Assembly (NCBI RefSeq): GCF_000063445.1
Contig: NC_009464.1
Coordinates: 62,001 to 126,000 of the forward strand
Direction of reading: 5' to 3'
Length of the DNA: 64,000 nucleotides
Origin: Methanocella arvoryzae MRE50
GTDB lineage: Archaea > Halobacteriota > Methanocellia > Methanocellales > Methanocellaceae
Part shown: one piece after another, positions 1 through 64,000 of the stretch
Layout of the letters: each line of letters begins with the position of its first letter
Numbering within the stretch: the first letter of the stretch is position 1
Position numbers and translations under genes: made by a program
The notes under the pieces: generated by a model
What the model was told of the DNA's origin: nothing
Seen by the model: the letters and a program-made list of their open reading frames with translations, nothing else
Databases searched by the model: none

Positions 1-340
1 CTGCTTCGGTGATGTCTACCACCTTCAGGGGCACGTCTCTGAGCGCTTTGCCAATACCCTTACGGGCGATGCGCTCTGCGTGCTCCTTTGACTCAGCGTT
101 GAACACTTTCATCTCAAGGAGGAGCCCTACTATGCCTGTGCCGGCAACTACGAACACGCTGTCGAAAGGCTCTCCACAAAAGGGGCAGAACGTGCCGCCG
201 ACCTCCACTTCTACAAAGTCCATCTTAGCTGCGTTAAGCCTCTTTCCAGCCTCTGAAATAGCTACGCTCATCGCGTCGTCGACGGATTTGGCGTCCTTCA
301 CAATCCAGGCCGCCTCAAGGACTACTTTATAATTTGGCAT
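1..340 (-). CDS. UPF0212 (DUF555) family protein, 3' end cut by window edge
   Basis: Reading the minus strand from the ATG at 340 gives [20 protein letters not shown] and continues to the window edge without a stop, so the C-terminus is missing. The opening MPNYKVV(L/V)EAAW and the following zinc-like CPFCGEPF motif (about residues 54-61) match my memory of the UPF0212/DUF555 family of small archaeal proteins, whose function is unknown. A GAGGT Shine-Dalgarno sits 6-10 nt before the ATG and supports this start. The other-strand ORF over the same bases is its shadow. Family assignment is fairly sure; no role can be given. Confidence 0.85.
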
Positions 341-511
341 CTTTATACCTCACTATTACTTTCCAACCAGTCTCGCACCAAAAATACGGGCGCCTCTGTG
401 ATCCTATTCATTGGATATGAGTTGTACGCTCTACGATGATTTAATACATCGCATACTGACTTTGATCGGGGATATAGAAACATGGTCAGGGTATTTAATT
501 TTTCCGGGACT

Positions 512-793
512 CTACGCTGCGAACAGCTCTCTGTTTGTCACTGCGAATACCCCCAGGCGCACACCCGCGTCCAGCCACGCGTGACCATAGCTGAAACAGA
601 CGAGAGCGTTGACCGGGTCGTTCTCCTTTATGAAGTTGCTGCCGTCGTCGTAATAGCACCTGGCCATGTTCAGGTAGTCGTCGGCTACCCTGTTCATGTG
701 CGTGCCTTCCGGGGTGGTCTTTTTCACGTCGTCGAGAGCTGCCCGGAGCAGTTTCTGGTATCTTCCGACTTTTTCCGTAAGATCCGCAGCCAT
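512..793 (-). CDS. DUF357 family protein
   Basis: A 93-residue, all-helical protein. Its C-terminal half contains DDYLNMARCYYDDG, a spaced acidic segment, and the closing YGHAWLDAGVRLGVF, which are the signature of the archaeal DUF357 family (function unknown). Its ATG lies just beyond the stop codon of the upstream HerA-like gene (stop at 795-797, ATG at 791-793), so the two are almost certainly one transcript and translationally coupled. That suggests, but does not show, a role linked to the HerA-like ATPase. No membrane segment or cysteine motif is visible. Confidence 0.85.
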   Translation of the reverse strand: MAADLTEKVGRYQKLLRAALDDVKKTTPEGTHMNRVADDYLNMARCYYDDGSNFIKENDPVNALVCFSYGHAWLDAGVRLGVFAVTNRELFAA

Positions 794-794
794 C

Positions 795-2402
795 CTATCG
801 CTTCCCGAACATCCTGTGGAACAGGCTTTCAGTTATGCTTTTTTTCGGGGGCTGCTCCACTAATACCGCAGCGGCTTCCGGCTTCTCCTGAGCCGGGGCA
901 GGCTCCTCGACGGGCTCCTCGATGGGCACTTCCTCTTCCGAGACTTCTGCCGATAGTCCGCCGTGCCTGCTTCTCCTGACCCTTACCTGGACCATGACTG
1001 GCATGGGGATATCCGGGTTGACCAGCAATGCCACGCCGGGCGGAAGTCTCTTGATCTCTTCCTCAAGTTCAGAGCTGATTCCTTCGAGGCTCTTAGTGAT
1101 CGCTTTCAGGTCGTTGGGGTTGGTGACTCTCATGATCACCTGGGTGCTGCACTGGGATAGCACGTTCTTGTCGACCTTGGCGGGACGCTGGGAGACGATG
1201 AGGAGGCCCATGCCGAACTTCCGGCCCTCGGAGGCGATAGTCCTCAGGACGTCACTGCTTGTCGTTTTCTGGAATCCTCTCTCCGGACAGAAATTGTGGG
1301 CTTCCTCTACAACCACAATCCCTGCGGGGACGGTGCCTGCTTTTCTTGCCTCGAACAGCATGGACAGGAGCCTGGCTACGATGACCTGCTGGACATCCGG
1401 GTTCACTCCTTTCATATCTATGATGGCTGCCCTGCCCTTTGCGAACAACTCTTCCAGCGGCGTAGGCTTGTCGGCCAGAAACTCTGCCGTCGCGAGCGGC
1501 TCGAGCTTGTTGATGACCGCCCACTTCATGTTGCTCTTCATCGACCCGATCTCACGTAGCACGTCGGCCAGCGTATAGTTCATCCGATCGTTCCTGATCT
1601 CTCCCACGGCCTCGTAGATCAGGCCGATTTCGGAAGCGCTGAGGTCTCCGCCCATATAGTCGATGATCTCACCCGGCTTCAGGTTGCGACCGTTGAGGCG
1701 GAGCACTTTATCCGCGTAGTCGTTGACCTTCAGATTCGCAGGGGTATAGATGGTCACATTGTCGTATCCTCTGGCCTCGACCCCAAACCGCTGGCATAGT
1801 TCCTCTATGTCACAGTCATCGTTCGCCTGCTTAAGCGAGGCGTACTCCCCGTGGGGATCGATGATTAGGAGCGGGATCTCTTTTTCGAGCATCTCTTCCA
1901 TGATCACGGCTGCCGTATACGACTTTCCGCTGCCTGTCATGGCTAGGATACTGCAGTGCTTCTGGACCAGCTTATTCCGGTCGACCATCACTTGCAGGTT
2001 AGTCCCGTCCAGAAGGCCTATGTAAGCGCCGCCCTGTGTCAGCCCGAGCGTCCCTGTGATCAGTTCGCTGTCTGCCGGGTACACCCGGTCCCCCGGACAA
2101 AACGGCGTTTTAGGAGTTCTCAGCAACCCCTGTACGTCTCTGGCGCCTATGACAATAGCCTTCGCTACAATCCTGTCTGCGTTCTTCTGCACGCTGTGAC
2201 CGGTCCCTTCGCTAATCGCCTCAGCTAGTCCGAAACCATCCGACGACCTTGTCATTGACAGGACCTGGCATAGCACCCACCCGTCGGTCGCGTGCCAGAC
2301 CTTCACGTAGTCGGTGCGGCGCACTCCTGCCGGATCGCTGACGGCGAACTTGATCTCATGGGACCCGGTTTCTCCAAATATTACCCCTACCGAGCCTATC
2401 AT
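795..2402 (-). CDS. HerA-like DNA-translocating ATPase
   Basis: About 535 residues. An N-terminal beta-barrel-like domain (VGVIFGETGSHEIKFAVSD) is followed by a RecA-like ATPase with Walker A MTGSGKSYTAAV, a hydrophobic strand ending in Asp (LLIIDPHGEY) and a Walker B-like VVVEEAHNF, then SEGRKFGMGLLIVSQRP. This is the FtsK/HerA superfamily arrangement; HerA works as a hexameric DNA pump, normally with the NurA nuclease in end resection. No nurA lies beside it; DUF357 follows instead. The longer TTG start at 2462 has GGAGG touching the codon. I prefer the ATG at 2402 because a TATA element sits 22 nt upstream, giving a leaderless mRNA, and because the barrel domain starts there. The acidic, Pro-rich C-terminal tail is probably disordered. 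Confidence 0.88.
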   Translation of the reverse strand: MIGSVGVIFGETGSHEIKFAVSDPAGVRRTDYVKVWHATDGWVLCQVLSMTRSSDGFGLAEAISEGTGHSVQKNADRIVAKAIVIGARDVQGLLRTPKTPFCPGDRVYPADSELITGTLGLTQGGAYIGLLDGTNLQVMVDRNKLVQKHCSILAMTGSGKSYTAAVIMEEMLEKEIPLLIIDPHGEYASLKQANDDCDIEELCQRFGVEARGYDNVTIYTPANLKVNDYADKVLRLNGRNLKPGEIIDYMGGDLSASEIGLIYEAVGEIRNDRMNYTLADVLREIGSMKSNMKWAVINKLEPLATAEFLADKPTPLEELFAKGRAAIIDMKGVNPDVQQVIVARLLSMLFEARKAGTVPAGIVVVEEAHNFCPERGFQKTTSSDVLRTIASEGRKFGMGLLIVSQRPAKVDKNVLSQCSTQVIMRVTNPNDLKAITKSLEGISSELEEEIKRLPPGVALLVNPDIPMPVMVQVRVRRSRHGGLSAEVSEEEVPIEEPVEEPAPAQEKPEAAAVLVEQPPKKSITESLFHRMFGKR

Positions 2403-2424
2403 TAACAGTAATAGAGTCCCCACG

Positions 2425-2432
2425 TTATATAA
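2425..2432 (-). promoter_or_regulatory. TATA box for the HerA-like gene
   Basis: TTATATAA on the minus strand ends 22 nt before the ATG at 2402. With the usual archaeal TATA-to-start distance, transcription would begin at or next to this ATG, giving a leaderless message. Confidence 0.5.
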
Positions 2433-2612
2433 TCCTTTTAGTTTCAGGCTGCACCAGTTCAATCCTCCGCACCGCCAGTAAATATGTATAAACTGGTGAA
2501 ATGCCAGCCTGTCCGCGCCCTGTTTTAGATATGTTTATATAATTAATAATATTATTTATATTTGTGAGGTAATATCTCGCTCAAGTCAACAGCGGATCGA
2601 GGTGGTTAAGAT

Positions 2613-3209
2613 ATGAAACTGATATATCTGATGGTAAGCGCTTTAGTAATAGCCATGCTTGTCGCCGGGACGGCGGCGTTCTCCTTTCCAAACCTGTTTA
2701 GCATGCCGCTTGTCAACAATCTGAGGCCCGGGACAACATTTGTTCCTCCTCAGGTAGCGGCAGAAGATACCAGCGGGCCGTTTACACTATCCGTGTCCGG
2801 CAACGTCTACCTGGATAAAATTCCGGTGAGCGGCGCAGAAGTGTCCATCTATCTGAACGGCAGGTACATGGGCAAGACTACTGCAGGAGACCTCTACATG
2901 TTTAAAGTGCCCGGGGTAAAAACCGGGGATATAATCCGTGTAGACGCCAGCTACCAGGGGTATAAGGGTAGCGTCTCTGAAGTGGTCAAGTTCAAGAGCA
3001 TGTATATGGATGTCTACATCAAGACAGACCGGTCCTTCATACGGACAGCCCTGGAAATGCTGCCGACTTCCGAAGATCTGCAACAGTCAGGGCAGCAGTC
3101 CACGACTGCGCCCGCGGGGAACGCTGACAGTTCCAGCACGACCACCGCCCAGGCATTGCAGGACATGTCTAAACTTCTGGGAAGCGCCCTGGGGAAGTCC
3201 GGCTCGTAA
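2613..3209 (+). CDS. secreted protein with a carboxypeptidase-regulatory-like fold (predicted)
   Basis: 198 residues. The first 22 form a clear signal peptide (MKLIYLMVSALVIAMLVAGTA then AFS). Residues about 55-130 (SVSGNVYLDKIPVSGAEVSIYLNGRYMGKTTAGDLYMFKVPG) look like a CarboxypepD_reg / peptidase M14 regulatory beta-sandwich, commonly found on cell-surface proteins. The tail is Gln/Ser/Thr-rich and likely disordered, with no membrane anchor, so it is probably secreted or loosely attached. The start has GAGGTGG 9 nt upstream and a strongly AT-rich promoter at 2525-2570. I do not recognise a specific family. Confidence 0.7.
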   Translation: MKLIYLMVSALVIAMLVAGTAAFSFPNLFSMPLVNNLRPGTTFVPPQVAAEDTSGPFTLSVSGNVYLDKIPVSGAEVSIYLNGRYMGKTTAGDLYMFKVPGVKTGDIIRVDASYQGYKGSVSEVVKFKSMYMDVYIKTDRSFIRTALEMLPTSEDLQQSGQQSTTAPAGNADSSSTTTAQALQDMSKLLGSALGKSGS

Positions 3210-3242
3210 GTAAGCCGTGATATTCCTGGCATCAGCCATGCG

Positions 3243-4016
3243 TCAGCCCAGCTTCAGCCCGGCCAGGTCCTGTAGTGCCTCTTCCTCGAGGAAATGCAGG
3301 TCGGCCGGCATCACCATGATGTGCAGCGGCCCCCCGAAATCGAAGGCTTGAAGTTCCTCAATCCTTCCAGCCCGAACGCATGGTGAGGGCGAGCCCGCAC
3401 GAGCGATCCCGACGCAAAGGGCGCCCGCTACAGCGCCCTCTTTGCGTCGCTCCTCTACTTTCAGCAGCAGCTCGATACCACGGTTCACTGTCATGTAGCC
3501 CTTTTCCCGGTCGATATCCAGGAAGAGTAAGGTGTGCAGGCCGTTTTTCTTATTCATCAAGATGGTATCATAAGGCGTCTCGGAAATGATGTCCTTGTAA
3601 GGAAAAGCGATTGTAGCAGACTTGCCGAACCGATAGTTCTGCAATCCGGTAAGGCCGCATACCGCAGACTGGATCGAAGCCCCGTGAATCAGGCGAGTTT
3701 CGATGCCCATCTTTTTCGCCCGCAGCCTGAGATCGACGTGGGTGGTGGCGACCATTGCATCTCCGCCGGTCAGGAAGACCACTTTCTTATCCACAGCGTC
3801 CGAGAGAACTGTATCTTTAGGGTGTTGCTCTACATCCTCTCTCATCAGGACCTTCACGGGCTTACCGTAAAGCTCCTGCATATCCTCCAGCGTCGCGCCC
3901 ATCAGGCGAGAGGTGTAAAACTCTGCATAGACCACGTCGGCTTCCCTGATCGCCTCGAGTCCTTTTACTGAAATGTCCTTCTGATCATACAGGCCAAGCC
4001 CGATAAAAGTAAGCAT
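3243..4016 (-). CDS. dphB: diphthine synthase
   Basis: 257 residues starting MLTFIGLGLYDQKDISVKGL. This is the class III SAM methyltransferase fold shared with cobalamin-pathway methylases, with FLTGGDAMVATTHVDLRLRA (SAM-binding GGDxxxATTH), IHGASIQSAVCGLTGLQNYRFGKS and the closing PLHIMVMPADLHFLEEEAL. It methylates the modified histidine on elongation factor 2 during diphthamide synthesis. The open frame extends 47 codons upstream to 4157, but that part overlaps the preceding gene and lacks the family N-terminus; the ATG at 4016 gives the normal length. It follows the membrane wHTH gene by 37 nt in the same direction, so they may share a transcript. Confidence 0.93.
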   Translation of the reverse strand: MLTFIGLGLYDQKDISVKGLEAIREADVVYAEFYTSRLMGATLEDMQELYGKPVKVLMREDVEQHPKDTVLSDAVDKKVVFLTGGDAMVATTHVDLRLRAKKMGIETRLIHGASIQSAVCGLTGLQNYRFGKSATIAFPYKDIISETPYDTILMNKKNGLHTLLFLDIDREKGYMTVNRGIELLLKVEERRKEGAVAGALCVGIARAGSPSPCVRAGRIEELQAFDFGGPLHIMVMPADLHFLEEEALQDLAGLKLG

Positions 4017-4053
4017 ATAGCGGCACCGAAGTACTGATGCACCCGGGACTATA

Positions 4054-5022
4054 TTATTTTTCCGGGGCAGGCCTGTCAGGCCTGTTGAGGATGAGGATAT
4101 TTCCTCTGCCTTTTTTAACTTTCTTGACGATGCCCCGGCTCTCCATGTCTGAGACAATCAGGCTCACTTTAGCCTCGGAATACGGCAACTGTTTCCGCAA
4201 GTCCAGCTGAGTCATGCGGCCGCCGTTTTTCTCCAGGATCGCGATCACGTCACGGCAATCCTGGGGCAGCATCGGGTCGTATGATGGTGGCGGCGTCTGC
4301 ACCGGCTGCGCTTGCTTAGGTGCCATGGCATCAGCAGGCTGTTCAGGGGCCTGCTCTTGATCCACAGGGTCATAAGAAACCTCCTTTCCCATATTGAAAG
4401 GCGTTGCGCTCTGAGTGGCGTTCGTCTCCCGGACGGGCATTTTCCGCGTCCGCTTCCGGTACAGGAAAACTCCTCCGATGAAGACTACCGCTGTAACCAG
4501 AACCAGGCCTATGGCTGGGTATAGCAGATCAATTGGCTGTCCATGAGGTGCGGGGGTTGGCGTCGGAACTACCTGCTCTGGCACCGTCGCGTTCAGCGCC
4601 TCGAGGTATTCCAGGTCTGACGGCGGGAACAGAATGAGATCGATGGTATAGTTGCTGTTTTCTGCGATCGTGATGTTCTCGGCCGCCAGCAGCTCAGTCG
4701 ACGTGCCCGGTGTACCTGCTTTTGCGTAGAGCATGTAGGTTCCTGCAGGCAAGTCGAGGCTATAGCTGCCTGTTTTGACCACCCTGCGCTCGATAAACGC
4801 ATGGCCGGGCATCGAATATACTTCAACGACAGCGTTATCCATTATGTCAAAAGTAGCCCAGTCATATACTTCGCCTTTTACGGTAGAGCCGGCAGTCGCA
4901 GTAGCAGATAAAATGAGCAGGCTAAGGCCGGCACAGGCTATAAGAAGGCAAATTACCCTGGCTGAAGCTATGGCAGCCATACCGACCCTCGACATACATT
5001 TGTGGTATAAGCGTAAACGCAT
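4054..5022 (-). CDS. membrane-anchored winged-helix regulator with extracytoplasmic domain
   Basis: 322 residues. A signal/anchor segment (about 20-42) precedes an extracytoplasmic carboxypeptidase-regulatory-like domain (VKGEVYDWATFDIMDNAVVEVYS to TYMLYAKAG), a Pro-rich linker, a second TM helix (IGLVLVTAVVFIGGVFLY), an acidic Gln/Pro-rich linker and a C-terminal winged helix (DCRDVIAILEKNGGRMTQLD to GRGNILILNRP). This layout is that of archaeal one-component membrane regulators, in which an outside sensor is joined to an inside DNA-binding domain. The wHTH resembles MarR/IclR-type archaeal domains. The start at 5022 could be leaderless; an internal ATG at 4980 with GAGGGT upstream is an alternative. 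It lies directly upstream of dphB. The ligand is unknown. Confidence 0.75.
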   Translation of the reverse strand: MRLRLYHKCMSRVGMAAIASARVICLLIACAGLSLLILSATATAGSTVKGEVYDWATFDIMDNAVVEVYSMPGHAFIERRVVKTGSYSLDLPAGTYMLYAKAGTPGTSTELLAAENITIAENSNYTIDLILFPPSDLEYLEALNATVPEQVVPTPTPAPHGQPIDLLYPAIGLVLVTAVVFIGGVFLYRKRTRKMPVRETNATQSATPFNMGKEVSYDPVDQEQAPEQPADAMAPKQAQPVQTPPPSYDPMLPQDCRDVIAILEKNGGRMTQLDLRKQLPYSEAKVSLIVSDMESRGIVKKVKKGRGNILILNRPDRPAPEK

Positions 5023-5196
5023 AAATACTTTGTTTTAAAGTGAATAAACTCTTAATAAAGTTTTATTTTGCCATACGAGCCTAAAAATATTCTATATTTC
5101 CTCGGTAGCGAACGGGTAGAAAAAGTATGCTTATATATACGGTAGGCTATAGAATTTATAGTCATAACACAATAATTAGTACAAGCCGGGGTACGG

Positions 5197-6339
5197 ATGA
5201 AGACGCGAAAAATGCTAATGCTTGCGATAATGTTGACCGTTTTAATGGCAGGCATCACTATTTCTGTTTTTGCAGATGCTGATACGAATAAAAATGCAAA
5301 TAAAAACAGCGATAAAAAAGCTGAAAATAACTCCGGCAAAAATTCTGGCAACGGCAATAGTAACGGCAATAGCAATAACAATAGCAATAGTAACGGCAAT
5401 AGTAACGGCAATAGCAATAACAATAGCAATAGTAACGGCATCGGCAACGGCAATAGTAACGGCAATGGCAACGGCAATAGCAATAGCAATAGCACTAACA
5501 ATAGCAATAGCAATAATAACGGCAACTCCGGAAACGGCGAGCTTAAGACGCACTCCAATAATGGGGCAGGCAACTCTTCTGGACAGCAGAACGATAAAGC
5601 TCAGCCTGGCAAGAGCGACAAAATCAAGGTCGGCAACCTCCACAAGCCTGTGAAGAACGGTACTGGCTCAAGTGCCGGTGTTTCTGCGACAGCCCCTGTA
5701 ATTAGCGGTATGCCGGCCGCAGATCAAAAGGGCCAGAAAGAGAAAGTAAAGGCAGACAAAGCCCTGGCCGATCACAAGATCAAGGCCTCTGTCAAGCATC
5801 TCAATATCTACATCAAGCTGGTGAGCAAGAGCAAGCTTTCTGACAGTGAAAAAGCGCTTCTGATCAGCCAGGCCGAGGAAAACCTGGCCTGGTTCATGCA
5901 GATGAACCAGGATGTCCAGACCGCGACGATGCCTGAACTGGTTCATAACATCGCTACTGACGTAGACATGCACTCAGATATACTAGAGTCTGACATTAAA
6001 AGGAATGCCGGCTTGCTTACGTCTGACTCGATCGATCAGAAGATCGCAGCCGCTCGCGACGTCTCAGCGCTGGCTGAGCAAAAGATCGCAGCTGCCGGTC
6101 TGGATGCTGACACGACCTTAAAACTGAACCGGCTTCTGGCCGACTACAATGGGCACATCGACGCCGCAGCTCAGCACACTGAGGCAGCAAAGGCTAACTT
6201 CAACAACATCACCTCTCCGGTCGATTCTGATCACTATTACAACGCAGGATATGCTGAACTGCAGCAGGCAGAAAAGGAGCTGAACCTGGCTTATGCGGAC
6301 CTCAAAGAACTTTACCGCATACTGCTTGGCGCTCGTTAG
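5197..6339 (+). CDS. secreted Asn/Gly/Ser-repeat protein with helical C-terminal domain
   Basis: 380 residues. Signal peptide (MKTRKMLMLAIMLTVLMAGI to VFADA), then about residues 33-115 composed almost only of Asn, Ser and Gly in SNGNSNNN-type units, then a basic linker. From about 190 to the end is a helical domain (IKASVKHLNIYIKLVSKS to LNLAYADLKELYRILLGAR) with charged heptads. The helical part resembles DUF5667-like surface domains of methanogens, but I am not sure. The low-complexity segment is encoded by in-frame tandem repeats (see the repeat entry), so length variation between strains is likely. A long ORF on the other strand rich in Leu is purely the shadow of these repeats. Confidence 0.75.
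   Translation: MKTRKMLMLAIMLTVLMAGITISVFADADTNKNANKNSDKKAENNSGKNSGNGNSNGNSNNNSNSNGNSNGNSNNNSNSNGIGNGNSNGNGNGNSNSNSTNNSNSNNNGNSGNGELKTHSNNGAGNSSGQQNDKAQPGKSDKIKVGNLHKPVKNGTGSSAGVSATAPVISGMPAADQKGQKEKVKADKALADHKIKASVKHLNIYIKLVSKSKLSDSEKALLISQAEENLAWFMQMNQDVQTATMPELVHNIATDVDMHSDILESDIKRNAGLLTSDSIDQKIAAARDVSALAEQKIAAAGLDADTTLKLNRLLADYNGHIDAAAQHTEAAKANFNNITSPVDSDHYYNAGYAELQQAEKELNLAYADLKELYRILLGAR
5345..5524 (+). repeat. coding tandem repeats of 6- and 12-bp AACGGCAATAGT-type units
   Basis: The codons AAC GGC AAT AGT/AGC repeat in phase and encode N-G-N-S units. A longer block (AATAGTAACGGC... then AATAACAATAGC) occurs twice in tandem near 5365-5440. It lies wholly within the surface-protein gene and keeps the frame, as expected from slippage or recombination within a coding microsatellite. 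Confidence 0.85.
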
Positions 6340-6433
6340 CCGCACATACCATTTTCTCAAAAGTAAAAGTTCACCTGCACCCCTTTTTAAAACTAGCGAT
6401 GCTTTCAATACACCAGAGGTACCATTAACCCCT

Positions 6434-7447
6434 GTGACAGTCCGACACTCGTGCGTTATCGTGCCAAAGCAGGAAGGTGAAAAGATCCGGAGAGCGCTCA
6501 TGGAAGCAGAGTTGCTTGACGGGGGCTATAAGATCCGCTCGGACGCCCAGTATCTCTATATCCCGGTTGTGCCTGACGTTTCCGGCTCCATCCTGGGAAC
6601 CGTAGCGCCCGGCCTGTCGATCTCGGAGTGCGAGTTCGAGGAAAGCGAGAAGCGCAAGACTGTCGAAGACCTGATCGGGTTCGCCCCCTCGTACGAGATC
6701 ATCGGTGACATTGCTGTTACCGCTCAGAGTTATGATCGAAGTGTGGGCGAAGCCATCATGGCCGTGCACAAGAATGTCAAAACCGTGCTGGAGCCGACTA
6801 CCGGCGTTACCGGCGAGTTCAGGGTAAGGGAGTTCAAGGTGCTCAGCGGGGAAGAGCGCACGACGACGACCTATAAGGAGCATGGCTTTATCTATGAGAT
6901 GGATCTGGCGAAAGTCTACTTCAGCCCCCGTCTCTCCACAGAACGCAAGCGTATCATCGACCAGATCAGCGACCTGGAACTCGTCGTCGACATGTTCGCC
7001 GGCATCGGGCCGTTCGCAATTCCGGCTGCAAAAAAGGCCATGTACGTGGTTGCGGTTGATAAGAATCCGTACGCTGTGGAGTACATGAAGCGTAATATAC
7101 AGATCAACCATGTTACCAACATCGAGGCTGTCTGCGCCGATGTCCGGGAGATCAAGCTCCCCCAGCAGGCCGACCGGGCGATCATGAACCTGCCCCATTC
7201 GGCCCACGAATTTTTAGACAAAGCGTTCGAGCTCGTCAGGACCGGCGGAATAATTCATTACTATGACATCCGGCCTGAAAGCGAGATTTTCGACGCCGTG
7301 ATCTCGATGGTCCGGGAGAAGGCAAGTAAGAGCGGGTGCCTGATCGAGATCGTGAACAAAAGAATTGTTCGATCGTACTCGCCGCACGAGTATAACATAG
7401 TGCTGGATATCCGCATCACCGGGAAACAGGAGAGCTTCGAGGGCTGA
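6434..7447 (+). CDS. trm5: tRNA (guanine-37-N1) methyltransferase, Trm5 type
   Basis: 337 residues from the GTG at 6434. The Trm5/Tyw2 family core is clear: FKVLSGEERTTTTYKEHGFIYEMDLAKVYFSPRLSTER (D2 entry), the SAM site VVDMFAGIGPFAIPAAK, acidic VVAVDKNPYAVEYMKRN, the catalytic-loop equivalent MNLPHSAHEFLDKAF, and the C-terminal RSYSPHEYNIVLDIRI. It makes m1G37 next to the anticodon, preventing frameshifting. The frame extends upstream to 6293, overlapping the previous gene. GAGGT at 6415-6419 and a TATA-like TTTTTAAAA at 6385-6393 favour the GTG, although the SD spacing of about 14 nt is long. Confidence 0.9.
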   Translation: MTVRHSCVIVPKQEGEKIRRALMEAELLDGGYKIRSDAQYLYIPVVPDVSGSILGTVAPGLSISECEFEESEKRKTVEDLIGFAPSYEIIGDIAVTAQSYDRSVGEAIMAVHKNVKTVLEPTTGVTGEFRVREFKVLSGEERTTTTYKEHGFIYEMDLAKVYFSPRLSTERKRIIDQISDLELVVDMFAGIGPFAIPAAKKAMYVVAVDKNPYAVEYMKRNIQINHVTNIEAVCADVREIKLPQQADRAIMNLPHSAHEFLDKAFELVRTGGIIHYYDIRPESEIFDAVISMVREKASKSGCLIEIVNKRIVRSYSPHEYNIVLDIRITGKQESFEG

Positions 7448-7582
7448 ACTGTTGGTGGAATCCCGACATACCAAGATCGGCCTTTGAGCCGGTTAGCTTG
7501 TTTAAAATGCAAACGCTGTGCTGTGCTATCCACTATTACAGGGATAATCGTGAACAGTTGTCTCTGTGTGGGTGAACGTACA

Positions 7583-7865
7583 CGAACGCTGCGCTGTGCC
7601 AATCCTCACAGATGCCACAGATTCTGATTGATTCCACAGATTCCTCTGCTGAATCCACGGATTACTACACGATATCACAGAAGGAATACTCTAATACTAT
7701 TCGAACACCGATGCAATCATAAGACAATCAATCAGAATATTTTTTATTTATCTTTGGAGTCGGTCAGAATCATCAGATTCTGCGTCATCTGTGCTATCCA
7801 TAAGGAATCTGTGGATTCTGTTTCAATCCGTGGAATCTGTGAGGCTTTGCACAGCGCAGCGTTCG
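7583..7865. repeat. palindromic intergenic element (terminal arm + ACAGATT arm)
   Basis: Left arm 7583-7645 and right arm 7803-7865 are imperfect inverted copies with a shared centre at 7724 (7583+7865 equals 7645+7803). Each arm begins CGAACGCTGCGCTGTGC, then carries two or three CACAGATT-like units. The arms also resemble those of the element at 30771-31395. The spacer (7646-7802) is AT-rich and holds no convincing gene. Decayed extra copies of the terminal motif flank it (about 7504-7525 and 7893-7966), so the whole gap 7448-8022 is repeat-derived. No transposase is present. Confidence 0.85.
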
Positions 7866-8022
7866 ACATGCTGTCTCACCATACCAGAGCAACCAGAGAA
7901 CGCACTACACAGCGTTCGTCTTGCTATCTCACCGCACACAAGCAATCATAAACGCACTGCGCATCGTTTAATATTCACTAGCATGTCTGTCAGTATTGAA
8001 AAAAGGGAAGCTGAACACGTGT

Positions 8023-8814
8023 TTACACGTGCTTAGCGCCCGGACTGTCTATAACTGCCTTTTCTGCCTTTTCTGCCTCTGCCGTGCTGATGTATCCATA
8101 CAGTACTGCTGCTGCAAGCGCTCCAATAACTGGCCCTGCAATGTAGATCGGGAACTGCCACCAGAGGTTAGCACCTCCGAGCAGGAAGTCCGCCAGGTAC
8201 GGGCCGAAGGTGCGTGCCGGGTTGAGGGAAGAGCCGGTGATGTTGCCGATCACTGCTATGTCAACTGCAACTACCAGGCCGATGATGAGGCCGGCCCAGC
8301 CCTGTGGTGAGCGTTTGTCAACCGCAGTGCCCATGATCGCCAGCATCAGGAAGAAGGTGGCTACCGCTTCGCACAGTATTGCCTGCCAGTAGCTGACGCC
8401 TGCGAACATCGATGTGGCTCCAAGGCCGGTGGCCAGCGAGCGGGCGCCCCAGATGAGGTAGACGGAGAAAGATGCCAGTGCCGCTCCAGTAAACTGTGCA
8501 AGCATGTAGGCGATCAGGTCTTTTGTGGGCAGACGTTTTGTGGCCCAGAGAGCAATGCTGACTGCCGGGTTGATATGGGTGCCCGAGATGTGCCCGAAAA
8601 CATAGATCATAGCTGTTACTGCCAGGCCGAAAACCAGTCCGATCGCCAGCCAGGCTGCAATATCGAACCCGACGTTGAACTCGTTGCCCGGGATCAGCGC
8701 CTGGCCCTGCAACAGTAAGACTGCTGTCACCACTGCGCCGGTGCCTAAAAAAACAAGTACATATGTGCCGATGAGCTCTGCGAGAGAGCGCTTTAACAAG
8801 CTGAATTCTGCCAT
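8023..8814 (-). CDS. aquaporin / glycerol-facilitator family channel (MIP)
   Basis: 263 residues with six predicted membrane helices and both half-helix NPA boxes: GTHINPAVSIALWA in the first half and GSSLNPARTFGPYLA in the second. The Arg after the second NPA (NPAR) is the selectivity-filter arginine. A 25-residue loop after the first helix (LLQGQALIPGNEFNVGFDIA) is a little long, as in archaeal AqpM. The protein passes water and possibly small gases or glycerol across the cytoplasmic membrane. It is downstream of the DUF2193 gene in the same direction with a 34-nt gap, so it may be co-transcribed. Substrate cannot be decided from sequence alone. Confidence 0.92.
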   Translation of the reverse strand: MAEFSLLKRSLAELIGTYVLVFLGTGAVVTAVLLLQGQALIPGNEFNVGFDIAAWLAIGLVFGLAVTAMIYVFGHISGTHINPAVSIALWATKRLPTKDLIAYMLAQFTGAALASFSVYLIWGARSLATGLGATSMFAGVSYWQAILCEAVATFFLMLAIMGTAVDKRSPQGWAGLIIGLVVAVDIAVIGNITGSSLNPARTFGPYLADFLLGGANLWWQFPIYIAGPVIGALAAAVLYGYISTAEAEKAEKAVIDSPGAKHV

Positions 8815-8848
8815 GAGGATCAGACCTTAAGAGGGGGTTTAAGCCCCC

Positions 8849-10369
8849 TCAGACTGCCTCTTTCCAGTTGCAGTATCCGCACTTGTAGTCGATCTGGTTG
8901 GCGGCGCAGAACTTGCACGTCCTGGCCGGCGAATGGGGCCTCTCGGGGTGCAGCGCGACGATGTTAGTCATGAGCGTGGCAGTCACCGGCTCGCTGGTGA
9001 GCAGGCACGGGAAGTCCGCCAGCCTCATTAGCGCCGAGAATCTTACAGTGATGGCGCAGGCAGGGTACGTGTACCTCTGCGGGTTCATTACGGCCTCGTT
9101 CTGTTCGATCGGGCTGAGGTCTACCGGCAGGCCGCCGACCGTGCAGCCGGAGCCGCGCGGGCGATGATCAATGATGCGCTCGCCTCTGACAATCATGTCC
9201 ATGAAGTCCACGTTGTGCAGTTCCGCAGCGCCGCCTCTACCGGGGTTGTTCAGCACGTAGTTGTGGAACCGCTTGGTCAGCAGATCGGTGACCATCGTCG
9301 CGGTAAATCCGTCCATCGCGAGTATCTTCGCCGTGGCTGCCGCCGTAGAGCCGGTGGCCAGGCTGAGCACCGCGTACTCGTCCTTAAACTTGCCCTTCGC
9401 CTTATTAAGGGTACTTTCCATGACGCCAGATACCGCCTCGATGATGCCCATGACCACGTCATCCTTGGTCATGTTGAACATGGACTGGGAGATGTGGTGA
9501 GCTATGTCACCGACACAGTACGCCGGCACAGTCATGATGTTGCCGTAAAACACGCCGGCATCTATGGCCGCCTTGACCGTGGGCTTCATCCGGGCCTTGT
9601 AGTCTTTCATGTATTTGCGGATGTCGAAGGACGTGACTCCCGCCTCATCCATGAGGATCGCCTGAGCTTCAGAGGGCTGATCATAGACAAGCTGGAGCAT
9701 TTTTACTTCTTCCTTCGCCGCTTCTGCCGCAGTCTTGCCGGCCTCAATAGCAGCCTGGAACCGGCCGCCTATGCCGTAGGAAGTGTTCATGCCCCAGGAC
9801 TTGGCGCTGAGAATGGCACGCTTGTGCTCCACCGGGATGTCCACCGTCTTGAGGATCTCATTCACCACGTTGCTGGTGCTCCCTGGCACAAAGGCGAAGT
9901 CGACCACACAGGTCGGGCCATAGAACCCGCCGTAGCGGCGGATGGATTCTTTGCTGATCAGCGCTTCGGCCTTGCCGATCGCTTTGATGAATTTGTCTGC
10001 GGATTTCCTGAAGGCCGGGTCTTCCTCGTACAGGATCTCCATGATAGGCGGAGTCTGGTAGTGCTCCACCATCGGGTCATCCTCAGGCCTCACAGTCTTC
10101 GTCATCTTTTTCAGGATCTCGTAGTGGGCGTTCACCGAGTTCACGTGCAGCGCAAAGACCTCTTTGCTCTGAGCGCCGGCCGGCTTCATTGCGTTGACTG
10201 CATCCACATAGGGCTTCGCGTGAGAGATATCGAACTTGCCGCCCCGGTGGGCCTTGATGGCGGAAACGTCCGCATTCTGGGCAGCGACGGCCTCGTCTAC
10301 CATTTTACTGAACAGCTTCTGGTCGACGGTTTTCTCAATCTGCTTAGGTTTTACAATCTGCTTTGCCAT
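8849..10369 (-). CDS. DUF2193 family methanogen protein
   Basis: 506 residues, soluble, no signal peptide. The overall sequence (KPYVDAVNAMKPAGAQSKEVFALHVN, RRYGGFYGPTCVVDFAFVPGSTSNVV, GIGGRFQAAIEAGKTAAE, VPAYCVGDIAHHISQSMFN) matches my recollection of DUF2193, a family found in methanogens and some other anaerobes without known activity. The last 30 residues contain two CxxC pairs (CKFCAANQIDYKCGYCNW), fitting a zinc or Fe-S site. GGTGAT lies 6 nt before the ATG, and an AT-rich element (TATAATTATA) sits about 40 nt upstream. High conservation of Cys, His and Gly positions suggests an enzyme, but the reaction is unknown. The aquaporin gene follows. Confidence 0.75.
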   Translation of the reverse strand: MAKQIVKPKQIEKTVDQKLFSKMVDEAVAAQNADVSAIKAHRGGKFDISHAKPYVDAVNAMKPAGAQSKEVFALHVNSVNAHYEILKKMTKTVRPEDDPMVEHYQTPPIMEILYEEDPAFRKSADKFIKAIGKAEALISKESIRRYGGFYGPTCVVDFAFVPGSTSNVVNEILKTVDIPVEHKRAILSAKSWGMNTSYGIGGRFQAAIEAGKTAAEAAKEEVKMLQLVYDQPSEAQAILMDEAGVTSFDIRKYMKDYKARMKPTVKAAIDAGVFYGNIMTVPAYCVGDIAHHISQSMFNMTKDDVVMGIIEAVSGVMESTLNKAKGKFKDEYAVLSLATGSTAAATAKILAMDGFTATMVTDLLTKRFHNYVLNNPGRGGAAELHNVDFMDMIVRGERIIDHRPRGSGCTVGGLPVDLSPIEQNEAVMNPQRYTYPACAITVRFSALMRLADFPCLLTSEPVTATLMTNIVALHPERPHSPARTCKFCAANQIDYKCGYCNWKEAV

Positions 10370-10530
10370 GATGAATCACCTGGGAACCGAAGTTTATCGG
10401 CAGCTGAATATAATTATATTGTAGTCCTCGGAGGATAAATACTTGCTCACGTAGTTGCTTTAAAAACTACATGGGTTTATATTCGCACGATAGCCGGTTG
10501 TGTCTGGAGGCATCAGAAACAACTCTATCC

Positions 10531-10623
10531 GGGAAGTCGGGGAGGTCGGGGTTTCAGAGGTGCCGGGAGGTCAGAGAGGACTTTCAAGCTGGGAGGTTGG
10601 GGAGGTTCGGGAGGTCGGGAGGG
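10531..10623 (+). repeat. G-rich GGAGGTC repeat (single arm)
   Basis: About 93 bp of imperfect GGGAGGTCGG-type units on the plus strand, containing CTTTCAAGCTGGGAGG. Nearly the same core appears at 21064-21077 and, inverted, at 21211-21224. It is one arm of the family seen as full palindromes at 21027-21259 and 30959-31203. It lies in the gap 10370-10815 between the DUF2193 gene and tRNA-Thr; apart from this and the tRNA promoter I see nothing there. ORFs across it are artefacts. Confidence 0.75.
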
Positions 10624-10770
10624 CCGAATTCTGGGAAATAGAATTACGAAAATTGTCGGATGAAATCGCGCGGCATCCGTATTCTCTTAGATGTTGGGTA
10701 TATCTGCATACTCGGGAAGCCGTTGGAATCTGTCTGTAAGCTACGATAATTCGGTTCGCGGAGACGCAAA

Positions 10771-10780
10771 TTTTAAATAT
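10771..10780 (+). promoter_or_regulatory. TATA box for tRNA-Thr
   Basis: TTTTAAATAT, preceded by purine-rich ACGCAAA as a BRE, lies 36 nt before the mature tRNA 5' end. That places transcription start roughly 10 nt upstream of the tRNA, usual for archaeal tRNA genes with a short leader removed by RNase P. Confidence 0.55.
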
Positions 10781-10815
10781 TGGCTTTTACATTTAAGGTA
10801 TGCTTTCATGCAAAT

Positions 10816-10889
10816 GCCGCCGTGGCTTAGCCCGGCAAAGCGGCTGATTCGTAATCAGCAGATCGGGGGTTCAAATCCCTCCGGCGGCT
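10816..10889 (+). tRNA. tRNA-Thr, anticodon CGT
   Basis: Cloverleaf: acceptor GCCGCCG (10816-10822) pairs with CGGCGGC (10882-10888), discriminator T. The D arm is GGCTTAGCCCGGCAAAGC. The anticodon arm is GCTGA-TTCGTAA-TCAGC with anticodon CGT (reads ACG, Thr). The T arm is GGGGG-TTCAAAT-CCCTC with one G-U pair. There is no intron and CCA is not encoded. The U discriminator fits archaeal tRNA-Thr. Confidence 0.96.
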
Positions 10890-11063
10890 TGAAGTTTATT
10901 TTTCAAACTTTAATCAGTATTATTTAGTTCAATATCAGCCAGATCGTGGAACGACCAATAATATAACAAGTTTTAAGGAAAATCTATTAAAGATCGTATA
11001 CGCTATCTATCCTGAGTTATATCTCGCTATTGGATTTCGTATGACTGACAATCAGGTGGACTT

Positions 11064-11708
11064 ATGGATACGGTAAAGAAAGAAGTAGAATCCCTTGTCC
11101 AGGAACTGAAAAATCCAAAAACCAATCTTACCAGGATCAGAGCAATAGCAGACGAAACAGGAAAGAATACTGATCTTGCAGACGCTCTATGGGCCACTGG
11201 CATAATAAAAGCTCGCTTGCTCTCACTACTTCTTTTCGACCTCAAGACGGTGGACGAAAAGCGCATTGATTCCATGATTGCCGACATAGAGAAAGCCCCG
11301 GAAAAAGATCAAGTACAGCTCTCCGACTGGCTTTTATCAAACGTTATCATGAAGAAGAACCCGCTCAAGAAACAGGTGGCAGGGTGGGCGTCAGAAAACT
11401 CCCTCATTAAACAAAGACTATACTGGCAATTCAGGGCAAAAACCATCGGCGCAGAAGACAAAGAACTGAACCTGCAGTTGCTCGATTACCTTGAGAACCA
11501 TATAGTCGATGCTCCCCCACTGGTTCAATGGACTATGAACTGGTGCATCGCTTCGATAGGTATCCAGGATGAAACGCTTAGAGAAAGGTGTATCCGCATC
11601 GGGGAGAAAAATGGTCTTTACAAGGACTATCCTGTATCTAAAGGCTGCACCTCACCATATTTGCCGATCTGGATCAACGCTGTAGTTAATAAGAAAAACA
11701 AGAAATAG
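11064..11708 (+). CDS. DNA alkylation repair protein, AlkD-like HEAT-repeat family
   Basis: 214 residues, all helical. DLADALWATGIIKARLLSLLLFD, VQLSDWLLSNVI, WASENSLIKQRLYWQFRAK, VQWTMNWCIASIGI and the ending YKDYPVSKGCTSPYLPIWI are the characteristic blocks of AlkD/AlkC-type HEAT-repeat glycosylases, which remove bulky or cationic N3/N7-alkyl purines without base flipping. The Trp residues of DWLL and QWTMNW are candidates for the DNA-stacking tryptophans; the family's catalytic Asp is not obvious to me. AGGTGG lies 7 nt before the ATG. The gene stands alone and converges on the old yellow enzyme gene with a 3-nt gap. Activity on a particular lesion is not shown. Confidence 0.8.
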   Translation: MDTVKKEVESLVQELKNPKTNLTRIRAIADETGKNTDLADALWATGIIKARLLSLLLFDLKTVDEKRIDSMIADIEKAPEKDQVQLSDWLLSNVIMKKNPLKKQVAGWASENSLIKQRLYWQFRAKTIGAEDKELNLQLLDYLENHIVDAPPLVQWTMNWCIASIGIQDETLRERCIRIGEKNGLYKDYPVSKGCTSPYLPIWINAVVNKKNKK

Positions 11709-11711
11709 ACT

Positions 11712-12803
11712 CTATTTTTTAGGCAATGCCGGATAATCCGTATACCCTTTCGCACCGCCCGCATAAAAGGTCTCCACGTCCGGCTCGTTCAGCGGCGCGT
11801 TCTGCCGGAAACGTTCGGGCAGGTCAGGATTGGCCAGGTACGGCACTCCGAAGGCAATCAGGTCTGCATCTCCCCGGGCAATTGCTGCATTTCCACTTTC
11901 AGAGTCATAGCCACCGTTCAGCATGAATGTCCTCTTAAATATCCTGCGCAACTCAGGCCCGATCCGCTCTTGCGGCGGCACAAACCCCATCCGGCCTCCG
12001 AGCGGCTCGATCAAATGTAAATATCCCAATCCCAGCTTGTCCAGCTCTCTTGTAAAGTAAGAAAAGGTCTCCCGGGGATTGGCATCGGATATAGAATTCC
12101 AGTTCATGTGTGGCGAAATGCGGTAGCCTACTCTGTCGCCGCCCCATACTTTGATGACTGCCTTCGCGACTTCCAGAGGTAGCCGGGCCCTGTTCTCAAG
12201 GCTGCCACCGTACTGATCGGTCCTGTGATTTGACCCGCTCCGCAAGAACTGGTCGAGCAGGTAGCTGTTGGCACCGTGGATCTCTACGCCGTCAAAGCCG
12301 GCAACTTTAGCGTTCTCCGCCGCATGCCTGAACTGCTCGACTATGTCCGGAATCTCTTCGGTTCTCAGAGCCCTTGGTACTGGTATCGGTTTCTTTCCAC
12401 CCGGCGTATGAACGTAGCCTTCGACGGGCAGCGCTGATGGTGCTACGGGCAGCGCACCGCCCAGGAAGTCCGGATGGGAGACACGGCCTACGTGCCAGAG
12501 TTGAATGAACATTCTTCCCCCTGCCCGATGGACGGCATCCGTCACCTTCTTCCAGCCGGCGACCTGTGCTTCTGAGTAAATGCCCGGAGTCCGCATGTAG
12601 CCCACGCCCTGCGGGCTGACCTGCGAACCCTCGCTGATGATCAGGCCGGCAGATGCTCGCTGTACGTAATACGTGACCGTAAGATGGCCGGGGACATCGC
12701 CTTCCTCTGCCAGGCAGCGGGTCATCGGGGCCATCACGATCCGGTTCGGCAGCGTGAGGTCTCCCATCCGGTATGGTGAAAAAAGGTCCGGGTCTGCTGC
12801 CAT
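11712..12803 (-). CDS. old yellow enzyme family NADH:flavin oxidoreductase (ene-reductase)
   Basis: 363 residues, FMN-binding TIM barrel. Landmarks in order: LFSPYRMGDLTLPNRIVMAPMTR, YYVQRASAGLIISEGSQVSPQG, FIQLWHVGRVSHP, GFDGVEIHGANSYLLDQFLRS (His and Asn of the HxxN substrate pair), NHRTDQYGGSLENRARL, and the phosphate-binding end LNGGYDSESGNAAIARGDADLIAFGVPYLANPDLP. Such enzymes reduce alkenes conjugated to carbonyl or nitro groups with NAD(P)H. The frame extends 15 codons upstream, but ATG 12803 begins the conserved MAADPDLFSPY and has an AT-rich AAATATTTTTATT about 24 nt upstream, suggesting a leaderless mRNA. The physiological substrate is unknown. Confidence 0.93.
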   Translation of the reverse strand: MAADPDLFSPYRMGDLTLPNRIVMAPMTRCLAEEGDVPGHLTVTYYVQRASAGLIISEGSQVSPQGVGYMRTPGIYSEAQVAGWKKVTDAVHRAGGRMFIQLWHVGRVSHPDFLGGALPVAPSALPVEGYVHTPGGKKPIPVPRALRTEEIPDIVEQFRHAAENAKVAGFDGVEIHGANSYLLDQFLRSGSNHRTDQYGGSLENRARLPLEVAKAVIKVWGGDRVGYRISPHMNWNSISDANPRETFSYFTRELDKLGLGYLHLIEPLGGRMGFVPPQERIGPELRRIFKRTFMLNGGYDSESGNAAIARGDADLIAFGVPYLANPDLPERFRQNAPLNEPDVETFYAGGAKGYTDYPALPKK

Positions 12804-12941
12804 GATAATGAGAACGTTGATCGGCAATAAAAATATTTGGCAGGGCAACTGAAGTGTTCTGGCATTTCAAAGAATCTGGACAGTGTTGAATATACTTTTC
12901 ATATAAACGCAACATTTATAATAACACTTCACAATAATTTA

Positions 12942-13100
12942 ATGATGGCAAACTCAAGCTCAGATATGGATTTCTTGTTCTGGCTGTTACTATTCCTGTT
13001 ATGTGCACCGCTGGCCATCATCCTGCTCGCCTGGGAGTTCTTCGGTCGCCGGAAGCGTCCTCAGAAGCCTGTGTACCAGGATATTGAGTTCTATAAATGA
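12942..13100 (+). CDS. small single-span membrane protein
   Basis: 52 residues: MMANSSSDMDFLFWLLLFLL, then CAPLAIILLAWEFFGRRKRP and a short polar tail. One hydrophobic stretch is followed by a basic cluster (GRRKRP), so the C-terminus should face the cytoplasm. A TATA element at 12915-12924 lies 18-27 nt upstream of the tandem ATGs, indicating a leaderless message. Reading through to 12837 gives an N-terminal extension that looks non-coding. No family recognised; existence is supported by the promoter and composition only. Confidence 0.5.
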   Translation: MMANSSSDMDFLFWLLLFLLCAPLAIILLAWEFFGRRKRPQKPVYQDIEFYK

Positions 13101-13212
13101 AAATTTCACTGAGTTTGAGAAAGTGCTGTACGGAGGAGAACACTGCCCTCTCAGGCCGTGAAATCTCTCACCCAAATTTAATACTCTGTCAAACAAATGG
13201 CTTTTGATAGCG

Positions 13213-13434
13213 ATGGAAAAGAATCTCAAGCTCACCATACGCGACGAAGACATCATAGAAATGGAGCGAATTAAGTCCCTGCACGGCCTCACGGACGATG
13301 AGTTGTTCAGCTATCTCCTGCGGCTCGACGCTCTCGCCGATGCTGACAACTTAACGCCGACAGAGCGCAGGCACCAGGTCGAGCGGGCCCGACAGGTTAG
13401 CGCAGAAAGGGCCAGAGCGGCGAAAAAACGCTAA
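13213..13434 (+). CDS. small charged hypothetical protein
   Basis: 73 residues from ATG 13213: MEKNLKLTIRDEDIIEMERI, with a C-terminal basic helix (RRHQVERARQVSAERARAAKKR). Probably helical and soluble; the opening strand-then-helix pattern is faintly like a ribbon-helix-helix protein, but this is a guess. An AAATTTAATA element lies about 35 nt upstream. No family recognised. Confidence 0.5.
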   Translation: MEKNLKLTIRDEDIIEMERIKSLHGLTDDELFSYLLRLDALADADNLTPTERRHQVERARQVSAERARAAKKR

Positions 13435-13517
13435 ATCTGTATTTATTAGTCCGCTATCTCTTTCACTTAACCTGCTGAACATTTAATACATTACAGCTTA
13501 TTCTATATTTGATCGGC

Positions 13518-14030
13518 ATGGAGAGCTACCGTACTTTCATTAATAAAGATGTTGACTTCGGCGCCAGCGATGCAAAGATTATTAAAACCGACAGCGTAGT
13601 GACCGCCCCGTGGGTGAGGTGGAAGTGCAGGTATGGTTGTGACGGGTATAACAGCAGCCTCTGCTGTCCTCCCAGTACTCCCGTTCACAGGGAGACAAGG
13701 GAATTGCTGGACAGCTATAAAGTGGCATTGCTCCTGCACCTTGCCGGTAATATCAAACGCTCGGCGGACCTGACTGAGATCGCCGTAACGCTGGAACGGG
13801 ATCTCTTCCTTGCTGGATACTACAAGGCCTTTGCGATGGGTGCCGGCCCGTGCGGGTTGTGCCCTGTATGCTCGATGGGGGAGTGCAGGTACCCGGAGAA
13901 AGCGAGGCCGTCCATGGAGAGTTGCGGCATCGACGTGTTCAGCACGGCGAGGAACAATGGATATACAATTGAAGTAGTGAAAGACTATAGCGATAAGATG
14001 AACCGGTTCGGGCTGGTTCTCATCGAATAA
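13518..14030 (+). CDS. DUF2284 metal-binding protein
   Basis: 170 residues from ATG 13518. Three cysteine groups carry the family signature: RWKCRYGCDGYNSSLCCPPS near residues 35-55, and MGAGPCGLCPVCSMGECRYPEKARPSMESCGIDVF near 110-145. DUF2284 proteins are predicted metal- or Fe-S-binding proteins of anaerobes with no settled function. An AT-rich element at 13482-13492 about 26 nt upstream suggests a leaderless mRNA; the TTG at 13509 is less likely. It converges on the MFS gene across a probable terminator. Confidence 0.88.
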   Translation: MESYRTFINKDVDFGASDAKIIKTDSVVTAPWVRWKCRYGCDGYNSSLCCPPSTPVHRETRELLDSYKVALLLHLAGNIKRSADLTEIAVTLERDLFLAGYYKAFAMGAGPCGLCPVCSMGECRYPEKARPSMESCGIDVFSTARNNGYTIEVVKDYSDKMNRFGLVLIE

Positions 14031-14054
14031 AAATAATATCATATGGGGTTCTGA

Positions 14055-14082
14055 GCCAGAGTGGTCAGGATTTGCCTCTGGC
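14055..14082. terminator. hairpin between convergent genes
   Basis: GCCAGAG (14055-14061) pairs with CTCTGGC (14076-14082) over a 14-nt loop and is followed by CTTTAT. It lies between the stop of the DUF2284 gene and the 3' end of the oppositely oriented MFS gene, so it may serve both. Confidence 0.45.
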
Positions 14083-14087
14083 CTTTA

Positions 14088-15305
14088 TCAGCGGGCATCC
14101 CCGTCACTCTTTTTTATAAACGGCTTGCCGGACAGGTATAGCCACCCTGCGCTGGTAATTACCCCGATCATCGCAATTATGGCTCCTACCGTGGGTATTA
14201 TCCCTGTACCCCAGTCGAAGGAGATCAGTAGCATTCCGGTGGTTCCCATGACAGTCTGGGCACAGCCCATGAGGGAAGAGGCAGAGCCGGTGTCACCCGT
14301 CTGCTGCTCCAGCATCATGCTCGTGCCGGGGGGCCGGGAGCAGACGCTGGCAACTGTTGCAGGCAGGATGCAGAGCGCGAAAATTATCGGACTCAGCGAG
14401 CCGAGGAAGAACACCAGCACTCCGCTTATTGCTATCAGGGCGAAACATGCCTTGACGATGGAGTTTCGATCAAATCTGGCCGACAGCCGCACGTAGATCA
14501 TGGGTCCGAGTATCAGGCCAATCCCGTTCAGCGCAAAGTAGTAGCTGTATACCTGCTCGGTGGTGCCGAATTCGACCTGGTAGACGTAGGATGACGAGGC
14601 TACGAAGGCCATCATAGAGATGCTCGTCATAGAAAACAGGGCCAGCAGCGAAGTGAAGCCCGGGTTTTTGAGCACTACCCAGAGGCGGCCGAGGGATCCG
14701 GGTATGGACACGTCGTTGCGCCTCGGAATGGTTTCCGTGTAGGCGACGCTGCCCGCGAAAGCGATGAAGCCTATGATGGCCAGCGTCCAGAAGACGCCTC
14801 TCCAGCTGATGAACGACAGGATAAATGCACCGATCACAGGGGCAACTGCAGGTGCGATCATCACCATCGACTGGACGATGGCCAGTATTCTTTCCCGGTC
14901 TCTGCTGTGGTATACATCCTTCACGATTGCCGTCGCCACTGCGCTGGCCGCGCTGCCGCCGATCGCCTGGAGTGTGCGGAATACTATAAGCTGGTAAATA
15001 TCGGTGGATAGCGCACACAGAATACTGGCTGTCAGGTATATTGCCAGCCCGGTGAGCAGGATCGGTTTTCGCCCGTACTTGTCGCTGAGCGGCCCCCAGA
15101 TCAGGATGCCGGCGGCGAAGAAGACGAAGAATAAGATCAGCGTCAGGTTGACGAGGCTCACCGGGACGTCGAAGACTGTGGCCATGCCGGGCAGCGCCGG
15201 GAGGTACATGTCCATCGACAACGGCACGAAAGCGCTGATCAGCGCCAGTAACATAATTAAGCCATATCTTCCGAGATACTTTTGCCTGTAGCTGTTGTTT
15301 TTCAT
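14088..15305 (-). CDS. Bcr/CflA-family MFS drug-efflux transporter
   Basis: 405 residues with about 12 membrane helices. PLSMDMYLPALPGMA at the end of TM1 and the loop GPLSDKYGRKPILLTGL (MFS motif A) are typical of the Bcr/CflA subgroup (DHA1), as are VFRTLQAIGGSAASAVATAIVKD and the PVIGAFI motif C region. It is expected to export amphipathic drugs or similar compounds by proton antiport. The gene is monocistronic; its ATG is followed by a polar, basic start (MKNNSYRQKYLGRYG). The adjacent upstream sequence is the remnant of a histidine kinase, not a functional regulator. Confidence 0.9.
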   Translation of the reverse strand: MKNNSYRQKYLGRYGLIMLLALISAFVPLSMDMYLPALPGMATVFDVPVSLVNLTLILFFVFFAAGILIWGPLSDKYGRKPILLTGLAIYLTASILCALSTDIYQLIVFRTLQAIGGSAASAVATAIVKDVYHSRDRERILAIVQSMVMIAPAVAPVIGAFILSFISWRGVFWTLAIIGFIAFAGSVAYTETIPRRNDVSIPGSLGRLWVVLKNPGFTSLLALFSMTSISMMAFVASSSYVYQVEFGTTEQVYSYYFALNGIGLILGPMIYVRLSARFDRNSIVKACFALIAISGVLVFFLGSLSPIIFALCILPATVASVCSRPPGTSMMLEQQTGDTGSASSLMGCAQTVMGTTGMLLISFDWGTGIIPTVGAIIAMIGVITSAGWLYLSGKPFIKKSDGDAR

Positions 15306-15445
15306 TTTGAGGCCTTAACGGGTCGGATAATTGATCGATATCTTATTTAAGTTTATACCCTGCCACATATCCTCGCGGCACTATCTGGGTGCCTTACCAT
15401 AAATCTTGTCGCGCAAGCGGCGGTTCGACCGGCAGTACCATTTGT

Positions 15446-15975
15446 CCTCCGCTGTTTACTTTTTTGAGCATCGTCAAGGGAGTCCTCTACGTCACGGTGA
15501 CTGCAGTGCTGCTATACTGGCTGGTTTCCGCTTACGTCTCGGAGCGGAAAGCGGTAGAAGAGGCCCTGCGGGAGTCGGAGACCAGGTTCAGGGCCCTTGC
15601 CGAATCCTCCCCGACAGTAATTTTCATCCCGCGGGACAATCGGTTCGTGTACCTGAACCCTGCGTTCGAGCGGATAACCGGCTATACTATGGCTGAAGGT
15701 CTCTCCATGCGGTTCAGCGATATAGTTCAGCCAGGAACGGATAGCGGGGCCTCGCAGCCCGGGATCATTGACTTTTCAGGCAGTATTCTCCGGGCGCAGG
15801 CGAAGTATGTCTGCAGATTTCGGATACGGGTGTAGGGCTGCCTCCCGGCATCGAGGTGGACAATGCCCCTTCGCCGGGCCTCCAGCTGGTCACTTCTCTG
15901 GTCAATCAGATAGGTGGTAATATCAATTTAGACGGGACAAACGGCACTAAGTATAGCATTACCTTCAGAAATTGA
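15446..15975 (+). pseudogene. internally deleted PAS sensor histidine kinase
   Basis: An N-terminal piece encodes a membrane helix (GVLYVTVTAVLLYWLVSAYV), a coiled linker (SERKAVEEALRESETRFRAL) and most of a PAS domain (ESSPTVIFIPRDNRFVYLNP... ERITGYTMAE). It stops at 15835 in frame 2. From 15811, in frame 1, comes LQISDTGVGLPPGIEVDNAP then GLQLVTSLVNQIGGNINLDG...TKYSITFRN and a stop at 15973-15975, which is the G1/G2-box end of a HATPase domain. The phosphoacceptor helix and the N box are missing and the two parts are out of frame. This is a kinase destroyed by internal deletion plus frameshift. I see no convincing native start. Confidence 0.85.
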
Positions 15976-15981
15976 AAACCT

Positions 15982-16010
15982 GGATAGCAGCCAGCCGCAG
16001 GCTGCTATCC
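15982..16010. terminator. perfect 11-bp hairpin
   Basis: GGATAGCAGCC (15982-15992), loop of 7, GGCTGCTATCC (16000-16010). It lies between the kinase remnant and the 3' end of the minus-strand flavin reductase, followed by a second GC-rich self-complementary GCCGCGGC. Probably a transcription terminator or mRNA-end structure. Confidence 0.5.
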
Positions 16011-16033
16011 TGCCTGGCGAAAAGCCGCGGCTT

Positions 16034-16537
16034 TTATTTTCCCGGCATCACCATGTCGTTCTTAAACAACCCCACCGGTGTACCTTCTTCTTTATGAGCC
16101 GCCACCACCTCGCCGATAAACACCGTGTGATCCCCGCAGTCCTGTCTCGAGAAGACTTTACACTCGAGTGCGGACGGGCTGCCCTTCAGCAGCGGGGCCA
16201 TAACTTTGCTCGCCTTCTGTACCTCGATGTTCTGCTCCTTGAGCTTATCCTCGCTCTTCAGCGATGCGTGCCCGCAATAGTCGGCCACCTTTTTCTGGCT
16301 CTCCCTGAGCGTGTTCACCACGAACTCTCCCGAGTTCTCTATCAGCTCGTGAGTTTTTCGCTTCTTGCCGACACTGATCATGACCATGGGCGGGTCGAAT
16401 GACACCTGGGACGCCCAGACCGTGGTCATCGCGTCGCTTTGTTTGCCGTCTGAAGAGGTAACGATTGTGTATGGCTTGATCAGGTCATCCAGCGCTTCGC
16501 CTGGCTGCACGTCTTTCATATCAATCACCACGGACAT
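16034..16537 (-). CDS. flavin reductase family (FMN-binding split barrel) protein
   Basis: 167 residues. KPYTIVTSSDGKQSDAMTTVWASQVSFDPPMVMISVGKKRKTHELIENSGEFVVNTL is the core of the flavin-reductase-like / flavoredoxin domain; ADYCGHAS and ALECKVFSRQDCGDHTVFIGEVVAAH complete it. Members bind FMN and pass electrons between NAD(P)H or ferredoxin and flavin in anaerobes. The frame opens at 16591, but ATG 16537 (MSVVIDMKDVQPGEAL) starts the conserved region. The 284 bp between this gene and the next minus-strand gene (16538-16821) show no gene that I can support. Confidence 0.88.
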   Translation of the reverse strand: MSVVIDMKDVQPGEALDDLIKPYTIVTSSDGKQSDAMTTVWASQVSFDPPMVMISVGKKRKTHELIENSGEFVVNTLRESQKKVADYCGHASLKSEDKLKEQNIEVQKASKVMAPLLKGSPSALECKVFSRQDCGDHTVFIGEVVAAHKEEGTPVGLFKNDMVMPGK

Positions 16538-16821
16538 ATTGTGCAGTATTCTTATGAAGCTAACACGAATAACCAGCGCTACAGTGGTCACTGGTCATTT
16601 CCAGCGGCTGGCGCACCTGTCGCCGGGTCAGGCCTGCAGGCCGGATACCGTGTCTTCATCATGTCTCTCAGCCCTTCTTCCAGGCTTATTCCGGGGCTTC
16701 TTCAAGAGCGGATGGTGACGCAGGCGTGGGCTTCCCTCATGGCAGAGACTACCCTAATCCGAATGCTGGTTTCCCGGCTCGGTAACCGTCTCGAGCTGTA
16801 GTTCGAACAGGTCCTCTACTG

Positions 16822-17202
16822 TCATGCCGACGCCATAAGGCCGGAGGAAACCTTCTGTTCGAGGTACTCTTTCAGGGCAACCGCAGCGTTGTGTTCCCGA
16901 TCCCGGGCGGAGTAGATCAGCGTGACAGGTCCCGTCCGCAATTTTTGCATGATGGTCGCCACTTCCCGCTTTTTGCCGTCGAGCTCGCGCCAGTATCTGC
17001 TGCGGAACTCGCCCCACTTCCCGGGGTCGTGGCCAAACCACTCCCTCAGCTCTGTGCTGGGAGCGATGTCCTTCAGCCACAGATCGAGGGCTATGCGGCT
17101 CCTGCTGACTCCGCGAGGCCAGAGCCTGCCGATCAATACTCTGAAGCCATCGTCTTTCGAAACGGGGTCGTAGGCCCGCTTTACTTTGATCGTGCCGGTC
17201 AT
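16822..17202 (-). CDS. DUF488 family protein
   Basis: 126 residues starting MTGTIKVKRAYDPVSKDDGF. The blocks VLIGRLWPRGVSRSRIALDLWLKDIAPSTELREWFGHDPGKW and GPVTLIYSARDREHNAAVALKEYL are the core of DUF488 (YeaO-like). Its function is not established. The ATG at 17202 gives the usual length; the upstream extension to 17253 is not conserved. No partner gene is adjacent. Confidence 0.88.
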   Translation of the reverse strand: MTGTIKVKRAYDPVSKDDGFRVLIGRLWPRGVSRSRIALDLWLKDIAPSTELREWFGHDPGKWGEFRSRYWRELDGKKREVATIMQKLRTGPVTLIYSARDREHNAAVALKEYLEQKVSSGLMASA

Positions 17203-17320
17203 CCGTGTATCCACCCTACTGACGACCATTACGGGCTGCGCGGATAAGCCCAATCCTGAGAAATATCACGGGGAGAACATCATTCGGACCGCGCCTGGCA
17301 GTTGTTGTCATGTTCGCCTT

Positions 17321-17350
17321 AGAGAACGCCTGCTAAAGCAGGTGTTCTCT
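17321..17350. repeat. 14-bp-stem hairpin
   Basis: AGAGAACGCCTGCT, AA, AGCAGGTGTTCTCT: a 30-nt near-perfect inverted repeat, with one G-U pair if transcribed. It lies in the 307-bp gap 17203-17509, just before the small palindrome at 17366. The GCCTGC core recalls the larger hairpin at 31405-31447. Confidence 0.7.
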
Positions 17351-17365
17351 GTTGCGATCTGCAAA

Positions 17366-17408
17366 CGATCGCTGCGCTGTGCCAGAAACACAGATAACGC
17401 AGCGATCG
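17366..17408. repeat. minimal copy of the CGATCGCTGCG palindrome
   Basis: CGATCGCTGCG (17366-17376) and CGCAGCGATCG (17398-17408) form a perfect 11-bp stem. The loop holds CTGTG and CACAG that pair again. The left arm continues GCTGTGCC exactly as at 30771, so this is the terminal layer of the large element with a 21-nt centre in place of hundreds of bases. Confidence 0.85.
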
Positions 17409-17509
17409 TACTGCTGAGTCGCACGATCTGCACTGGCCGGGTTTGGAGATGCAATACAGTATTATTCAATACAGCACGTGGCAGCAGTCCCGGCTCGATT
17501 TCCGCCCGC

Positions 17510-17944
17510 TTACCCGAAGCTGATCTTTTCCTTCGGCTTCAGGTTATCCTTCATGGTCCAGAAGTAAGCCTGGCCTTTCGCCAGCCTGAAGATGATCAGT
17601 TCAGGACTGTCAGGGGTGAGGCCGAAAGCCTTAAGGAACGGTCTGTCCTCAATAGCCTTTACCTTGAGCTTCTTATCGTCCACGAACTCGATCTCTCCCT
17701 CGACCCTCATCATGGCGCCAGCCTGCTCGCCGGGCTTAAAAAAGCACATCTCCACTTTCGGATTCGCTTTGAGCTGCCTGTACAGGTCTTTCATCGTGGC
17801 TGTCTGCAGGTAAATGCCGGTCTCATCGGCTAAGAAGAGGCCCATAGCCCTTACTCTTGGTTGTCCGTTGTCGATCGTGGCGAGATAGCATACATTCGTT
17901 TCGTTCGCGAACTTTACGCAGTCTTTGAAATCCATGTTTATCAT
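17510..17944 (-). CDS. pyridoxamine 5'-phosphate oxidase-like flavin-binding protein
   Basis: 144 residues: DFKDCVKFANETNVCYLATIDNGQPRVRAMGLFLADETGIYLQTATMKDLYRQLKANPKVEMCFF is the split beta-barrel of the PNPOx-like superfamily, and the rest (MRVEGEIEFVDDKKLKVKAI) completes one barrel. The full PNPOx active site is not evident; such short members bind FMN or F420 and have varied reductase roles. Starts at 17944 (MINMDFK) or 17935 (MDFK) are equally possible. It follows the small membrane-protein gene by 8 nt, so they form one unit. Confidence 0.85.
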   Translation of the reverse strand: MINMDFKDCVKFANETNVCYLATIDNGQPRVRAMGLFLADETGIYLQTATMKDLYRQLKANPKVEMCFFKPGEQAGAMMRVEGEIEFVDDKKLKVKAIEDRPFLKAFGLTPDSPELIIFRLAKGQAYFWTMKDNLKPKEKISFG

Positions 17945-17952
17945 CCCGTGGT

Positions 17953-18153
17953 TTATCTGATTAATACGATCCAGGCTGCTATGGCGATAATGACTATGGT
18001 GAGTATGATCGTAATGGTGATCGCCAGATTTATGATCGTCTTCATGAGCCTGAGATATTGCCTGATTAAGAAGCTGGCTACCGAAATGACTATGGCTACG
18101 ATGACCAGCAGGATGGCCAAAATTACTATCAGGGTGATCCAGTCGATTGTCAT
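17953..18153 (-). CDS. small two-span membrane protein
   Basis: 66 residues, nearly all hydrophobic: helix one WITLIVILAILLVIVAIVIS, a short basic turn (FLIRQYLRLMKTI), helix two INLAITITIILTIVIIAIAA. It lies 8 nt upstream of the PNPOx-like gene on the same strand. No family recognised. The Ile/Val-rich composition makes chance possible, but the position in a tight pair argues it is real. Confidence 0.5.
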   Translation of the reverse strand: MTIDWITLIVILAILLVIVAIVISVASFLIRQYLRLMKTIINLAITITIILTIVIIAIAAWIVLIR

Positions 18154-18256
18154 AGGCTCAGCTTCCGGACATTCTGTTTTTCAGTAATTAATATGTGTAT
18201 AAGCGGTCATATCTCTTCTCATCTCATAAATCTATTTTGGACGCGGAGGTTAATAC

Positions 18257-19111
18257 ATGAAAGCAGGATTCATCGGGCTCGGCCACCTGGGTAAAACGAT
18301 CGCTAAGAGGCTGATCAGCGAAGGCGTGGAGCTGGTTGTATGGAACCGGACTATAGAAAAGGCAGCAGATCTCGGAGTTCGGGTTGCGGATACTCCTGCG
18401 GCGGTGATCTCCGGGGTGGACGTTGTCTTCCTCAACCTGTTCGACAGCGATGCCGTAGCCGCGGTATTGCAGGGCCCCGACGGGCTGTTATCGGGCAACT
18501 GTAACGGGAAAGTCATCGTCGATACGACCACCAACCACTTCGACCGGGTCGGGGCTTTCTACGCTGCGGCGAGGCAGCACGGCGCCACGTATCTCGAAGC
18601 GCCTGTCCTCGGCAGCGTCGTACCTGCGTCCCAGGGCGCGCTAACGGTGCTGGTCAGCGGCGACGAAGGTGCCTATAACCAGGTGCGGCCGCTGCTGGAG
18701 AAGTTCGGCAAGACCCTCTTCTACCTAAAAGAAGAATCCCTCGCTACTAAAATGAAGCTGGTCAATAACCTGGTCCTTGGCACGCTGATGGCCACGTGTG
18801 CAGAAGCGGTCGCCTTCGGAGAGGCGGCCGGCGTCGATCGGGCAACCGTGGTCAACATTCTGCTGGCCGGCGCAGGCAACTCCATGGTCCTCAACGGTAA
18901 GAAAAACATGCTGATCAACGAGGACTTCCAGACGCAGTTTTCGTCTTCGCTCATCTACAAGGACCTCCACTACCTCCAGGACCTGGCGAAGTCCCTGAAA
19001 AAGCCGCTGTTCACGGGCAGTGCTGTCAAAGAGATCTACGGGATGACATACCCTATGGGTATCGAGGGGGAGGACTTCTCGGCGATCTACAAAGTATTCA
19101 AAGAGTATTAG
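18257..19111 (+). CDS. NAD(P)-dependent 3-hydroxyisobutyrate dehydrogenase / GHB dehydrogenase family
   Basis: 284 residues. The N-terminal Rossmann fold opens MKAGFIGLGHLGKTIAKRL (GxGxxG). It continues with VVWNRTIEKA, the DTTTNHF block, EAPVLGSVVPASQGALTVLVSGD (substrate-loop motif) and ATKMKLVNNLVLGTLMATCAEAVAFGEAAGVD with the catalytic-Lys region KLVNN. The family oxidises or reduces beta-hydroxyacids and small semialdehydes (3-hydroxyisobutyrate, tartronate semialdehyde, glyoxylate). The exact substrate cannot be assigned. GGAGGTTAATAC precedes the ATG as a strong SD. The gene faces pfkA tail to tail. Confidence 0.9.
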   Translation: MKAGFIGLGHLGKTIAKRLISEGVELVVWNRTIEKAADLGVRVADTPAAVISGVDVVFLNLFDSDAVAAVLQGPDGLLSGNCNGKVIVDTTTNHFDRVGAFYAAARQHGATYLEAPVLGSVVPASQGALTVLVSGDEGAYNQVRPLLEKFGKTLFYLKEESLATKMKLVNNLVLGTLMATCAEAVAFGEAAGVDRATVVNILLAGAGNSMVLNGKKNMLINEDFQTQFSSSLIYKDLHYLQDLAKSLKKPLFTGSAVKEIYGMTYPMGIEGEDFSAIYKVFKEY

Positions 19112-19130
19112 CCTCCTTCCCTGGAGGCTA
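19109..19130. terminator. bidirectional terminator hairpin overlapping both stop codons
   Basis: TAGCCTCC (19109-19116), loop TTCCCT, GGAGGCTA (19123-19130). Its arms contain the stop codons of the two convergent genes (TAG at 19109-19111 on plus, TAG read from 19128-19130 on minus), and it has T-rich sequence (TATTTC) on the plus-strand side. Confidence 0.55.
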
Positions 19131-20090
19131 TTTCGACAGCTCCCGGGCCAGCTTCAGCAGCCTGAGGTCCAGCTCTTTCGACTTACAGCAGGACTCGTCA
19201 AAGCTGATGCCGGTGACTTTTCCATGCTGCAGAGCTGCGATCAGATTTTCCTTTCCGTCCGCCAGGAATTCTACAGCCGCTTTCCCGAAGACGCTGGCCA
19301 GGAATCGGCTCCGGGCGGTCGGGTGTCCGCCTCTCTGGGCATATCCCAGGACGCTGAGCCGGGTTTCGATTCTGGTATGCTCCTGTATCTCCTTTGCCAG
19401 GGCATGGGTATCACCGATGCCTTCCGCAGCTACGATGATGCCTGACTTTTTCCCGGCAGCGCTATTTTTTAGGATCGTGTCGCAGACCTCTTCAGGTTGG
19501 AACTTGACCTCCGGCACCAGGATGATCTCTGCGCCTACGGTCAGGCCTATCATCGCGGCGAGGAAGCCTCTGGTCCGGCCCATGACTTCGACGATGAAGA
19601 CTCTGTCCAGCGATGTTGCCGTATCCCTGATCTTGTCGATCTCTGTTACACCGGTGTTGACGGCCGTATCGAAGCCGATTGTCTCGTCGGTCCCGTAGAC
19701 ATCGTTATCGATGGTCGCGGGGATGCCGGCAATTCTGGTATCGGTTTTTTTGCTGAACTCGTGCGCCGCCCGGAAAGAGCCGTCTCCGCCGATGACGATC
19801 AGCCCGTCGACCTTGTTGTTGGCAAGAGTAACACTGGCTTTTTGCATGCCTTCGTCCGTCATGAACTCCTTATTCCTGGACGTCCTCAGAATCGTGCCGC
19901 CCTGCTGAATAATACCGCTTACGGACCGGGGTGTAAGCGACATTACGTTATCGTAGATCAGGCCTTCCCAGCCCCGCTCGAAACCAATCACAGCTATGCC
20001 ATGTGCCTGGGCTACGCGGACGATTGCCCGAATAGCCGCATTCATGCCGGGTGCATCCCCTCCGCTGGTTACGACGCCGATGGTCCTCAC
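19128..20090 (-). CDS. pfkA: 6-phosphofructokinase, bacterial PfkA family
   Basis: 320 residues: RTIGVVTSGGDAPGMNAAIRA, NRE-type LRTSRNKEF, VIGGDGSFRAAHEF (Gly after GGD, as in ATP users), IPATIDNDVYGTDETIGFDTAVNT, VEVMGRTRGFLA and LGYAQRGGHPTARSR. It phosphorylates fructose 6-phosphate. Where ATP enzymes usually have PGTIDND and PPi enzymes PKTIDND, this has PATIDND, so the phosphoryl donor is not settled. Most methanogens use ADP-dependent kinases, so acquisition from bacteria is likely. A GTG at 20090 with AGGGGAT upstream matches the family start; the ATG at 20126 would add 12 residues. Confidence 0.92.
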   Translation of the reverse strand: MRTIGVVTSGGDAPGMNAAIRAIVRVAQAHGIAVIGFERGWEGLIYDNVMSLTPRSVSGIIQQGGTILRTSRNKEFMTDEGMQKASVTLANNKVDGLIVIGGDGSFRAAHEFSKKTDTRIAGIPATIDNDVYGTDETIGFDTAVNTGVTEIDKIRDTATSLDRVFIVEVMGRTRGFLAAMIGLTVGAEIILVPEVKFQPEEVCDTILKNSAAGKKSGIIVAAEGIGDTHALAKEIQEHTRIETRLSVLGYAQRGGHPTARSRFLASVFGKAAVEFLADGKENLIAALQHGKVTGISFDESCCKSKELDLRLLKLARELSK

Positions 20091-20241
20091 GGTATATCCC
20101 CTATCTGAGTCTTTTTGCCGTGTCATGAACCTTACCGAAGTTCTGGACGAAAAAAGGCCGGCCGGTTGAAGGCACGCCGGTAGCCCTGTGGCTCCGACAA
20201 AATTGATAAACTGTCACGTTGTAATACGTTCGGGTCATCAC

Positions 20242-21015
20242 ATGTTAAAACAGGGGCGCCAGGTCAGGCAGAGGGCTACCTCGGAATTCGAAGGCCAGTC
20301 CGGGAGAGCGCATGAGCTGAACTCTGGAGCAGGTGATGCCCTGTCGAAAAACCTGAAGTATCTCTCGCCAGGCACTTCCTATGCCTTGCTTATCCGGCAC
20401 GCTGAGCGTCCGAACTTCAGCATGCTCAACTTCAGCAACGATACCCCTATCACTGAAAAAGGCCTCGAGGACTCCGTCAGTCTCGGAAACTGGCTGCGGG
20501 GCCAGCACCTCACGGGATTGTATTCTAGCCCCGTCCGCCGGTGCATGCAGACCTGCGAAGGTATCCGGCAGGGGGCAAATCTCGAGCACCTGCCCATCGC
20601 TTCCCGGCCTCGCATAGGCGAACCGGGGTCGTTCATCGCCAACCCCCTCGTCGTGTTCTTCTATTTTCTGACGTCGGATATGTCGATGGTCATCCGGAAA
20701 TTCATCGCTAAGGGCAGGTTGTGGGGCTTTACCCCCTTGAGAGAGGGGAGCGTCGGGATACTGAACGACCTTCTCGCCGACTTATCAGTGGAAAATACCC
20801 GGAACCTGTACGTCACTCACGATGCGGTGCTGGCCCCCTTGATCAGCTATTTTACTGGCCAGAAATTCGGGGATACGGACTGGATCAATTTTCTGGACGG
20901 CGTTTTCATAGCGGTGAAAGACGGAGAAGTGCGGCTGCTCTGGAACGGCAGGGAATATTACATCGACAGGGAATTATTGGCGTTCCATGAACAATCTGGG
21001 TCCGGGAGGTATTGA
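20242..21015 (+). CDS. histidine phosphatase superfamily protein
   Basis: 257 residues. SYALLIRHAERPNF is the RHG/RHE catalytic signature. ITEKGLEDSVSLGNWLRGQHLTGLYSSPVRRCMQTCEGI follows as in phosphoglycerate-mutase-like phosphatases, and LYVTHDAVLAPLIS supplies the second catalytic His. The first 40 residues are basic and unlike the family, so the true start may be later; the GTG at 20188 is unlikely. A long middle insertion (FFYFLTSDMSMVIRKFIAKGRLWGF) lies between the cap and the last core strand. The last codons run into the G-rich repeat, so the C-terminus may have been altered. Substrate unknown. Confidence 0.8.
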   Translation: MLKQGRQVRQRATSEFEGQSGRAHELNSGAGDALSKNLKYLSPGTSYALLIRHAERPNFSMLNFSNDTPITEKGLEDSVSLGNWLRGQHLTGLYSSPVRRCMQTCEGIRQGANLEHLPIASRPRIGEPGSFIANPLVVFFYFLTSDMSMVIRKFIAKGRLWGFTPLREGSVGILNDLLADLSVENTRNLYVTHDAVLAPLISYFTGQKFGDTDWINFLDGVFIAVKDGEVRLLWNGREYYIDRELLAFHEQSGSGRY

Positions 21016-21026
21016 GAGGTCGGAGG

Positions 21027-21259
21027 GGAGGTCGGAGAGGTTCACGGAGTTCAAAGAGGAAACGTTCAAGCTGGGAGTTCAGGGAGTTCATGGAGGTCAG
21101 AGAGGAGGTTATGTGAGGTACCCGGAGGCCAGAGAGAATTAACCTAAAAAATCCTCCCAAACCTTTCCACACTCTCCAACCTCCTCTCAGACCTCTCCGC
21201 CCTCTCAAACCTCCCAGCCTGAAAACCCTCCCCCTCCTCCCGGGAACTCCCCGACCTCC
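21027..21259. repeat. G-rich/C-rich palindrome (GGAGGTC layer)
   Basis: The left half is plus-strand G-rich (GGAGGTCGG 21027-21035, TTCAAGCTGGGAG 21065-21077, AGAGAGGAGGTT 21099-21110). The right half is C-rich with matching inverted blocks at 21251-21259, 21212-21224 and 21178-21189. All three pairs share one centre near 21144, so this is one imperfect inverted repeat. It fills the gap 21016-21359 between the phosphatase and alaX; beyond about 21270 is the alaX promoter. G-runs could form quadruplexes on either strand. Confidence 0.85.
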
Positions 21260-21359
21260 AGGAGTTTTTCATCGGCTTAAATAGAAAAACCAGTTTTCAT
21301 GAGAAAGGTGAGAGAAAAAATCCATATATCTTGCCCCTGAATTACCTCACGGTAATCTT

Positions 21360-22532
21360 ATGGCACGCTTGCTTTACTACGAGTCGCCCCGCACAACGGA
21401 GTGGCAGACCGAGGTCGTCAACGTTCTCAATAAAGATGGCAAGTACCATGTAGTACTGGCCGAGACTAACTTTTATCCAGAAGGCGGCGGCCAGCCGGCG
21501 GACAGAGGTACTATCGCAGGAATACCTGTAGAGCACGTGTATGAGGAGGGCGGTGAAGTGTATCATGTACTGGCTTTCGCTCCTGCCGAAAAGACTGTCG
21601 CCTGCAAACTGGACTGGGCGCGCAGGTTCGATCTGATGCAGCAGCACTCAGGGCAGCACCTGCTCTCGGCTGTGATGTACAACAACCATGGCTGGGAAAC
21701 CGGAAGCCTGCATATGAGCGAGGAAGGGCTTTCCGTAGACGTACTGACACCTGACGTGACTCCAGAAGCTCTGAAAGAGATCGAAGACGCCGCGAACGAA
21801 GTGGTGACCCGGGACCTGGAAATCAAGACTCACATCGTGACCCCGGAAGAGGCGAAGAAGTACCCTAACCGCAAGATTCCGCCAACGGCTGGCACCATAC
21901 GGATCGTCGAGATCAGCTCCCACGATTTCTCTCCGTGCTGCGGCACACACGTCGCACGCACCGGGGAAATAGGTATAATAAAAATCACTGGCACCCAGAA
22001 GATGAAAGACTCGATGCGCCTGTTCTTCAAGTGCGGCGGCAGAGCACTACGGGACTACCAGGCCAAGCAGGAGATCATCACGAAGCTCTCCCAGCTCTTC
22101 AAGGCTGACCAGGGCAAGCTTCTCTCCAGGATTGAGGCTCACGAAGCCGAAGCGAGGGCCCACTGGAAAGAGCTGACCGAGCTGAAGGATAAGCTGCTGA
22201 AGATCGAAGCCGGCAACCTTGCCCGGTCCGCGTCCACCCCGGTCATCCGGGTGGCCTACGAGGACAAAAGCTTCAACGACCTGATGTCTCTCTCGAAATA
22301 CCTGCTGCAGGCAGGCGACTTCATCATGATCCTGGCGTCAGTGCCCGAAAAGCGGCTGCTGTTCGCCCGGAGCAAAAAATTTGACGTAGACTGCGGCAAG
22401 CTTATGAAAGAGCACCTGGCGGCTTTCAACGGCAAAGGGGGCGGCAAGCCCGAATTTGCCAACGCGGGCTTCAGTTCTGTCGAGGACCTGCAGCGGTTCG
22501 AGGCATTCCTGGCGGACAAGATAACTTACTGA
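21360..22532 (+). CDS. alaX: alanyl-tRNA editing protein, AlaX long form
   Basis: 390 residues. An AlaRS-type editing domain shows ETNFYPEGGGQPADRGTI, the metal site HSGQHLLSAV (HxxxH) and DFSPCCGTHVARTGEIG (CxxxH). This is followed by a coiled segment (about 230-285) and a C-terminal DHHA1-like domain with the Gly-rich NGKGGGKPEFANAGF. AlaX proteins hydrolyse mischarged Ser-tRNA(Ala) or Gly-tRNA(Ala) in trans. There is no aminoacylation domain, as expected. A TATA-like CCATATATC about 30 nt upstream points to a very short leader. The palindrome at 21027-21259 lies directly upstream. Confidence 0.93.
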   Translation: MARLLYYESPRTTEWQTEVVNVLNKDGKYHVVLAETNFYPEGGGQPADRGTIAGIPVEHVYEEGGEVYHVLAFAPAEKTVACKLDWARRFDLMQQHSGQHLLSAVMYNNHGWETGSLHMSEEGLSVDVLTPDVTPEALKEIEDAANEVVTRDLEIKTHIVTPEEAKKYPNRKIPPTAGTIRIVEISSHDFSPCCGTHVARTGEIGIIKITGTQKMKDSMRLFFKCGGRALRDYQAKQEIITKLSQLFKADQGKLLSRIEAHEAEARAHWKELTELKDKLLKIEAGNLARSASTPVIRVAYEDKSFNDLMSLSKYLLQAGDFIMILASVPEKRLLFARSKKFDVDCGKLMKEHLAAFNGKGGGKPEFANAGFSSVEDLQRFEAFLADKITY

Positions 22533-22552
22533 TGATGATGGCCGTGTGCCAT

Positions 22553-22593
22553 GGCAGGGATAACCGGGGCATAGATTCCTGTTATCTCCTGCC
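22553..22593 (+). terminator. hairpin downstream of alaX
   Basis: GGCAGGGATAAC (22553-22564) pairs with GTTATCTCCTGCC (22581-22593) with one bulged base and a 16-nt loop. It lies 20 nt after the alaX stop. It lacks a long T-run, so it is a weaker terminator candidate or an mRNA-end stabiliser. Confidence 0.4.
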
Positions 22594-22662
22594 CTCTCGT
22601 CATCCTTCCAGGAAACAATATTAAGCTGATCTGCCTTAGATCATTATTCGGTCAGATAGATC

Positions 22663-23262
22663 ATGCCGTCAGACAGAAACCTTGAGCCTTACAGGGAAAA
22701 GCGCCAGTTCACCCGCACCCCCGAGCCTTATGGCAGGGAAGAAGCTCCTTCTGATAAACCGATCTTCGTCGTCCAGAAACATGACGCGTCCCACCTCCAC
22801 TATGATTTCCGGCTGGAGGTAGGCGGAGTCCTTAAGTCCTGGGCTGTTCCGAAAGGTCCCTCTGTAGACTCCAAGGTCAAGAGGCTGGCCATGCCTACTG
22901 AAGATCACCCCCTCGACTATGCCGGCTTCGAGGGCACTATCCCGGAAGGCAACTACGGCGCAGGGACCGTAATGGTATGGGATACCGGCACCTACAGCAA
23001 CCTGCGGGAGACTAAGCCTGCAGGCCGCGGACATGCGGCGATGGAGCAGGCTGTCACGGAAGGCAAAATCGAGGTCAGGCTGGACGGTAAAAAGCTCAAG
23101 GGGAATTATGCGCTCATCCGTACTGGACTACAGGGGAAAGGCTGGCTGCTTTTCAAGATGAAGGACGAGTTCGACAGGCCGGGATACGATATAGTGGTAG
23201 AAGAGCCTGATTCTGCCCTGACCGGGCGAACCCTGAACGAGATCGCAGGTACCAAAAACTAG
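22663..23262 (+). CDS. stand-alone LigD-type 3'-phosphoesterase
   Basis: 199 residues: KHDASHLHYDFRLEVGGVLKSWAVPKGPS, DHPLDYAGFEGTIPEGNYGAGTVMVWDTGTY and KGNYALIRTG.. KGWLLFKMKD. These match the N-terminal PE domain of LigD, including the His/Asp/Arg metal-binding set in HDASHLHYDFR and the His of EDHPLDY. The domain trims 3' ends by removing a terminal ribonucleotide or phosphate in non-homologous end joining. Methanocella paludicola is known to carry a full archaeal NHEJ set as separate proteins. No Ku, primase-polymerase or ligase gene occurs in this window, so the pathway here is unproven. Confidence 0.93.
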   Translation: MPSDRNLEPYREKRQFTRTPEPYGREEAPSDKPIFVVQKHDASHLHYDFRLEVGGVLKSWAVPKGPSVDSKVKRLAMPTEDHPLDYAGFEGTIPEGNYGAGTVMVWDTGTYSNLRETKPAGRGHAAMEQAVTEGKIEVRLDGKKLKGNYALIRTGLQGKGWLLFKMKDEFDRPGYDIVVEEPDSALTGRTLNEIAGTKN

Positions 23263-23280
23263 TACAGACCCGGAGGGTCA

Positions 23281-23919
23281 TCAATCCCATTTTGTTTTCG
23301 GCAGCTGCCAGTGTCTCCAGATTGCGAGGAGCCTGAGCACCAGGGTTAGTGTGAAGGTGATCAGCATTATTACTGGCAGGCTCCAGTCTAACCAGTAAAG
23401 CACTGCAAAGATCACTGCGCCGATGATCGTGGCTGTCGCGTAAAAATCCGCTTTCAGGATCAGTGGTACTTCTACCACCAGAAGGTCTCTGATGGCGCCT
23501 CCCCCGACGCCTGTGATCGATCCAAGAAGGACGATCCCGAAGAGGTTGAGCCCTGCATCCGCTCCCATTCTGGCCCCAAGGACGGTAAACGCGGCGAGGC
23601 CGATAGCATCAACGACGAGGAAGGCTTTGCTTTCCGGCTGGGTCAGCATTGCCAGAATTTTCAGAGAAATCCTGCCCGAGAGCATGGCAATGATACATCC
23701 GATAGCAGCGTAGATTGAAGGCATGACGTCAATAAAGGCCACGGGCGTATGGCCCAAAAGCGCGTCTCTTATCAATCCACCGCCCAGCGCGGTCACAAAC
23801 CCCAGCACAAAAATGCCGAGGATGTCCAGATTGTGGCGTATGCCCTTGAACGAGCCCGATGTGGCAAAAGCAATCGTGCCTACAGCAGCAAACACTGATA
23901 TGACGAATTCTTCGAGCAT
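23281..23919 (-). CDS. TRIC/UPF0126 family cation channel protein
   Basis: 212 residues, seven hydrophobic segments. Two repeats each carry the family motif: ATSGSFKGIRHNLDILGIFVLGFVTALGGGLIRDALLG and FTVLGARMGADAGLNLFGIVLLGSITGVGGGAIRDLL. The paired GGGxxRD loops define UPF0126 (YicG), the prokaryotic relatives of trimeric intracellular cation channels. It should sit in the cytoplasmic membrane and pass K+ or other monovalent ions. The gene converges with the LigD-PE gene and is monocistronic. Confidence 0.92.
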   Translation of the reverse strand: MLEEFVISVFAAVGTIAFATSGSFKGIRHNLDILGIFVLGFVTALGGGLIRDALLGHTPVAFIDVMPSIYAAIGCIIAMLSGRISLKILAMLTQPESKAFLVVDAIGLAAFTVLGARMGADAGLNLFGIVLLGSITGVGGGAIRDLLVVEVPLILKADFYATATIIGAVIFAVLYWLDWSLPVIMLITFTLTLVLRLLAIWRHWQLPKTKWD

Positions 23920-24076
23920 ACTACCGGTCGTCCGATGGTCTTAACTGCTCTATATGCATAATTATATCGCTTTATACTTTCCGCGACAGGTCAACTGTAT
24001 GATGTTAGCCCTGGCCTGCGTCACATTCTTTTATCAGAAGCTACAATAATACAGGGTAATTTGCAGGAAGATCATC

Positions 24077-24289
24077 ATGGGAAACATTTATCCTCCGGAA
24101 ATCCAGGCGCTGGACTTTATTTATCAGCAGGATTCTAGTTTAAAGAATGAGCTGGCCCTGGAGAAAGCGAAGCTGAATTATTATAAGAAACAGCTGACGG
24201 ACAATCCCGGGGACAAAGACCTCGAGCAGCGGGTCAAATACCACGAGGCAGAGGTTGCCAGACTGGAGTCGGAAATAAAAATAGGCTGA
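24077..24289 (+). CDS. small coiled-coil protein
   Basis: 70 residues: MGNIYPPEIQALDFIYQQDS then heptad-like helices (LALEKAKLNYYKKQL, EQRVKYHEAEVARLESEIKIG). Soluble, charged, probably dimeric. AGGAAGATCATC before the ATG provides an SD. No family recognised; it converges on the lipoprotein gene. Confidence 0.55.
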   Translation: MGNIYPPEIQALDFIYQQDSSLKNELALEKAKLNYYKKQLTDNPGDKDLEQRVKYHEAEVARLESEIKIG

Positions 24290-24302
24290 TTATCTGGCCT
24301 TC

Positions 24303-24548
24303 TTATCTTGAGTTCGGCTGGACTGTCACGACAATTGTGGGGCTTGGAACCACAGTTACGTTGGGAACTACAACCGGCTTTTCTGTTATGACCGGGGTAA
24401 CAGTACCTCTGAACTTCGGTATAGCCGGAGGCGCAAATACCCCCTCATCCGGAGTGCTACAGCAGCATATGCATCCGGAGAGGAAGGCCCCGCCCATTAT
24501 GAGTAATATACCCAGCACCAATAGCTTCTTAGACACAATAATCACCAC
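24303..24548 (-). CDS. small lipoprotein
   Basis: 81 residues. A lipoprotein signal (KKLLVLGILLIMGGAFLSGC, lipobox LSGC) is followed by a Cys cluster CICCCS and a Pro/Val/Thr-rich low-complexity tail. It is expected to be lipid-anchored on the outer face of the membrane. Starts are all GTG (24548, 24545 or 24536), so the exact N-terminus is uncertain. No family recognised. Confidence 0.6.
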   Translation of the reverse strand: MVIIVSKKLLVLGILLIMGGAFLSGCICCCSTPDEGVFAPPAIPKFRGTVTPVITEKPVVVPNVTVVPSPTIVVTVQPNSR

Positions 24549-24746
24549 TGTGCAGGTATTCGGCGCGCATATTCTAAATTTGGATGGCCGTTTTGGGCGC
24601 GAACTTTACTGGCCATCAGATTTTTTGGCGCCGCATTGGACAGAGGAAAGCTCGTATAACCCGGGCAGCCCGGGTGGAGTGCGGGCTGACAGAACTTTTA
24701 AAAATGGCAGCGGAGAGCGGCACCCCGCTCTCCTGACTTTTCACTT

Positions 24747-25778
24747 TTAAAGCCAGGCCGCGTATGTGCAGTTGCAGCCGATCTGGCGGGGCAGCCTGGG
24801 CAGTTGTTCCAGTTCCGACCATGCGTACGTAAATTTACCGTTGTGGCATACGTGACAGTCGTTTCCCTGGACTGGCAGGACTTTGATGCCTTTGCCGAGC
24901 CTTGCAGCCTTGAGGCTGGCCAGTTCGCATGCTGTGAGGGCCTCGTGGATCCTTGTAGTAGCGTAGAGCACAGCCAGAGCTTCGGCATCATCCGGCTGGC
25001 CGGCAGTGCCGCACGGGTTCGGCCTGTGGAATGCGAGCGCCTGAGTCAGGTCGAACAATCCGCCTGCGTAGTTCATCATGCGCCTCCCGGCATCCTCAAA
25101 CGATTCGCCCAGTAATACTGATAGCGCAAGATGAGCTCCAAGCTCTTTCTTCTGTACTGCTGTCAGGGGCAGGTCGTCGTAAGGCATCTTCAGCAAGTGC
25201 GCAGCCTCGCAGGCTATGATCTCGGGCACTGGCTTAGCCCACTTTGCATCGCAGGTAAGCTGACTCTCATAATATCGGGCAATCCGGGCCCAGGCTTTTT
25301 TCACGTCTCCTTTCAGCAGCAACGCAATAGCCTCAGCTTCCATCTCTGCCCTGGCTTTTTCATTAGTCGCCCGGTATTCTTCGATCTTGAGGTTCCCCTG
25401 CTCTGTAAGCCGGTACATGCGGACGTCCGACACGAGCAGTTCCGCCTGCGGAAGGGTCATAGAGCCGATGAGTGTGGCGATCATCTCCAGTTTTTTCCCT
25501 TTTGGCTTGATGCCTCTGTCTTCCAGCATCTGCCGTATCTCGGTCGCCTTATATCTGGCGTCCAGCTTTTCTTCCAGAGACGCCTCTTCCAGCAGTCCAT
25601 CGCTGACGAACCGCGCGATGTTGTGCTCCAGCGGCCCCGCTATCGGCGTCCATGCCTGTTCCATCGAAAGGTCCACGCGCTGGCGAGAAAGACACAGCAG
25701 CAGTTCCATCTGTGCTGTGGGAAGACTATTATTGCCAGTGTTAGGGTTACCTAATATATAGCTTAGAAAACTTACCAT
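24747..25778 (-). CDS. SAP-domain protein with C-terminal Cys motif
   Basis: 343 residues from ATG 25778 (GGGGATGG SD and a TATA-like TATATATT about 28 nt upstream). KATEIRQMLEDRGIKPKGKKLEMIATLIGSM (about residues 70-100) is a SAP motif, a helix-hairpin that binds DNA or RNA. It is followed by a charged helix (AEMEAEAIALLLKGDVKKAWARIARYYE), a Gly-poor middle region and a C-terminal CHVCHNGKF... IGCNCTYAAW with four Cys and a His for a metal site. It may be a nucleic-acid-binding protein of unknown role. The frame continues to 25844 but that part is unlike coding sequence. Confidence 0.65.
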   Translation of the reverse strand: MVSFLSYILGNPNTGNNSLPTAQMELLLCLSRQRVDLSMEQAWTPIAGPLEHNIARFVSDGLLEEASLEEKLDARYKATEIRQMLEDRGIKPKGKKLEMIATLIGSMTLPQAELLVSDVRMYRLTEQGNLKIEEYRATNEKARAEMEAEAIALLLKGDVKKAWARIARYYESQLTCDAKWAKPVPEIIACEAAHLLKMPYDDLPLTAVQKKELGAHLALSVLLGESFEDAGRRMMNYAGGLFDLTQALAFHRPNPCGTAGQPDDAEALAVLYATTRIHEALTACELASLKAARLGKGIKVLPVQGNDCHVCHNGKFTYAWSELEQLPRLPRQIGCNCTYAAWL

Positions 25779-25972
25779 TTTCCATCCCCAAGAGAAATAT
25801 ATACCTATTATATTCTTATCCTTTGTGCTCCTTGCGATGGCCAAATAATCGGCTGGATCGTATCAGCCAGAAATAGTTTTGGTATTCATGCGACTGGAGT
25901 TGCCAGTTTTCCTCGTGACAAAATCTTTATCTCATATTTGCCGATAAATAATACTCTATTGGAGTGTAAGCC

Positions 25973-26860
25973 ATGCTACCTGTACGCCCTGTTACCTTAG
26001 CGCTGATTATGCTGATCGCACTGTTTTACTGTACAATGGCCCCGGCATGGGCCCAGAGCCCTTTCCCTGATGGCGTCCGCTTCGCAGACACAGGTACTGT
26101 TATGCAGGCTGGCCAGAACTACAGTATAGTCTTACAGGTCCTGCTGGACGGCGGCGATTATCCTCGTGGTAGCATTGGCATTTACCTTGAGTCTAACAAC
26201 ACCTCCGTGCTCGATATTCCGGGTTCGGCCATGGTTGCGACCGACCAGAATGGCACTGCTGTATACAACCTGTCCCCCGGCGAGGTAAAGCCCGGCACGG
26301 CAAAGGTGACCGCCATCCTGCTGGACAAGCGCACGGGCGTCAGAGCATCTAAAAACTACACTATCGTCAGCCTGGGGGACATTACCGGCTTCGTGCTGGA
26401 TTCAGCCGGCGAGCCTGTGCCTGTCGCCAAAGTCACGCTATACCAGCCGGTGAACGGCACGATGCAAGTATACCCTGTGGCAGGGAACCCGACTTATTCG
26501 GCAAGTAACGAGACTGGCATTCCGGGCGCTTTCGCGCTGGCGGGAGTCCCTTACGGCACTTACTACCTTGAAGCCAGCTTCGCAGATCAGGCCTCCGGCA
26601 TCAACTATACTCTGGATGGCTCCGGTCAGCCGGTGAACGTCACGATTGCAGGCTACACGATCGCTACTCCTGCACCGACTCCGACTACGACTCCGACGTC
26701 GGCTGTATCGCCCTCTCCAACTATGATTCCGACTGCGACTGAGACTCCGGCACCCACCTCGTCCGGAGATAGCGGCAGGCAGGTACTCTGGATAGGCGGG
26801 CTTGCGATAGCCTTGACGATCATTATCATTGCAGTTGTCCTGCTGACGAGGAAAAAATAA
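25973..26860 (+). CDS. cell-surface protein with Ig-like and regulatory domains
   Basis: 295 residues. Signal peptide (LALIMLIALFYCTMAPAWAQ), then a beta-sandwich (VMQAGQNYSIVLQVLLDGG to AKVTAILLDKRTGVRASKNY) like bacterial Ig-like group 1. A carboxypeptidase-regulatory-like domain (GDITGFVLDSAGEPVPVAKVTLY to GVPYGTYYLEASF) follows, then a Thr/Pro-rich stalk (about 230-265) and a C-terminal membrane helix (LWIGGLAIALTIIIIAVVLL) ending KK. A typical archaeal envelope protein anchored at its C-terminus; many N-x-S/T sites suggest glycosylation. GGAG lies 9 nt before the ATG. Confidence 0.75.
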   Translation: MLPVRPVTLALIMLIALFYCTMAPAWAQSPFPDGVRFADTGTVMQAGQNYSIVLQVLLDGGDYPRGSIGIYLESNNTSVLDIPGSAMVATDQNGTAVYNLSPGEVKPGTAKVTAILLDKRTGVRASKNYTIVSLGDITGFVLDSAGEPVPVAKVTLYQPVNGTMQVYPVAGNPTYSASNETGIPGAFALAGVPYGTYYLEASFADQASGINYTLDGSGQPVNVTIAGYTIATPAPTPTTTPTSAVSPSPTMIPTATETPAPTSSGDSGRQVLWIGGLAIALTIIIIAVVLLTRKK

Positions 26861-26872
26861 GCTAAAAATGCA

Positions 26873-26895
26873 GAGGGCCTGACCTGCAGGTCCTC
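26873..26895. terminator. convergent terminator hairpin
   Basis: GAGGGCCTG (26873-26881), loop ACCTG, CAGGTCCTC (26887-26895) with one G-U pair, then AGTTTTATT. It lies between two convergent genes ending at 26860 and 26904. Confidence 0.6.
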
Positions 26896-26903
26896 CAGTT
26901 TTA

Positions 26904-28286
26904 TTACTCGGACTTGATCTTGTCAGTCGGCACGGCAGCCTGGATGCTTCCATCTACCGCACTTTCGTCAGGGCGCTTTCTAATGCGCTCCAGCATGCGC
27001 TCTTTCTTACGAATCGCATTGATGGCCGCCTGGTCGACCTTTTTCTGCATTTCTTCGAAGGTCATGGGCGTTTCCTCGCCGACTACCTTCTTTACAGGAG
27101 TGTAAGCAGACTCCCTGAACCTCGGGGTAAAGTCTTTCTCTTCGCCGTTGATGACGATGTATGCGCCGCTACCTTCCTGTACTTCGCCGACGATGTCTAT
27201 TGCGACTCCTCTGCTGCGCACAGCGCTCATGATCTCCTCTGCATGCTCTCTCGGAGCGATGATCAGCAGCGCGTCCAGCGATACGCCAAGGTAGTCGATC
27301 TTGAGCGTCTCCAGCATTCTGAGCACGGTCGGCTCTACGAGCTTTCTGAGCTTCTCTTCGTGGAATACCAGCTTGACGTTTGCAGTGCCGGCGATTTCGT
27401 ACGCGTCGCCTCTGATGCCGCCGTTGGTCACGTCGGTCATGGCGTGGATCTTGCCGATCAGGTTGTGATCGAACAGGGCTTTGCAGGCTTCCAGGAACTT
27501 GACGTTCATAGTCTTCTCGACTACGTCATGCATGCCGAAGTATAGCGCAGTCGTGGAGACTGTGCCTCCGCCGGCGCCTTCGCTGACCATGATTACGTCG
27601 CCCGGCCTGGACTGGATGCGGGCGGTCAGGTCTTCAGCTACGCCTACTGCGCCGACACAGCCGGTCATGCGTTCGCCGATGACCATGTCTCCGCCGATGC
27701 GCAGCGTGCTCCCGGTTATGAGCGGCACGCCGATTAGATCAGAAACGGTCGTGATCCCTGCGGTATAGTCGAAGATCTTGGACACGTCCCCGTCATCGGC
27801 TATGTGGATATCGGATAAGAGTGCTACAGGCTTTGCGCCCATCACGTACAGGTCCCTTAGCGATGCCCTGGTCACGTGGAAGCCTGCCAGGAACGGGAAG
27901 TCCGAAAGCCTGGAATGCATACCGTCTACGGTGACTACGACGAACTTTCCGCCTGCCTTGACTACGCCGGAGTCGTCCATCTGGCCTGAGTCGCATACAG
28001 CGCTGGTTTTGCCTATCACTTCGGCGATTTTCTTGTGGGCGTAGAAGTCTCCGCGGCCGCGGGAACCGACCCCGAACTCTCCCATGGTTACGCCGCAAGG
28101 CTGCATCGCTATGATGTCGTCCTTGACGTCCAGGGTCGCCTTAGCCTCGGTGATCACCGCGCCGGCGAGCCTTTCTGCGCTTTCCCTCGAAATGTTCTTG
28201 ATCTCGAGAATGCGATCAGTCAGCTTTTCAAGCAGATCAGGGTCTCGCTTTACCAGTCCTCTCTTCGCGTAGCCTTCAATATCCAT
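26904..28286 (-). CDS. AIR synthase-related protein (PurM/SelD/HypE-like), methanogen type
   Basis: 460 residues from ATG 28286 (GGTGG 7 nt upstream). The PurM-like N-terminal ATP domain shows SRGRGDFYAHKKIAEVIG, AVCDSGQMDDSGVVKAGGKFVVVTVDGMHSRLSDFPFLAGFHVTRASLRDLYVMGAKPVALLSDIHIADDG (acidic metal loops) and PLITGSTLRIGGDMVIGERM. The C-terminal AIRS_C half has RPGDVIMVSEGAGGGTVSTTALYFGM and MTDVTNGGIRGDAYEIA. It resembles COG2144-type selenophosphate-synthetase-related proteins and methanogenesis marker 2, and likely activates a small molecule with ATP. A 60-residue charged C-terminal tail and a helical N-terminal lead are extra. Substrate unknown. Confidence 0.8.
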   Translation of the reverse strand: MDIEGYAKRGLVKRDPDLLEKLTDRILEIKNISRESAERLAGAVITEAKATLDVKDDIIAMQPCGVTMGEFGVGSRGRGDFYAHKKIAEVIGKTSAVCDSGQMDDSGVVKAGGKFVVVTVDGMHSRLSDFPFLAGFHVTRASLRDLYVMGAKPVALLSDIHIADDGDVSKIFDYTAGITTVSDLIGVPLITGSTLRIGGDMVIGERMTGCVGAVGVAEDLTARIQSRPGDVIMVSEGAGGGTVSTTALYFGMHDVVEKTMNVKFLEACKALFDHNLIGKIHAMTDVTNGGIRGDAYEIAGTANVKLVFHEEKLRKLVEPTVLRMLETLKIDYLGVSLDALLIIAPREHAEEIMSAVRSRGVAIDIVGEVQEGSGAYIVINGEEKDFTPRFRESAYTPVKKVVGEETPMTFEEMQKKVDQAAINAIRKKERMLERIRKRPDESAVDGSIQAAVPTDKIKSE

Positions 28287-28449
28287 CGTTGCCACCAGTA
28301 AAAGAAATATATGTTCGTTTTATTTTCTAAAAACTGTGCCTATCCAGCATATATATTTTGCTTGGGTGAAGTTTTATCTATAATGAAATAATATATCACT
28401 TGAATGTATCTGGCAAGCCCGGTTCGGGGCTGCGCTGACAGGTGTCGAA

Positions 28450-28812
28450 ATGGCAAAAGTGCTTGTTGTAGACGATGAAGTAGGAATTTGCGAGCTGATC
28501 CAGATGGCGCTTACCCATAAAGGCCATGACGTCCGCTATTCCACCACCGGCTCTGGTGGTATAAAGCTATACAGCGAATACTCGCCTGATCTCATACTTC
28601 TTGATCTGACGCTTCCGGATATGGATGGCATGGATTTTGCGAAGAAAGTCAAAAGTTCAGAGCAGGCGAAAAATACGCCGATTATCTTAATCTCAGGGCG
28701 TATCCTTTCCCCGTCTGAGATTGACCCGGCCCTGTTCGCGGGCGTCCTCGAAAAGCCCTTCAGCATGTCAAAGCTGACCGACGAAGTGCAGAAATACCTG
28801 TCAAAGCCCTGA
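28450..28812 (+). CDS. single-domain response regulator (CheY-like)
   Basis: 120 residues: MAKVLVVDDEVGICELIQMA with the acidic pair DD, phosphoacceptor Asp52 in LILLDLTLPDMDG, Ser/Thr region ILISGR and conserved Lys in VLEKPFSM. There is no output domain, so it passes phosphate to a partner or acts by protein contact. AGGTG lies 6 nt before the ATG. No kinase gene is adjacent; the kinase at 38551 has its own receiver nearby. It converges with the arfC gene with only 1 bp between the stops. Confidence 0.93.
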   Translation: MAKVLVVDDEVGICELIQMALTHKGHDVRYSTTGSGGIKLYSEYSPDLILLDLTLPDMDGMDFAKKVKSSEQAKNTPIILISGRILSPSEIDPALFAGVLEKPFSMSKLTDEVQKYLSKP

Positions 28813-28813
28813 T

Positions 28814-29491
28814 CTATTCATTTTTTCCGTTATAGTAGAGATCGTACTCTGTGATCAGGTGATTGCCTACTTTGTAAAAGTCTGTCAGGTTTACCTGCAC
28901 GACCTTGTCGATGCTGTCCACGCCAGGGCCGCCTACCAGCGAGGGGGTGCTGTCCCCGCCGATGATGTACGGGATCTGGATCAGCGTGATGTGGTCGATC
29001 ATCTTGCGGCTGATAAGCTGCCATATCAGCGTCGGCCCGCCTTCTACCATCAAGCGCCGGATTCCCCTGTTGTAGAGCGTATCCATGAGCAGGTCGATGT
29101 CGATCCTGTCCCTGCCGCAGATCACGACTTCTGCGCCTGTGTTTCTGATCGCCTCCACCCGGCACGCATCGGCTTTTTCCGAGACGCAGATCAGCGTGGG
29201 AGCATCCTTATTGAGCACGTTTGCGGTGAGCGGTATAGAGCCGTCGGAACAAGGTATGACGCGGATCGGGCTGGCGCCAGTGGCAAGCCGGTTGGTCAGG
29301 ATCGAATTGTCGATCTTGATCGTGTTGCTGCCTACCATGATAGCGTCGAACTCAGATCTCTTCTTGTGTAAGAAATAGTGGCTGTGCTCGTCCATCAGCC
29401 CCATGATGATCTTACTGGACAGGCCCCGCTTTAGCGTGAGCTTGCCATCAACCGTCATCTCCGATATGACTTCCACGTACGGCCGCTTCAT
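28814..29491 (-). CDS. arfC: 2,5-diamino-6-ribosylamino-4(3H)-pyrimidinone 5'-phosphate reductase
   Basis: 225 residues of RibD-C/DHFR-like fold: RPYVEVISEMTVDGKLTLKRG, HKKRSEFDAIMVGSNTIKIDNSILTNR, GIRRLMVEGGPTLIWQLISRKMIDHITLIQIPYIIGG. It reduces the ribose side chain after GTP ring opening in archaeal riboflavin and F420 (deazaflavin) precursor synthesis. The deaminase domain of bacterial RibD is absent, as is normal in archaea. It lies 43 nt downstream of the SAM hydrolase gene on the same strand and is probably co-transcribed. Confidence 0.93.
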   Translation of the reverse strand: MKRPYVEVISEMTVDGKLTLKRGLSSKIIMGLMDEHSHYFLHKKRSEFDAIMVGSNTIKIDNSILTNRLATGASPIRVIPCSDGSIPLTANVLNKDAPTLICVSEKADACRVEAIRNTGAEVVICGRDRIDIDLLMDTLYNRGIRRLMVEGGPTLIWQLISRKMIDHITLIQIPYIIGGDSTPSLVGGPGVDSIDKVVQVNLTDFYKVGNHLITEYDLYYNGKNE

Positions 29492-29534
29492 ACCAATTAA
29501 CCTTTGATCTACAATGCGCGGATGATATATCTCT

Positions 29535-30329
29535 TTACCGGCCGGCCGGGTGCCGGTCTTTGACGCTGATCAGAATATCGTCTCCCGCCCCGAGACCGGT
29601 GTACTCTGATGCTCTGTCACCGTTGATCGCTATCTCCGCCATGCCGTGGCTGCCCTTCAGCAGAAGCAGGTCCCCGGCCCCTCCGTCGTGATATGTGGTT
29701 ACGTAGGTTGCCGAAGCGCCGTTAATCTCTACCGTGTCGCCGAGGAACAGCAGGCCGCCGATAACATCTCCTCCAATGTTAGTGATCACGTTGCCGAACG
29801 GGTCCACGTAGATGACCTGTCCTCTAATGCCATCCTCCGTGAGGGCCGAGGTTCCGAAGTCCAGATCGACCGGGTCGAAAATTTCTCTGAGCCCTGGTAC
29901 ACTCTCTCCCGCTGCTATCATGGCTGCCGCAGGCGCAAACACGTCTCTCCCGTGAAAAACGGGGCTTACCGCTTTTCGGTAGAATTCCAGATCAGTGATC
30001 TCGTAAGCCCTGAACTGCCCCTGGGCCCTGGCAGCCGGCAACAGCAGCCCGTTATCCGGGCCCACGAAACAGTATTCCTCTCCGAGGATGACGAGCGCCC
30101 TCCGGCTGCTCCCTACCCCGGGGTCAACGACTGCAAGGTGGACAGTACCTCTAGGAAAGCTGAGGCTGGCGTACTGCAGGATAAAAGCACCCTGCCTGAT
30201 ATCTCCGGCGGGAATGGCGTTCGTTATGTCGATTGTCCTGACGTGGGCGGATATGCATGCGATAACGCCTTTCATGACGCCCGGGTAGATATCCCCGAAA
30301 TCAGTGGTAATAGTCACTATGCCCGGCAT
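29535..30329 (-). CDS. SAM hydroxide adenosyltransferase (DUF62 family)
   Basis: 264 residues: IVTITTDFGDIYPGVMKGVIACI, IDITNAIPAGDIRQGAFIL, GTVHLAVVDPGVGSSRRALVI, CFVGPDNGLLLPA, VFHGRDVFAPAAAMIA and VIYVDPFGNVITNI. These blocks define the DUF62 family related to fluorinase/chlorinase, which in archaea uses hydroxide to split SAM into adenosine and methionine. The three-residue Asp-Arg-His triad region is in FHGRDVFAPAA. Its physiological purpose in archaea is not settled. The gene heads a pair with arfC. Confidence 0.93.
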   Translation of the reverse strand: MPGIVTITTDFGDIYPGVMKGVIACISAHVRTIDITNAIPAGDIRQGAFILQYASLSFPRGTVHLAVVDPGVGSSRRALVILGEEYCFVGPDNGLLLPAARAQGQFRAYEITDLEFYRKAVSPVFHGRDVFAPAAAMIAAGESVPGLREIFDPVDLDFGTSALTEDGIRGQVIYVDPFGNVITNIGGDVIGGLLFLGDTVEINGASATYVTTYHDGGAGDLLLLKGSHGMAEIAINGDRASEYTGLGAGDDILISVKDRHPAGR

Positions 30330-30494
30330 AAGGTCTCGATATAGTCTCTGTAGCTGTAGATATTATTGTTCCTACGCAACTATATCCCAGCATTCCAGAT
30401 ATATCATTCTCATAATTACGGTTTACTAACAATTCCTTTAAGTCTACAATGGCGAATGTCTCATATTGGTAACTTTCTGACGGACGGTGATCAG

Positions 30495-30725
30495 ATGGTC
30501 AATATCAAGAACGTGACATTAAACGATCCGCAGTTCACCATTGAAAAACAGTGCGACCGGTGCCTTAACGTGCTCTACTTTTCGGAAGCCGTGCTGACCG
30601 ACGTGGAGACCGATACCGAAGGCAACGTCATCCGCTCGTCAATCATCTGCCCGATCTGCGGTAACGTTATTGTCCTGTACTCCAGAAGCGTGGATACACA
30701 GGATTTTGTAGTTGATCAGGCTTGA
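30495..30725 (+). CDS. small zinc-ribbon protein
   Basis: 76 residues from ATG 30495: MVNIKNVTLNDPQFTIEKQC, with CDRC at 19-22 region and CPIC near 55, a four-Cys zinc ribbon interrupted by a beta segment (LYFSEAVLTDVETDTEGNVIRSSI). GGTGATC two nt before the ATG is a near-perfect SD and decides this start over the upstream ones. It may bind nucleic acid or a protein partner. No family recognised. It sits just left of the large palindrome. Confidence 0.65.
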   Translation: MVNIKNVTLNDPQFTIEKQCDRCLNVLYFSEAVLTDVETDTEGNVIRSSIICPICGNVIVLYSRSVDTQDFVVDQA

Positions 30726-30770
30726 GAGTCTGACAAAGTCATTTTGCCCGGATTCGGTGAGACAGCAAGA

Positions 30771-31395
30771 CGATCGCTGCGCTGTGCCAGGGTCACAGAT
30801 TTAACAGATTGTACAGATTGCACAGATGAAGACAATAGATGTTCTTCTCCATATATCGGATTATGATTCCCGGTAAAAGTGGCCATCATGATGGGGTAAT
30901 CTGACCAATACTTCAATTATAATCGCCTCATTTTCCGCCTCTACCGGAGTTATCTCGTCCTCCCGGACCTCTGTACCTCTTGACCTCCCTTTCTTTAAAG
31001 TTCCTCAAGGACCTCGGCGACCTCCCCCACCACCTCCTTTCCTCCCTTGCCTCCTTTTACTCGGGATTGTCGGGGATCGCATGAACCGGCAAAGATTCAG
31101 AGGTGATGGAGGCACCGGAGGCACGGAGGCAGGTCAGGGAGGTAAATGGAGGTCAGGGAGGACTTAAAAAAGGGAGGTCGGGGAGGTATAGAGGTCCGGG
31201 AGGGAGGAACTGAACCGGACAGACTAGAAACGGGAAATACCCTCCCCTACTATCATTAGCAACACATCATCTGGCAACTGGAGAAGAGCCACAATAGATA
31301 AATCGGTAAGGGCTGTTTTTACCAGTCTATTCGACGAGCATCTGTGCAATCTGTAAAATCTGTACAATCTGCGTCCAGGCACAGCGCAGCGATCG
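30771..31395. repeat. 625-bp nested palindrome (all three repeat layers)
   Basis: Outer arms 30771-30828 and 31339-31395 are inverted copies: CGATCGCTGCGCTGTGCC, then three or four ACAGATT units, ending GCACAGATG. Inner arms are C-rich on the left (from CCTCCCGGACCTCT at 30959) and G-rich on the right (ending at 31203). They pair about the same centre near 31083, shown by 30771+31395=62166 and 30959+31203=62162. It fills most of the 879-bp gene-free stretch 30726-31604. No transposase, no convincing ORF. Nothing else is seen between 30829 and 30957 or 31448 and 31604. Confidence 0.9.
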
Positions 31396-31404
31396 TAATC
31401 GCAT

Positions 31405-31447
31405 CGCCCGCGTCGGACGCCTGCAATTGCAGGCGTCCTGGCGGGCG
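31405..31447. repeat. GC-rich double palindrome beside the large element
   Basis: A perfect 24-bp palindrome (GGACGCCTGCAA and its complement, 31415-31438) is flanked by CGCCCGC (31405-31411) and GCGGGCG (31441-31447), giving one long hairpin of 19 bp. It starts 10 bp after the right end of the 625-bp element. Confidence 0.85.
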
Positions 31448-31604
31448 AACTTATGGTATAAGATCTTACTCTTTCTCCAATAGGAAGTATTAGTTCCTTA
31501 TTGTATAGTGAAACGAATTAATAGACAGTCTGTTTGAAATCAACGTGCTTTAAAAATGGGATAGGGGAATTGCAGTAATTCCCAAAAATTTTACTGTAAC
31601 TTAT

Positions 31605-31925
31605 TTATGCCGTACCAGCCTGTTGCTCGACTCGATCGCTCAGGATCTGGATCAGGGCTCTGTAGTCCTGGTTAGGCATTTCGGTCTCAGTGTCAAGTAT
31701 TTTTAGCGTATAGAGGACGATCTTGGCGCCTCTCTCAGACAGGTGATATCCGTCCCGGTCCTTGTTGAGGATGCCTGCCGTCAGCAGCGTCTTGAGCAGG
31801 CGGTTCAGGATGCCCGGATTCAGCTCTGTCTCAAACATAATATCGGTGAATTTGGTTTTCCCCTTGCAGATGGTAAACAGTACGTCCATCGTCCCCACGT
31901 ATGACAGGGTCTTCAATATTTCCAT
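31605..31925 (-). CDS. winged-helix transcriptional regulator
   Basis: 106 residues: ILKTLSYVGTMDVLFTICKGKTKFTDIMFETELNPGILNRLLKTLLTAGILNKDRDGYHLSERGAKIVLY is a winged helix of HxlR/ArsR-like archaeal type, followed by a short helix (MPNQDYRALIQILSDRVEQ) for dimerisation. Soluble, no ligand domain. GGAGGAAATGAG gives a strong SD. The target is unknown. Its 3' end faces the palindrome region. The 283 bp upstream (31926-32208) hold only its AT-rich promoter region. Confidence 0.82.
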   Translation of the reverse strand: MEILKTLSYVGTMDVLFTICKGKTKFTDIMFETELNPGILNRLLKTLLTAGILNKDRDGYHLSERGAKIVLYTLKILDTETEMPNQDYRALIQILSDRVEQQAGTA

Positions 31926-32208
31926 CTCATTTCCTCCATATTATCTGCTACGCAGTTCCCACACGCGTTTTTATGATGTATATTGGGTCGATGAATGCCG
32001 TAAAAGGCTGGAGAAGCGTTATTTCTAATTATAGCTGGTTCTTTCTGCTTTATTAAGGTATCTCTTGCCTTACTACTGCAAATAGTAATTAGTAATTATA
32101 ACTATATATAAGCGTATAACTTGCGTGTACTGACAAATTATACATTTATTTGGTTTATGTATCGGCCTTTGAAGTACAATTTTTCCCGGAATAATACAAC
32201 AAGCAAGG

Positions 32209-33204
32209 CTATGCCGTGGTCTTCATTGCTCCAAAGACATAATCTTTAAGATCGATCTCCTCGCCGTCCAGAAAGAGCTTTGGCTCTTTGATGATGCCGT
32301 CGAAGTGGAATGGCACGCTCACTTCCCCGCCGAAGCCAGTATTGTCGCCCAGTGCGACGTGTACTGTATTGCCGACTTTTTCATCCTCAAGCAGAATGCC
32401 GCACAACCTTGCTTTTGGGTTCATGCCTATGCCTAGCTCGGCGATGTTTCTGGAGTTTCTGCCGAGGTGATCGAAGACTTTGTTGAGCTCTCTGGCATGG
32501 CCTCCTTCTGCGGAAGTCACATAGCCGTCTTTGACTGTCAGCTTCAGCGGCTCATCAAGTATTCCGAAATCGCCGAAAGTGCCATCGATGACTGCAGTGC
32601 CTTCCGCGCTGAACGGGGCGACGAAGACCTCTCCTCCGGGCAGGTTGGTGAACTCTCCGGGCTTAGATACAATACCTGTATCTGCATGCCATCTCCTGTG
32701 CTCGAAAGTGAATGTGATGTCGGTTCCTTTGGCTGTAGTCACCCGGGCCTCATGGATGTGCTTCAGCCGGTCCATCATCCGGCCTATGCTCTTGCTCATG
32801 GCGGGGTAATCTGCGGTCATGCCTCCTCTGGCAAAGGTTCTCAATACCAGATCCTGGTCATTGCTCTGGATCGGTATCGACGCTCCTCTGGCTCCTGCCT
32901 TGCAGGCTTCTTTCCGGGCCTGGGTATGCGACAGCGAGACTGTCGTGACCAGTATGAACACATCCGTATGTATCAGGGCATGCTCGACAGCGCGAGGCGG
33001 TTCTTCCCCGCTGCGGACCCGGGGCTTCATTTCCATGAGCAGCGCGTCGCAGCCTCTCTCGAGAGCTGCCTGGTAGATCGGCACGCCGATGTCCTTTCTT
33101 ACTGTATCGGTCACCACCAGTACTCTCTCGTCGGAAGACACGTTAAGGCAGTCTCTGATGGCTGCAGTTGCACTTTTCCTGAGGTCCGGCCCGATGTCCT
33201 TCAC
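32209..33204 (-). CDS. AmpS-like (M29) aminopeptidase family protein
   Basis: 331 residues. SSDERVLVVTDTVRKDIGVPIYQAALERGCDALLMEM and FILVTTVSLSHTQARKEACKAGARGASIP form the N-terminal half. The C-terminal half has NLPGGEVFVAPFSAEGTAVIDGTFGDFG, IAELGIGMNPKARLCGILLEDEKVGNTVHVALGDNTGFGG. This is the thermophilic metallopeptidase M29 / COG2309 pattern, with Glu of PGGE, Glu of ELGIG and His of HVALGDN as probable metal ligands. It would release N-terminal residues. GTG start, SD weak. It lies 72 nt downstream of the CinA-like gene in the same direction. Confidence 0.88.
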   Translation of the reverse strand: MKDIGPDLRKSATAAIRDCLNVSSDERVLVVTDTVRKDIGVPIYQAALERGCDALLMEMKPRVRSGEEPPRAVEHALIHTDVFILVTTVSLSHTQARKEACKAGARGASIPIQSNDQDLVLRTFARGGMTADYPAMSKSIGRMMDRLKHIHEARVTTAKGTDITFTFEHRRWHADTGIVSKPGEFTNLPGGEVFVAPFSAEGTAVIDGTFGDFGILDEPLKLTVKDGYVTSAEGGHARELNKVFDHLGRNSRNIAELGIGMNPKARLCGILLEDEKVGNTVHVALGDNTGFGGEVSVPFHFDGIIKEPKLFLDGEEIDLKDYVFGAMKTTA

Positions 33205-33276
33205 GCTTAACAGATTCGCTGCCGGCTTAAAAGATGTAATGAATCTTTATGCCGCCGGGGTTTAAAAAAGAGGGCG

Positions 33277-33951
33277 TCAGAGGTGGGCAGCGAGCCACTC
33301 TTTGGCCTGTTTTACCGCTTCCGCATCGTAAGACTTCAGCTTGATCTTCACGATCCCTGACGGGTAAGACCCGAAGGCGATCTGGGGGAACATTTTTACG
33401 GCCTCGTTGAGCGTAGGGACAATGTCTGACTCAGGCCGTTTCGTGATGACCCAGTCTACGATGAGCCGGGGTCCTTTGAAGTGGTCTCTGACCAGGCTAA
33501 ACATGGCCTTCATCTCAGACGGCACTCCCGGTAAGACGTAGATGCGGCTATCTATGATGAACCCTGGCGCGGCGCCTGCCGGATTGTCGATCACTACCGC
33601 ATTTTCCGGTATGTCGGCCATTACGTAAGCAGCGTCGATTAGTCTGCCCCTCCCTTTCTCCACGACCCTGACTGCATATGGGTCGCGGTACAGGCGTACT
33701 CCGGCTGCTTTTGCTACTGCGTAGCGGGTGACGTCATCATGGGTGGGGCCGAGTCCTCCAGTCACTATTATTTTGTCTGTCTTTGCCTGCCGGATTTCGG
33801 AGACGATGACGTCTATGTCGTCAGGTATGGTGACTATCCGTTTCAGCAGGGCTCCAGTTTCCGAGAGCTGGCGGGCGAGCCATGTGGAGTTCAGGTCCTC
33901 CACGTCGCCGGTCAGAAGTTCGTCTCCGATGCAGATGATGGTGACGTCCAT
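33277..33951 (-). CDS. CinA/MoaB-domain protein
   Basis: 224 residues. MDVTIICIGDELLTGDVEDLNSTWLARQLSETG, TDKIIVTGGLGPTHDDVTRYAVAKAAGV and GAAPGFIIDSRIYVLPGVPSEMKAMF are the molybdopterin-binding-like (MoCF) domain of CinA N-terminal family proteins. Related enzymes cleave ADP-ribose or bind molybdopterin; the NMN deamidase domain of bacterial CinA is absent, as in other archaea. Its ATG is one base from the stop of the preceding surface-protein gene (TAA at 33953-33955), giving translational coupling. Confidence 0.88.
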   Translation of the reverse strand: MDVTIICIGDELLTGDVEDLNSTWLARQLSETGALLKRIVTIPDDIDVIVSEIRQAKTDKIIVTGGLGPTHDDVTRYAVAKAAGVRLYRDPYAVRVVEKGRGRLIDAAYVMADIPENAVVIDNPAGAAPGFIIDSRIYVLPGVPSEMKAMFSLVRDHFKGPRLIVDWVITKRPESDIVPTLNEAVKMFPQIAFGSYPSGIVKIKLKSYDAEAVKQAKEWLAAHL

Positions 33952-33952
33952 G

Positions 33953-34624
33953 TTAGCGCCGGCCGCTCCTGCTATAGATCAGGCCTGCTGCGCCAAAGCC
34001 GCCGGCTATCAGTGCCATTGGCAGGAAGGACAGACAGGGCTGGGAGCCCGGTGCCTCAGTGGGCACGGGGGTAGCGACAGGCGTCGCTGTCGGGGCAGGC
34101 GTCGCCGTCGGCGAAGGCATGGCCGTCGCTGTCGGTGATTCTTCTGTCAGCGTGATGTTGGTTACTACTATAACATTGAGGTATCTGTCGATATGCTCCC
34201 ATCTGAGGTGGACTCCGGTAGCATTGCGGTAGACTGCGAATTCCTTCTGTGTAGGCGGGTACTGCATCATGTCAAGGAGCTTTTTGTTCGGGCCTACGTT
34301 CCCGGCAAGGTTGTACTCTTCGGAAGTGTATATTCTTCCCTTATCGTCTGCAAAATTGATCCTGAACTGGTATCTGATCTGCTCGTCGGTGGGATTCGCA
34401 ATCCAGTAGGATACTGTGTAGAACTGGTACTGTGTTGGCGGGTAGTTGAAGGTTGAGTACCCGGTAGGCGTGTCGGAGACTTTGATGTCCTTGATCTGGA
34501 TTTCGATGCCCGTATCGTCCACCAGTCTGGCTGGCTCGGCATAATAAATCTTTTCAGCGGCATAGGCAGGCGCAATAAACAAGAGTGTCATGAGCGCTGC
34601 GATGATCATGATTCTGAGCTTCAT
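33953..34624 (-). CDS. surface-anchored protein with DUF4352-like domain
   Basis: 223 residues. Signal peptide (MKLRIMIIAALMTLLFIAPAYA), then a beta-sandwich (IEIQIKDIKVSDTPTGYSTF, YQFYTVSYWIANPTDEQIRYQFRINFADDKGRIYTSEE) like DUF4352/telokin-type stress domains. A Thr/Pro/Ala stalk (PTATAMPSPTATPAPTATPV) and a C-terminal hydrophobic helix (SFLPMALIAGGFGAAGLIY) ending RSGRR follow. Anchored outside the cell membrane. Its stop is coupled to the CinA-like gene. The GTG at 34633 is a possible alternative start. Confidence 0.72.
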   Translation of the reverse strand: MKLRIMIIAALMTLLFIAPAYAAEKIYYAEPARLVDDTGIEIQIKDIKVSDTPTGYSTFNYPPTQYQFYTVSYWIANPTDEQIRYQFRINFADDKGRIYTSEEYNLAGNVGPNKKLLDMMQYPPTQKEFAVYRNATGVHLRWEHIDRYLNVIVVTNITLTEESPTATAMPSPTATPAPTATPVATPVPTEAPGSQPCLSFLPMALIAGGFGAAGLIYSRSGRR

Positions 34625-34981
34625 GCTTACCACATTCCTTCGTGCTCTGGCACGATCTTATAGTGACTGGTTAATATAGGCTATCTAGGGTTATTTTATC
34701 TTTATCTAACTAAGAGGTAATATGGGAGTTAGATTTGCCTGACTAAATGCGATACTATGTCGCGTATTCCGCGGAAAAAGCAGATCATGTATATCATATT
34801 TAATAATTACAGATTATTTGTAATTTCATCACGAATTTGCTTGACGGCCTCAATGCTATCCGAAATTAATTATATACAAGCCTTGTAATATATCCTTTAC
34901 CACGGTTATATTCTTTGATTTACGTCAATTGACTAGCAATATCTTTATCTATAAGCAGTTTAATTTATCAAAGGAATCAGT

Positions 34982-35018
34982 CTATAATGATTATATATTA
35001 TAGTCGATTCTGAGAATC
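34982..35018 (+). promoter_or_regulatory. TATA region and two dyads upstream of the sat-like gene
   Basis: CTATAAT (34982-34988) is inverted at 34997-35003 (ATTATAG), enclosing a TATA-like TTATATATTA. GATTC-TGA-GAATC (35006-35018) is a second dyad about where transcription would start. A regulator bound there would block initiation. The gap 34634-35041 is very AT-rich and shows no other feature. Confidence 0.45.
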
Positions 35019-35041
35019 TAATAATAATGTGGAGGCCAACA

Positions 35042-36715
35042 ATGAGCATACAACAGGTGAAACTTGTCAACACGGTCCTGGATGGCCCTGTGCGCGAAGT
35101 TGCCCTTGAAGAGGCAAAAGAAAACCTGTCAAGGAATCAGAACACCATCATGATCGACGAGGAGGCCTGGATCACAGTAGAGATGATCGCTACCGGTGCG
35201 CTAAGCCCGTGTAATGGATTCATGACCCGGGAAGACTACTCATCTGTCCTCCACACCGGAAGGCTTGCTGACGGTACGCCGTGGCCTACGCCGCTATCTT
35301 TTGCCATGGCGGGCGAAAAGAACCAGGAAGTTCTGAAAGGCCTGAAAAAGGGCGATGTCGTAACTCTGATTAATCGGGAAAAGCAGCCCGTGGCCCGTAT
35401 ACATGCGGAAGAGGTCTTCGAGTATGACCGGGAAGAGCGTGCGCAGTGCGTGTTTGGCACTACTGATAAGCGCCACCCTGGCGTTCGCAGCATCTACGAA
35501 CGGATGGGCGAGAGGTCGCTTGCCGGTAAGGTAGAACTGCTAAACCGGGCTTACTGGGGCGCCTTCGAAAAATACCGGATGACTCCGGCTGAGAGCTTCG
35601 ACTACTTCTACAAGAAGAAGGGAGCCCGGACCGTCGTCGGCTTCATCACCGGGGCAAACCCTGTCCACCGGGGCCATGAGCACATCCACCGGGTCGCGCT
35701 GGAAAACAACGACATGCTGCTCATTCAGCCGCTGGTCCAGCTGGCAAAGCCTGAATACATCAGGTCCGAGCACCGCATCCAGGCATATGAGACGCTTATC
35801 AACAAATATTACCCGAAAGACCGGGTGCTGATGAGCCCGCTCCGGGTCACCTACATCTTCGCCGGCCCCCGGGAAGCGATCCTCCATGCCATCGTTTCCC
35901 GCAACTTCGGTGCCACACACTTTGCCATCGGCAGAGATCATGCTGGCGTCGGCAGCTACTACGGAGACTATGAATGCCAGTCGATCTTCGACCGCCTGTA
36001 CGACGGAGGCTCGAAAGAGCTGGGCATCGAGCTTATGGCGTTCAGCGAGGTCTTCTACTGTTGCCGGTGCGGCACCACCGCTACGGAAAACACCTGCCCG
36101 CACGGCAAGCAGTACCGCATCAACATCAGTGGCACCGGCATCCGCGAGCTCATGAGATACGGCTACCTGCCACCCAAAGAGGTGTCCCGGCCGGAAGTCT
36201 CGAGGATCGGCATGCAGGGCATCCAGCCTAAAGGCCTGGACGAAAACGGCGGCTCTATCTACCCAGTAGGCGCCATTATCAAGAAGATGTTCCCGTTCTA
36301 CCTCGTGGCCAAGCGTCTCGGGGGACAGCTCAGGGAGAAGCCCCTGTCGTGGGAAGATCTCACTCTCGAGGACGTCGAACGGGCGCTGATGGATGTCAGA
36401 GAGAACGCTGACCGGATTCTCCGGGACATCGCCACCGACGTCGAGTACCACATGGACGTGCGCCGTGACATGGCTCATCAGTGGAGGGCCGAGACTGCCG
36501 AGTACACCCGGGAACGCCAGCTAAGCCTGATCAAAGCCCTGGACGAGAAAGTCAGGTCTGCAGACCCCAATGCGGACAACAAGATGTTCCAGAGCAAGGC
36601 CGAGGCCGAAAAAGAGCTGGAGGTCGCAAAGGCAGTTTACGACAGCATGCCCGATGGCAAGATCGATAACCGCAAGCTCGTCTGGAACCCGCTGAAGTAC
36701 GAAGAGTACAGATAA
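35042..36715 (+). CDS. ATP sulfurylase-like protein with altered substrate motif
   Basis: 557 residues from ATG 35042 (GGAGGCC SD). The PUA-like N-terminal domain (SPCNGFMTREDYSSVL, KGDVVTLINREKQPVARI) and catalytic domain (VGFITGANPVHRGHEHIHRVALE, IGRDHAGVGSYYG, zinc site YCCRCGTTATENTCPHG, SGTGIRELM) follow the ATP sulfurylase order. True enzymes have QTRNPxHRAHE; here the Gln and Arg that hold sulfate are Thr and Ala, while the HxGH nucleotide motif stays. About 115 charged helical residues are added at the C-terminus. No APS kinase or reductase is adjacent. Either a divergent sulfurylase or a nucleotidyltransferase with another substrate. Confidence 0.8.
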   Translation: MSIQQVKLVNTVLDGPVREVALEEAKENLSRNQNTIMIDEEAWITVEMIATGALSPCNGFMTREDYSSVLHTGRLADGTPWPTPLSFAMAGEKNQEVLKGLKKGDVVTLINREKQPVARIHAEEVFEYDREERAQCVFGTTDKRHPGVRSIYERMGERSLAGKVELLNRAYWGAFEKYRMTPAESFDYFYKKKGARTVVGFITGANPVHRGHEHIHRVALENNDMLLIQPLVQLAKPEYIRSEHRIQAYETLINKYYPKDRVLMSPLRVTYIFAGPREAILHAIVSRNFGATHFAIGRDHAGVGSYYGDYECQSIFDRLYDGGSKELGIELMAFSEVFYCCRCGTTATENTCPHGKQYRINISGTGIRELMRYGYLPPKEVSRPEVSRIGMQGIQPKGLDENGGSIYPVGAIIKKMFPFYLVAKRLGGQLREKPLSWEDLTLEDVERALMDVRENADRILRDIATDVEYHMDVRRDMAHQWRAETAEYTRERQLSLIKALDEKVRSADPNADNKMFQSKAEAEKELEVAKAVYDSMPDGKIDNRKLVWNPLKYEEYR

Positions 36716-36721
36716 AAAAGA

Positions 36722-37666
36722 TTACTGGGAAGGGATCTCAGATAGCCGGAGATCCACTTCCTGCCTGATTGGGCCTCTCTGGATGACCATGGTCACCCGG
36801 TCGCCCACTCTTTTTGACCGCACTTCTTTAGTCAGCTCGTCCATGTCAGTGATGCTCTTCTTGTCAGTGGCCAGGATCAGGTCTCCGGCGGAAATCCCCG
36901 CCTCTTCTGCCGGGCTGTTGTTGAAAACCCGGGTGACCAGGATGCCTTTGTCCGAGGGCAGATCGTAGTACTGGGAGATCTGCGGAGTGACGCCCACGCC
37001 GAGAATGCCCAGCCAGGGCCGGATAATCCTTCCATGCTCTATCAGCTCTTCGGCGATGCGCCGGGCCACGTCGACTGGTATAGAGAAGCCGATGCCCTGG
37101 GCGAACGGGATATTCGCAGAGTTGATGCCGATGATCTCTCCCTTGCGATTGACCAGCGGGCCACCGCTGTTGCCCGGGTTGATGTGGGCGTCCGTCTGCA
37201 TCAGGTCTTCGAACACGCCTTGCTCCGCCTGTATGGTCCGGTGCAGGGCGCTGATTACGCCAACTGTCACTGTCGGCCCTCTCAACAGAAACCCGAACGG
37301 ATTGCCGAAAGCGATCGCGGTCTGGCCGACCTTGACGGTCTCTGACGTGCCAAGCTTTGCCTCGGGGAGATTGTCCGACTTTATGCCGACCACGGCAATA
37401 TCGCTGGTAGGGTCGGTACCGATCAGCTTACCTTTGAATTTTCTGCCGTCGAAGAGCGTGACTTCGATACTTTCCGCTCCTTCTATGATGTGGTTGTTTG
37501 TCAGTATGTAGCCGTTCCGGCCGTCGAAAATCACGCCGGAGCCCATGCCTCTGAGCGGCACGACGTTCATGTAGTAATCGTGAACCAGGCGAACGGTGTT
37601 AATGTTGACAACCGCTGGCCCCACTCTTTCGATCATCGCTATCATTTCATCATCGGATATTGACAT
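36722..37666 (-). CDS. HtrA/DegP-like serine protease without signal peptide
   Basis: 314 residues. An S1C trypsin domain carries the triad His59 (YILTNNHII), Asp89 (TSDIAVVG) and Ser167 (INPGNSGGPLVN), preceded by GMGSGVIFDGRNGY. A single PDZ domain (about 215-305: LGILGVGVTPQ to GDLILATDKKSITDMDELTKEV) binds C-terminal peptides. HtrA enzymes degrade or refold damaged proteins. No signal peptide or membrane helix is present, so it should be cytoplasmic, unlike most HtrA proteins. It converges with the sat-like gene, 6 nt between the stops. Confidence 0.93.
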   Translation of the reverse strand: MSISDDEMIAMIERVGPAVVNINTVRLVHDYYMNVVPLRGMGSGVIFDGRNGYILTNNHIIEGAESIEVTLFDGRKFKGKLIGTDPTSDIAVVGIKSDNLPEAKLGTSETVKVGQTAIAFGNPFGFLLRGPTVTVGVISALHRTIQAEQGVFEDLMQTDAHINPGNSGGPLVNRKGEIIGINSANIPFAQGIGFSIPVDVARRIAEELIEHGRIIRPWLGILGVGVTPQISQYYDLPSDKGILVTRVFNNSPAEEAGISAGDLILATDKKSITDMDELTKEVRSKRVGDRVTMVIQRGPIRQEVDLRLSEIPSQ

Positions 37667-37814
37667 GGCACACTCCCTCTAACACATAATTTACATATTT
37701 ATATAAAATATATGGCACAATAATGTAGTGATAGTGGCTTGCCTGCAGTCGCTTACTGTGTGTCCGGCCGCTCGCAAAGCCTTTATCTGGCATGCAGTCC
37801 GATTATGATGCGTC

Positions 37815-38405
37815 ATGCCTGCCGCTGAGTGTGGACCCCGTTTCAAGTGTGAGTGCTGTGGACTTTGCTGCCGCAGAGACCCGTATTATGCTGTATCTTT
37901 GCTCGACATCCAGAACATCAGCATGGGCCTGGGGCTGCAGCCGGGGGAATTTTTCCGCCGGTACTGCGACGTCGTGACGACGCCCGGGGGATTCAGGTAT
38001 GCTGTCATTCTGGCGCCTGACGGCTGCCCGTTTCTGAAGGACGGGCTGTGTGGCATCCACCAGGTGAAGCCTATAGGCTGCTGGGTCTTTCCCGAGTCGT
38101 CTCTCCTGCCTGTCAGGGACCTGAAGAAGCACGTCAACGCCATTCCTACCTGCGCTATCCTGAAAATGCCGGACGATGATCGGCCGCTGACCGCCGATTA
38201 CGAGCTGCTGGCAGCCAGGGAAGTTCATTTCGAGGACACGAGAGCATATTTCGGGCAACACGAAATCTTTGAAGAGCATCCCTGGCGCGAGGCGACTGAT
38301 CGGCTGATAGAGAAACTTCGGGATGCTGAAGAGATCGGCCGTCGGGCGGAAGCCCTCAGGGCTATGGCTGGTAAGCAGATCGCTACAGCCAGAGGGAAAC
38401 TCTAA
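37815..38405 (+). CDS. YkgJ-family cysteine-cluster protein
   Basis: 196 residues. FKCECCGLCCRRDPYY (residues about 10-25) and GCPFLKDGLCGIHQVKPIGCWVFPES (about 75-100) form the zinc- or Fe-S-binding CxxCCxxC... CxxH..P..C pattern of the YkgJ/UPF0153 family. The C-terminal third is helical and charged. Function unknown; some relatives sit next to flagellar or redox genes, but here the neighbours give no clue. Confidence 0.9.
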   Translation: MPAAECGPRFKCECCGLCCRRDPYYAVSLLDIQNISMGLGLQPGEFFRRYCDVVTTPGGFRYAVILAPDGCPFLKDGLCGIHQVKPIGCWVFPESSLLPVRDLKKHVNAIPTCAILKMPDDDRPLTADYELLAAREVHFEDTRAYFGQHEIFEEHPWREATDRLIEKLRDAEEIGRRAEALRAMAGKQIATARGKL

Positions 38406-38550
38406 GGCAGGCGAGTATAAGGGAGTTCTCTGCGAGCGATCTCATTCAAGGGCATACAGGCTGCGCAGCCCCGATAATTTATCTTTTTTAATTGGCAGAT
38501 TAATGGTAGAGTTTTAAATAAAATCAGCTCTAAACATTATCCGGGTAGTT

Positions 38551-40398
38551 ATGTTACCTCTGTCATCCATCAAGTTCCATGCAATTATCCTGATAGCTAT
38601 TCTAGTAATTGCGTCCGCAGCGGTCATAGGCGGCGCAAGCGTTCTCTACAACCGGGAAGTTATCAAGCACGAGATATGGGACAACAATCTGGCAGTAGCA
38701 AAGTCAACTTCGGCACTTACTGTCAATTATATGGATCTCGCCCGGACCTACCTTACCAGCCTGGCAGATCGGCCGCTGGTGATCAAAGCTATTCAGGAGA
38801 AGGATATTGCTTTCCTTGATTTTAACGCTCAGTATGCCGTTAACCAGAGTGAGCAATTGACCTCGGTCTTTTTCACAGATCAGTCGGGTACCGTCATATC
38901 CAGCTATCCGTACACCCAGCGGATAGGTGAGTCATATATCGACCGGCCTTACGTCGGCGAGGTACTCAACACATCGGAACCTGTAATCAGCAGCGTACAG
39001 ATAAGCCCGTATACCGGTCAACCGACTGTGTACTTCGGCATTCCGATCATGGATAATACTACGGCCATAGGGACGCTGATCGGAAGCGTCAATCTGGCCA
39101 ACTTTAGGGACCTTCTGGCCGAAACGCAGGTGAAGGAAAACCATTTCGTTTACCTTGTAAATAAAAGCGGCCGGGTTATGGTCCACAGTAATAGTTCATA
39201 CATGGATAAAATGGCCGATTTTAGCTCTATACCTGCCGTAGCTAGTGTTATTCGGGGAGAAGAGGGGATTGTAGAGCAGTATTTTCCCTTCGAGAATGAT
39301 CAGCGGCTGGTAGCGTATACGCCAGTGACACAATACGGCTGGGGCGTCGTCGTGGCTACGCCTGTAGACGTGGCCTATAAGCCGATTAATGACTCCATGT
39401 GGTTATTCATTACGTTCATCGCGGGCTTATTGATCTTATCGCTGCTTATCGCTATGATTGTCGGGAAATACATTACTGATCCCATTCTTAAGATCAACAG
39501 CGCAACTTCATATATTCCTGATGGCGATCCTGAACGATTGAAAGCGTTTTTGCCCGTCGGCCGGAAAGACGGGATCGGCAGCCTGGCGAGGTCGTTTATC
39601 ACTATGGCCAGCACAATCAAAAGCGACCGCGAAAGGGTAATAGCCGCCATGAACCAGGCCGAAGAAGCCCGGGCGCATGCCGAGAGCGAGCGAGAGCGGG
39701 CGGAGGAAGAGAAGAACCGGGCTGAACTGTACGTGGACATCATGGGCCATGATATCAATAACCTGAATCAGGCTGCTCTGGCTAACCTGGAACTGCTGGA
39801 AATGGACGAGAGCCTGACTGATGAGCAACGAGCGACCATCGAGGATGCTCTGGTAGCCGTCAAAGGCAGCGCCTCGGTCATCGACAGCGTCAGGACTATC
39901 CAGCGGGCGACTGAAGAAAAAATTACCCTGGAGAATGTCGACATCAACGACTATGTCGTACAATGCATCACTGAAGCTCCCCGTCCCAAAGGCCGAAAGG
40001 TCACAATTAATTACCAGCCCCGGAAAGGCTTGCTGGTCAAAGGCAGTTCGCTGCTGAAAGCAGTTTTCTGCAACCTCATAAGTAATGCGGTTAAACATTC
40101 TACCGGAGATGTTACAATCGACATATACGTCCGATCTACAGAGAAGCTCAGCAAGCCTTTCTGGGAGATCGCCATCGAAGACGACGGCCCAGGAATACCC
40201 GATGCAGTGAAGCCCCGGCTCTTCGCCAGATTTCAGCGAGGGACAACAAAAGCGAAAGGCAGAGGTTTAGGATTATTCATAGTCCGCACCCTGGCCGAAA
40301 GGTTCGGGGGATCTGTGACTATGGAAGACCGCGTTCCGGGTGATCACACTAAAGGGAGCAGATTCATCGTAACTTTGCCGGTGAGTGCGGATAAATGA
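38551..40398 (+). CDS. membrane sensor histidine kinase (Cache-HAMP-kinase)
   Basis: 615 residues. TM1 (about 8-30) and TM2 (about 283-306) enclose an extracytoplasmic dCache domain (SVFFTDQSGTVISSYPYTQR, YIDRPYVGEVLNTSEPVISSV, VNKSGRVMVHSN). A HAMP-like segment, a charged coiled coil (EARAHAESERERAEEEKNRAE), the dimerisation helix with His400 (DIMGHDINNLNQAAL) and HATPase (NLISNAVKH, EDDGPGIP, LFARFQRG, GRGLGLFIV) follow. It senses a small external molecule and phosphorylates a receiver, probably the protein encoded at 40562. The H box MGHDINN is the type common in methanogen kinases. Confidence 0.93.
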   Translation: MLPLSSIKFHAIILIAILVIASAAVIGGASVLYNREVIKHEIWDNNLAVAKSTSALTVNYMDLARTYLTSLADRPLVIKAIQEKDIAFLDFNAQYAVNQSEQLTSVFFTDQSGTVISSYPYTQRIGESYIDRPYVGEVLNTSEPVISSVQISPYTGQPTVYFGIPIMDNTTAIGTLIGSVNLANFRDLLAETQVKENHFVYLVNKSGRVMVHSNSSYMDKMADFSSIPAVASVIRGEEGIVEQYFPFENDQRLVAYTPVTQYGWGVVVATPVDVAYKPINDSMWLFITFIAGLLILSLLIAMIVGKYITDPILKINSATSYIPDGDPERLKAFLPVGRKDGIGSLARSFITMASTIKSDRERVIAAMNQAEEARAHAESERERAEEEKNRAELYVDIMGHDINNLNQAALANLELLEMDESLTDEQRATIEDALVAVKGSASVIDSVRTIQRATEEKITLENVDINDYVVQCITEAPRPKGRKVTINYQPRKGLLVKGSSLLKAVFCNLISNAVKHSTGDVTIDIYVRSTEKLSKPFWEIAIEDDGPGIPDAVKPRLFARFQRGTTKAKGRGLGLFIVRTLAERFGGSVTMEDRVPGDHTKGSRFIVTLPVSADK

Positions 40399-40561
40399 AA
40401 CCAGATTATAATTTTATATGCGTCAAAACATATCTATGGTGAAATAATTTATCTATTTACCAATCTGAACCTATTGTACAGTCCTGTAGCAGCCAGACTG
40501 TACAAAAAGTTTCTTGCAGTACTATAGTTAGCTGTCCCGCATTCACCCATGAGGAATGCCA

Positions 40562-40960
40562 ATGATCGAATGTAGTCCAGCATGCAGAGTAGGTATAGCT
40601 ATCGTGGAAGATGAAAAAGAGCTGGTAAAAGTTTACGAGAAGGCGTTTTCCCGGAGGAAGATTGAGATTTGCTTCATAGCCTATGATGGCCTGGAAGCGG
40701 TCAAACTGTATCTCTCGTGTACTCCCAGGCCGCATGCAGTCCTGATGGACTATCGCCTGCCCATCATGAACGGCCTCGAAGCTACGTCAGAGATCAAGAA
40801 GATCGACCCCGAAGCAAAAGTGATCTTTTTAAGCGCCGACGTATCCGTCAGAGATGATGCGATGAAGGCCGGAGCCTTCGCCTTCCTGAAAAAGCCGGCC
40901 AGCCTCAAAGAAATCCTTGATACTGTCCAGAAGGCGTTAGGCAGGATTCCTGCAGTATAG
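40562..40960 (+). CDS. single-domain response regulator
   Basis: 132 residues with receiver fold: IAIVEDEKELVKVYEKAF, phosphoacceptor Asp63 in VLMDYRLPIMNG, IFLSADVS and the Lys pair FLKKPASLKEIL. No output domain. GAGG seven nt before ATG 40562 is better placed than before the ATG at 40556. It follows the sensor kinase by 163 nt on the same strand and is its likely partner. It converges on the permease gene. Confidence 0.92.
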   Translation: MIECSPACRVGIAIVEDEKELVKVYEKAFSRRKIEICFIAYDGLEAVKLYLSCTPRPHAVLMDYRLPIMNGLEATSEIKKIDPEAKVIFLSADVSVRDDAMKAGAFAFLKKPASLKEILDTVQKALGRIPAV

Positions 40961-40977
40961 TCCGTTTGGATAACCCG

Positions 40978-42273
40978 TCAGAATAACGTGATCTCCAGAG
41001 CGAGGACTGCCGCAGATGCTAAGATGACCAGAGGCGTCACTGTAAGCCCTGTTTTGATGAACTCGGTAATTCCGGTCGTCCACTTTTCCACTCTGGCACA
41101 TTCGATCCAGAGAATGCCTGCCAGCGCGCCGGTAATGGTGATATTGGCTCCGAGGTTGCTCCCGATCACGAGTGAATAGGCCATCGCGAGAGCCATATCC
41201 TGCGTATGGGCAATGCCGAGCGACACCGGTACCATCATGGCGGTCATCGGGATGTTGTTTACCACGTTGCAAAGGAATGCCGACATCATAGACATAAAGA
41301 ACGTGGCTACAATCGGATTCTGTCCTACGATAGATAATATTGCACTGCCCGCCAGAGCGTTGACTCCGCTCACTTCCAGTCCCTTGACTACGATGAAGAG
41401 CGAGATCACGAAGACGACCACCCGCCAGGAAATCCTCTTAGTCCTGAGCATCGGCTTACGCTCGGCCAGGTATATGGCGATCATACCGATGGTTGTGATA
41501 GCTGACAGTGGGATGGCAATGGCGCTGGCGAACCCGCACCCTATGAGGACGAAGGCAAGCACTACGAGGCCTACTGCTACCATGGGCATGCTTTTGATCA
41601 AATCTTTAGAGTTCACGTGCTCCAGCGGCTGGTAACGGGCTGTGATCGAGTTCCTGAACATGTACCGGAAGATCACGTAGTTGACAACAAGAGCCGCCAT
41701 TGTCGGCAGGAACATGTAAGCCGCAAAGTCGACGTATCCCAGGTGGAATGCGTCGGCTATCATGATGTTGGTCAGGTTGCCTATCAGGAGGAACATAGAG
41801 GCTATGTTTGCCGCGAAGAAGAACGCGTACATGAATGGCTTTGAGTTTAGGTTGGCCCTGCGGCAGAACTTTAGGATGATTGGGGTGAGCGTGAGGATGG
41901 CGATATCGTTGGAAGTGAATGCAGTGATAAGGCAGGTGACCACGTACGTATAGGTGAACAGCTTCCAGGCATCGCCCTTCGCCATCTGCATAGCTTTAAC
42001 CGCGCACCACTCGAAAAACCCGTAGTCGTCCAGAAAGGTGCTGATCACCATCAGCTCGATCAGGATGATGACCACGTTCCAGGTCGTGACCTGCGGCGTA
42101 GCAAAAGGCGTCGCGAAGCCCAGCGCTTCAAGAATGTGGTGAGGCTGCAGGAAGACCAGCATCAGCAAAGCGCCGAGTAGTGCCCCGGTTGTCTCATTGA
42201 ATCTCCAGGGGCGGACCATGATCAGGAAAAAGGTGAGCAGGAAAATGAGGACGATGAGGATTTCGCTGATCAT
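40978..42273 (-). CDS. ArsB/NhaD-type ion permease
   Basis: 431 residues with about 11-12 membrane helices. LIELMVISTFLDDYGFFEWCAVKAMQMAKGDAWKLFTYTYVVTCLITAFTSNDIAILTLTPIIL and FMSMMSAFLCNVVNNIPMTAMMVPV ... SLVIGSNLGANITITGALAGILWIECAR show the two inverted repeats of the ion-transporter superfamily (ArsB, NhaD, SLC13). SNDIA and NNIP are the helix-break substrate motifs. The substrate could be arsenite, Na+/H+ or a dicarboxylate; no arsenic genes are nearby. Its ATG overlaps the stop of pheA (ATGA), a curious pairing. Confidence 0.88.
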   Translation of the reverse strand: MISEILIVLIFLLTFFLIMVRPWRFNETTGALLGALLMLVFLQPHHILEALGFATPFATPQVTTWNVVIILIELMVISTFLDDYGFFEWCAVKAMQMAKGDAWKLFTYTYVVTCLITAFTSNDIAILTLTPIILKFCRRANLNSKPFMYAFFFAANIASMFLLIGNLTNIMIADAFHLGYVDFAAYMFLPTMAALVVNYVIFRYMFRNSITARYQPLEHVNSKDLIKSMPMVAVGLVVLAFVLIGCGFASAIAIPLSAITTIGMIAIYLAERKPMLRTKRISWRVVVFVISLFIVVKGLEVSGVNALAGSAILSIVGQNPIVATFFMSMMSAFLCNVVNNIPMTAMMVPVSLGIAHTQDMALAMAYSLVIGSNLGANITITGALAGILWIECARVEKWTTGITEFIKTGLTVTPLVILASAAVLALEITLF

Positions 42274-43082
42274 ACCTTGTCTGCTACAGGATACGATCCT
42301 AGTACTTTAAGCTTGCTGGTCCTGTCCTTCAGGGCATGGAGCGCTTCGCCCAGCACTTTATCCTGGCAGTGGCCTTCCACGTCTATGAAGAACCGGTAGT
42401 CGCCAAGCGTCAGCTTGGATGGCCGGGACTCGATCCTTGTCATGTTGATGCCTCTCGTCGCGAACTCTCCGAGGAATTCGTATAACGCCCCGGGCCTGTC
42501 CCGGTCGAGGTAGACTGCCAGCGAGGTCTTGTCCTGTCCCGTCGGGGCTGGGAGGTTCTTGCCGATGACGAGGAACCTGGTATAGTTTGCCGTCCGATCC
42601 TGAATTCCCTCGGCGAGGACTTTAAGATGGTACTTCTCCGCCGAAGCCGAGCAGCCGATGGCAGCCATCTCAGGGAACTCCTGAGCCAGCCTGGCTGCAT
42701 GAGCAGTGCTGCCCGTAGACCTTATCTCAGCATTTGGATAATGCTCCCGGATATATTTCCTGCACTGGCCGAGCCCCTGAGGATGAGATAAGATGACTTT
42801 AATCTCGGACGCATCCGGCCTCGCCATCAGGCACTGCCGGATCGGAATGACAACCTCCCCTACGATCGGTGATTTGACGTCAAGCAGCCTGTCATGGATA
42901 ACGCCGACCGGGCCTTCTACCGAGTTCTCTATCGCCACGATGCTCTCGTCGACCCTGCCCTCGTCGACGGCCATCGCCGCAAGCTCCATGTCGTCGAAAA
43001 AGACGAGTTCAGCATCCTTCCGCCACTTCTTCGCCGCCATCTCCGAGAACGTCCCTTCCGGGCCCAGCAATCCGAGTCTCAT
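42270..43082 (-). CDS. pheA: prephenate dehydratase
   Basis: 270 residues. The PDT domain has MRLGLLGPEGTFSEMAA, SIVAIENSVEGPVGVIHDRL, HPQGLGQCRKYI, GSTAHAARLAQEFPEMAAIGCSASAEKY and NYTRFLVIGK (the TRF motif with the essential Thr). The C-terminal ACT domain (KTSLAVYLDRDRPGALYEFLGEFATRGINMTRIESRPSKLTLGDYRFFIDVEGH) carries the GAL and ESRP motifs that bind phenylalanine, so feedback inhibition is expected. It makes phenylpyruvate for Phe synthesis. There is no fused chorismate mutase. It overlaps the permease gene by 4 nt. Confidence 0.95.
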   Translation of the reverse strand: MRLGLLGPEGTFSEMAAKKWRKDAELVFFDDMELAAMAVDEGRVDESIVAIENSVEGPVGVIHDRLLDVKSPIVGEVVIPIRQCLMARPDASEIKVILSHPQGLGQCRKYIREHYPNAEIRSTGSTAHAARLAQEFPEMAAIGCSASAEKYHLKVLAEGIQDRTANYTRFLVIGKNLPAPTGQDKTSLAVYLDRDRPGALYEFLGEFATRGINMTRIESRPSKLTLGDYRFFIDVEGHCQDKVLGEALHALKDRTSKLKVLGSYPVADKV

Positions 43083-43340
43083 CTATCTGCAATAAGCGGC
43101 GCGGATATATAAGACTATGCGCAAAATCGGCTTACGGGGACGGATAAGTACATACAGAGGCGTACATGGGCAGCTATTTGGCGCACTCGTCTACCTACCA
43201 GGTAAAATCTCCAGAAAACTAAGCATTATTACTTATACTCCCTCTTGATCGGCTTTTCTCCTCCGCAGGAGGAAAAAATCGCCAAATGTTGCCCTGTTTT
43301 ATTTTGATTCACAATGTAACTATGTAATCAAGGAGTTCAT

Positions 43341-45383
43341 ATGGACCACGAGCATCATAAACCGCCAGATCACGGGGGACCCGAAGCTGAAGAGGATACC
43401 CGGCTGAAGCACAAAGGCTATGAGGCCCACAAAGGTCATGCCGATCACCACAAGATGATGCTCGAGGACTTCAAGAAGCGGTTCATCGTCTCAACTATCC
43501 TCACAATCCCGATCGTCGTCTTATCGCCCACAATCCAGGGCATCCTGGGCTACCGCTTCGATTTCCCCGGGTCAATATATCTTCAATTCATTTTATCTTC
43601 GATCGTGTACTTCTATGGCGGCTACCCGTTCCTCAAGGGCATCTTCGAGGAACTCGGGAAACGCACGCCGGGCATGATGACGCTCATCGCTGTGGCAATC
43701 ACGGTAGCTTATGTGTACAGTTGCGCTGTCGTGTTCGGGCTGCCGGGCATGACCTTCTTCTGGGAACTCGCAACGTTGATCGACATCATGCTGCTGGGCC
43801 ACTGGATAGAGATGAGGTCAGTCATGGGGGCATCCAGGGCACTCGAGGAACTGGTCAAGATCATGCCTTCGGAAGCCCACATGGTGATGGATGGCATGGT
43901 CCATGACGTCAGCGTGGAAGACCTGCAGGTGGGTGACCGGGTACTGGTCAAGCCCGGCGAAAAAATACCCGTGGACGGAGAAGTGATCGAAGGCGATACC
44001 AGCGTTAACGAAGCCATGCTTACCGGCGAGTCAAAGCCCGTGTCTAAAACTGTGGGCGATAAGGTCATCGGTGGATCTGTCAACGGCGAAGGCTCCATCA
44101 AGGCAGAGGTAAAAAAGACTGGCAAGGATACATACCTTAACCAGGTCGTCGAGCTGGTTAAGCAGGCCCAGGAAAGCAAATCCCGGGCGCAGGACCTGGC
44201 AAACCGGGCCGCATTTATCCTGACGATCATCGCGCTGAGCGTCGGCGCCATTACCTTTATTATCTGGGTTCTCGCAGGGCAGACATTAAACTTCGCGGTA
44301 GAACGAACTGCCACTGTGATGGTGATCACCTGCCCTCATGCTCTGGGGCTGGCGGTGCCACTGGTTATTGCTGTGTCAACCGCACTGGCAGCGAAATCGG
44401 GCCTGCTCATCCGCAACCGGACTGCCTTCGAGAAGGCCCGGGGCTTACAGGCGATCATCTTCGACAAGACCGGTACGCTGACCCTGGGTAAATTTGGAGT
44501 AACCGAGGTCTTACCGCTGGAGGGCAGCTATCGTGAGGAGGATTTGCTAACATACACGGCATCTCTGGAATCCAGATCCGAGCATCCGATCGCGGCTGGT
44601 ATTACCGGAAGCGCCCGGGATAAGGGCATCGGCCTGAAAACCGTCTCCGGCTTCAAATCTATTCCCGGCAAAGGTGTGGAAGGCATCATCGACGGCAAAA
44701 TATACCGGGTGGTCAGCCCGGGCTATCTCGAGGAAAAGGGCCTTGCGATCGATAATGATCGGGTGGAAAAAGTAAAGCAGCAGGGAAAAACAGTCGTCTT
44801 CCTGCTTGAGGGCGACACGCTGGCCGGGGCCATTGCGCTGGCCGACATTATCCGCCCCGAATCTAAAGATGCCATCGCCAGGCTAAAAGAGATGGGCATC
44901 AAGTGCATGATGCTGACCGGCGATAACCGCTACGTAGCCCGGTGGGTAGCGGAAGATCTGGGCCTGGACGACTATTTCGCCGAGGTGCTGCCCGACCAGA
45001 AGGTAGAGAAAGTAAAGGAAGTCCAGCGAAAATACGTCACCGGCATGGTGGGCGACGGGGTAAACGACGCGCCTGCGCTGACTCGGGCAAACGTCGGCAT
45101 CGCCATCGGCGCGGGGACCGACGTGGCCATAGAGAGCGCCGACGTCATACTGGTGAAAAACGACCCGCGAGACGTGGTGAAAATTGTCAGCCTCTCCAAA
45201 AAGACTTACCGCAAGATGGTGGAGAACCTTCTCTGGGCCACCGGGTACAACGCTTTTGCTATCCCGCTAGCAGCGGGCGTTTTATACGCTTACGGAATCT
45301 TTCTCTCCCCCGCGGCAGGCGCCATTCTCATGAGCCTGAGCACGGTGATCGTTGCCATCAATGCCCGGATGCTGAAAGCGTGA
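43341..45383 (+). CDS. copB: copper-translocating P1B-type ATPase, CopB subtype
   Basis: 680 residues. A His-rich N-terminus ([20 protein letters not shown], then [15 protein letters not shown]) replaces CxxC domains. Then come membrane helices, the actuator domain ([22 protein letters not shown]), the channel motif CPH ([15 protein letters not shown]), phosphorylation loop [13 protein letters not shown], nucleotide site [11 protein letters not shown], and hinge [31 protein letters not shown] rather than CPC marks the P1B-3 group, which exports Cu(II)/Cu(I). AGGAG lies 8 nt before the ATG. It is followed by an MFS exporter 112 nt downstream. Confidence 0.95.
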
Positions 45384-45495
45384 AACCGATAAGGCGGCGT
45401 ATCGTACCTCGTTACCTTCAGGCCGCAGTCACAATAGCTACTTATATCCTGATTTCATTCTATACTGCTGGCTATTTACATGGCAGGCGGCAGGC

Positions 45496-46803
45496 ATGGA
45501 CAGTAAAATCAAGGCCAGGCAGATAATCGTGCTCGCAGTAGGCATGTTTATCTTTACCTTAGGGTTCGGAGTCATCATCCCTGTCATGCCCTACTATGCC
45601 AACAACCTGGGGGCAACGGCTCTCGATCTCGGCCTGCTGATGGCGACTTTCTCGGCGATGCAGTTCGTCTGTGCTCCTGTATGGGGTGCCATCTCTGACA
45701 GGATCGGCCGGAAGCCGGTGATGATGATCGGCTTGACAGGGTTTGGATTAGCTTTTACTGTAACAGGCCTGTCGTCAGAACCCGCAGCTCTGGCGATCTC
45801 CGAAGTGATCGGCCACTGGACTGGGCTGTCACCGCATATCGGCGTTCTGTTTATCTCCGAGGTGATCGGAGGCACGCTGTCCTCCGGCATCTGGCCTGCC
45901 ACGCTCGCCTTCATTGCCGATATCACGAAGCCTGAAGAGCGTGGCAACCTCATGGGGCAGATGGGGGCTGCCTCAGGGCTTGGAGTTATTATAGGGCCTG
46001 CTATTTCGGGGTTCCTGACCTCGTGGAGCCTTACCCTGCCCTTCTTCGCCACCGCCGGCATCGGGTTCCTGACTGCAGTACTCGCCTACCTGCTCCTGCC
46101 TGAATCCCGGGTGCCAGGGCAGCAGCCGGAAGTAGTAAAAAAAGTCTCCATGCTCTCGGCGATTAAGACCTCTCTTGGCTTTATCTTCATACTGACCATG
46201 CTGATCAGCTTCGCCGGCGCCATGATCGACGGCACCTTCGGCTATTTCCTCATGGGCAAATTCGGCCTGTCCGACCAGCCTGGCCCTGTGCCACTCCTGT
46301 TCTGGACAGTGCAGATGACCGGCCCCGGAGTGATGGGCGTCGTCTTCGCCTTCATGGGCATCACCGGCGTCGTCTGCCAGGGCCTCCTCGTCGGAAAAGC
46401 GATCAGCACCCTCGGAGAGCAGAAGACCATCATCGCCGGGCTCATCATCTACAGCGCAGGCATCATCGCCATTTACTTCTCAGTGGGCATCGTCACCCTG
46501 GCGCTCTTCACCTGCCTCATCGAAGTGGGCTTCGGCCTCATCTTCCCCAGCCTCAACACGTTAGTATCAAAGCGCACCGACCCCGACCGCCAGGGCGAAA
46601 TGCTCGGCGTCATGGGCTCCTTCAACAGTTTAGGCCGAGTCATAGGACCGCCGGCTGGTGGTCTGATGTTTGCAGTCCACATTGGGCTGCCCTACTTCGT
46701 ATCAGGCATCCTCGGGTTCATTGCTGCGGGAGTCATGGCTATGCTAACGAGAGCCGAAAAACGGAAAGCAGAGATACTGCCGACTAGTGTAGTAAAAACA
46801 TAA
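45496..46803 (+). CDS. MFS exporter, TetA-like DHA1 family
   Basis: 435 residues, about 12 membrane helices. VGMFIFTLGFGVIIPVMPYYANNLGATALDLGLLMATFSAMQFVCAPVWGAISDRIGRKPVMMIGL includes motif A; GLGVIIGPAISGFL is motif C, marking a proton-coupled exporter. A long loop between TM6 and TM7 (ESRVPGQQPEVVKKVSML) and an extended external segment after TM7 are visible. Substrates are unpredictable (drugs, sugars). An earlier start is possible, but ATG 45496 with the basic lead MDSKIKARQ fits. The 35-bp tandem array begins 20 nt after the stop. Confidence 0.88.
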   Translation: MDSKIKARQIIVLAVGMFIFTLGFGVIIPVMPYYANNLGATALDLGLLMATFSAMQFVCAPVWGAISDRIGRKPVMMIGLTGFGLAFTVTGLSSEPAALAISEVIGHWTGLSPHIGVLFISEVIGGTLSSGIWPATLAFIADITKPEERGNLMGQMGAASGLGVIIGPAISGFLTSWSLTLPFFATAGIGFLTAVLAYLLLPESRVPGQQPEVVKKVSMLSAIKTSLGFIFILTMLISFAGAMIDGTFGYFLMGKFGLSDQPGPVPLLFWTVQMTGPGVMGVVFAFMGITGVVCQGLLVGKAISTLGEQKTIIAGLIIYSAGIIAIYFSVGIVTLALFTCLIEVGFGLIFPSLNTLVSKRTDPDRQGEMLGVMGSFNSLGRVIGPPAGGLMFAVHIGLPYFVSGILGFIAAGVMAMLTRAEKRKAEILPTSVVKT

Positions 46804-46823
46804 ACGATGGCTGGGCATGGGCA

Positions 46824-47029
46824 TTCACCACAGAGGCACAGAGGGACACAGAGAATGGTTCACCACAGAGGCACAGAGGGACACAGAGAACGGTTCACCA
46901 CAGAGGCACAGAGGGACACAGAGAACGGTTCACCACAGAGGCACAGAGGGACACAGAGAACGGTTCACCACAGAGGCACAGAGGGACACAGAGAACGGTT
47001 CACCACAGAGGCACAGAGGGACACAGAGA
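46824..47029 (+). repeat. 35-bp tandem array, six copies
   Basis: Copies of TTCACCACAGAGGCACAGAG plus 15 further bases start at 46824, 46859, 46894, 46929, 46964 and 46999, exactly 35 bp apart and nearly identical. The sequence belongs to the widespread CACCACAGAGG type of intergenic repeat. There are no spacers, so this is not a CRISPR array. The ORFs read through it are artefacts of the repeat. Confidence 0.95.
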
Positions 47030-47073
47030 CTTACTATATAACTGATTATGTACCTGCCCAATTATAGGATAAT

Positions 47074-47095
47074 CTCTGTGAGCCTCTGTGGTGAA
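47074..47095 (-). repeat. inverted partial copy closing the 35-bp array
   Basis: CTCTGTGAGCCTCTGTGGTG at 47074-47093 is the reverse complement of the array core. With the forward copies it makes the whole block 46824-47095 an inverted-ended unit. The gap 46804-47143 holds nothing else. Confidence 0.85.
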
Positions 47096-47143
47096 ATTTA
47101 TATCACTACAAGCAATGGTTTAAAAAAGATTAAGTTGGCCGGA

Positions 47144-48568
47144 TCAGTAAGATCTGGCCATGGTTATAATGCGATCTGTAGCCTTGCCGCAGATGGGGCA
47201 TTTGCCGGCGCCTTTGATGGTGTGGGCTTCGCCGAGGAGTTTGCAGTTGACGGCGTTCTCCATTTCGAGGCCGCAGGCTTTTTCGCCGCACCAGGGCATG
47301 GTGGCCCATCCGTTTTCGATCTGCTGCTTTGCCTCGTCCAGCGTCTCGCACGCTTTGACCCGTGCCAGCATGCTGTCTCTTGCGGCGTTCAGCAGATCGG
47401 TCTGGAACTCAAACAGCTTGTTCCTGACAGTCTCCGGCAGGCCGTCCATGGGGATGGATTCCTTCTTGCCGTCTCTCCTGACCAGCATGACCGAGTTGTT
47501 CTTGATGTCACGGGGGCCGATCTCTATGCGGAAGGGCGTGCCTTTCATTTCCCACTTGTAGTACTTGGCGCCGGGGCGCTCGTCGGCGTCGTCGATGACG
47601 GCTACGATGTCGTTAGCCCGCAGGAGTTCCTTGACCTTCTGGCAGGCCTCCTTGACTCCGCCATCGTCCTTCTTGAATATGATGGGGATGATGACGACCT
47701 GAGTCTGCGACGCATTCGGGGGCAGCACCAGTCCCTTGTTGTCGCCGTGGATGCCGATGACGGCGGCTATGCACCGCTCGGAGATGCCGTAGCACGTCTG
47801 GTTGACGTACTGCCTTTCGCCCTTCTCGTCCTCGTAGGTGATGTCGTAAGTCTTCGCAAACTTGGTACCCAGATGGTGGACTGTGCCGACCTGCAGGGAC
47901 TTTCCATCCGGCATCATCGTGTCGAACGCCATCGTGTAGTCGGCGCCGGGGAACTTGTCCCACTCAGGGCGCTTGTGGACGATGAAGGGTACTGCAAGCT
48001 TTGTAAAGAATTCGCTGTACAGGTCCATCGCTTCGTGCACCTGCTTCTCGGCATCATCCCATGTGGCGTGGGCGGTGTGGGCTTCCTTGAAGGAGGTGAT
48101 CTCCCTTAGCCTGATTAATGGCCTGGTGTGCTTGGTCTCGTACCTGAAAGTGTTGACGATCTGGTACAGTTTCAGCGGGAGGTCTGCGTGGGACCTGATC
48201 CAGAGCTTGTACATCGGGTAAATTGCGGTCTCGCTCGTCGGTCTTAGCGCAAGGGGCACCTCTAACTCGGAGAGGCCGCCGTGGGTGACCCAGTATACTT
48301 CGTCTTCGAAGCCCTTGATGTGCTCCGACTCTTTCAGGAGTTCGGGCTTCGGGATGAGCATCGGGAAGTAAGTCTCCTGGTGGTCTACGTCCAGCAGGTT
48401 GCGCAGCATGTTGTAAACCTTCTTGCGTATGGAGAACCCGAACGGGTACCATACGTAGACACCCTTGATCGGGTAGCGCACATCCATGATCTGCGCTGTC
48501 ATCAGCAATTCGTTGTACCATTCGCTAAAATTATCTTTGGATGGTAGAGACTTAGACTCTTCTTCCAT
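47144..48568 (-). CDS. proS: prolyl-tRNA synthetase, archaeal/eukaryotic type
   Basis: 474 residues, class [31 protein letters not shown], motif 2 region [52 protein letters not shown], motif 3 region [26 protein letters not shown], an HGTP anticodon-binding domain ([10 protein letters not shown] to [13 protein letters not shown]), and a C-terminal zinc-binding domain ([32 protein letters not shown] ... [18 protein letters not shown]) ending in Tyr as usual. GAGGATGA lies 8 nt before the ATG. Stand-alone. Confidence 0.97.
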
Positions 48569-48684
48569 GCATTCATCCTCTCACTATCAGCCATAATGGG
48601 CTTTGTAATATATAAGTCATTGCGCAAACGCACACCATAAAATGCCGTCATGCACTTAAAATTTATTATCAAGTTTCCGGCTTA

Positions 48685-49256
48685 TCACTCGTATTTTCCG
48701 GTGTCCAGAATGCAGACTGCATATACGCACATCCCGTGGTCGAGGTGCTTTTCCACAATCTCCTGCTTTACCCCGGCAAGGTCGCACAATTCGCCAGCGA
48801 TCGCTTTTTTCCCGTCGGCAGCCTTACATCATAGCTGCACGATCTGAATGGGTCTTTGTCCTACTCTGAATTTACATCCGGCCGCCGAGCGGAGGGACTG
48901 GTGAATGACGCAGAAGGGGCTTACGCCTGAACCGTGGCCGATCATCCGGTCGCTCGAGTGTCTGCCTGCCTTGTTGAACTCTTCCACTATCTGGGCATAC
49001 TCGGGGGCAGCTTCTGAAAAATGTCTTTATATGTCTTGATGCTGGGGGCGAACGGACATGCGGGTAGTACGAACAAATTTCCATCTCTGACTGCTACTCC
49101 TTCGATCCGGGCGATGGGGTGAACCAGTGCGTTGACGGCTGCTTCCCATTCTTCGAGGCTGTCGTACTCAGTCTCGGGCAGCTGTCCGGCAATGTTTTCG
49201 GCTCTACGGATCAGGCTCCCCTTAGTGGCTGCGGCACCTGTGCGGATTGACCGAAA
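48685..49256 (-). pseudogene. broken hypothetical gene with frameshift and internal TGA
   Basis: Reading right to left, frame A gives LIRRAENIAGQLPETEYDSL, then EEWEAAVNALVHPIARIEGV and LPACPFAPSIKTYKDIFQKL. A frameshift at the G-run 49003-49007 (plus-strand numbering) is needed to continue EYAQIVEEFNKAGRHSSDRM then IGHGSGVSPFCVIHQSLRSA. A TGA at 48829-48831 interrupts the frame before CKAADGKKAIAGELCDLAGV, and it ends at 48685. No start codon is clear. I do not recognise the family; the Cys-rich pattern suggests metal binding. The region 48569-48684 is the proS promoter side with nothing else visible. Confidence 0.75.
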
Positions 49257-49299
49257 AGCACAATAAATGGTAATTACATAATTGATATGGTTATTTTGT

Positions 49300-50031
49300 A
49301 TGATCAGGGTCAGAATGCCACATGAGATCTACCAGTCCAGGGGCCAGATCGAGAACGGCACCTTTACTGGCAAGTGGCACTTCAGCTTTGGCAGCTACAG
49401 GGACCCTAAACATGTAGGTTTCGGGCCGCTGCGGGTGTTTAACGACGATACCTTGTCGCCTGGTGCAGTGTGGCCGCTCCACCCTCACAGGGAGATCGAG
49501 GTTGTGACTTACTGTGTCGAAGGCATATTCCGGCACGCTGATCAGAGGGGAGAAGGCGGAATTCTGAGGGCCGGCTGGGTGCAGCACACGACTGTCGGGA
49601 CGGGCATGATTCACTCGGAGATCAACGCCAGCTGGGATAATCCGATGCGGTTCATCCAGATGTGGTTCAAGCCTGACCAGCCGATGCTGCCGCCTTCCGT
49701 TGAGCAGAAACACGTGGCTAAAGCTGATCGGACCAATCGTCTGTTTCCTCTAGTCTCCAACCGCAAGCCCGGGGCTCTGAGAATTCACCAGGACGTAGAG
49801 ATCTTTTCAAGCTTCCTCCAGAAGGGCGAAAGTGTACATTATGATTTACCGGATAGCCGTGGCGCATACATCTACATTCTCGACGGAGGGCCGGTGACGC
49901 TGGACGGACATGTGCTGCCTGCCAACTCTGCTGCAGAGATCGTTCCGCCCGAAGCTGTCTCCCTGAAGTCGGAGAATGATGCAGAGCTACTGCTGGTTGA
50001 CGTGCCGCTGCCGCAAAGTGGTAAGGCATGA
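49300..50031 (+). CDS. pirin family protein
   Basis: 243 residues, bicupin. WHFSFGSYRDPKHVGFGPLRVFNDDTLSPGAVWPLHPHREIEVVTYCVEG has the metal ligands HPHRE (His, His) plus a later HTTVGTGMIHSEIN with His and Glu. The second cupin is less conserved, as usual. Pirins are iron-binding and some have quercetinase activity; the role in archaea is unknown. ATG 49300 (MIRVRMPHEIYQSRG) aligns with the usual MIKVRK pirin start. The ORF extends six codons further upstream without support. Confidence 0.92.
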   Translation: MIRVRMPHEIYQSRGQIENGTFTGKWHFSFGSYRDPKHVGFGPLRVFNDDTLSPGAVWPLHPHREIEVVTYCVEGIFRHADQRGEGGILRAGWVQHTTVGTGMIHSEINASWDNPMRFIQMWFKPDQPMLPPSVEQKHVAKADRTNRLFPLVSNRKPGALRIHQDVEIFSSFLQKGESVHYDLPDSRGAYIYILDGGPVTLDGHVLPANSAAEIVPPEAVSLKSENDAELLLVDVPLPQSGKA

Positions 50032-50105
50032 GGAAAGACTGTGAAGCTTTGGCATCGATAATGCTTATATAATCCGGTGCCCATTATTCCTCGGTGTAAG
50101 ATACA

Positions 50106-50336
50106 ATGGTAATTGGCGTGACCATGATCAACGTGGTGCCGGGCGAAGAGCGCTCTGTCTACAACGAACTGATGAAGATAGGGGGCGTCCGGGAAGTCTT
50201 CCACGTATTCGGCGAATACGATTTCATCGCGATCATCGACGTCGGCGGCCTCACCGATATAAACAGGGCTGTCGATACCGTCAGGGAAATCGAAGGTGTC
50301 ACGGCAACCAAGACGATCATCGGCGCAGAGCTTTAG
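50106..50336 (+). CDS. Lrp/AsnC ligand-binding domain protein (no HTH)
   Basis: 76 residues: VIGVTMINVVPGEERSVYNELMKIGGVREVFHVFGEYDFIAIIDVGGLTDINRAVDTVREIEGVTATKTIIG is a RAM / AsnC C-terminal alpha-beta domain alone. Stand-alone RAM proteins bind amino acids and modulate full Lrp-type regulators by mixed oligomers. A TATA-like GCTTATATAA about 35 nt upstream is present. Confidence 0.92.
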   Translation: MVIGVTMINVVPGEERSVYNELMKIGGVREVFHVFGEYDFIAIIDVGGLTDINRAVDTVREIEGVTATKTIIGAEL

Positions 50337-50393
50337 CGCCTTATCGAATTTCTTGAAGGGACAGACGGCGATAGCCGTTTTTCAACATCAAAA

Positions 50394-50609
50394 ATGAACT
50401 GGATGGACTTTATGGCAGGATTTGACCTCGATCAGTTTCATTATAAAGGCATCATCGGCATACTGGTATGTCTGGTTCTATTCGTGGCCAGCGAATACCT
50501 CTCCAAAGTGCAGATGCTGGGATTCCTCGTGGTTTTCAAGTGGTTCTTCCTTATGCTTGCCGGAGTGATCTTCCTCTTAATTGTCCTGGCAACGATCTCT
50601 CACAAGTAG
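50394..50609 (+). CDS. small two-span membrane protein
   Basis: 71 residues: a short amphipathic lead (MNWMDFMAGFDLDQFHYKG), helix one IIGILVCLVLFVASEYL, turn SKVQML, helix two LVVFKWFFLMLAGVIFLLIVLA, ending ISHK. No family recognised. It lies directly upstream of the antiporter island on the same strand, 120 nt from the next gene, and could be an accessory subunit, though nothing proves it. Confidence 0.6.
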   Translation: MNWMDFMAGFDLDQFHYKGIIGILVCLVLFVASEYLSKVQMLGFLVVFKWFFLMLAGVIFLLIVLATISHK

Positions 50610-50729
50610 ACTGAAAAACCAGCTGACACACTACCGTGCAGGCCACCAGCAGGACCTGGTGAACGACATGATTTTATATGATCATAATATCTTCTATTTC
50701 TGTAAAAAGACTATAGCGGGGTAATTTAG

Positions 50730-52772
50730 ATGGATTTTTCATTCCTGAGCAATATCAGTATATTGCTCGCCTTTTCCATATTGGTGTTGTTAATATGTTA
50801 CCGGTTTAAGATCCCGGAGATCATTGGTTTTCTGGTAACTGGCGTTCTTGCCGGGCCTCACGTGTTCGGCATCATTCACAATGCCCATGACATCGATTAC
50901 TTCGCGGAGATCGGCATTGTTCTGCTGCTGTTCACCATCGGCATGGAATTTTCTTTCAAGAAGCTGATCGAGCTTAAAAAAGAACTCATCATTGGTGGCG
51001 TAGCTCAGGTACTATTCACATTCCTTGTGGCCTTTGTCGTCTCCAGCATGATCGGCCTGTCTTTCAACACTTCAGTTCTGATAGGCTTCTTAATCTCCCT
51101 CAGCAGCACTGCCATAGTGCTCCGGCTGCTGCAGGACCGGGATGAGCTCGAGACCCCGCACGGCCGCATCATTCTCGGGATACTGATCTTCCAGGACCTC
51201 ATCGCTTTGCCCATGATGCTCCTGATTCCTCTGCTCACGGGAAAACCGGGTGACATCATCAACACTATCCCCGCGATGATGGTCGAAGTAGTGGTCATCG
51301 TCTTCCTCGTCATCGTCGCTACTGTATGGATTGTGCCCAAGGTGCTCCAGAAAGTGGCCCAGACGAGGAGCCAGGAGCTTTTCCTGCTCAGCGTCGTCGT
51401 GCTTTGTCTCGCCATGGCGTGGCTGACCCAGAGCATCGGCCTGTCTCTCGCGCTGGGAGCGTTCCTCGCGGGGCTGATCATCTCCGAATCCCAGTTCAGC
51501 CACCAGGCGCTGGGTGGTATACTGCCTTTCAGGTACGTCTTTACCAGCATGTTTTTCGTGTCTATCGGCATGATGCTGGACATCCATTTCTTCATCAACA
51601 ATCCTGTATTGATCGTTGCTGCGGTCATCGGTGTCATTCTGCTGAAAGCCCTTATGGGAGGAGCGGCTACCTTAATCCTTGGCTACCCTATGCGGACGGT
51701 GGTCCTCGTCGGGCTGGCGCTGTCACAGGTAGGCGAGTTTTCGTTCATCCTGTCCAAGATCGGCGCCGACAGCGGCCTGCTCACAGCTGACCAGTACCAG
51801 TTCTTCCTCGCCGCCTCGATTCTGACTATGGGTGTCACGCCATTCCTGTTGAGCCTCTCGCCTAAGACTTCGGACTTAATTTGCAGAATGCCCCTGCCGA
51901 AGCGGTTCAAGGCGAACAACTGTCCGGTCAAGGATGAGCCCGTGACGCTGAAAGACCATCTCGTCATCATCGGGTACGGCCTCAACGGCAGGAACCTCTC
52001 CAGAGCGGCCAGGACTTCCAACATTCCCTACGTCATCATTGAGATGAACCCTGATACGGTTGTCAAGGAGAAGGCTAAGGGTGAACCCATCTTCTACGGC
52101 GATGCGACCAATGAGATGGTCCTTGAGCACGCTAAGATCTCCGAAGCGAGGACGGCAGTGATTGCCATCTCTGATTCGATAGCTACCCGGAGAATTGTCC
52201 ATGCCCTGCGGAGCAAGAACCCTCACCTTCACATCATAGTCAGGACCCGGTATCTGAAAGAGATGCCGTCTCTGTACGAGCTCGGGGCTAACGAGGTCAT
52301 ACCTGAAGAATTCGAGACTTCCGTGGAGATCTTTGCCCGGGTGCTGAAAAAATACCTCGTCCCGAAGAGCGATATCGACCGGCTGGTCTCTGATGTCAGG
52401 TCGGAGAACTACGAGGTGCTCCGGACCAAAAAGAAGACCTACACGCTTGACGACCTCCAGACTAATGTGCCCGAGGTCGAGATTAGTACTCTGGTAGTGA
52501 CAGAAGGGATGCCGGCTCACAACATGAGCATCAAAGACCTGGAAATCCGGAAAAATTATGATGTCACCATAGTATTGATACAGAGGGGACTAGAAACCAT
52601 TTATAATCCTGGAGCAGATACTTTGCTATTAAAGGGTGATACGGTTTTCCTGTTCGGCAGCCATGAAAATCTTGCCAGGGTGGCAGCGGAGCTGTTCAGT
52701 GAAAAAACCGTAGTAATGGAACAAACGAGTGGCCCAATTCCTGCGCAAAGTCGTGAAAATATGGGGGCATAG
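50730..52772 (+). CDS. CPA2-family K+(Na+)/H+ antiporter with RCK domains (KefB-like)
   Basis: 680 residues. About 12 membrane helices (1-390) include ILLAFSILVLLICYRFKIPEIIGFLVTGVLAGPH and ILGILIFQDLIALPMMLLIPLLTG (QD ion site). A TrkA-N/RCK NAD-binding domain follows (LVIIGYGLNGRNLSRAARTSNIPYVIIEMNPDTV, about 405-520), then a TrkA-C domain (about 570-655: GMPAHNMSIKDLEIRKNYDVTIVLIQR). It is expected to expel K+ or Na+ for protons, gated by nucleotide or ligand binding to RCK. First of six consecutive cation-transport genes. Confidence 0.93.
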   Translation: MDFSFLSNISILLAFSILVLLICYRFKIPEIIGFLVTGVLAGPHVFGIIHNAHDIDYFAEIGIVLLLFTIGMEFSFKKLIELKKELIIGGVAQVLFTFLVAFVVSSMIGLSFNTSVLIGFLISLSSTAIVLRLLQDRDELETPHGRIILGILIFQDLIALPMMLLIPLLTGKPGDIINTIPAMMVEVVVIVFLVIVATVWIVPKVLQKVAQTRSQELFLLSVVVLCLAMAWLTQSIGLSLALGAFLAGLIISESQFSHQALGGILPFRYVFTSMFFVSIGMMLDIHFFINNPVLIVAAVIGVILLKALMGGAATLILGYPMRTVVLVGLALSQVGEFSFILSKIGADSGLLTADQYQFFLAASILTMGVTPFLLSLSPKTSDLICRMPLPKRFKANNCPVKDEPVTLKDHLVIIGYGLNGRNLSRAARTSNIPYVIIEMNPDTVVKEKAKGEPIFYGDATNEMVLEHAKISEARTAVIAISDSIATRRIVHALRSKNPHLHIIVRTRYLKEMPSLYELGANEVIPEEFETSVEIFARVLKKYLVPKSDIDRLVSDVRSENYEVLRTKKKTYTLDDLQTNVPEVEISTLVVTEGMPAHNMSIKDLEIRKNYDVTIVLIQRGLETIYNPGADTLLLKGDTVFLFGSHENLARVAAELFSEKTVVMEQTSGPIPAQSRENMGA

Positions 52773-52801
52773 CCGGCGAAGTTCGGCTAATGGCATCGAA
52801 A

Positions 52802-52836
52802 GGCGTTACGTATCGCTAATCTGATACGGCAGCGCC
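52802..52836 (+). terminator. imperfect hairpin between antiporter genes
   Basis: GGCGTTACGTATC (52802-52814) pairs imperfectly with GATACGGCAGCGCC (52823-52836) across an 8-nt loop, 30 nt after the stop of the KefB-like gene. No T-run follows; low certainty. Confidence 0.3.
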
Positions 52837-52905
52837 TCCCCGAATCTTTCCTGGCGCCGGCGCTCGTACGTTCTGTCAGTCAGCTATTATATAGACGAGG
52901 GGTAG

Positions 52906-54375
52906 ATGATGATAACGATTGAAACCATCCTGTTCGGCGCGGCTATTCTCCTGCTCATGGGTATCCTGGCAAGCAAGACCTCGGAAAAGCTAGGGGTACC
53001 AGTCCTGCTGTTTTTCCTGCTGATCGGTATCATCGCCGGGTCAGACGGGCTCAACGTCATCTATTTTGACGATGCCTGGCTGGCGCAGGCTATCGGCATT
53101 ATAGCGCTGGCGTTCATCCTCTTCGACGGCGGGATCAGCACTAAATGGAAGAGCGTACGCTCTGTCGTTGAAGACGGAGCTTTGCTTTCAACATTAGGCG
53201 TTCTATTGACCGCAATAATTCTTGGCGTATTCTCCGCCTATGTGCTAAAACTGCCGCTCCTCTACGGCCTGCTCCTCGGGTCCATAGTATCCTCGACCGA
53301 TGCGGCGGCTGTGTTCGCCGTTCTCCGGTCTAAGAGAGTGTCGCTGAAAGGCCGGCTGAAGCCTTTGCTGGAACTGGAGTCGGGCAGCAATGATCCAATG
53401 GCTGTATTTCTGACCATCAGCGTCATCTACCTTATCGCCAATCCGCAATCTTCGCTCACAGACGTGATTCCCATCTTTTTCAGCCAGCTGATCATCGGCG
53501 CTTTTGCAGGCTATGGGATGGCCAAAGTCAGCCTCGGTTTGATCAACCGGCTGCGTCTTGAGTACGAGGGGCTCTATCCAGTCTTTACTGTATCTACCGT
53601 CCTGTTTACCTACGGGTTAACAGCCCTGCTCGGGGGAAGTGGGATACTGGCGGTCTACATTCTCGGGCTGATCTTCGGAAACAGCAAATTTATCCACAAG
53701 ACCAGTATCAAGTACTTCCACGACGGGCTGGCGTGGATGATGCAGATCATCATGTTCCTGACGATGGGCCTGCTAGTATTTCCATCGCAGCTCATACCGA
53801 TTATGCCGGCGGGCATTCTCATCTCGCTGTTCCTGATGTTCATAGCCCGGCCTGTGAGCGTCTTCGTGATGATGGTTCTGTCGAAATTCGGCTTCAGGGA
53901 AAAATTGCTCATATCCTGGGTGGGCCTTAGAGGCTCCGTGCCTATCATCCTGGCCACGTTCCCGCTCATTGCCGGAGTCGACCACGCTCACACCATCTTC
54001 AACCTGGTGTTCTTCATCGTGGTCGTATCCGTGCTGCTGCAGGGCTGGAGCATACCTTACATAGCGCGGCTGCTCAAGCTCGACGAGCCTGAAACTACCA
54101 TCCTCACCTGTGCCCGGGAGCAGGTCCACGTCGGAGATATGAACAGCGAGATCCTGGAGATCGATATACTGGAAGATTCGGCGGCAGCCAACAAGGCTGT
54201 CATGGACCTGGACTTGCCTGACGGAGTCCTGATCACGACAGTAAAGCGGGGCAACGAAGTCATTATACCTCGCGGCAGTACGATTCTGGAGGCCAACGAT
54301 ACGATTACCGTACTGGCGAACAAAATGCAGCGGAAGCAGATCTGTCCAATATTTGGACTGAAATTTGAGGATTGA
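52906..54375 (+). CDS. NhaP2-type K+/H+ antiporter (CPA1) with TrkA-C domain
   Basis: 489 residues. Twelve or thirteen membrane helices with EKLGVPVLLFFLLIGIIAGSDGLN, FDGGISTKW, SIVSSTDAAAVFAVLRSKRVSLKGRLKPLLELESGSNDPMAVFLT and SWVGLRGSVPIILATFPLIAG (the LRGxxP motif) match the NhaP2/CvrA branch. The cytoplasmic TrkA-C domain (VGDMNSEILEIDILEDSAAANKAV ... RGNEVIIPRGSTILEANDTITVLA) senses ligand. Likely protects against high K+. GAGGGGT precedes the ATG pair. Confidence 0.93.
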   Translation: MMITIETILFGAAILLLMGILASKTSEKLGVPVLLFFLLIGIIAGSDGLNVIYFDDAWLAQAIGIIALAFILFDGGISTKWKSVRSVVEDGALLSTLGVLLTAIILGVFSAYVLKLPLLYGLLLGSIVSSTDAAAVFAVLRSKRVSLKGRLKPLLELESGSNDPMAVFLTISVIYLIANPQSSLTDVIPIFFSQLIIGAFAGYGMAKVSLGLINRLRLEYEGLYPVFTVSTVLFTYGLTALLGGSGILAVYILGLIFGNSKFIHKTSIKYFHDGLAWMMQIIMFLTMGLLVFPSQLIPIMPAGILISLFLMFIARPVSVFVMMVLSKFGFREKLLISWVGLRGSVPIILATFPLIAGVDHAHTIFNLVFFIVVVSVLLQGWSIPYIARLLKLDEPETTILTCAREQVHVGDMNSEILEIDILEDSAAANKAVMDLDLPDGVLITTVKRGNEVIIPRGSTILEANDTITVLANKMQRKQICPIFGLKFED

Positions 54376-54480
54376 CCTGTTCTCGCCGAACCGCCATCCT
54401 TATATATACCTATTATCTCTGCTGCCCATGAGTATTTATAGGTTAATGCCGCTATTAGGTAAAAAGCCGTTTTGCGGTTG

Positions 54481-55158
54481 GTGTTAGCGTTGTATATCAT
54501 CATTGTGGGCCTTGGCGGAATCGGTCAGAACCTTGCCCGGATTGCAGTGACAGAGAAGCACAATGTCGTCGTCATCGACGTGGATCACGAGCGCTGCAAG
54601 GATATCGCTGCCAAATACGACCTGATCAGCATTCCCGGAGATGCGACTTCTGCCGCCATTCTTGAAGAGGCGAGCATTGGCGAGGCTGATAGTGTTATCT
54701 GTACGACGGGAAGCGACGCGGTCAACCTGATGGTGATGATGCAGGCTAAAGAGCGCGGCGTCAAGCATCTGACCACCATTGTAAATGAGCCCGAGCACAT
54801 CGACATCTTCAAGCGGATAGGCATAACCATTCAGAAAAATCCGGATGCGGTCGTGGCAGAAGATATCTATAACACGATGCTTCGGCCTACTATCAACGAT
54901 TTCGTAAGCCTCGCAGGCGGTAAGGCGGAAATCCTCGAGATCATCATCAAAGAGAAGTCTCACGCTGCAGGAAAAGCCATCAAAGACCTGGGCTTGCCGC
55001 CCAACGTTCTGGTCATCGCTATCGAACGGGGAGATGACGTTATCATCCCTGAAGGCGGCACCGTGATCAACGAGGGTGACTCGGTGTACGTGTTCGTGAG
55101 GAGAAACCTTGTCGATCGTATCTTCCATCTATTCTCAGTGGGAACGCTCGGAAAATAA
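54481..55158 (+). CDS. trkA: Trk potassium uptake regulatory protein TrkA
   Basis: 225 residues from GTG 54481; TTG 54490 is an alternative close to the core. TrkA-N Rossmann fold: LYIIIVGLGGIGQNLARIAVTEKHNVVVIDVDHERC (GxGxxG). Then ISIPGDATSAAILEEASIGEADSVICTTGSDAVNL and KRIGITIQKNPDAVVAEDIYNTMLRP. The TrkA-C domain (GGKAEILEIIIKEKSHAAGKAIKDL, RGDDVIIPEGGTVINEGDSVYVFV) ends it. It forms the cytosolic RCK ring that gates TrkH. Single RCK, as in archaea. TrkH follows with a 4-nt gap. Confidence 0.93.
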   Translation: MLALYIIIVGLGGIGQNLARIAVTEKHNVVVIDVDHERCKDIAAKYDLISIPGDATSAAILEEASIGEADSVICTTGSDAVNLMVMMQAKERGVKHLTTIVNEPEHIDIFKRIGITIQKNPDAVVAEDIYNTMLRPTINDFVSLAGGKAEILEIIIKEKSHAAGKAIKDLGLPPNVLVIAIERGDDVIIPEGGTVINEGDSVYVFVRRNLVDRIFHLFSVGTLGK

Positions 55159-55162
55159 GCTG

Positions 55163-56617
55163 GTGTCGCATAAGCACCTCCGTATCATCCTGAGCAACCT
55201 GACAGGGCTCTTCGCTGTGACAGCCGTCATCATGGCAGTGATGGCTGTCCTTTGCGTCCTCCTGAACGAAGCCTACGCAGCCCCGGGCTTTCTTGTAGCC
55301 ATGGCTCTCAGCGGAGGCCTTGCCATCGTTTTAAAGCTGCTTTTCCCCAGAGCGGAAGATCTGGAGCTACGGCACGCCATGCTTGTGGCGGCCATCGCTT
55401 ACCTGGCTGTGCCTGCCGTCAGCGTATTCCCCTTCCTCATGGTCGAGCAGATGACGGTCATAGATGCATTTTTCGAATCTATCTCGGGCTGGACCTGCAC
55501 GGGCATGACGATGATTCAGTTTCCCGAACATTCCAGCCGCTCGATACAGCTTTATCGTAGCACTATGGAGTGGATTGGCGGCATCGGCGTCATTCTCCTG
55601 ATGGTTACAATCCTGATCCGGCCGGGCACCAGTACCTATCTGATGTACAAGTCCGAAACGAGAAAAGACCGGATCATGCCCAGCATACAGTCGACATTAA
55701 AAATGATCTGGTTCCTCTACTTCCTCCTCACGGTCGGAGGCGTATTACTCCTGATAATCGCGGGGATGCCTGTCTGGGACTCGATCAACCATAGCATGGT
55801 AGCGATCGGTACTGGTGGTTTCTCTATCTATTCAGATAGTATCGCTCACTACAATAGCTTCCCGATCGAGATCGTCACGATGGCACTGATGATCATAGGG
55901 GCGCTGCCCTTCATCTTCATCTTCAAGGTCATCAAGAACCCGGAAACTGTCTTTCGCATGGACTCCGAGGTCAAGGCATTCTTCTTCATCCTACTTCTTG
56001 GCGCAGCCCTGGTCACGGCAGAAAATTACCTGCACTTCGGCAATTTACTCGGCACTTTCAGGCACAGTGTATACCTGTTTGTCTCCTGCCTGACGACCTG
56101 CGGCCTGCAGACGTCCAACCTGACCGGGTGGTCCTATACGTCCCTTCTGATCATGTCTATCGCAGCCATCATCGGCGGCTGCGCAGGATCTACCACTGGC
56201 GGCCTGAAGGTGGCCAGGGCAATGTTCCTGTACACCGAGTTCAGGCTGTGGCTGAAGAGGACCCTGCTCCCCCGTAACGCGATCGTCACTATCAAGATCG
56301 GCAACAAGAGACTGGAAGACGACGTGGTCACCAAGGAACTGTCAGAAGCAGCACTGATCCTGTTCCTCTACCTGATCACTATCCTGATCAGCGTGATGGT
56401 GTTGTCCCACCTCGTGGACCCGAAGTACGACCTCTGCCAGATCATCTTCTCGATCTGTTCAGCCCAGGGCAATGTCGGGATTCAGAACGACCTTATCAAC
56501 CCGGCCATGAGCAGCATAGGAAAAGTCCTGCTCATGATCAACATGTGGCTGGGCCGCCTGGAGATTATTCCAGTACTCCTGCTGCTGAGGGCGCTTCTAA
56601 AAGGCTTTAAAGTATAA
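55163..56617 (+). CDS. trkH: Trk potassium uptake channel TrkH
   Basis: 484 residues from GTG 55163, 4 nt after trkA, so one operon. Membrane pores with selectivity-filter loops: DAFFESISGWTCTGMTMIQFPEHS, HSMVAIGTGGFSIYSDSIAHYNSF, VSCLTTCGLQTSNLTGWSY and ICSAQGNVGIQNDL (four P-loop repeats of the SKT type). IIGGCAGSTTGGLKVARAMFL is the family signature. It imports K+ (or Na+/K+) down the membrane potential under TrkA control. The frame extends to a TTG at 55109 inside trkA, which is unlikely. Confidence 0.94.
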   Translation: MSHKHLRIILSNLTGLFAVTAVIMAVMAVLCVLLNEAYAAPGFLVAMALSGGLAIVLKLLFPRAEDLELRHAMLVAAIAYLAVPAVSVFPFLMVEQMTVIDAFFESISGWTCTGMTMIQFPEHSSRSIQLYRSTMEWIGGIGVILLMVTILIRPGTSTYLMYKSETRKDRIMPSIQSTLKMIWFLYFLLTVGGVLLLIIAGMPVWDSINHSMVAIGTGGFSIYSDSIAHYNSFPIEIVTMALMIIGALPFIFIFKVIKNPETVFRMDSEVKAFFFILLLGAALVTAENYLHFGNLLGTFRHSVYLFVSCLTTCGLQTSNLTGWSYTSLLIMSIAAIIGGCAGSTTGGLKVARAMFLYTEFRLWLKRTLLPRNAIVTIKIGNKRLEDDVVTKELSEAALILFLYLITILISVMVLSHLVDPKYDLCQIIFSICSAQGNVGIQNDLINPAMSSIGKVLLMINMWLGRLEIIPVLLLLRALLKGFKV

Positions 56618-56641
56618 TCTATTTGCGCGCTGTTTGCATAT

Positions 56642-57916
56642 TCAGGCCACATTTACCTGTAGATCTCCCTCGGGCTCCTTTTTATCTCTACCGAAGTCCG
56701 AGAACATCCAGCCGTAAAAGCGTGCCACTGATGTCTTTTCCAGCAGGAACACCAGGATGGAATTCAACACGATACTGAATAAGATGACTGCGTAGGTTAT
56801 ACACTGGATCAACTCCCCGGAAGCCAGACCCATCTGCAATGGGATCGAGGCCAGCACTGCTGCTGCCAGTCCCTTAGGCACCATGACGGCCGAGATTGAG
56901 GCATCTGCTACCGGCGTCTTTCTCGGCAGGGAAATCCATACGGTAGGTATGCGCACGTAGAAGATGATCAAGGTCAGGATTAAGCCCATAACCATCAGCG
57001 CTACGTTAGAGACTATGATCGAGAGGCCAATGTAGACGAAGAAGAAGGTCTTCAGTAGAAAGACCACTTCCGAAAAGAAAATTTTCTCAGTGCTGTTTAA
57101 TGATACCGGCAGGATCCTGATACGGGTGATAGCCAGTAATCTGCTGAAAAAGTCCGCGTTGCCCAGCACGATGCCGAATGCAAGGGCTGCTATTGCTCCG
57201 CTGAAGCCCAGAACCTCGACGATACCGTATACGACGAACACGAAGGCGGGCGTCAGAAAAATCGAGTTATCCAGCGCCCGGATCTTGTTCAACAGCAGCG
57301 ACCAGCCTAAAGCGCCGACTGCGCCGAGCAGGCTTGCGATCGTGAACGAGGCAATGATTTTACCGCTGATCTGCGCAGGGTCGAACATGCCGTACTTCAG
57401 CGATTCCATCAGCGCTATGGCCACGACGATACACAGCACGTCGCTAAGAGCAGACTCTAAGAGCAGGACCGTTTTACTCTCCTCTTTCATGCTGAGCTGG
57501 CGAACCATAGGTATGACCACAGCCGAAGACGTACCTCCGAGAATTGCGCCCAGCGTAAACGCGCTCAGAACGTCCATTCCCGCCATGATCATCGACAGCA
57601 GTCCTACTGCAATCATTGTGATGACAAAGTTGGTCACCGTCAGGAAAACGGACCCACGCAGTGATCTGTAGAGCACGTCTAACTTGAGGTCAAGGCCTCC
57701 CTGGAACAGGATGACGATAAGGGTGATCGAAGTGAATAGGGGACCCAGTGCTCCGAACTCCTCAGGGGTGACCAGATGGAGGAAGGGACCGATCGCAAGC
57801 CCGATAAGCATAAGCAGCAGCACATCCGGAATGCGGGTCCTGCTGAAGATGCCCGTAAACAGGTGGGCGAGAAACACTAGCAGTCCGACAGCGAGAATTG
57901 CAGTTGTAATCTCCAT
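56642..57916 (-). CDS. CPA1-family cation/proton antiporter (no RCK)
   Basis: 424 residues from ATG 57916 (AAAGGTGAAACC SD). ILAVGLLVFLAHLFTGIFSRTRIPDVLLLMLIGLAIGP, LFQGGLDLKLDVLYRSLRGSVFL, GAILGGTSSAVVIPMVRQLSMKEESKTVLLLESALSDVLCIVVAIALM and MVPKGLAAAVLASIPLQ cover the first and second halves of the Na+/H+ exchanger fold; ESALSD is the ion site. It is opposite in orientation to the rest of the island, convergent with trkH. The frame extends to 58135 through non-conserved sequence that overlaps the next gene's promoter. Confidence 0.9.
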   Translation of the reverse strand: MEITTAILAVGLLVFLAHLFTGIFSRTRIPDVLLLMLIGLAIGPFLHLVTPEEFGALGPLFTSITLIVILFQGGLDLKLDVLYRSLRGSVFLTVTNFVITMIAVGLLSMIMAGMDVLSAFTLGAILGGTSSAVVIPMVRQLSMKEESKTVLLLESALSDVLCIVVAIALMESLKYGMFDPAQISGKIIASFTIASLLGAVGALGWSLLLNKIRALDNSIFLTPAFVFVVYGIVEVLGFSGAIAALAFGIVLGNADFFSRLLAITRIRILPVSLNSTEKIFFSEVVFLLKTFFFVYIGLSIIVSNVALMVMGLILTLIIFYVRIPTVWISLPRKTPVADASISAVMVPKGLAAAVLASIPLQMGLASGELIQCITYAVILFSIVLNSILVFLLEKTSVARFYGWMFSDFGRDKKEPEGDLQVNVA

Positions 57917-58189
57917 TGGTTTCACCTTTTCCTGGCCAGATCCTGATGACAAGCAATCGTTAATAAATGAGATATCTTCTTTATGGGGCTTGATGAAGGA
58001 CCGTTGCGGGTTGTATGCTGTTTTATAACTATCATATAAAAACATGCCGATCAACACGATATCGCTAAATGCATGGTTTACTATGCTTAATTGTCCCAAC
58101 GAGAGCGTTTTACTGGTTTTCCCGGAAAATGGCAATGTTTAAATAGGACAATAAGCAAGCATTTATCGAAATATCTGGTGGAAAAGAGG

Positions 58190-59488
58190 ATGGAAGGAGA
58201 AATTGTCGTCCTTGAGACTTTACTTAGTCTGTGCTTACTGTTAATTGGTGCCAAAATCGGCGGCGAGATCGCTAAACGGCTCAACGTCGCAGCCGTTGTG
58301 GGCGAACTGCTGGCAGGTGTCCTGCTGGCTCCGACGCTGTTCGGCGGCCTGGTCTTCTTCGGGACACACCTGATCGTCGTCAACGAAGCCGTCCATGTAC
58401 TGGCGGAACTGGGGGCAGTACTGCTGCTCTTTCTGGTGGGCCTCGAAACCCGGTTTGCGGACTTCCGGAAAAGCGGACTACTGGCTACCCTGGTAGCGAT
58501 CGGTGGAGTGGTCGTGCCTTTCGTCCTCGGATACGGACTCGTCATTTACTGGGGCTATCCGGCTGAAGAAGCTCTGCTAGTCGGAGCCGCGCTTACCGCC
58601 ACCAGCATTGCGATCACAGTAAAAGTCCTGAAAGACATCGGCAAGATGAAAACCCGGGAAAGCAACGTCCTCATCAGCGCAGCCGTCATCGATGACGTGC
58701 TCGGCCTGATCGTCCTCGCCATTGTGCTCGGCCTGGTCCGCAGCGGCTCTCTGGACGTGACCTCGATCATCTGGACTGCAGGTGTATCTATCGGCTTCTG
58801 GCTGGGGATGACTCTCTTCGGCGTGTTCGTAGTATCGAAAATCATCAATATACTGTGTCCGAGGAAAAATTGCCAGATGTACGATGCAGAAGGCAAACCA
58901 CGGGAACCCCACAAGGCTGGCAAACACTGCACTATTCGCTGTAATGGAACTCAGGAAGTATCAGCGATTGCTATGGGCTTCGGCTTTGCCTATGTGGCGG
59001 GCATGGCAGGACTCGCCCCGATCCTGGGCGCTTTTGCTGCAGGCATGTCCGTGGCCGAGACCAAAATTCTCAATACTATCCAGGAAGTCACGGAAAAGAT
59101 AAATTTCCTTATGGCGCCTCTCTTCTTCGTAGTCACCGGTACTATGGTAAACTTGAGCGGCCTGACCCTGGATTCCTTAGTCTTCGCGTCTATCCTGATC
59201 GTGCTGGCTATGCTGGGTAAAATCCTGGGCTGCGGCATCCCGGTCTATATCATGACCAGGAACGCCAGGGAAGCAATAATCGTAGGACTCGGCATGATGT
59301 CCCGGGGAGAAGTCGGTTTAATCATTGCGGGTATCGGTGCCACTTCCGGCATTTTCTCCAACGACGTTTTCTCTGCAGTCGTGTTAATGGTAGTGGTTAC
59401 AACGGTTATCACGCCGATCGCTATGACACAGGCCTATAAGCTGCTGAACAGCCACGGCAAGCCGAAGGCTAAAAAAGCTGCGATCTAA
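58190..59488 (+). CDS. CPA2-family cation/proton antiporter with Cys/His-rich loop
   Basis: 432 residues from ATG 58190. LLIGAKIGGEIAKRLNVAAVVGELLAGVLLAP, GLETRFADFRKSG, LISAAVIDDVLGLIVLAIVLG (DD ion site) and GLGMMSRGEVGLIIAGIGA are CPA2 (KefB/NapA) features. Between helices it has a 35-residue hydrophilic insertion (CPRKNCQMYDAEGKPREPHK then AGKHCTIRCNG) with four Cys and two His, absent from ordinary members, which could bind a metal. It lacks RCK domains. A probable terminator follows. The frame reaches upstream to 58091 but that piece is not conserved. Confidence 0.9.
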   Translation: MEGEIVVLETLLSLCLLLIGAKIGGEIAKRLNVAAVVGELLAGVLLAPTLFGGLVFFGTHLIVVNEAVHVLAELGAVLLLFLVGLETRFADFRKSGLLATLVAIGGVVVPFVLGYGLVIYWGYPAEEALLVGAALTATSIAITVKVLKDIGKMKTRESNVLISAAVIDDVLGLIVLAIVLGLVRSGSLDVTSIIWTAGVSIGFWLGMTLFGVFVVSKIINILCPRKNCQMYDAEGKPREPHKAGKHCTIRCNGTQEVSAIAMGFGFAYVAGMAGLAPILGAFAAGMSVAETKILNTIQEVTEKINFLMAPLFFVVTGTMVNLSGLTLDSLVFASILIVLAMLGKILGCGIPVYIMTRNAREAIIVGLGMMSRGEVGLIIAGIGATSGIFSNDVFSAVVLMVVVTTVITPIAMTQAYKLLNSHGKPKAKKAAI

Positions 59489-59516
59489 ACCGGCATACTG
59501 CAAAATCAGTAATACT

Positions 59517-59553
59517 GGGCACGGTGCCAGTAACCAGTGCCCTTGTTTTTCTT
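59517..59553 (+). terminator. terminator hairpin with T-run
   Basis: GGGCAC (59517-59522) pairs with GTGCCC (59537-59542), followed by TTGTTTTTCTT. It lies between the antiporter stop (59488) and the 3' end of the minus-strand zinc-ribbon gene (59557). Confidence 0.6.
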
Positions 59554-59556
59554 ATT

Positions 59557-60078
59557 TCAGCCTTTTCTCAGGTATCCGTGGCGGGGAGAATATGCTACTC
59601 CGATCTCCAGCATCTTCTCGATCCAGTCGTCGAATTTTTTGCGGGAGATGCCCTGGGCGGACACACTCGCCCAGTACTCATCCACGGACACGTCTCCATT
59701 CGCCCCGAGTTCGTCAAATGTATCGGTCAGGATAGCCTGCTGCCCTTTTGTTCTGGTCTGCTTCGCCTCTTCCCTCATCTTCTCTTCGACGAGACGCTTA
59801 TCCTCAGTAAACCTTTCATCCTCGATGTCCGCGACGACTTCTCTGTCAAACGCTCCGCAGGCGACTCCCTCGTCAAAGGTCGGATCACCGCAGATGTGGG
59901 CGTTGATCGAGCCCCGCATGGTCTGCGCTTCCTTGAAGTCGTCCGTGGCCAGAAACACTCTCAGGCTCTTCGTTTCATGCTTCTTGTTACAGTAGCGACA
60001 TGACACCGTCTTCGTCCCCGGCTCTATGATAAACGGATTCCTGCAGGCTGGACATATCACTACGGCATACTTAGGCAT
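59557..60078 (-). CDS. zinc-ribbon protein, archaeal DUF5817/DUF1922-like
   Basis: 173 residues from ATG 60078: MPKYAVVICPACRNPFIIEP GTKTVSCRYCNKKHETKSLRVF forms a four-Cys zinc ribbon at the N-terminus. A helical, strongly charged middle (DERFTEDKRLVEEKMREEAKQTRTK) and a C-terminal winged-helix-like end (VSVDEYWASVSAQGISRKKFDDWIEKMLEIGVAYSPRHGYLRKG) follow. The last part is like a replication-factor or HTH tail, so nucleic-acid binding is plausible. It resembles small archaeal ribbon proteins annotated DUF5817 or DUF1922. The start at 60156 is not conserved. Confidence 0.72.
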   Translation of the reverse strand: MPKYAVVICPACRNPFIIEPGTKTVSCRYCNKKHETKSLRVFLATDDFKEAQTMRGSINAHICGDPTFDEGVACGAFDREVVADIEDERFTEDKRLVEEKMREEAKQTRTKGQQAILTDTFDELGANGDVSVDEYWASVSAQGISRKKFDDWIEKMLEIGVAYSPRHGYLRKG

Positions 60079-60187
60079 GATTTTGAGATGGGCAGGATAG
60101 TATAAAAAGTTTGACGGGTTGCCCGGCCTGCGGCCGGGACAATCCAGGTTCATCAAAATCTCGCGGCGATAAATTGCCTGACTGTTT

Positions 60188-61081
60188 TTAAACGCACTTG
60201 CTCAACACGAAGTCTGCAAGTGCCTTGCTCTTTTCAGCGTTAGTCATCAGGGTGTCGAACTTGTCCACCTCGAAGTCGTAGCGGGAGAGGTCGGTGTTAT
60301 CGCGCTTGTCCATGATGAACACATCTACGATGTCCTTGTAGCACTCTGCTACACCCCGGGTAGACGGCTCGAAGCCTTTAGCCTTCATCAGCTTTGCAGC
60401 CGGGCCGCTGATGGGCCTGTCCCCTATGAATGGGCTGACAGCTACTACGAATTTAACCTGCAGCGCATCTCTGACGCCCTCAAGGGCGAGGATTGGCCCT
60501 ATGCTGGTGATCGGGTTGCTCGGGCCGATGATGATGTTTTCCGACATGCCCAGCACGTCCATGACTTCATCAGTAGGCTTCAGGGCTCCCAGCAGCCGGA
60601 CATCCTTGACTTCGGGCTCACCCCTGAACGTGATCCAGAAGTCCTGGAAGTGCATGTCTCCTTCGGGTGTGGACACTACTGTGGTTACGTCTTCCTCGCT
60701 CATAGGCAGTACCCTGGTCTTGATCTCGAACTCGTCGCACAGCTCGAGAGTCGCCTCTGTCAGGGTGCTCCCGTACCGCAGCAGCTCGGTCCTGATGATG
60801 TGGGTGGCTCTGTCCTTGTCCCCGATCATCAGTTCTTCGTAGTGCCCCATTGCCTTGAGAGCGTTATATGTGTTGAACGTGTCTCCCCTGATGCCCCACC
60901 ATTTCTCGTCGTCGATCACGCCGGCGATTGTATAGATGACTGAGTCGATGTCCGGAGTGATCTTGTTGCCGGACGCATAGATATCCTCTGCCGTGTTGAC
61001 GACGACCGCAAGATCTTCGCTGTCCTTGAAGCCCCGGAGCAGCTTGGGGGTGCCAGTACCACCTGATAAAACCGTGAACAT
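60188..61081 (-). CDS. cofD: 2-phospho-L-lactate transferase
   Basis: 297 residues. MFTVLSGGTGTPKLLRGFKD (GGTGTPKLL nucleotide loop), AVVVNTAEDIYASGNKITPDIDSVIYTIAGVIDDEKWWGIRGDTFN, IIGPSNPITSIGPILAL and VAVSPFIGDRPISGPAAKLM are the family hallmarks. It joins the phospholactyl-diphosphoguanosine unit to the deazaflavin Fo to make F420-0, a step of coenzyme F420 synthesis required for methanogenesis. Full length. cofC and cofE are not in the window. It lies 109 nt upstream of the zinc-ribbon gene on the same strand. Confidence 0.97.
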   Translation of the reverse strand: MFTVLSGGTGTPKLLRGFKDSEDLAVVVNTAEDIYASGNKITPDIDSVIYTIAGVIDDEKWWGIRGDTFNTYNALKAMGHYEELMIGDKDRATHIIRTELLRYGSTLTEATLELCDEFEIKTRVLPMSEEDVTTVVSTPEGDMHFQDFWITFRGEPEVKDVRLLGALKPTDEVMDVLGMSENIIIGPSNPITSIGPILALEGVRDALQVKFVVAVSPFIGDRPISGPAAKLMKAKGFEPSTRGVAECYKDIVDVFIMDKRDNTDLSRYDFEVDKFDTLMTNAEKSKALADFVLSKCV

Positions 61082-61181
61082 TGCTTCTTAATTGGCGGCA
61101 AGGGTAATAATACTATATCCCGTCATACTTGTCCTGCAAGATCTGACAGTTTCGAATGCATTGGCTCTCCTGCTTGAAATC

Positions 61182-61191
61182 AATATATACT
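61182..61191 (+). promoter_or_regulatory. TATA box for the HD-LpdD-UbiX operon
   Basis: AATATATACT lies 20 nt before the GTG at 61212. With archaeal spacing the message starts at or beside this GTG, so the operon is probably leaderless and its downstream genes rely on internal SD sites. Confidence 0.5.
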
Positions 61192-61211
61192 ATCAGCGTC
61201 AATTTTAGCAT

Positions 61212-62402
61212 GTGAGCCCAATACGTGACCCGATCCATGGCTATATAGAAATACTGCCTTCCATCGAGAAGCTGCTGGACACGAAGATCGTCCAGCGCCT
61301 GCGAAACGTCAAACAGCTCGGATGGACTAACCTGGCATATCCGGGTGCCAACCATACCAGGTTCGAGCACTCTCTTGGTACATACTACCTGGCGGGCAGG
61401 CTCGCCGCTAATCTGGACGAGCAGGAAAAAGCCGAGATCGAAGTCGCTGCCTTGCTGCACGATATCGGGCACGGCCCGTATTCTCATGACTGCGAAGACG
61501 TGCTCGAAAGGTATACTCGCAGGGATCACGCGGATGTCAAGTTCCTGCTGGAGCGGCCGGAGATCGCCTCCATCCTCGAGGAGCAGGGCATGAAGCCGGC
61601 CACCATCGCCTCTCACATCAAAGGAGAAACCCGGATCAGCCAGATCGTGAATGGGACGCTGGACGTGGATCGGATGGACTACATCCTCCGGGACGCTTAC
61701 TACACCGGCGTATCTTACGGTATCGTCGACGTCGAGCACCTGCTCAGGCACCTGGGCTTCAGGGACAATTCGCTGGTGCTGTACCAGCGTGGGCTGAAGT
61801 CTGCCGAAGCCTTGCTGATGTCCCGGTTTTTAATGTACCCATCGGTATACAACCACCATGTGGGGCGCATCGCAGGCGCCATGTTTGTCAACGCGCTCGA
61901 AACCGCTATCGATGCGGGGATGATAAATCCCTTCGACCTGCAGTTGATGGACGACTACGAGCTCAACGTGAAGATGAGGAGTATGCAGGGCTATCCGGGC
62001 GAGATCATCCGTCGGCTTAACCAGCGTGAGCTTTTCAAGAGGGCTTTATTCGTGGGCTTCGAGTCCGTGGACCGGAACATCGTGCGGTACTCGAGCGTGC
62101 ACCGGGACGCAGAAGTGGAAATCGCCCGGCTGGCTGGTATCGATCGGGGCTATGTGTTAGTCGATATTCCTAAAGTGCCCGACTTCAAGGAGCGCAACAT
62201 GAAAGTGCTCACCGAGAACGACCAGTTGAAATACCTCGACAGTGTCTCCAACCTGGCCCGGATCATGGAAAGCTCATACACCGATGACTGGCGGATGGGC
62301 GTCTACACCCTGCCGGAATACCGGGAGAAAGTGGGCCAGATCGCCAGGGACTACTTTAACGTAGAGAAGGTGCCGAAGCAAAGTAAGCTGGAGATTGCAT
62401 GA
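61212..62402 (+). CDS. HD-domain phosphohydrolase (dGTPase/SAMHD1-like)
   Basis: 396 residues. PIRDPIHGYIEILPSIEKLLDTKIVQRLRNVKQLGWTNLAYPGANHTRFEHSLGTYYLAGRLA supplies the first metal His (TRFEHSLG). LLHDIGHGPYSHDCEDVLER is the HD motif, and RISQIVNGTLDVDRMDYILRDAYYTGVSYG gives the last Asp (DVDRMDY). The C-terminal part (about 240-396) is helical with VNALETAIDAGMINPFDLQLMDDYELN. This is the archaeal SAMHD1-like group, likely hydrolysing dNTPs or related nucleotides. Leaderless GTG start. Its last 4 nt overlap the start of the LpdD-like gene. Confidence 0.9.
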   Translation: MSPIRDPIHGYIEILPSIEKLLDTKIVQRLRNVKQLGWTNLAYPGANHTRFEHSLGTYYLAGRLAANLDEQEKAEIEVAALLHDIGHGPYSHDCEDVLERYTRRDHADVKFLLERPEIASILEEQGMKPATIASHIKGETRISQIVNGTLDVDRMDYILRDAYYTGVSYGIVDVEHLLRHLGFRDNSLVLYQRGLKSAEALLMSRFLMYPSVYNHHVGRIAGAMFVNALETAIDAGMINPFDLQLMDDYELNVKMRSMQGYPGEIIRRLNQRELFKRALFVGFESVDRNIVRYSSVHRDAEVEIARLAGIDRGYVLVDIPKVPDFKERNMKVLTENDQLKYLDSVSNLARIMESSYTDDWRMGVYTLPEYREKVGQIARDYFNVEKVPKQSKLEIA

Positions 62403-62761
62403 ATAGCCAGATCGTTCTCGAGAAGTCAGCAGGGCGGCTTACGGTCCGCCTGAGCGCTACCCGTATCGGGCCCGACCTGCTGGTCGTAATCTCCGGGGGA
62501 GCGGCTCACATCGGTGCCGTAGGTGCGGGCAATACCTGCTCTGGCCTGGCCAGTTCTTCGGTCATCACTATGCCAGGGCACAGGGACGACCGGATAGCGA
62601 AAGATGCAGCTGAACTTCTGGCCAAAAAGTTCGACTGTAACTGCGTGGTTGTGGTCGGAGTGCACTATGACGATATAACCCCCCAGGAGATCAAAGACGT
62701 GATGATCATGAGTAATTCCCTTATCTCGGAGATGGAGGAAGCGCTACGAACCGCAGAATAG
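62399..62761 (+). CDS. LpdD-like prenylated-flavin chaperone
   Basis: 120 residues: RLTVRLSATRIGPDLLVVISGGAAHIGAVGAG, SSSVITMPGHRDDRIAKDAAELLAKKFDCNCVVVVGVHYDDITPQEIKDV. The GGAAHIGAV and TMPGHRDD blocks are those of LpdD-type proteins that accompany UbiX and UbiD decarboxylases and are thought to carry or install prenyl-FMN. It overlaps the HD gene (ATGA) and contains, near its own end, the GGAGG that serves the next gene. No UbiD is seen in this window. Confidence 0.82.
   Translation: MNSQIVLEKSAGRLTVRLSATRIGPDLLVVISGGAAHIGAVGAGNTCSGLASSSVITMPGHRDDRIAKDAAELLAKKFDCNCVVVVGVHYDDITPQEIKDVMIMSNSLISEMEEALRTAE
62734..62738 (+). promoter_or_regulatory. Shine-Dalgarno for ubiX, deciding its start
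   Basis: GGAGG inside the LpdD-like gene ends 7 nt before an in-frame ACG at 62746. No ATG, GTG or TTG lies between the in-frame stop TAA (62713-62715) and the conserved N-terminus of UbiX. Confidence 0.7.
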
Positions 62762-63363
62762 TCATCGGAATTACCGGCGCGAGCGGCGTCCAGTACGCCA
62801 TCCGGCTGCTGGATGTACTCAACGGGCATGTAGAGACTCACCTGATCATCTCAGAGCAGGGCAGAGAAATTATCGAGTACGAGACGGATATCCCGGTCGA
62901 CAGGGTCATTAAAAAGGCTACCTTCTACCACGATGATGGAGACTTCATGGCACCGGTGGCCAGCGGCTCTTACCGGTGGGATACAATGGTCATCGTGCCA
63001 TGCACCATGAAAACCCTGTCCTCCATCGCCACCGGCTTCGCCGATACGCTCATCAGCCGGGCTGCAGACGTGACCTTAAAGGAGAGCCGCAGGCTTATCA
63101 TTGTGCCCAGGGAGATGCCTCTAAATCTCGTCCACCTCGAGAACATGGTCAAGGTAAAGCAGGCTGGCGCAGTCGTCATGCCCGCATGCCCTGGCTTCTA
63201 TAACAAGCCTCAGACGATCGACGACCTCGTCGATAACGTCGTCGGGAGAATACTTGATCAGGCGGGCATCGACAACGATATTTTCCGGCGGTGGGGGGAG
63301 CCGGAGAAGAAAAAGAGCACCCTGCCGGCTTCGTCGACGAAGATACGGAGAGAGAAGCAATAA
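62746..63363 (+). CDS. ubiX: flavin prenyltransferase UbiX, apparently starting at ACG
   Basis: 205 residues if the ACG at 62746 is the start (TNRRIVIGITGASGVQYAIR). GITGASG is the FMN-phosphate loop; MVIVPCTMKTLSSIATGFADTLISRAADVTLKESRRLIIVPREMPLN is the UbiX core with the catalytic Ser/Glu region, and PACPGFYNKPQTIDDLVD the last helix. UbiX joins a dimethylallyl group to FMN, making the cofactor of UbiD decarboxylases. Gene callers needing ATG/GTG/TTG would start at 62947 and lose the FMN loop. The frame is otherwise intact, so it is probably functional. It follows the LpdD-like gene with overlap. Confidence 0.88.
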   Translation, partial: TNRRIVIGITGASGVQYAIRLLDVLNGHVETHLIISEQGREIIEYETDIPVDRVIKKATFYHDDGDFMAPVASGSYRWDTMVIVPCTMKTLSSIATGFADTLISRAADVTLKESRRLIIVPREMPLNLVHLENMVKVKQAGAVVMPACPGFYNKPQTIDDLVDNVVGRILDQAGIDNDIFRRWGEPEKKKSTLPASSTKIRREKQ

Positions 63364-63400
63364 GCAGCCGGGTATCTCTCCCGGCAGCATGTCTTTTCGA

Positions 63401-64000
63401 TTAGGGCTTGCCACAGGCAGCGCAGGCAGGATTACGCTCGATTTTCAGCTCATGGAACTCCATATACTCCCCATCGTAGACAAGCAGCCGTCCCGCGAGG
63501 GGTTCACCTATTCCCAGTATCACTTTTACCGCTTCGGTAACCTGGAGTGTGCCGATGACACCAGGGGTGGCTCCAAGCACCGGGAATACTTCCTTCGGCG
63601 GCGCCTTCGGGAAGATACATTCGAGGCAGGGCGTCTTTCCCGGTATCAAAGTGGTGATCCTGCCTTCCATGCCCCAGACCGAGCCGTGGATAAGCGGAAT
63701 GTTGTGATGAAGCGAGGCCCTGTTGAGCAGGTACCGGGTTTCGAAGTTGTCCATGGCGTCCATGATCAGGTCACAGCCTTTCGTGAGCTCGATCACATTA
63801 TTTTCGTCTATACGGCCGTTGAAGGGCTCTATATTGATCGACGGATTGATCTGGGCCAGTTTTTCATAGCCGCTCTTTACCTTGTCCTCTCCCACGTTTT
63901 TATCCCAGTGCAGGATCTGCCGATTCAGGTTGGATAGGTCGACGATGTCCATGTCTGCGATGACCAGCGTACCGAACCCGGCGACTGCCATGTATGTAGC
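63401..64000 (-). CDS. ThiF/MoeB/HesA-family adenylyltransferase, 5' end cut by edge
   Basis: The last 199 codons are present: ATYMAVAGFGTLVIADMDIVDLSNLNRQILHWDKNVGEDKVKSGYEKLAQINPSINIE, GCDLIMDAMDNFETRYLLNRASLHHNIPLIHGSVWGMEGRITTLIPGKTPCLECIFPKAPPKE and GVIGTLQVTEAVKVILG. DxNRQ and DNFETR are E1-like adenylation motifs; CLEC and CAAC hold zinc. It activates the C-terminal Gly of a ubiquitin-like sulfur carrier such as MoaD or ThiS. The N-terminal Gly-rich loop is outside the window. It converges with ubiX, 37 nt between the stops. Confidence 0.93.
   Translation of the reverse strand, partial: ATYMAVAGFGTLVIADMDIVDLSNLNRQILHWDKNVGEDKVKSGYEKLAQINPSINIEPFNGRIDENNVIELTKGCDLIMDAMDNFETRYLLNRASLHHNIPLIHGSVWGMEGRITTLIPGKTPCLECIFPKAPPKEVFPVLGATPGVIGTLQVTEAVKVILGIGEPLAGRLLVYDGEYMEFHELKIERNPACAACGKP

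Follow-up and report, generated by a model that had tools for sequence, protein, structure and literature searches.

The locus between 30770 and 31396 of the window, a 64,000-nucleotide stretch of the Methanocella arvoryzae MRE50 genome, looks like a single long palindrome built of three concentric layers, and it raises the question of whether one element of unprecedented design, or several ordinary ones, could have given rise to it. The window corresponds to C1:62001-126000, the host genome being one contig (C1) of 3,179,916 bp; positions without a contig label refer to the window. The evidence presented below leaves us with little doubt that two non-autonomous transposable elements are nested here, an outer one, termed A, and an inner one, termed B, inserted into it. 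No relevant literature was found on these repeat units, on transposons of this species or on nested MITEs in methanogens.

Structure and coding content of the palindrome

The palindrome itself is real, far beyond chance expectation. Aligned with the reverse complement of the right half, the left half scored 288, compared with 144.7 ± 8.8 in 300 shuffled sequences (maximum 171.5), and the segment 30770-31396 folded as RNA reached -309 kcal/mol (z = -17.9). The outer arms, 30770-30828 and 31339-31396, pair through the inverted repeats I1, I3 and I4, each of 22-38 nt and with a complementarity of 87-95%, whereas the C-rich and G-rich inner arms (30959-30998 and 31164-31203) pair over 40 nt with a complementarity of 75%. 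The preliminary description of the locus also saw no convincing coding frame, and indeed no open reading frame exceeds ~52 codons between the flanking genes. It placed the limits at 30771-31395; the palindrome arms do lie there, but the mobile unit reaches from ~30717 to 31532 and includes a second, perfect hairpin (31415-31438).

The outer element A and its copies in the host genome

With BLAST, 137 matches to the palindrome region were obtained in the host genome. In many of them query positions 5-101 adjoin ~551-730 with an overlap of ~10 bp, the outer arms being joined by a short loop, and many copies of A are devoid of everything from 30841 to 31290. Family A was delineated from nine aligned copies and longer extracts. 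Its members are non-coding, measure 141 to ~490 bp where uninterrupted, start with CAGGCTGTCTCATAATTC and end with GAATTATGAGACAGCCTG, forming inverted ends of 18 bp around a CAGATT-repeat hairpin. A pattern search for these ends yielded 22 matches at 15 host loci and none with the reversed-pattern control. Exact 4-bp target duplications (CTTG, TAAG, CTCT and others) flank A at six of the 11 scorable loci (P ~1.6e-12).

In the window, profile matches, end alignments and comparison with other copies place A, as a short variant interrupted by B, at 30717-31532 on the forward strand. Its right end reads CGAATTAATAGACAGTCTG, whereas the left end is degraded and the boundary at 30717 is presumed; a 4-bp target duplication is not visible at this locus. 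Without B and its duplication, this copy would measure ~357 bp, and it is similar to the short variant L041 (353 bp). The A profile matches this copy twice, with model 153-253 at 30739-30840 and with model 244-485 at 31290-31528, and the overlap of the two matches (model 244-253) is what a duplicated target is expected to leave. Inverted repeats and other copies define both arms of the A hairpin on the forward strand, the left (30770-30828) consisting of CGATCGCTGCGCTGTGCC plus ACAGATTNN nonamers and the right lying at 31339-31396. A second hairpin (31405-31445, forward strand; inverted repeat I9), with the perfect core GGACGCCTGCAA/TTGCAGGCGTCC, is kept in other A copies. With B taken out, a ~170-bp hairpin remains, as in those copies.

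The ends of A are also those of an IS1182-family element in a congener (G001), which is bounded by CAGGCTGTACCATAATTC and CAGGTTGTCTCATAATTG and encodes a transposase above the IS1182 cut-off (415 bits). Thus A has the properties of a MITE with IS1182-family ends, being short, non-coding and multi-copy, with terminal inverted repeats that match an autonomous element, in the congener, and with 4-bp target duplications; it differs in that no autonomous partner was found in the host and in its CAGATT-repeat interior, which is unrelated to the insertion sequence. A protein search of the host genome for relatives of the G001 transposase gave none, and all matches to the IS1182 model there fell under the cut-off, the copies fetched having no A-type ends. 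In the absence of a full IS1182 transposase from the host, A looks orphaned: the family is probably an orphan, unless its mover escaped recognition here, and the congener suggests that an IS1182 transposase was its former mover. We also considered A as a MITE of the 1.4-kb ISH3-like transposase elements found in its arms, and rejected this pairing, as the ends of those elements differ (CAGTATCC) and they bear their own 5-6-bp duplications inside A.

Other sequences related to A were recorded. In G001 (contig C200, L107 366-513), a 148-bp MITE with A's ends, a different interior and a CAAG duplication lies within a GCCAAG-type repeat. The window itself contains, at 17309-17402, a fragment that matches two parts of the A model (77-148 and 316-409) and is a relative in truncated or rearranged form. 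Nested insertion is common in the host genome, with A copies lying within GCAAAG- and GCCAAG-type palindromic repeats and insertion sequences lying within A.

The inner element B and its candidate ISL3 partners

The sequence missing from the other A copies has ends and a target duplication of its own. B (30840-31290, forward strand, 451 bp) is a MITE-like element located in the loop of the A hairpin, with the ends TGTTCTTCTCCA and TGGAGAAGAGCC, which match those of ISL3 elements and form an inverted pair, (G)GYTCTTCTCCA, of 11-12 bp with one mismatch. The 8-bp sequence ACAATAGA, present once in uninterrupted A elements, forms a perfect pair around B on the forward strand, at 30832-30839, where the match runs on to a ninth base, and at 31291-31298. 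The three concentric layers proposed in the preliminary description are therefore not those of one element: its view of a non-autonomous mobile element had the right kind, but two such elements are present, one nested in the other. Between B's ends lies a GGAGGTC/GACCTCC palindrome (30959-31203, forward strand), recognised as an inverted repeat and found at other loci, including some without B's ends (e.g., C1:1805689-1805947). Further GGAGGTC-type repeat arrays resembling it occur in the window at 10543-10580 and 20992-21138.

The left part of B is found at three loci in total, and the other two begin at the same base of B (at C1:2365687 and C1:479073). The right end is missing from the copy at C1:2365308-2365687; in the copy near C1:479000 it is short, and a duplication is not clearly recognisable. 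The B-type end motif GGYTCTTCTCCA gave 11 matches in the host genome versus one in the control. At five of the 11 lies a complete insertion sequence, 1313 or 1324 bp in length and in every case with an exact 8-bp duplication, and two 402-aa transposases, one tested from each type, belong to the ISL3 family (NCBIfam 334-337 bits, cut-off 180; Pfam DDE_Tnp_ISL3). B thus displays terminal inverted repeats, a target duplication and ends common to autonomous elements of the same genome, as expected of a MITE with ISL3-family ends, and the resident ISL3 transposases presumably moved it, although past the 12-bp ends its subterminal resemblance to them is weak. It departs from such MITEs in that its left part occurs at three loci only and in its GGAGGTC palindrome interior, absent from the ISL3 elements.

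Gene neighbourhood and comparison with relatives

The insert lies between two convergent genes, one for a small Cys-rich protein (30498-30725, forward strand) and one for a winged-helix protein (31605-31925, reverse strand; Pfam HTH_45). Both have orthologues in G002, a genome of the same family, where they are found together with the orthologue of a DUF62-like gene. The gap between the convergent genes is 7 bp in G002 versus 879 bp in the window, so the whole insert is lineage-specific; G002 has the same gene order and no insert. At its presumed left end, A runs over the stop codon of the Cys-rich gene, and the product of this gene is 10 residues shorter than its G002 counterpart. The preliminary description had proposed a search for further copies: these exist within the host, with A-type ends at 15 loci and the left part of B at two besides this one, but a DNA search for A and B found none in the phylum outside the host (59 genomes, three of them from the same family).

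The neighbourhood also bears on whether the locus could be a host site, serving chromosome organisation, as had been suggested, or acting as a terminator or other regulatory site. Its intergenic position and stable hairpins would suit such a role, but across 28 loci the orientation of neighbouring genes is unbiased (nine pairs --, seven ++, seven convergent and five divergent), the same gene gap occurs in G002 without the insert, and A and B DNA is missing from the 59 other genomes, those of the family included. The absence of orientation bias led us to reject a terminator or any orientation-dependent role, and we consider a host site of any kind highly improbable.

A second suggestion, a very large structured RNA, would make the feature a single molecule of ~625 nt with three concentric helices, retained for its structure. 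The fold is very stable, for the whole feature (z = -17.9) and for the A hairpin folded alone (z = -15). Against this, two element boundaries run through the proposed RNA, its inner layers are missing from other A copies, no Rfam match was obtained, and neither A nor B was found in the 59 other genomes of the phylum. Compensatory changes in the arms were assessed in 12 host-genome copies of the outer hairpin: double-sided changes numbered 1, against a shuffle mean of 1.1, and the covariation score equalled the shuffle mean, in a test of limited power given that 40 of the 54 pairs are invariant. Most of the variation falls in the right arm, in the two-base spacers that separate its ACAGATT units, and it often disrupts the pairing. 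No compensatory changes beyond chance are thus seen in the arms, which argues against a structured RNA, and we regard this explanation as scarcely credible.

The CAGATT hairpin in other contexts

The hairpin carried by A is not confined to A. CGCTGCGCTGTGC with a CAGATT hairpin is common to A, to a g2 group of ~250-bp hairpins and to a g3 group with other flanks. The window contains a second CAGATT hairpin (7512-7968), which belongs to the longer g2 group and shares the CGCTGCGCTGTGC caps; A-type ends were not found in it. The g3 hairpins L049, L050 and L051 (near C1:2174900, 608050 and 355400) are flanked by ACTTTTTGGACA/TGTCCAAAAAGT-like inverted sequences, and this group is perhaps a third MITE family.

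The recurrence of this hairpin kernel in no fewer than three settings, A, g2 and g3, speaks for a REPIN-like or IS200-like origin, in which a Y1 transposase would have moved the kernel and A's ends would later have trapped it. Like bacterial REPINs and REP elements, these hairpins consist of inverted short-repeat pairs, are scattered between genes and are targets of specific insertion sequences (PMC1525189, PMC3116915). Unlike Y1-moved elements, which have neither inverted transposon ends nor target duplications, A has both and moves as a unit with them. Such an origin appears unlikely to us; it concerns the kernel only and is compatible with the nested insertion of A and B.

The ACAGATTNN nonamer array extends well beyond the host, with at least 119 stretches in many bacterial phyla, tandem copies often reading CCACAGATTACACAGATT.... 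Among the 80 stretches examined (L131-L210), from these at least 119, 27 have an inverted partner within 1.5 kb, against an expectation that we estimate at less than one; many of the remaining stretches have tandem repeats but no inverted partner, and may be coding sequence. We found no published description of this cross-phylum hairpin motif. Only tentatively, and with the odds against it, do we suggest that tandem 7-9-mer hairpins (of the ACAGATTNN, GGAGGTC and GCAAAGG types) may be an unrecognised class of modules, caught inside unrelated MITEs and preferentially targeted by specific insertion sequences.

Two other repeats of the window were recorded. At 46789-47095, TTCACCACAGAGGCACAGAGGGA... 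is repeated in tandem about six times, in 35-bp copies, and also occurs once in inverted orientation (47073-47095), as another hairpin repeat type (CACAGAGG); the tandem 6/12/18-bp repeats at 5305-5549 (GGCAACGGCAATAGTAAC) are probably a low-complexity Asn/Ser/Gly coding stretch.

An ISH3-like insertion sequence within CAGATT hairpins

The ISH3-like element is 1392 bp long, is present in five host copies and encodes a 373-aa transposase whose best NCBIfam match is ISH3, under the cut-off. All five copies (L033, C1:951103-952494; L043, C1:237719-239110; L045, C1:2643479-2644870; L294, C1:1859877-1861268; L295, C1:2123402-2124793) sit in CAGATT hairpins, belonging either to A or to g2, and are flanked by duplications of 5-6 bp, and a diverged relative (L044, C1:1265861-1267271; 378 aa, ends CAGTAGTTCC) lies within an A arm. 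Two of the copies have an identical junction, and the five therefore represent at least four independent sites. By our rough estimate CAGATT hairpins occupy ~0.2-0.3% of the host genome, and the location of all copies in so small a fraction points to what is apparently a strong target preference. REP-specific insertion sequences such as ISPpu9 and ISPsy8 have been described in bacteria (PMC1525189); the ISH3-like element resembles them in being found solely inside hairpin repeats, and differs in its transposase family (DDE, ISH3-like), its archaeal host and its CAGATT hairpin target. In the same five copies, GTATGAGACAGCCTC at the transposase start codon includes ~13 bases identical to the right end of A (ATTATGAGACAGCCTG).

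Discussion

Sequential transposition offers the most economical account of the locus, and it is carried by the element boundaries, the duplications, the copies of A free of B and the short gene gap in the relative. A, a MITE with IS1182-type ends, would have inserted in the convergent gap, next to the Cys-rich stop codon, bringing with it a hairpin of ACAGATTNN nonamers with CGATCGCTGCGCTGTGCC caps. Later, B, a MITE with ISL3-type ends and a GGAGGTC palindrome, would have entered the loop of this hairpin and duplicated 8 bp. Insertion into the short loop of a palindrome preserves its arms and its approximate centre, which accounts for the look of concentric layers: the common centre noted previously does exist approximately, but it arises from the insertion of one element within another and not from a single design. 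The feature as a whole would have no host function.

A and B are new MITE-like families of an already known kind. A seemingly unprecedented structure is accounted for by ordinary nested transposition, a false lead is removed, and MITE-like families are described in a Methanocella genome, each with a candidate for its autonomous partner. Of more use is a by-product of the analysis, an archaeal insertion sequence that apparently has a strong preference for long intergenic hairpins, in parallel to the REP-specific elements of bacteria; together with the nonamer hairpins shared across phyla, this hairpin-targeting element is worth a separate study.
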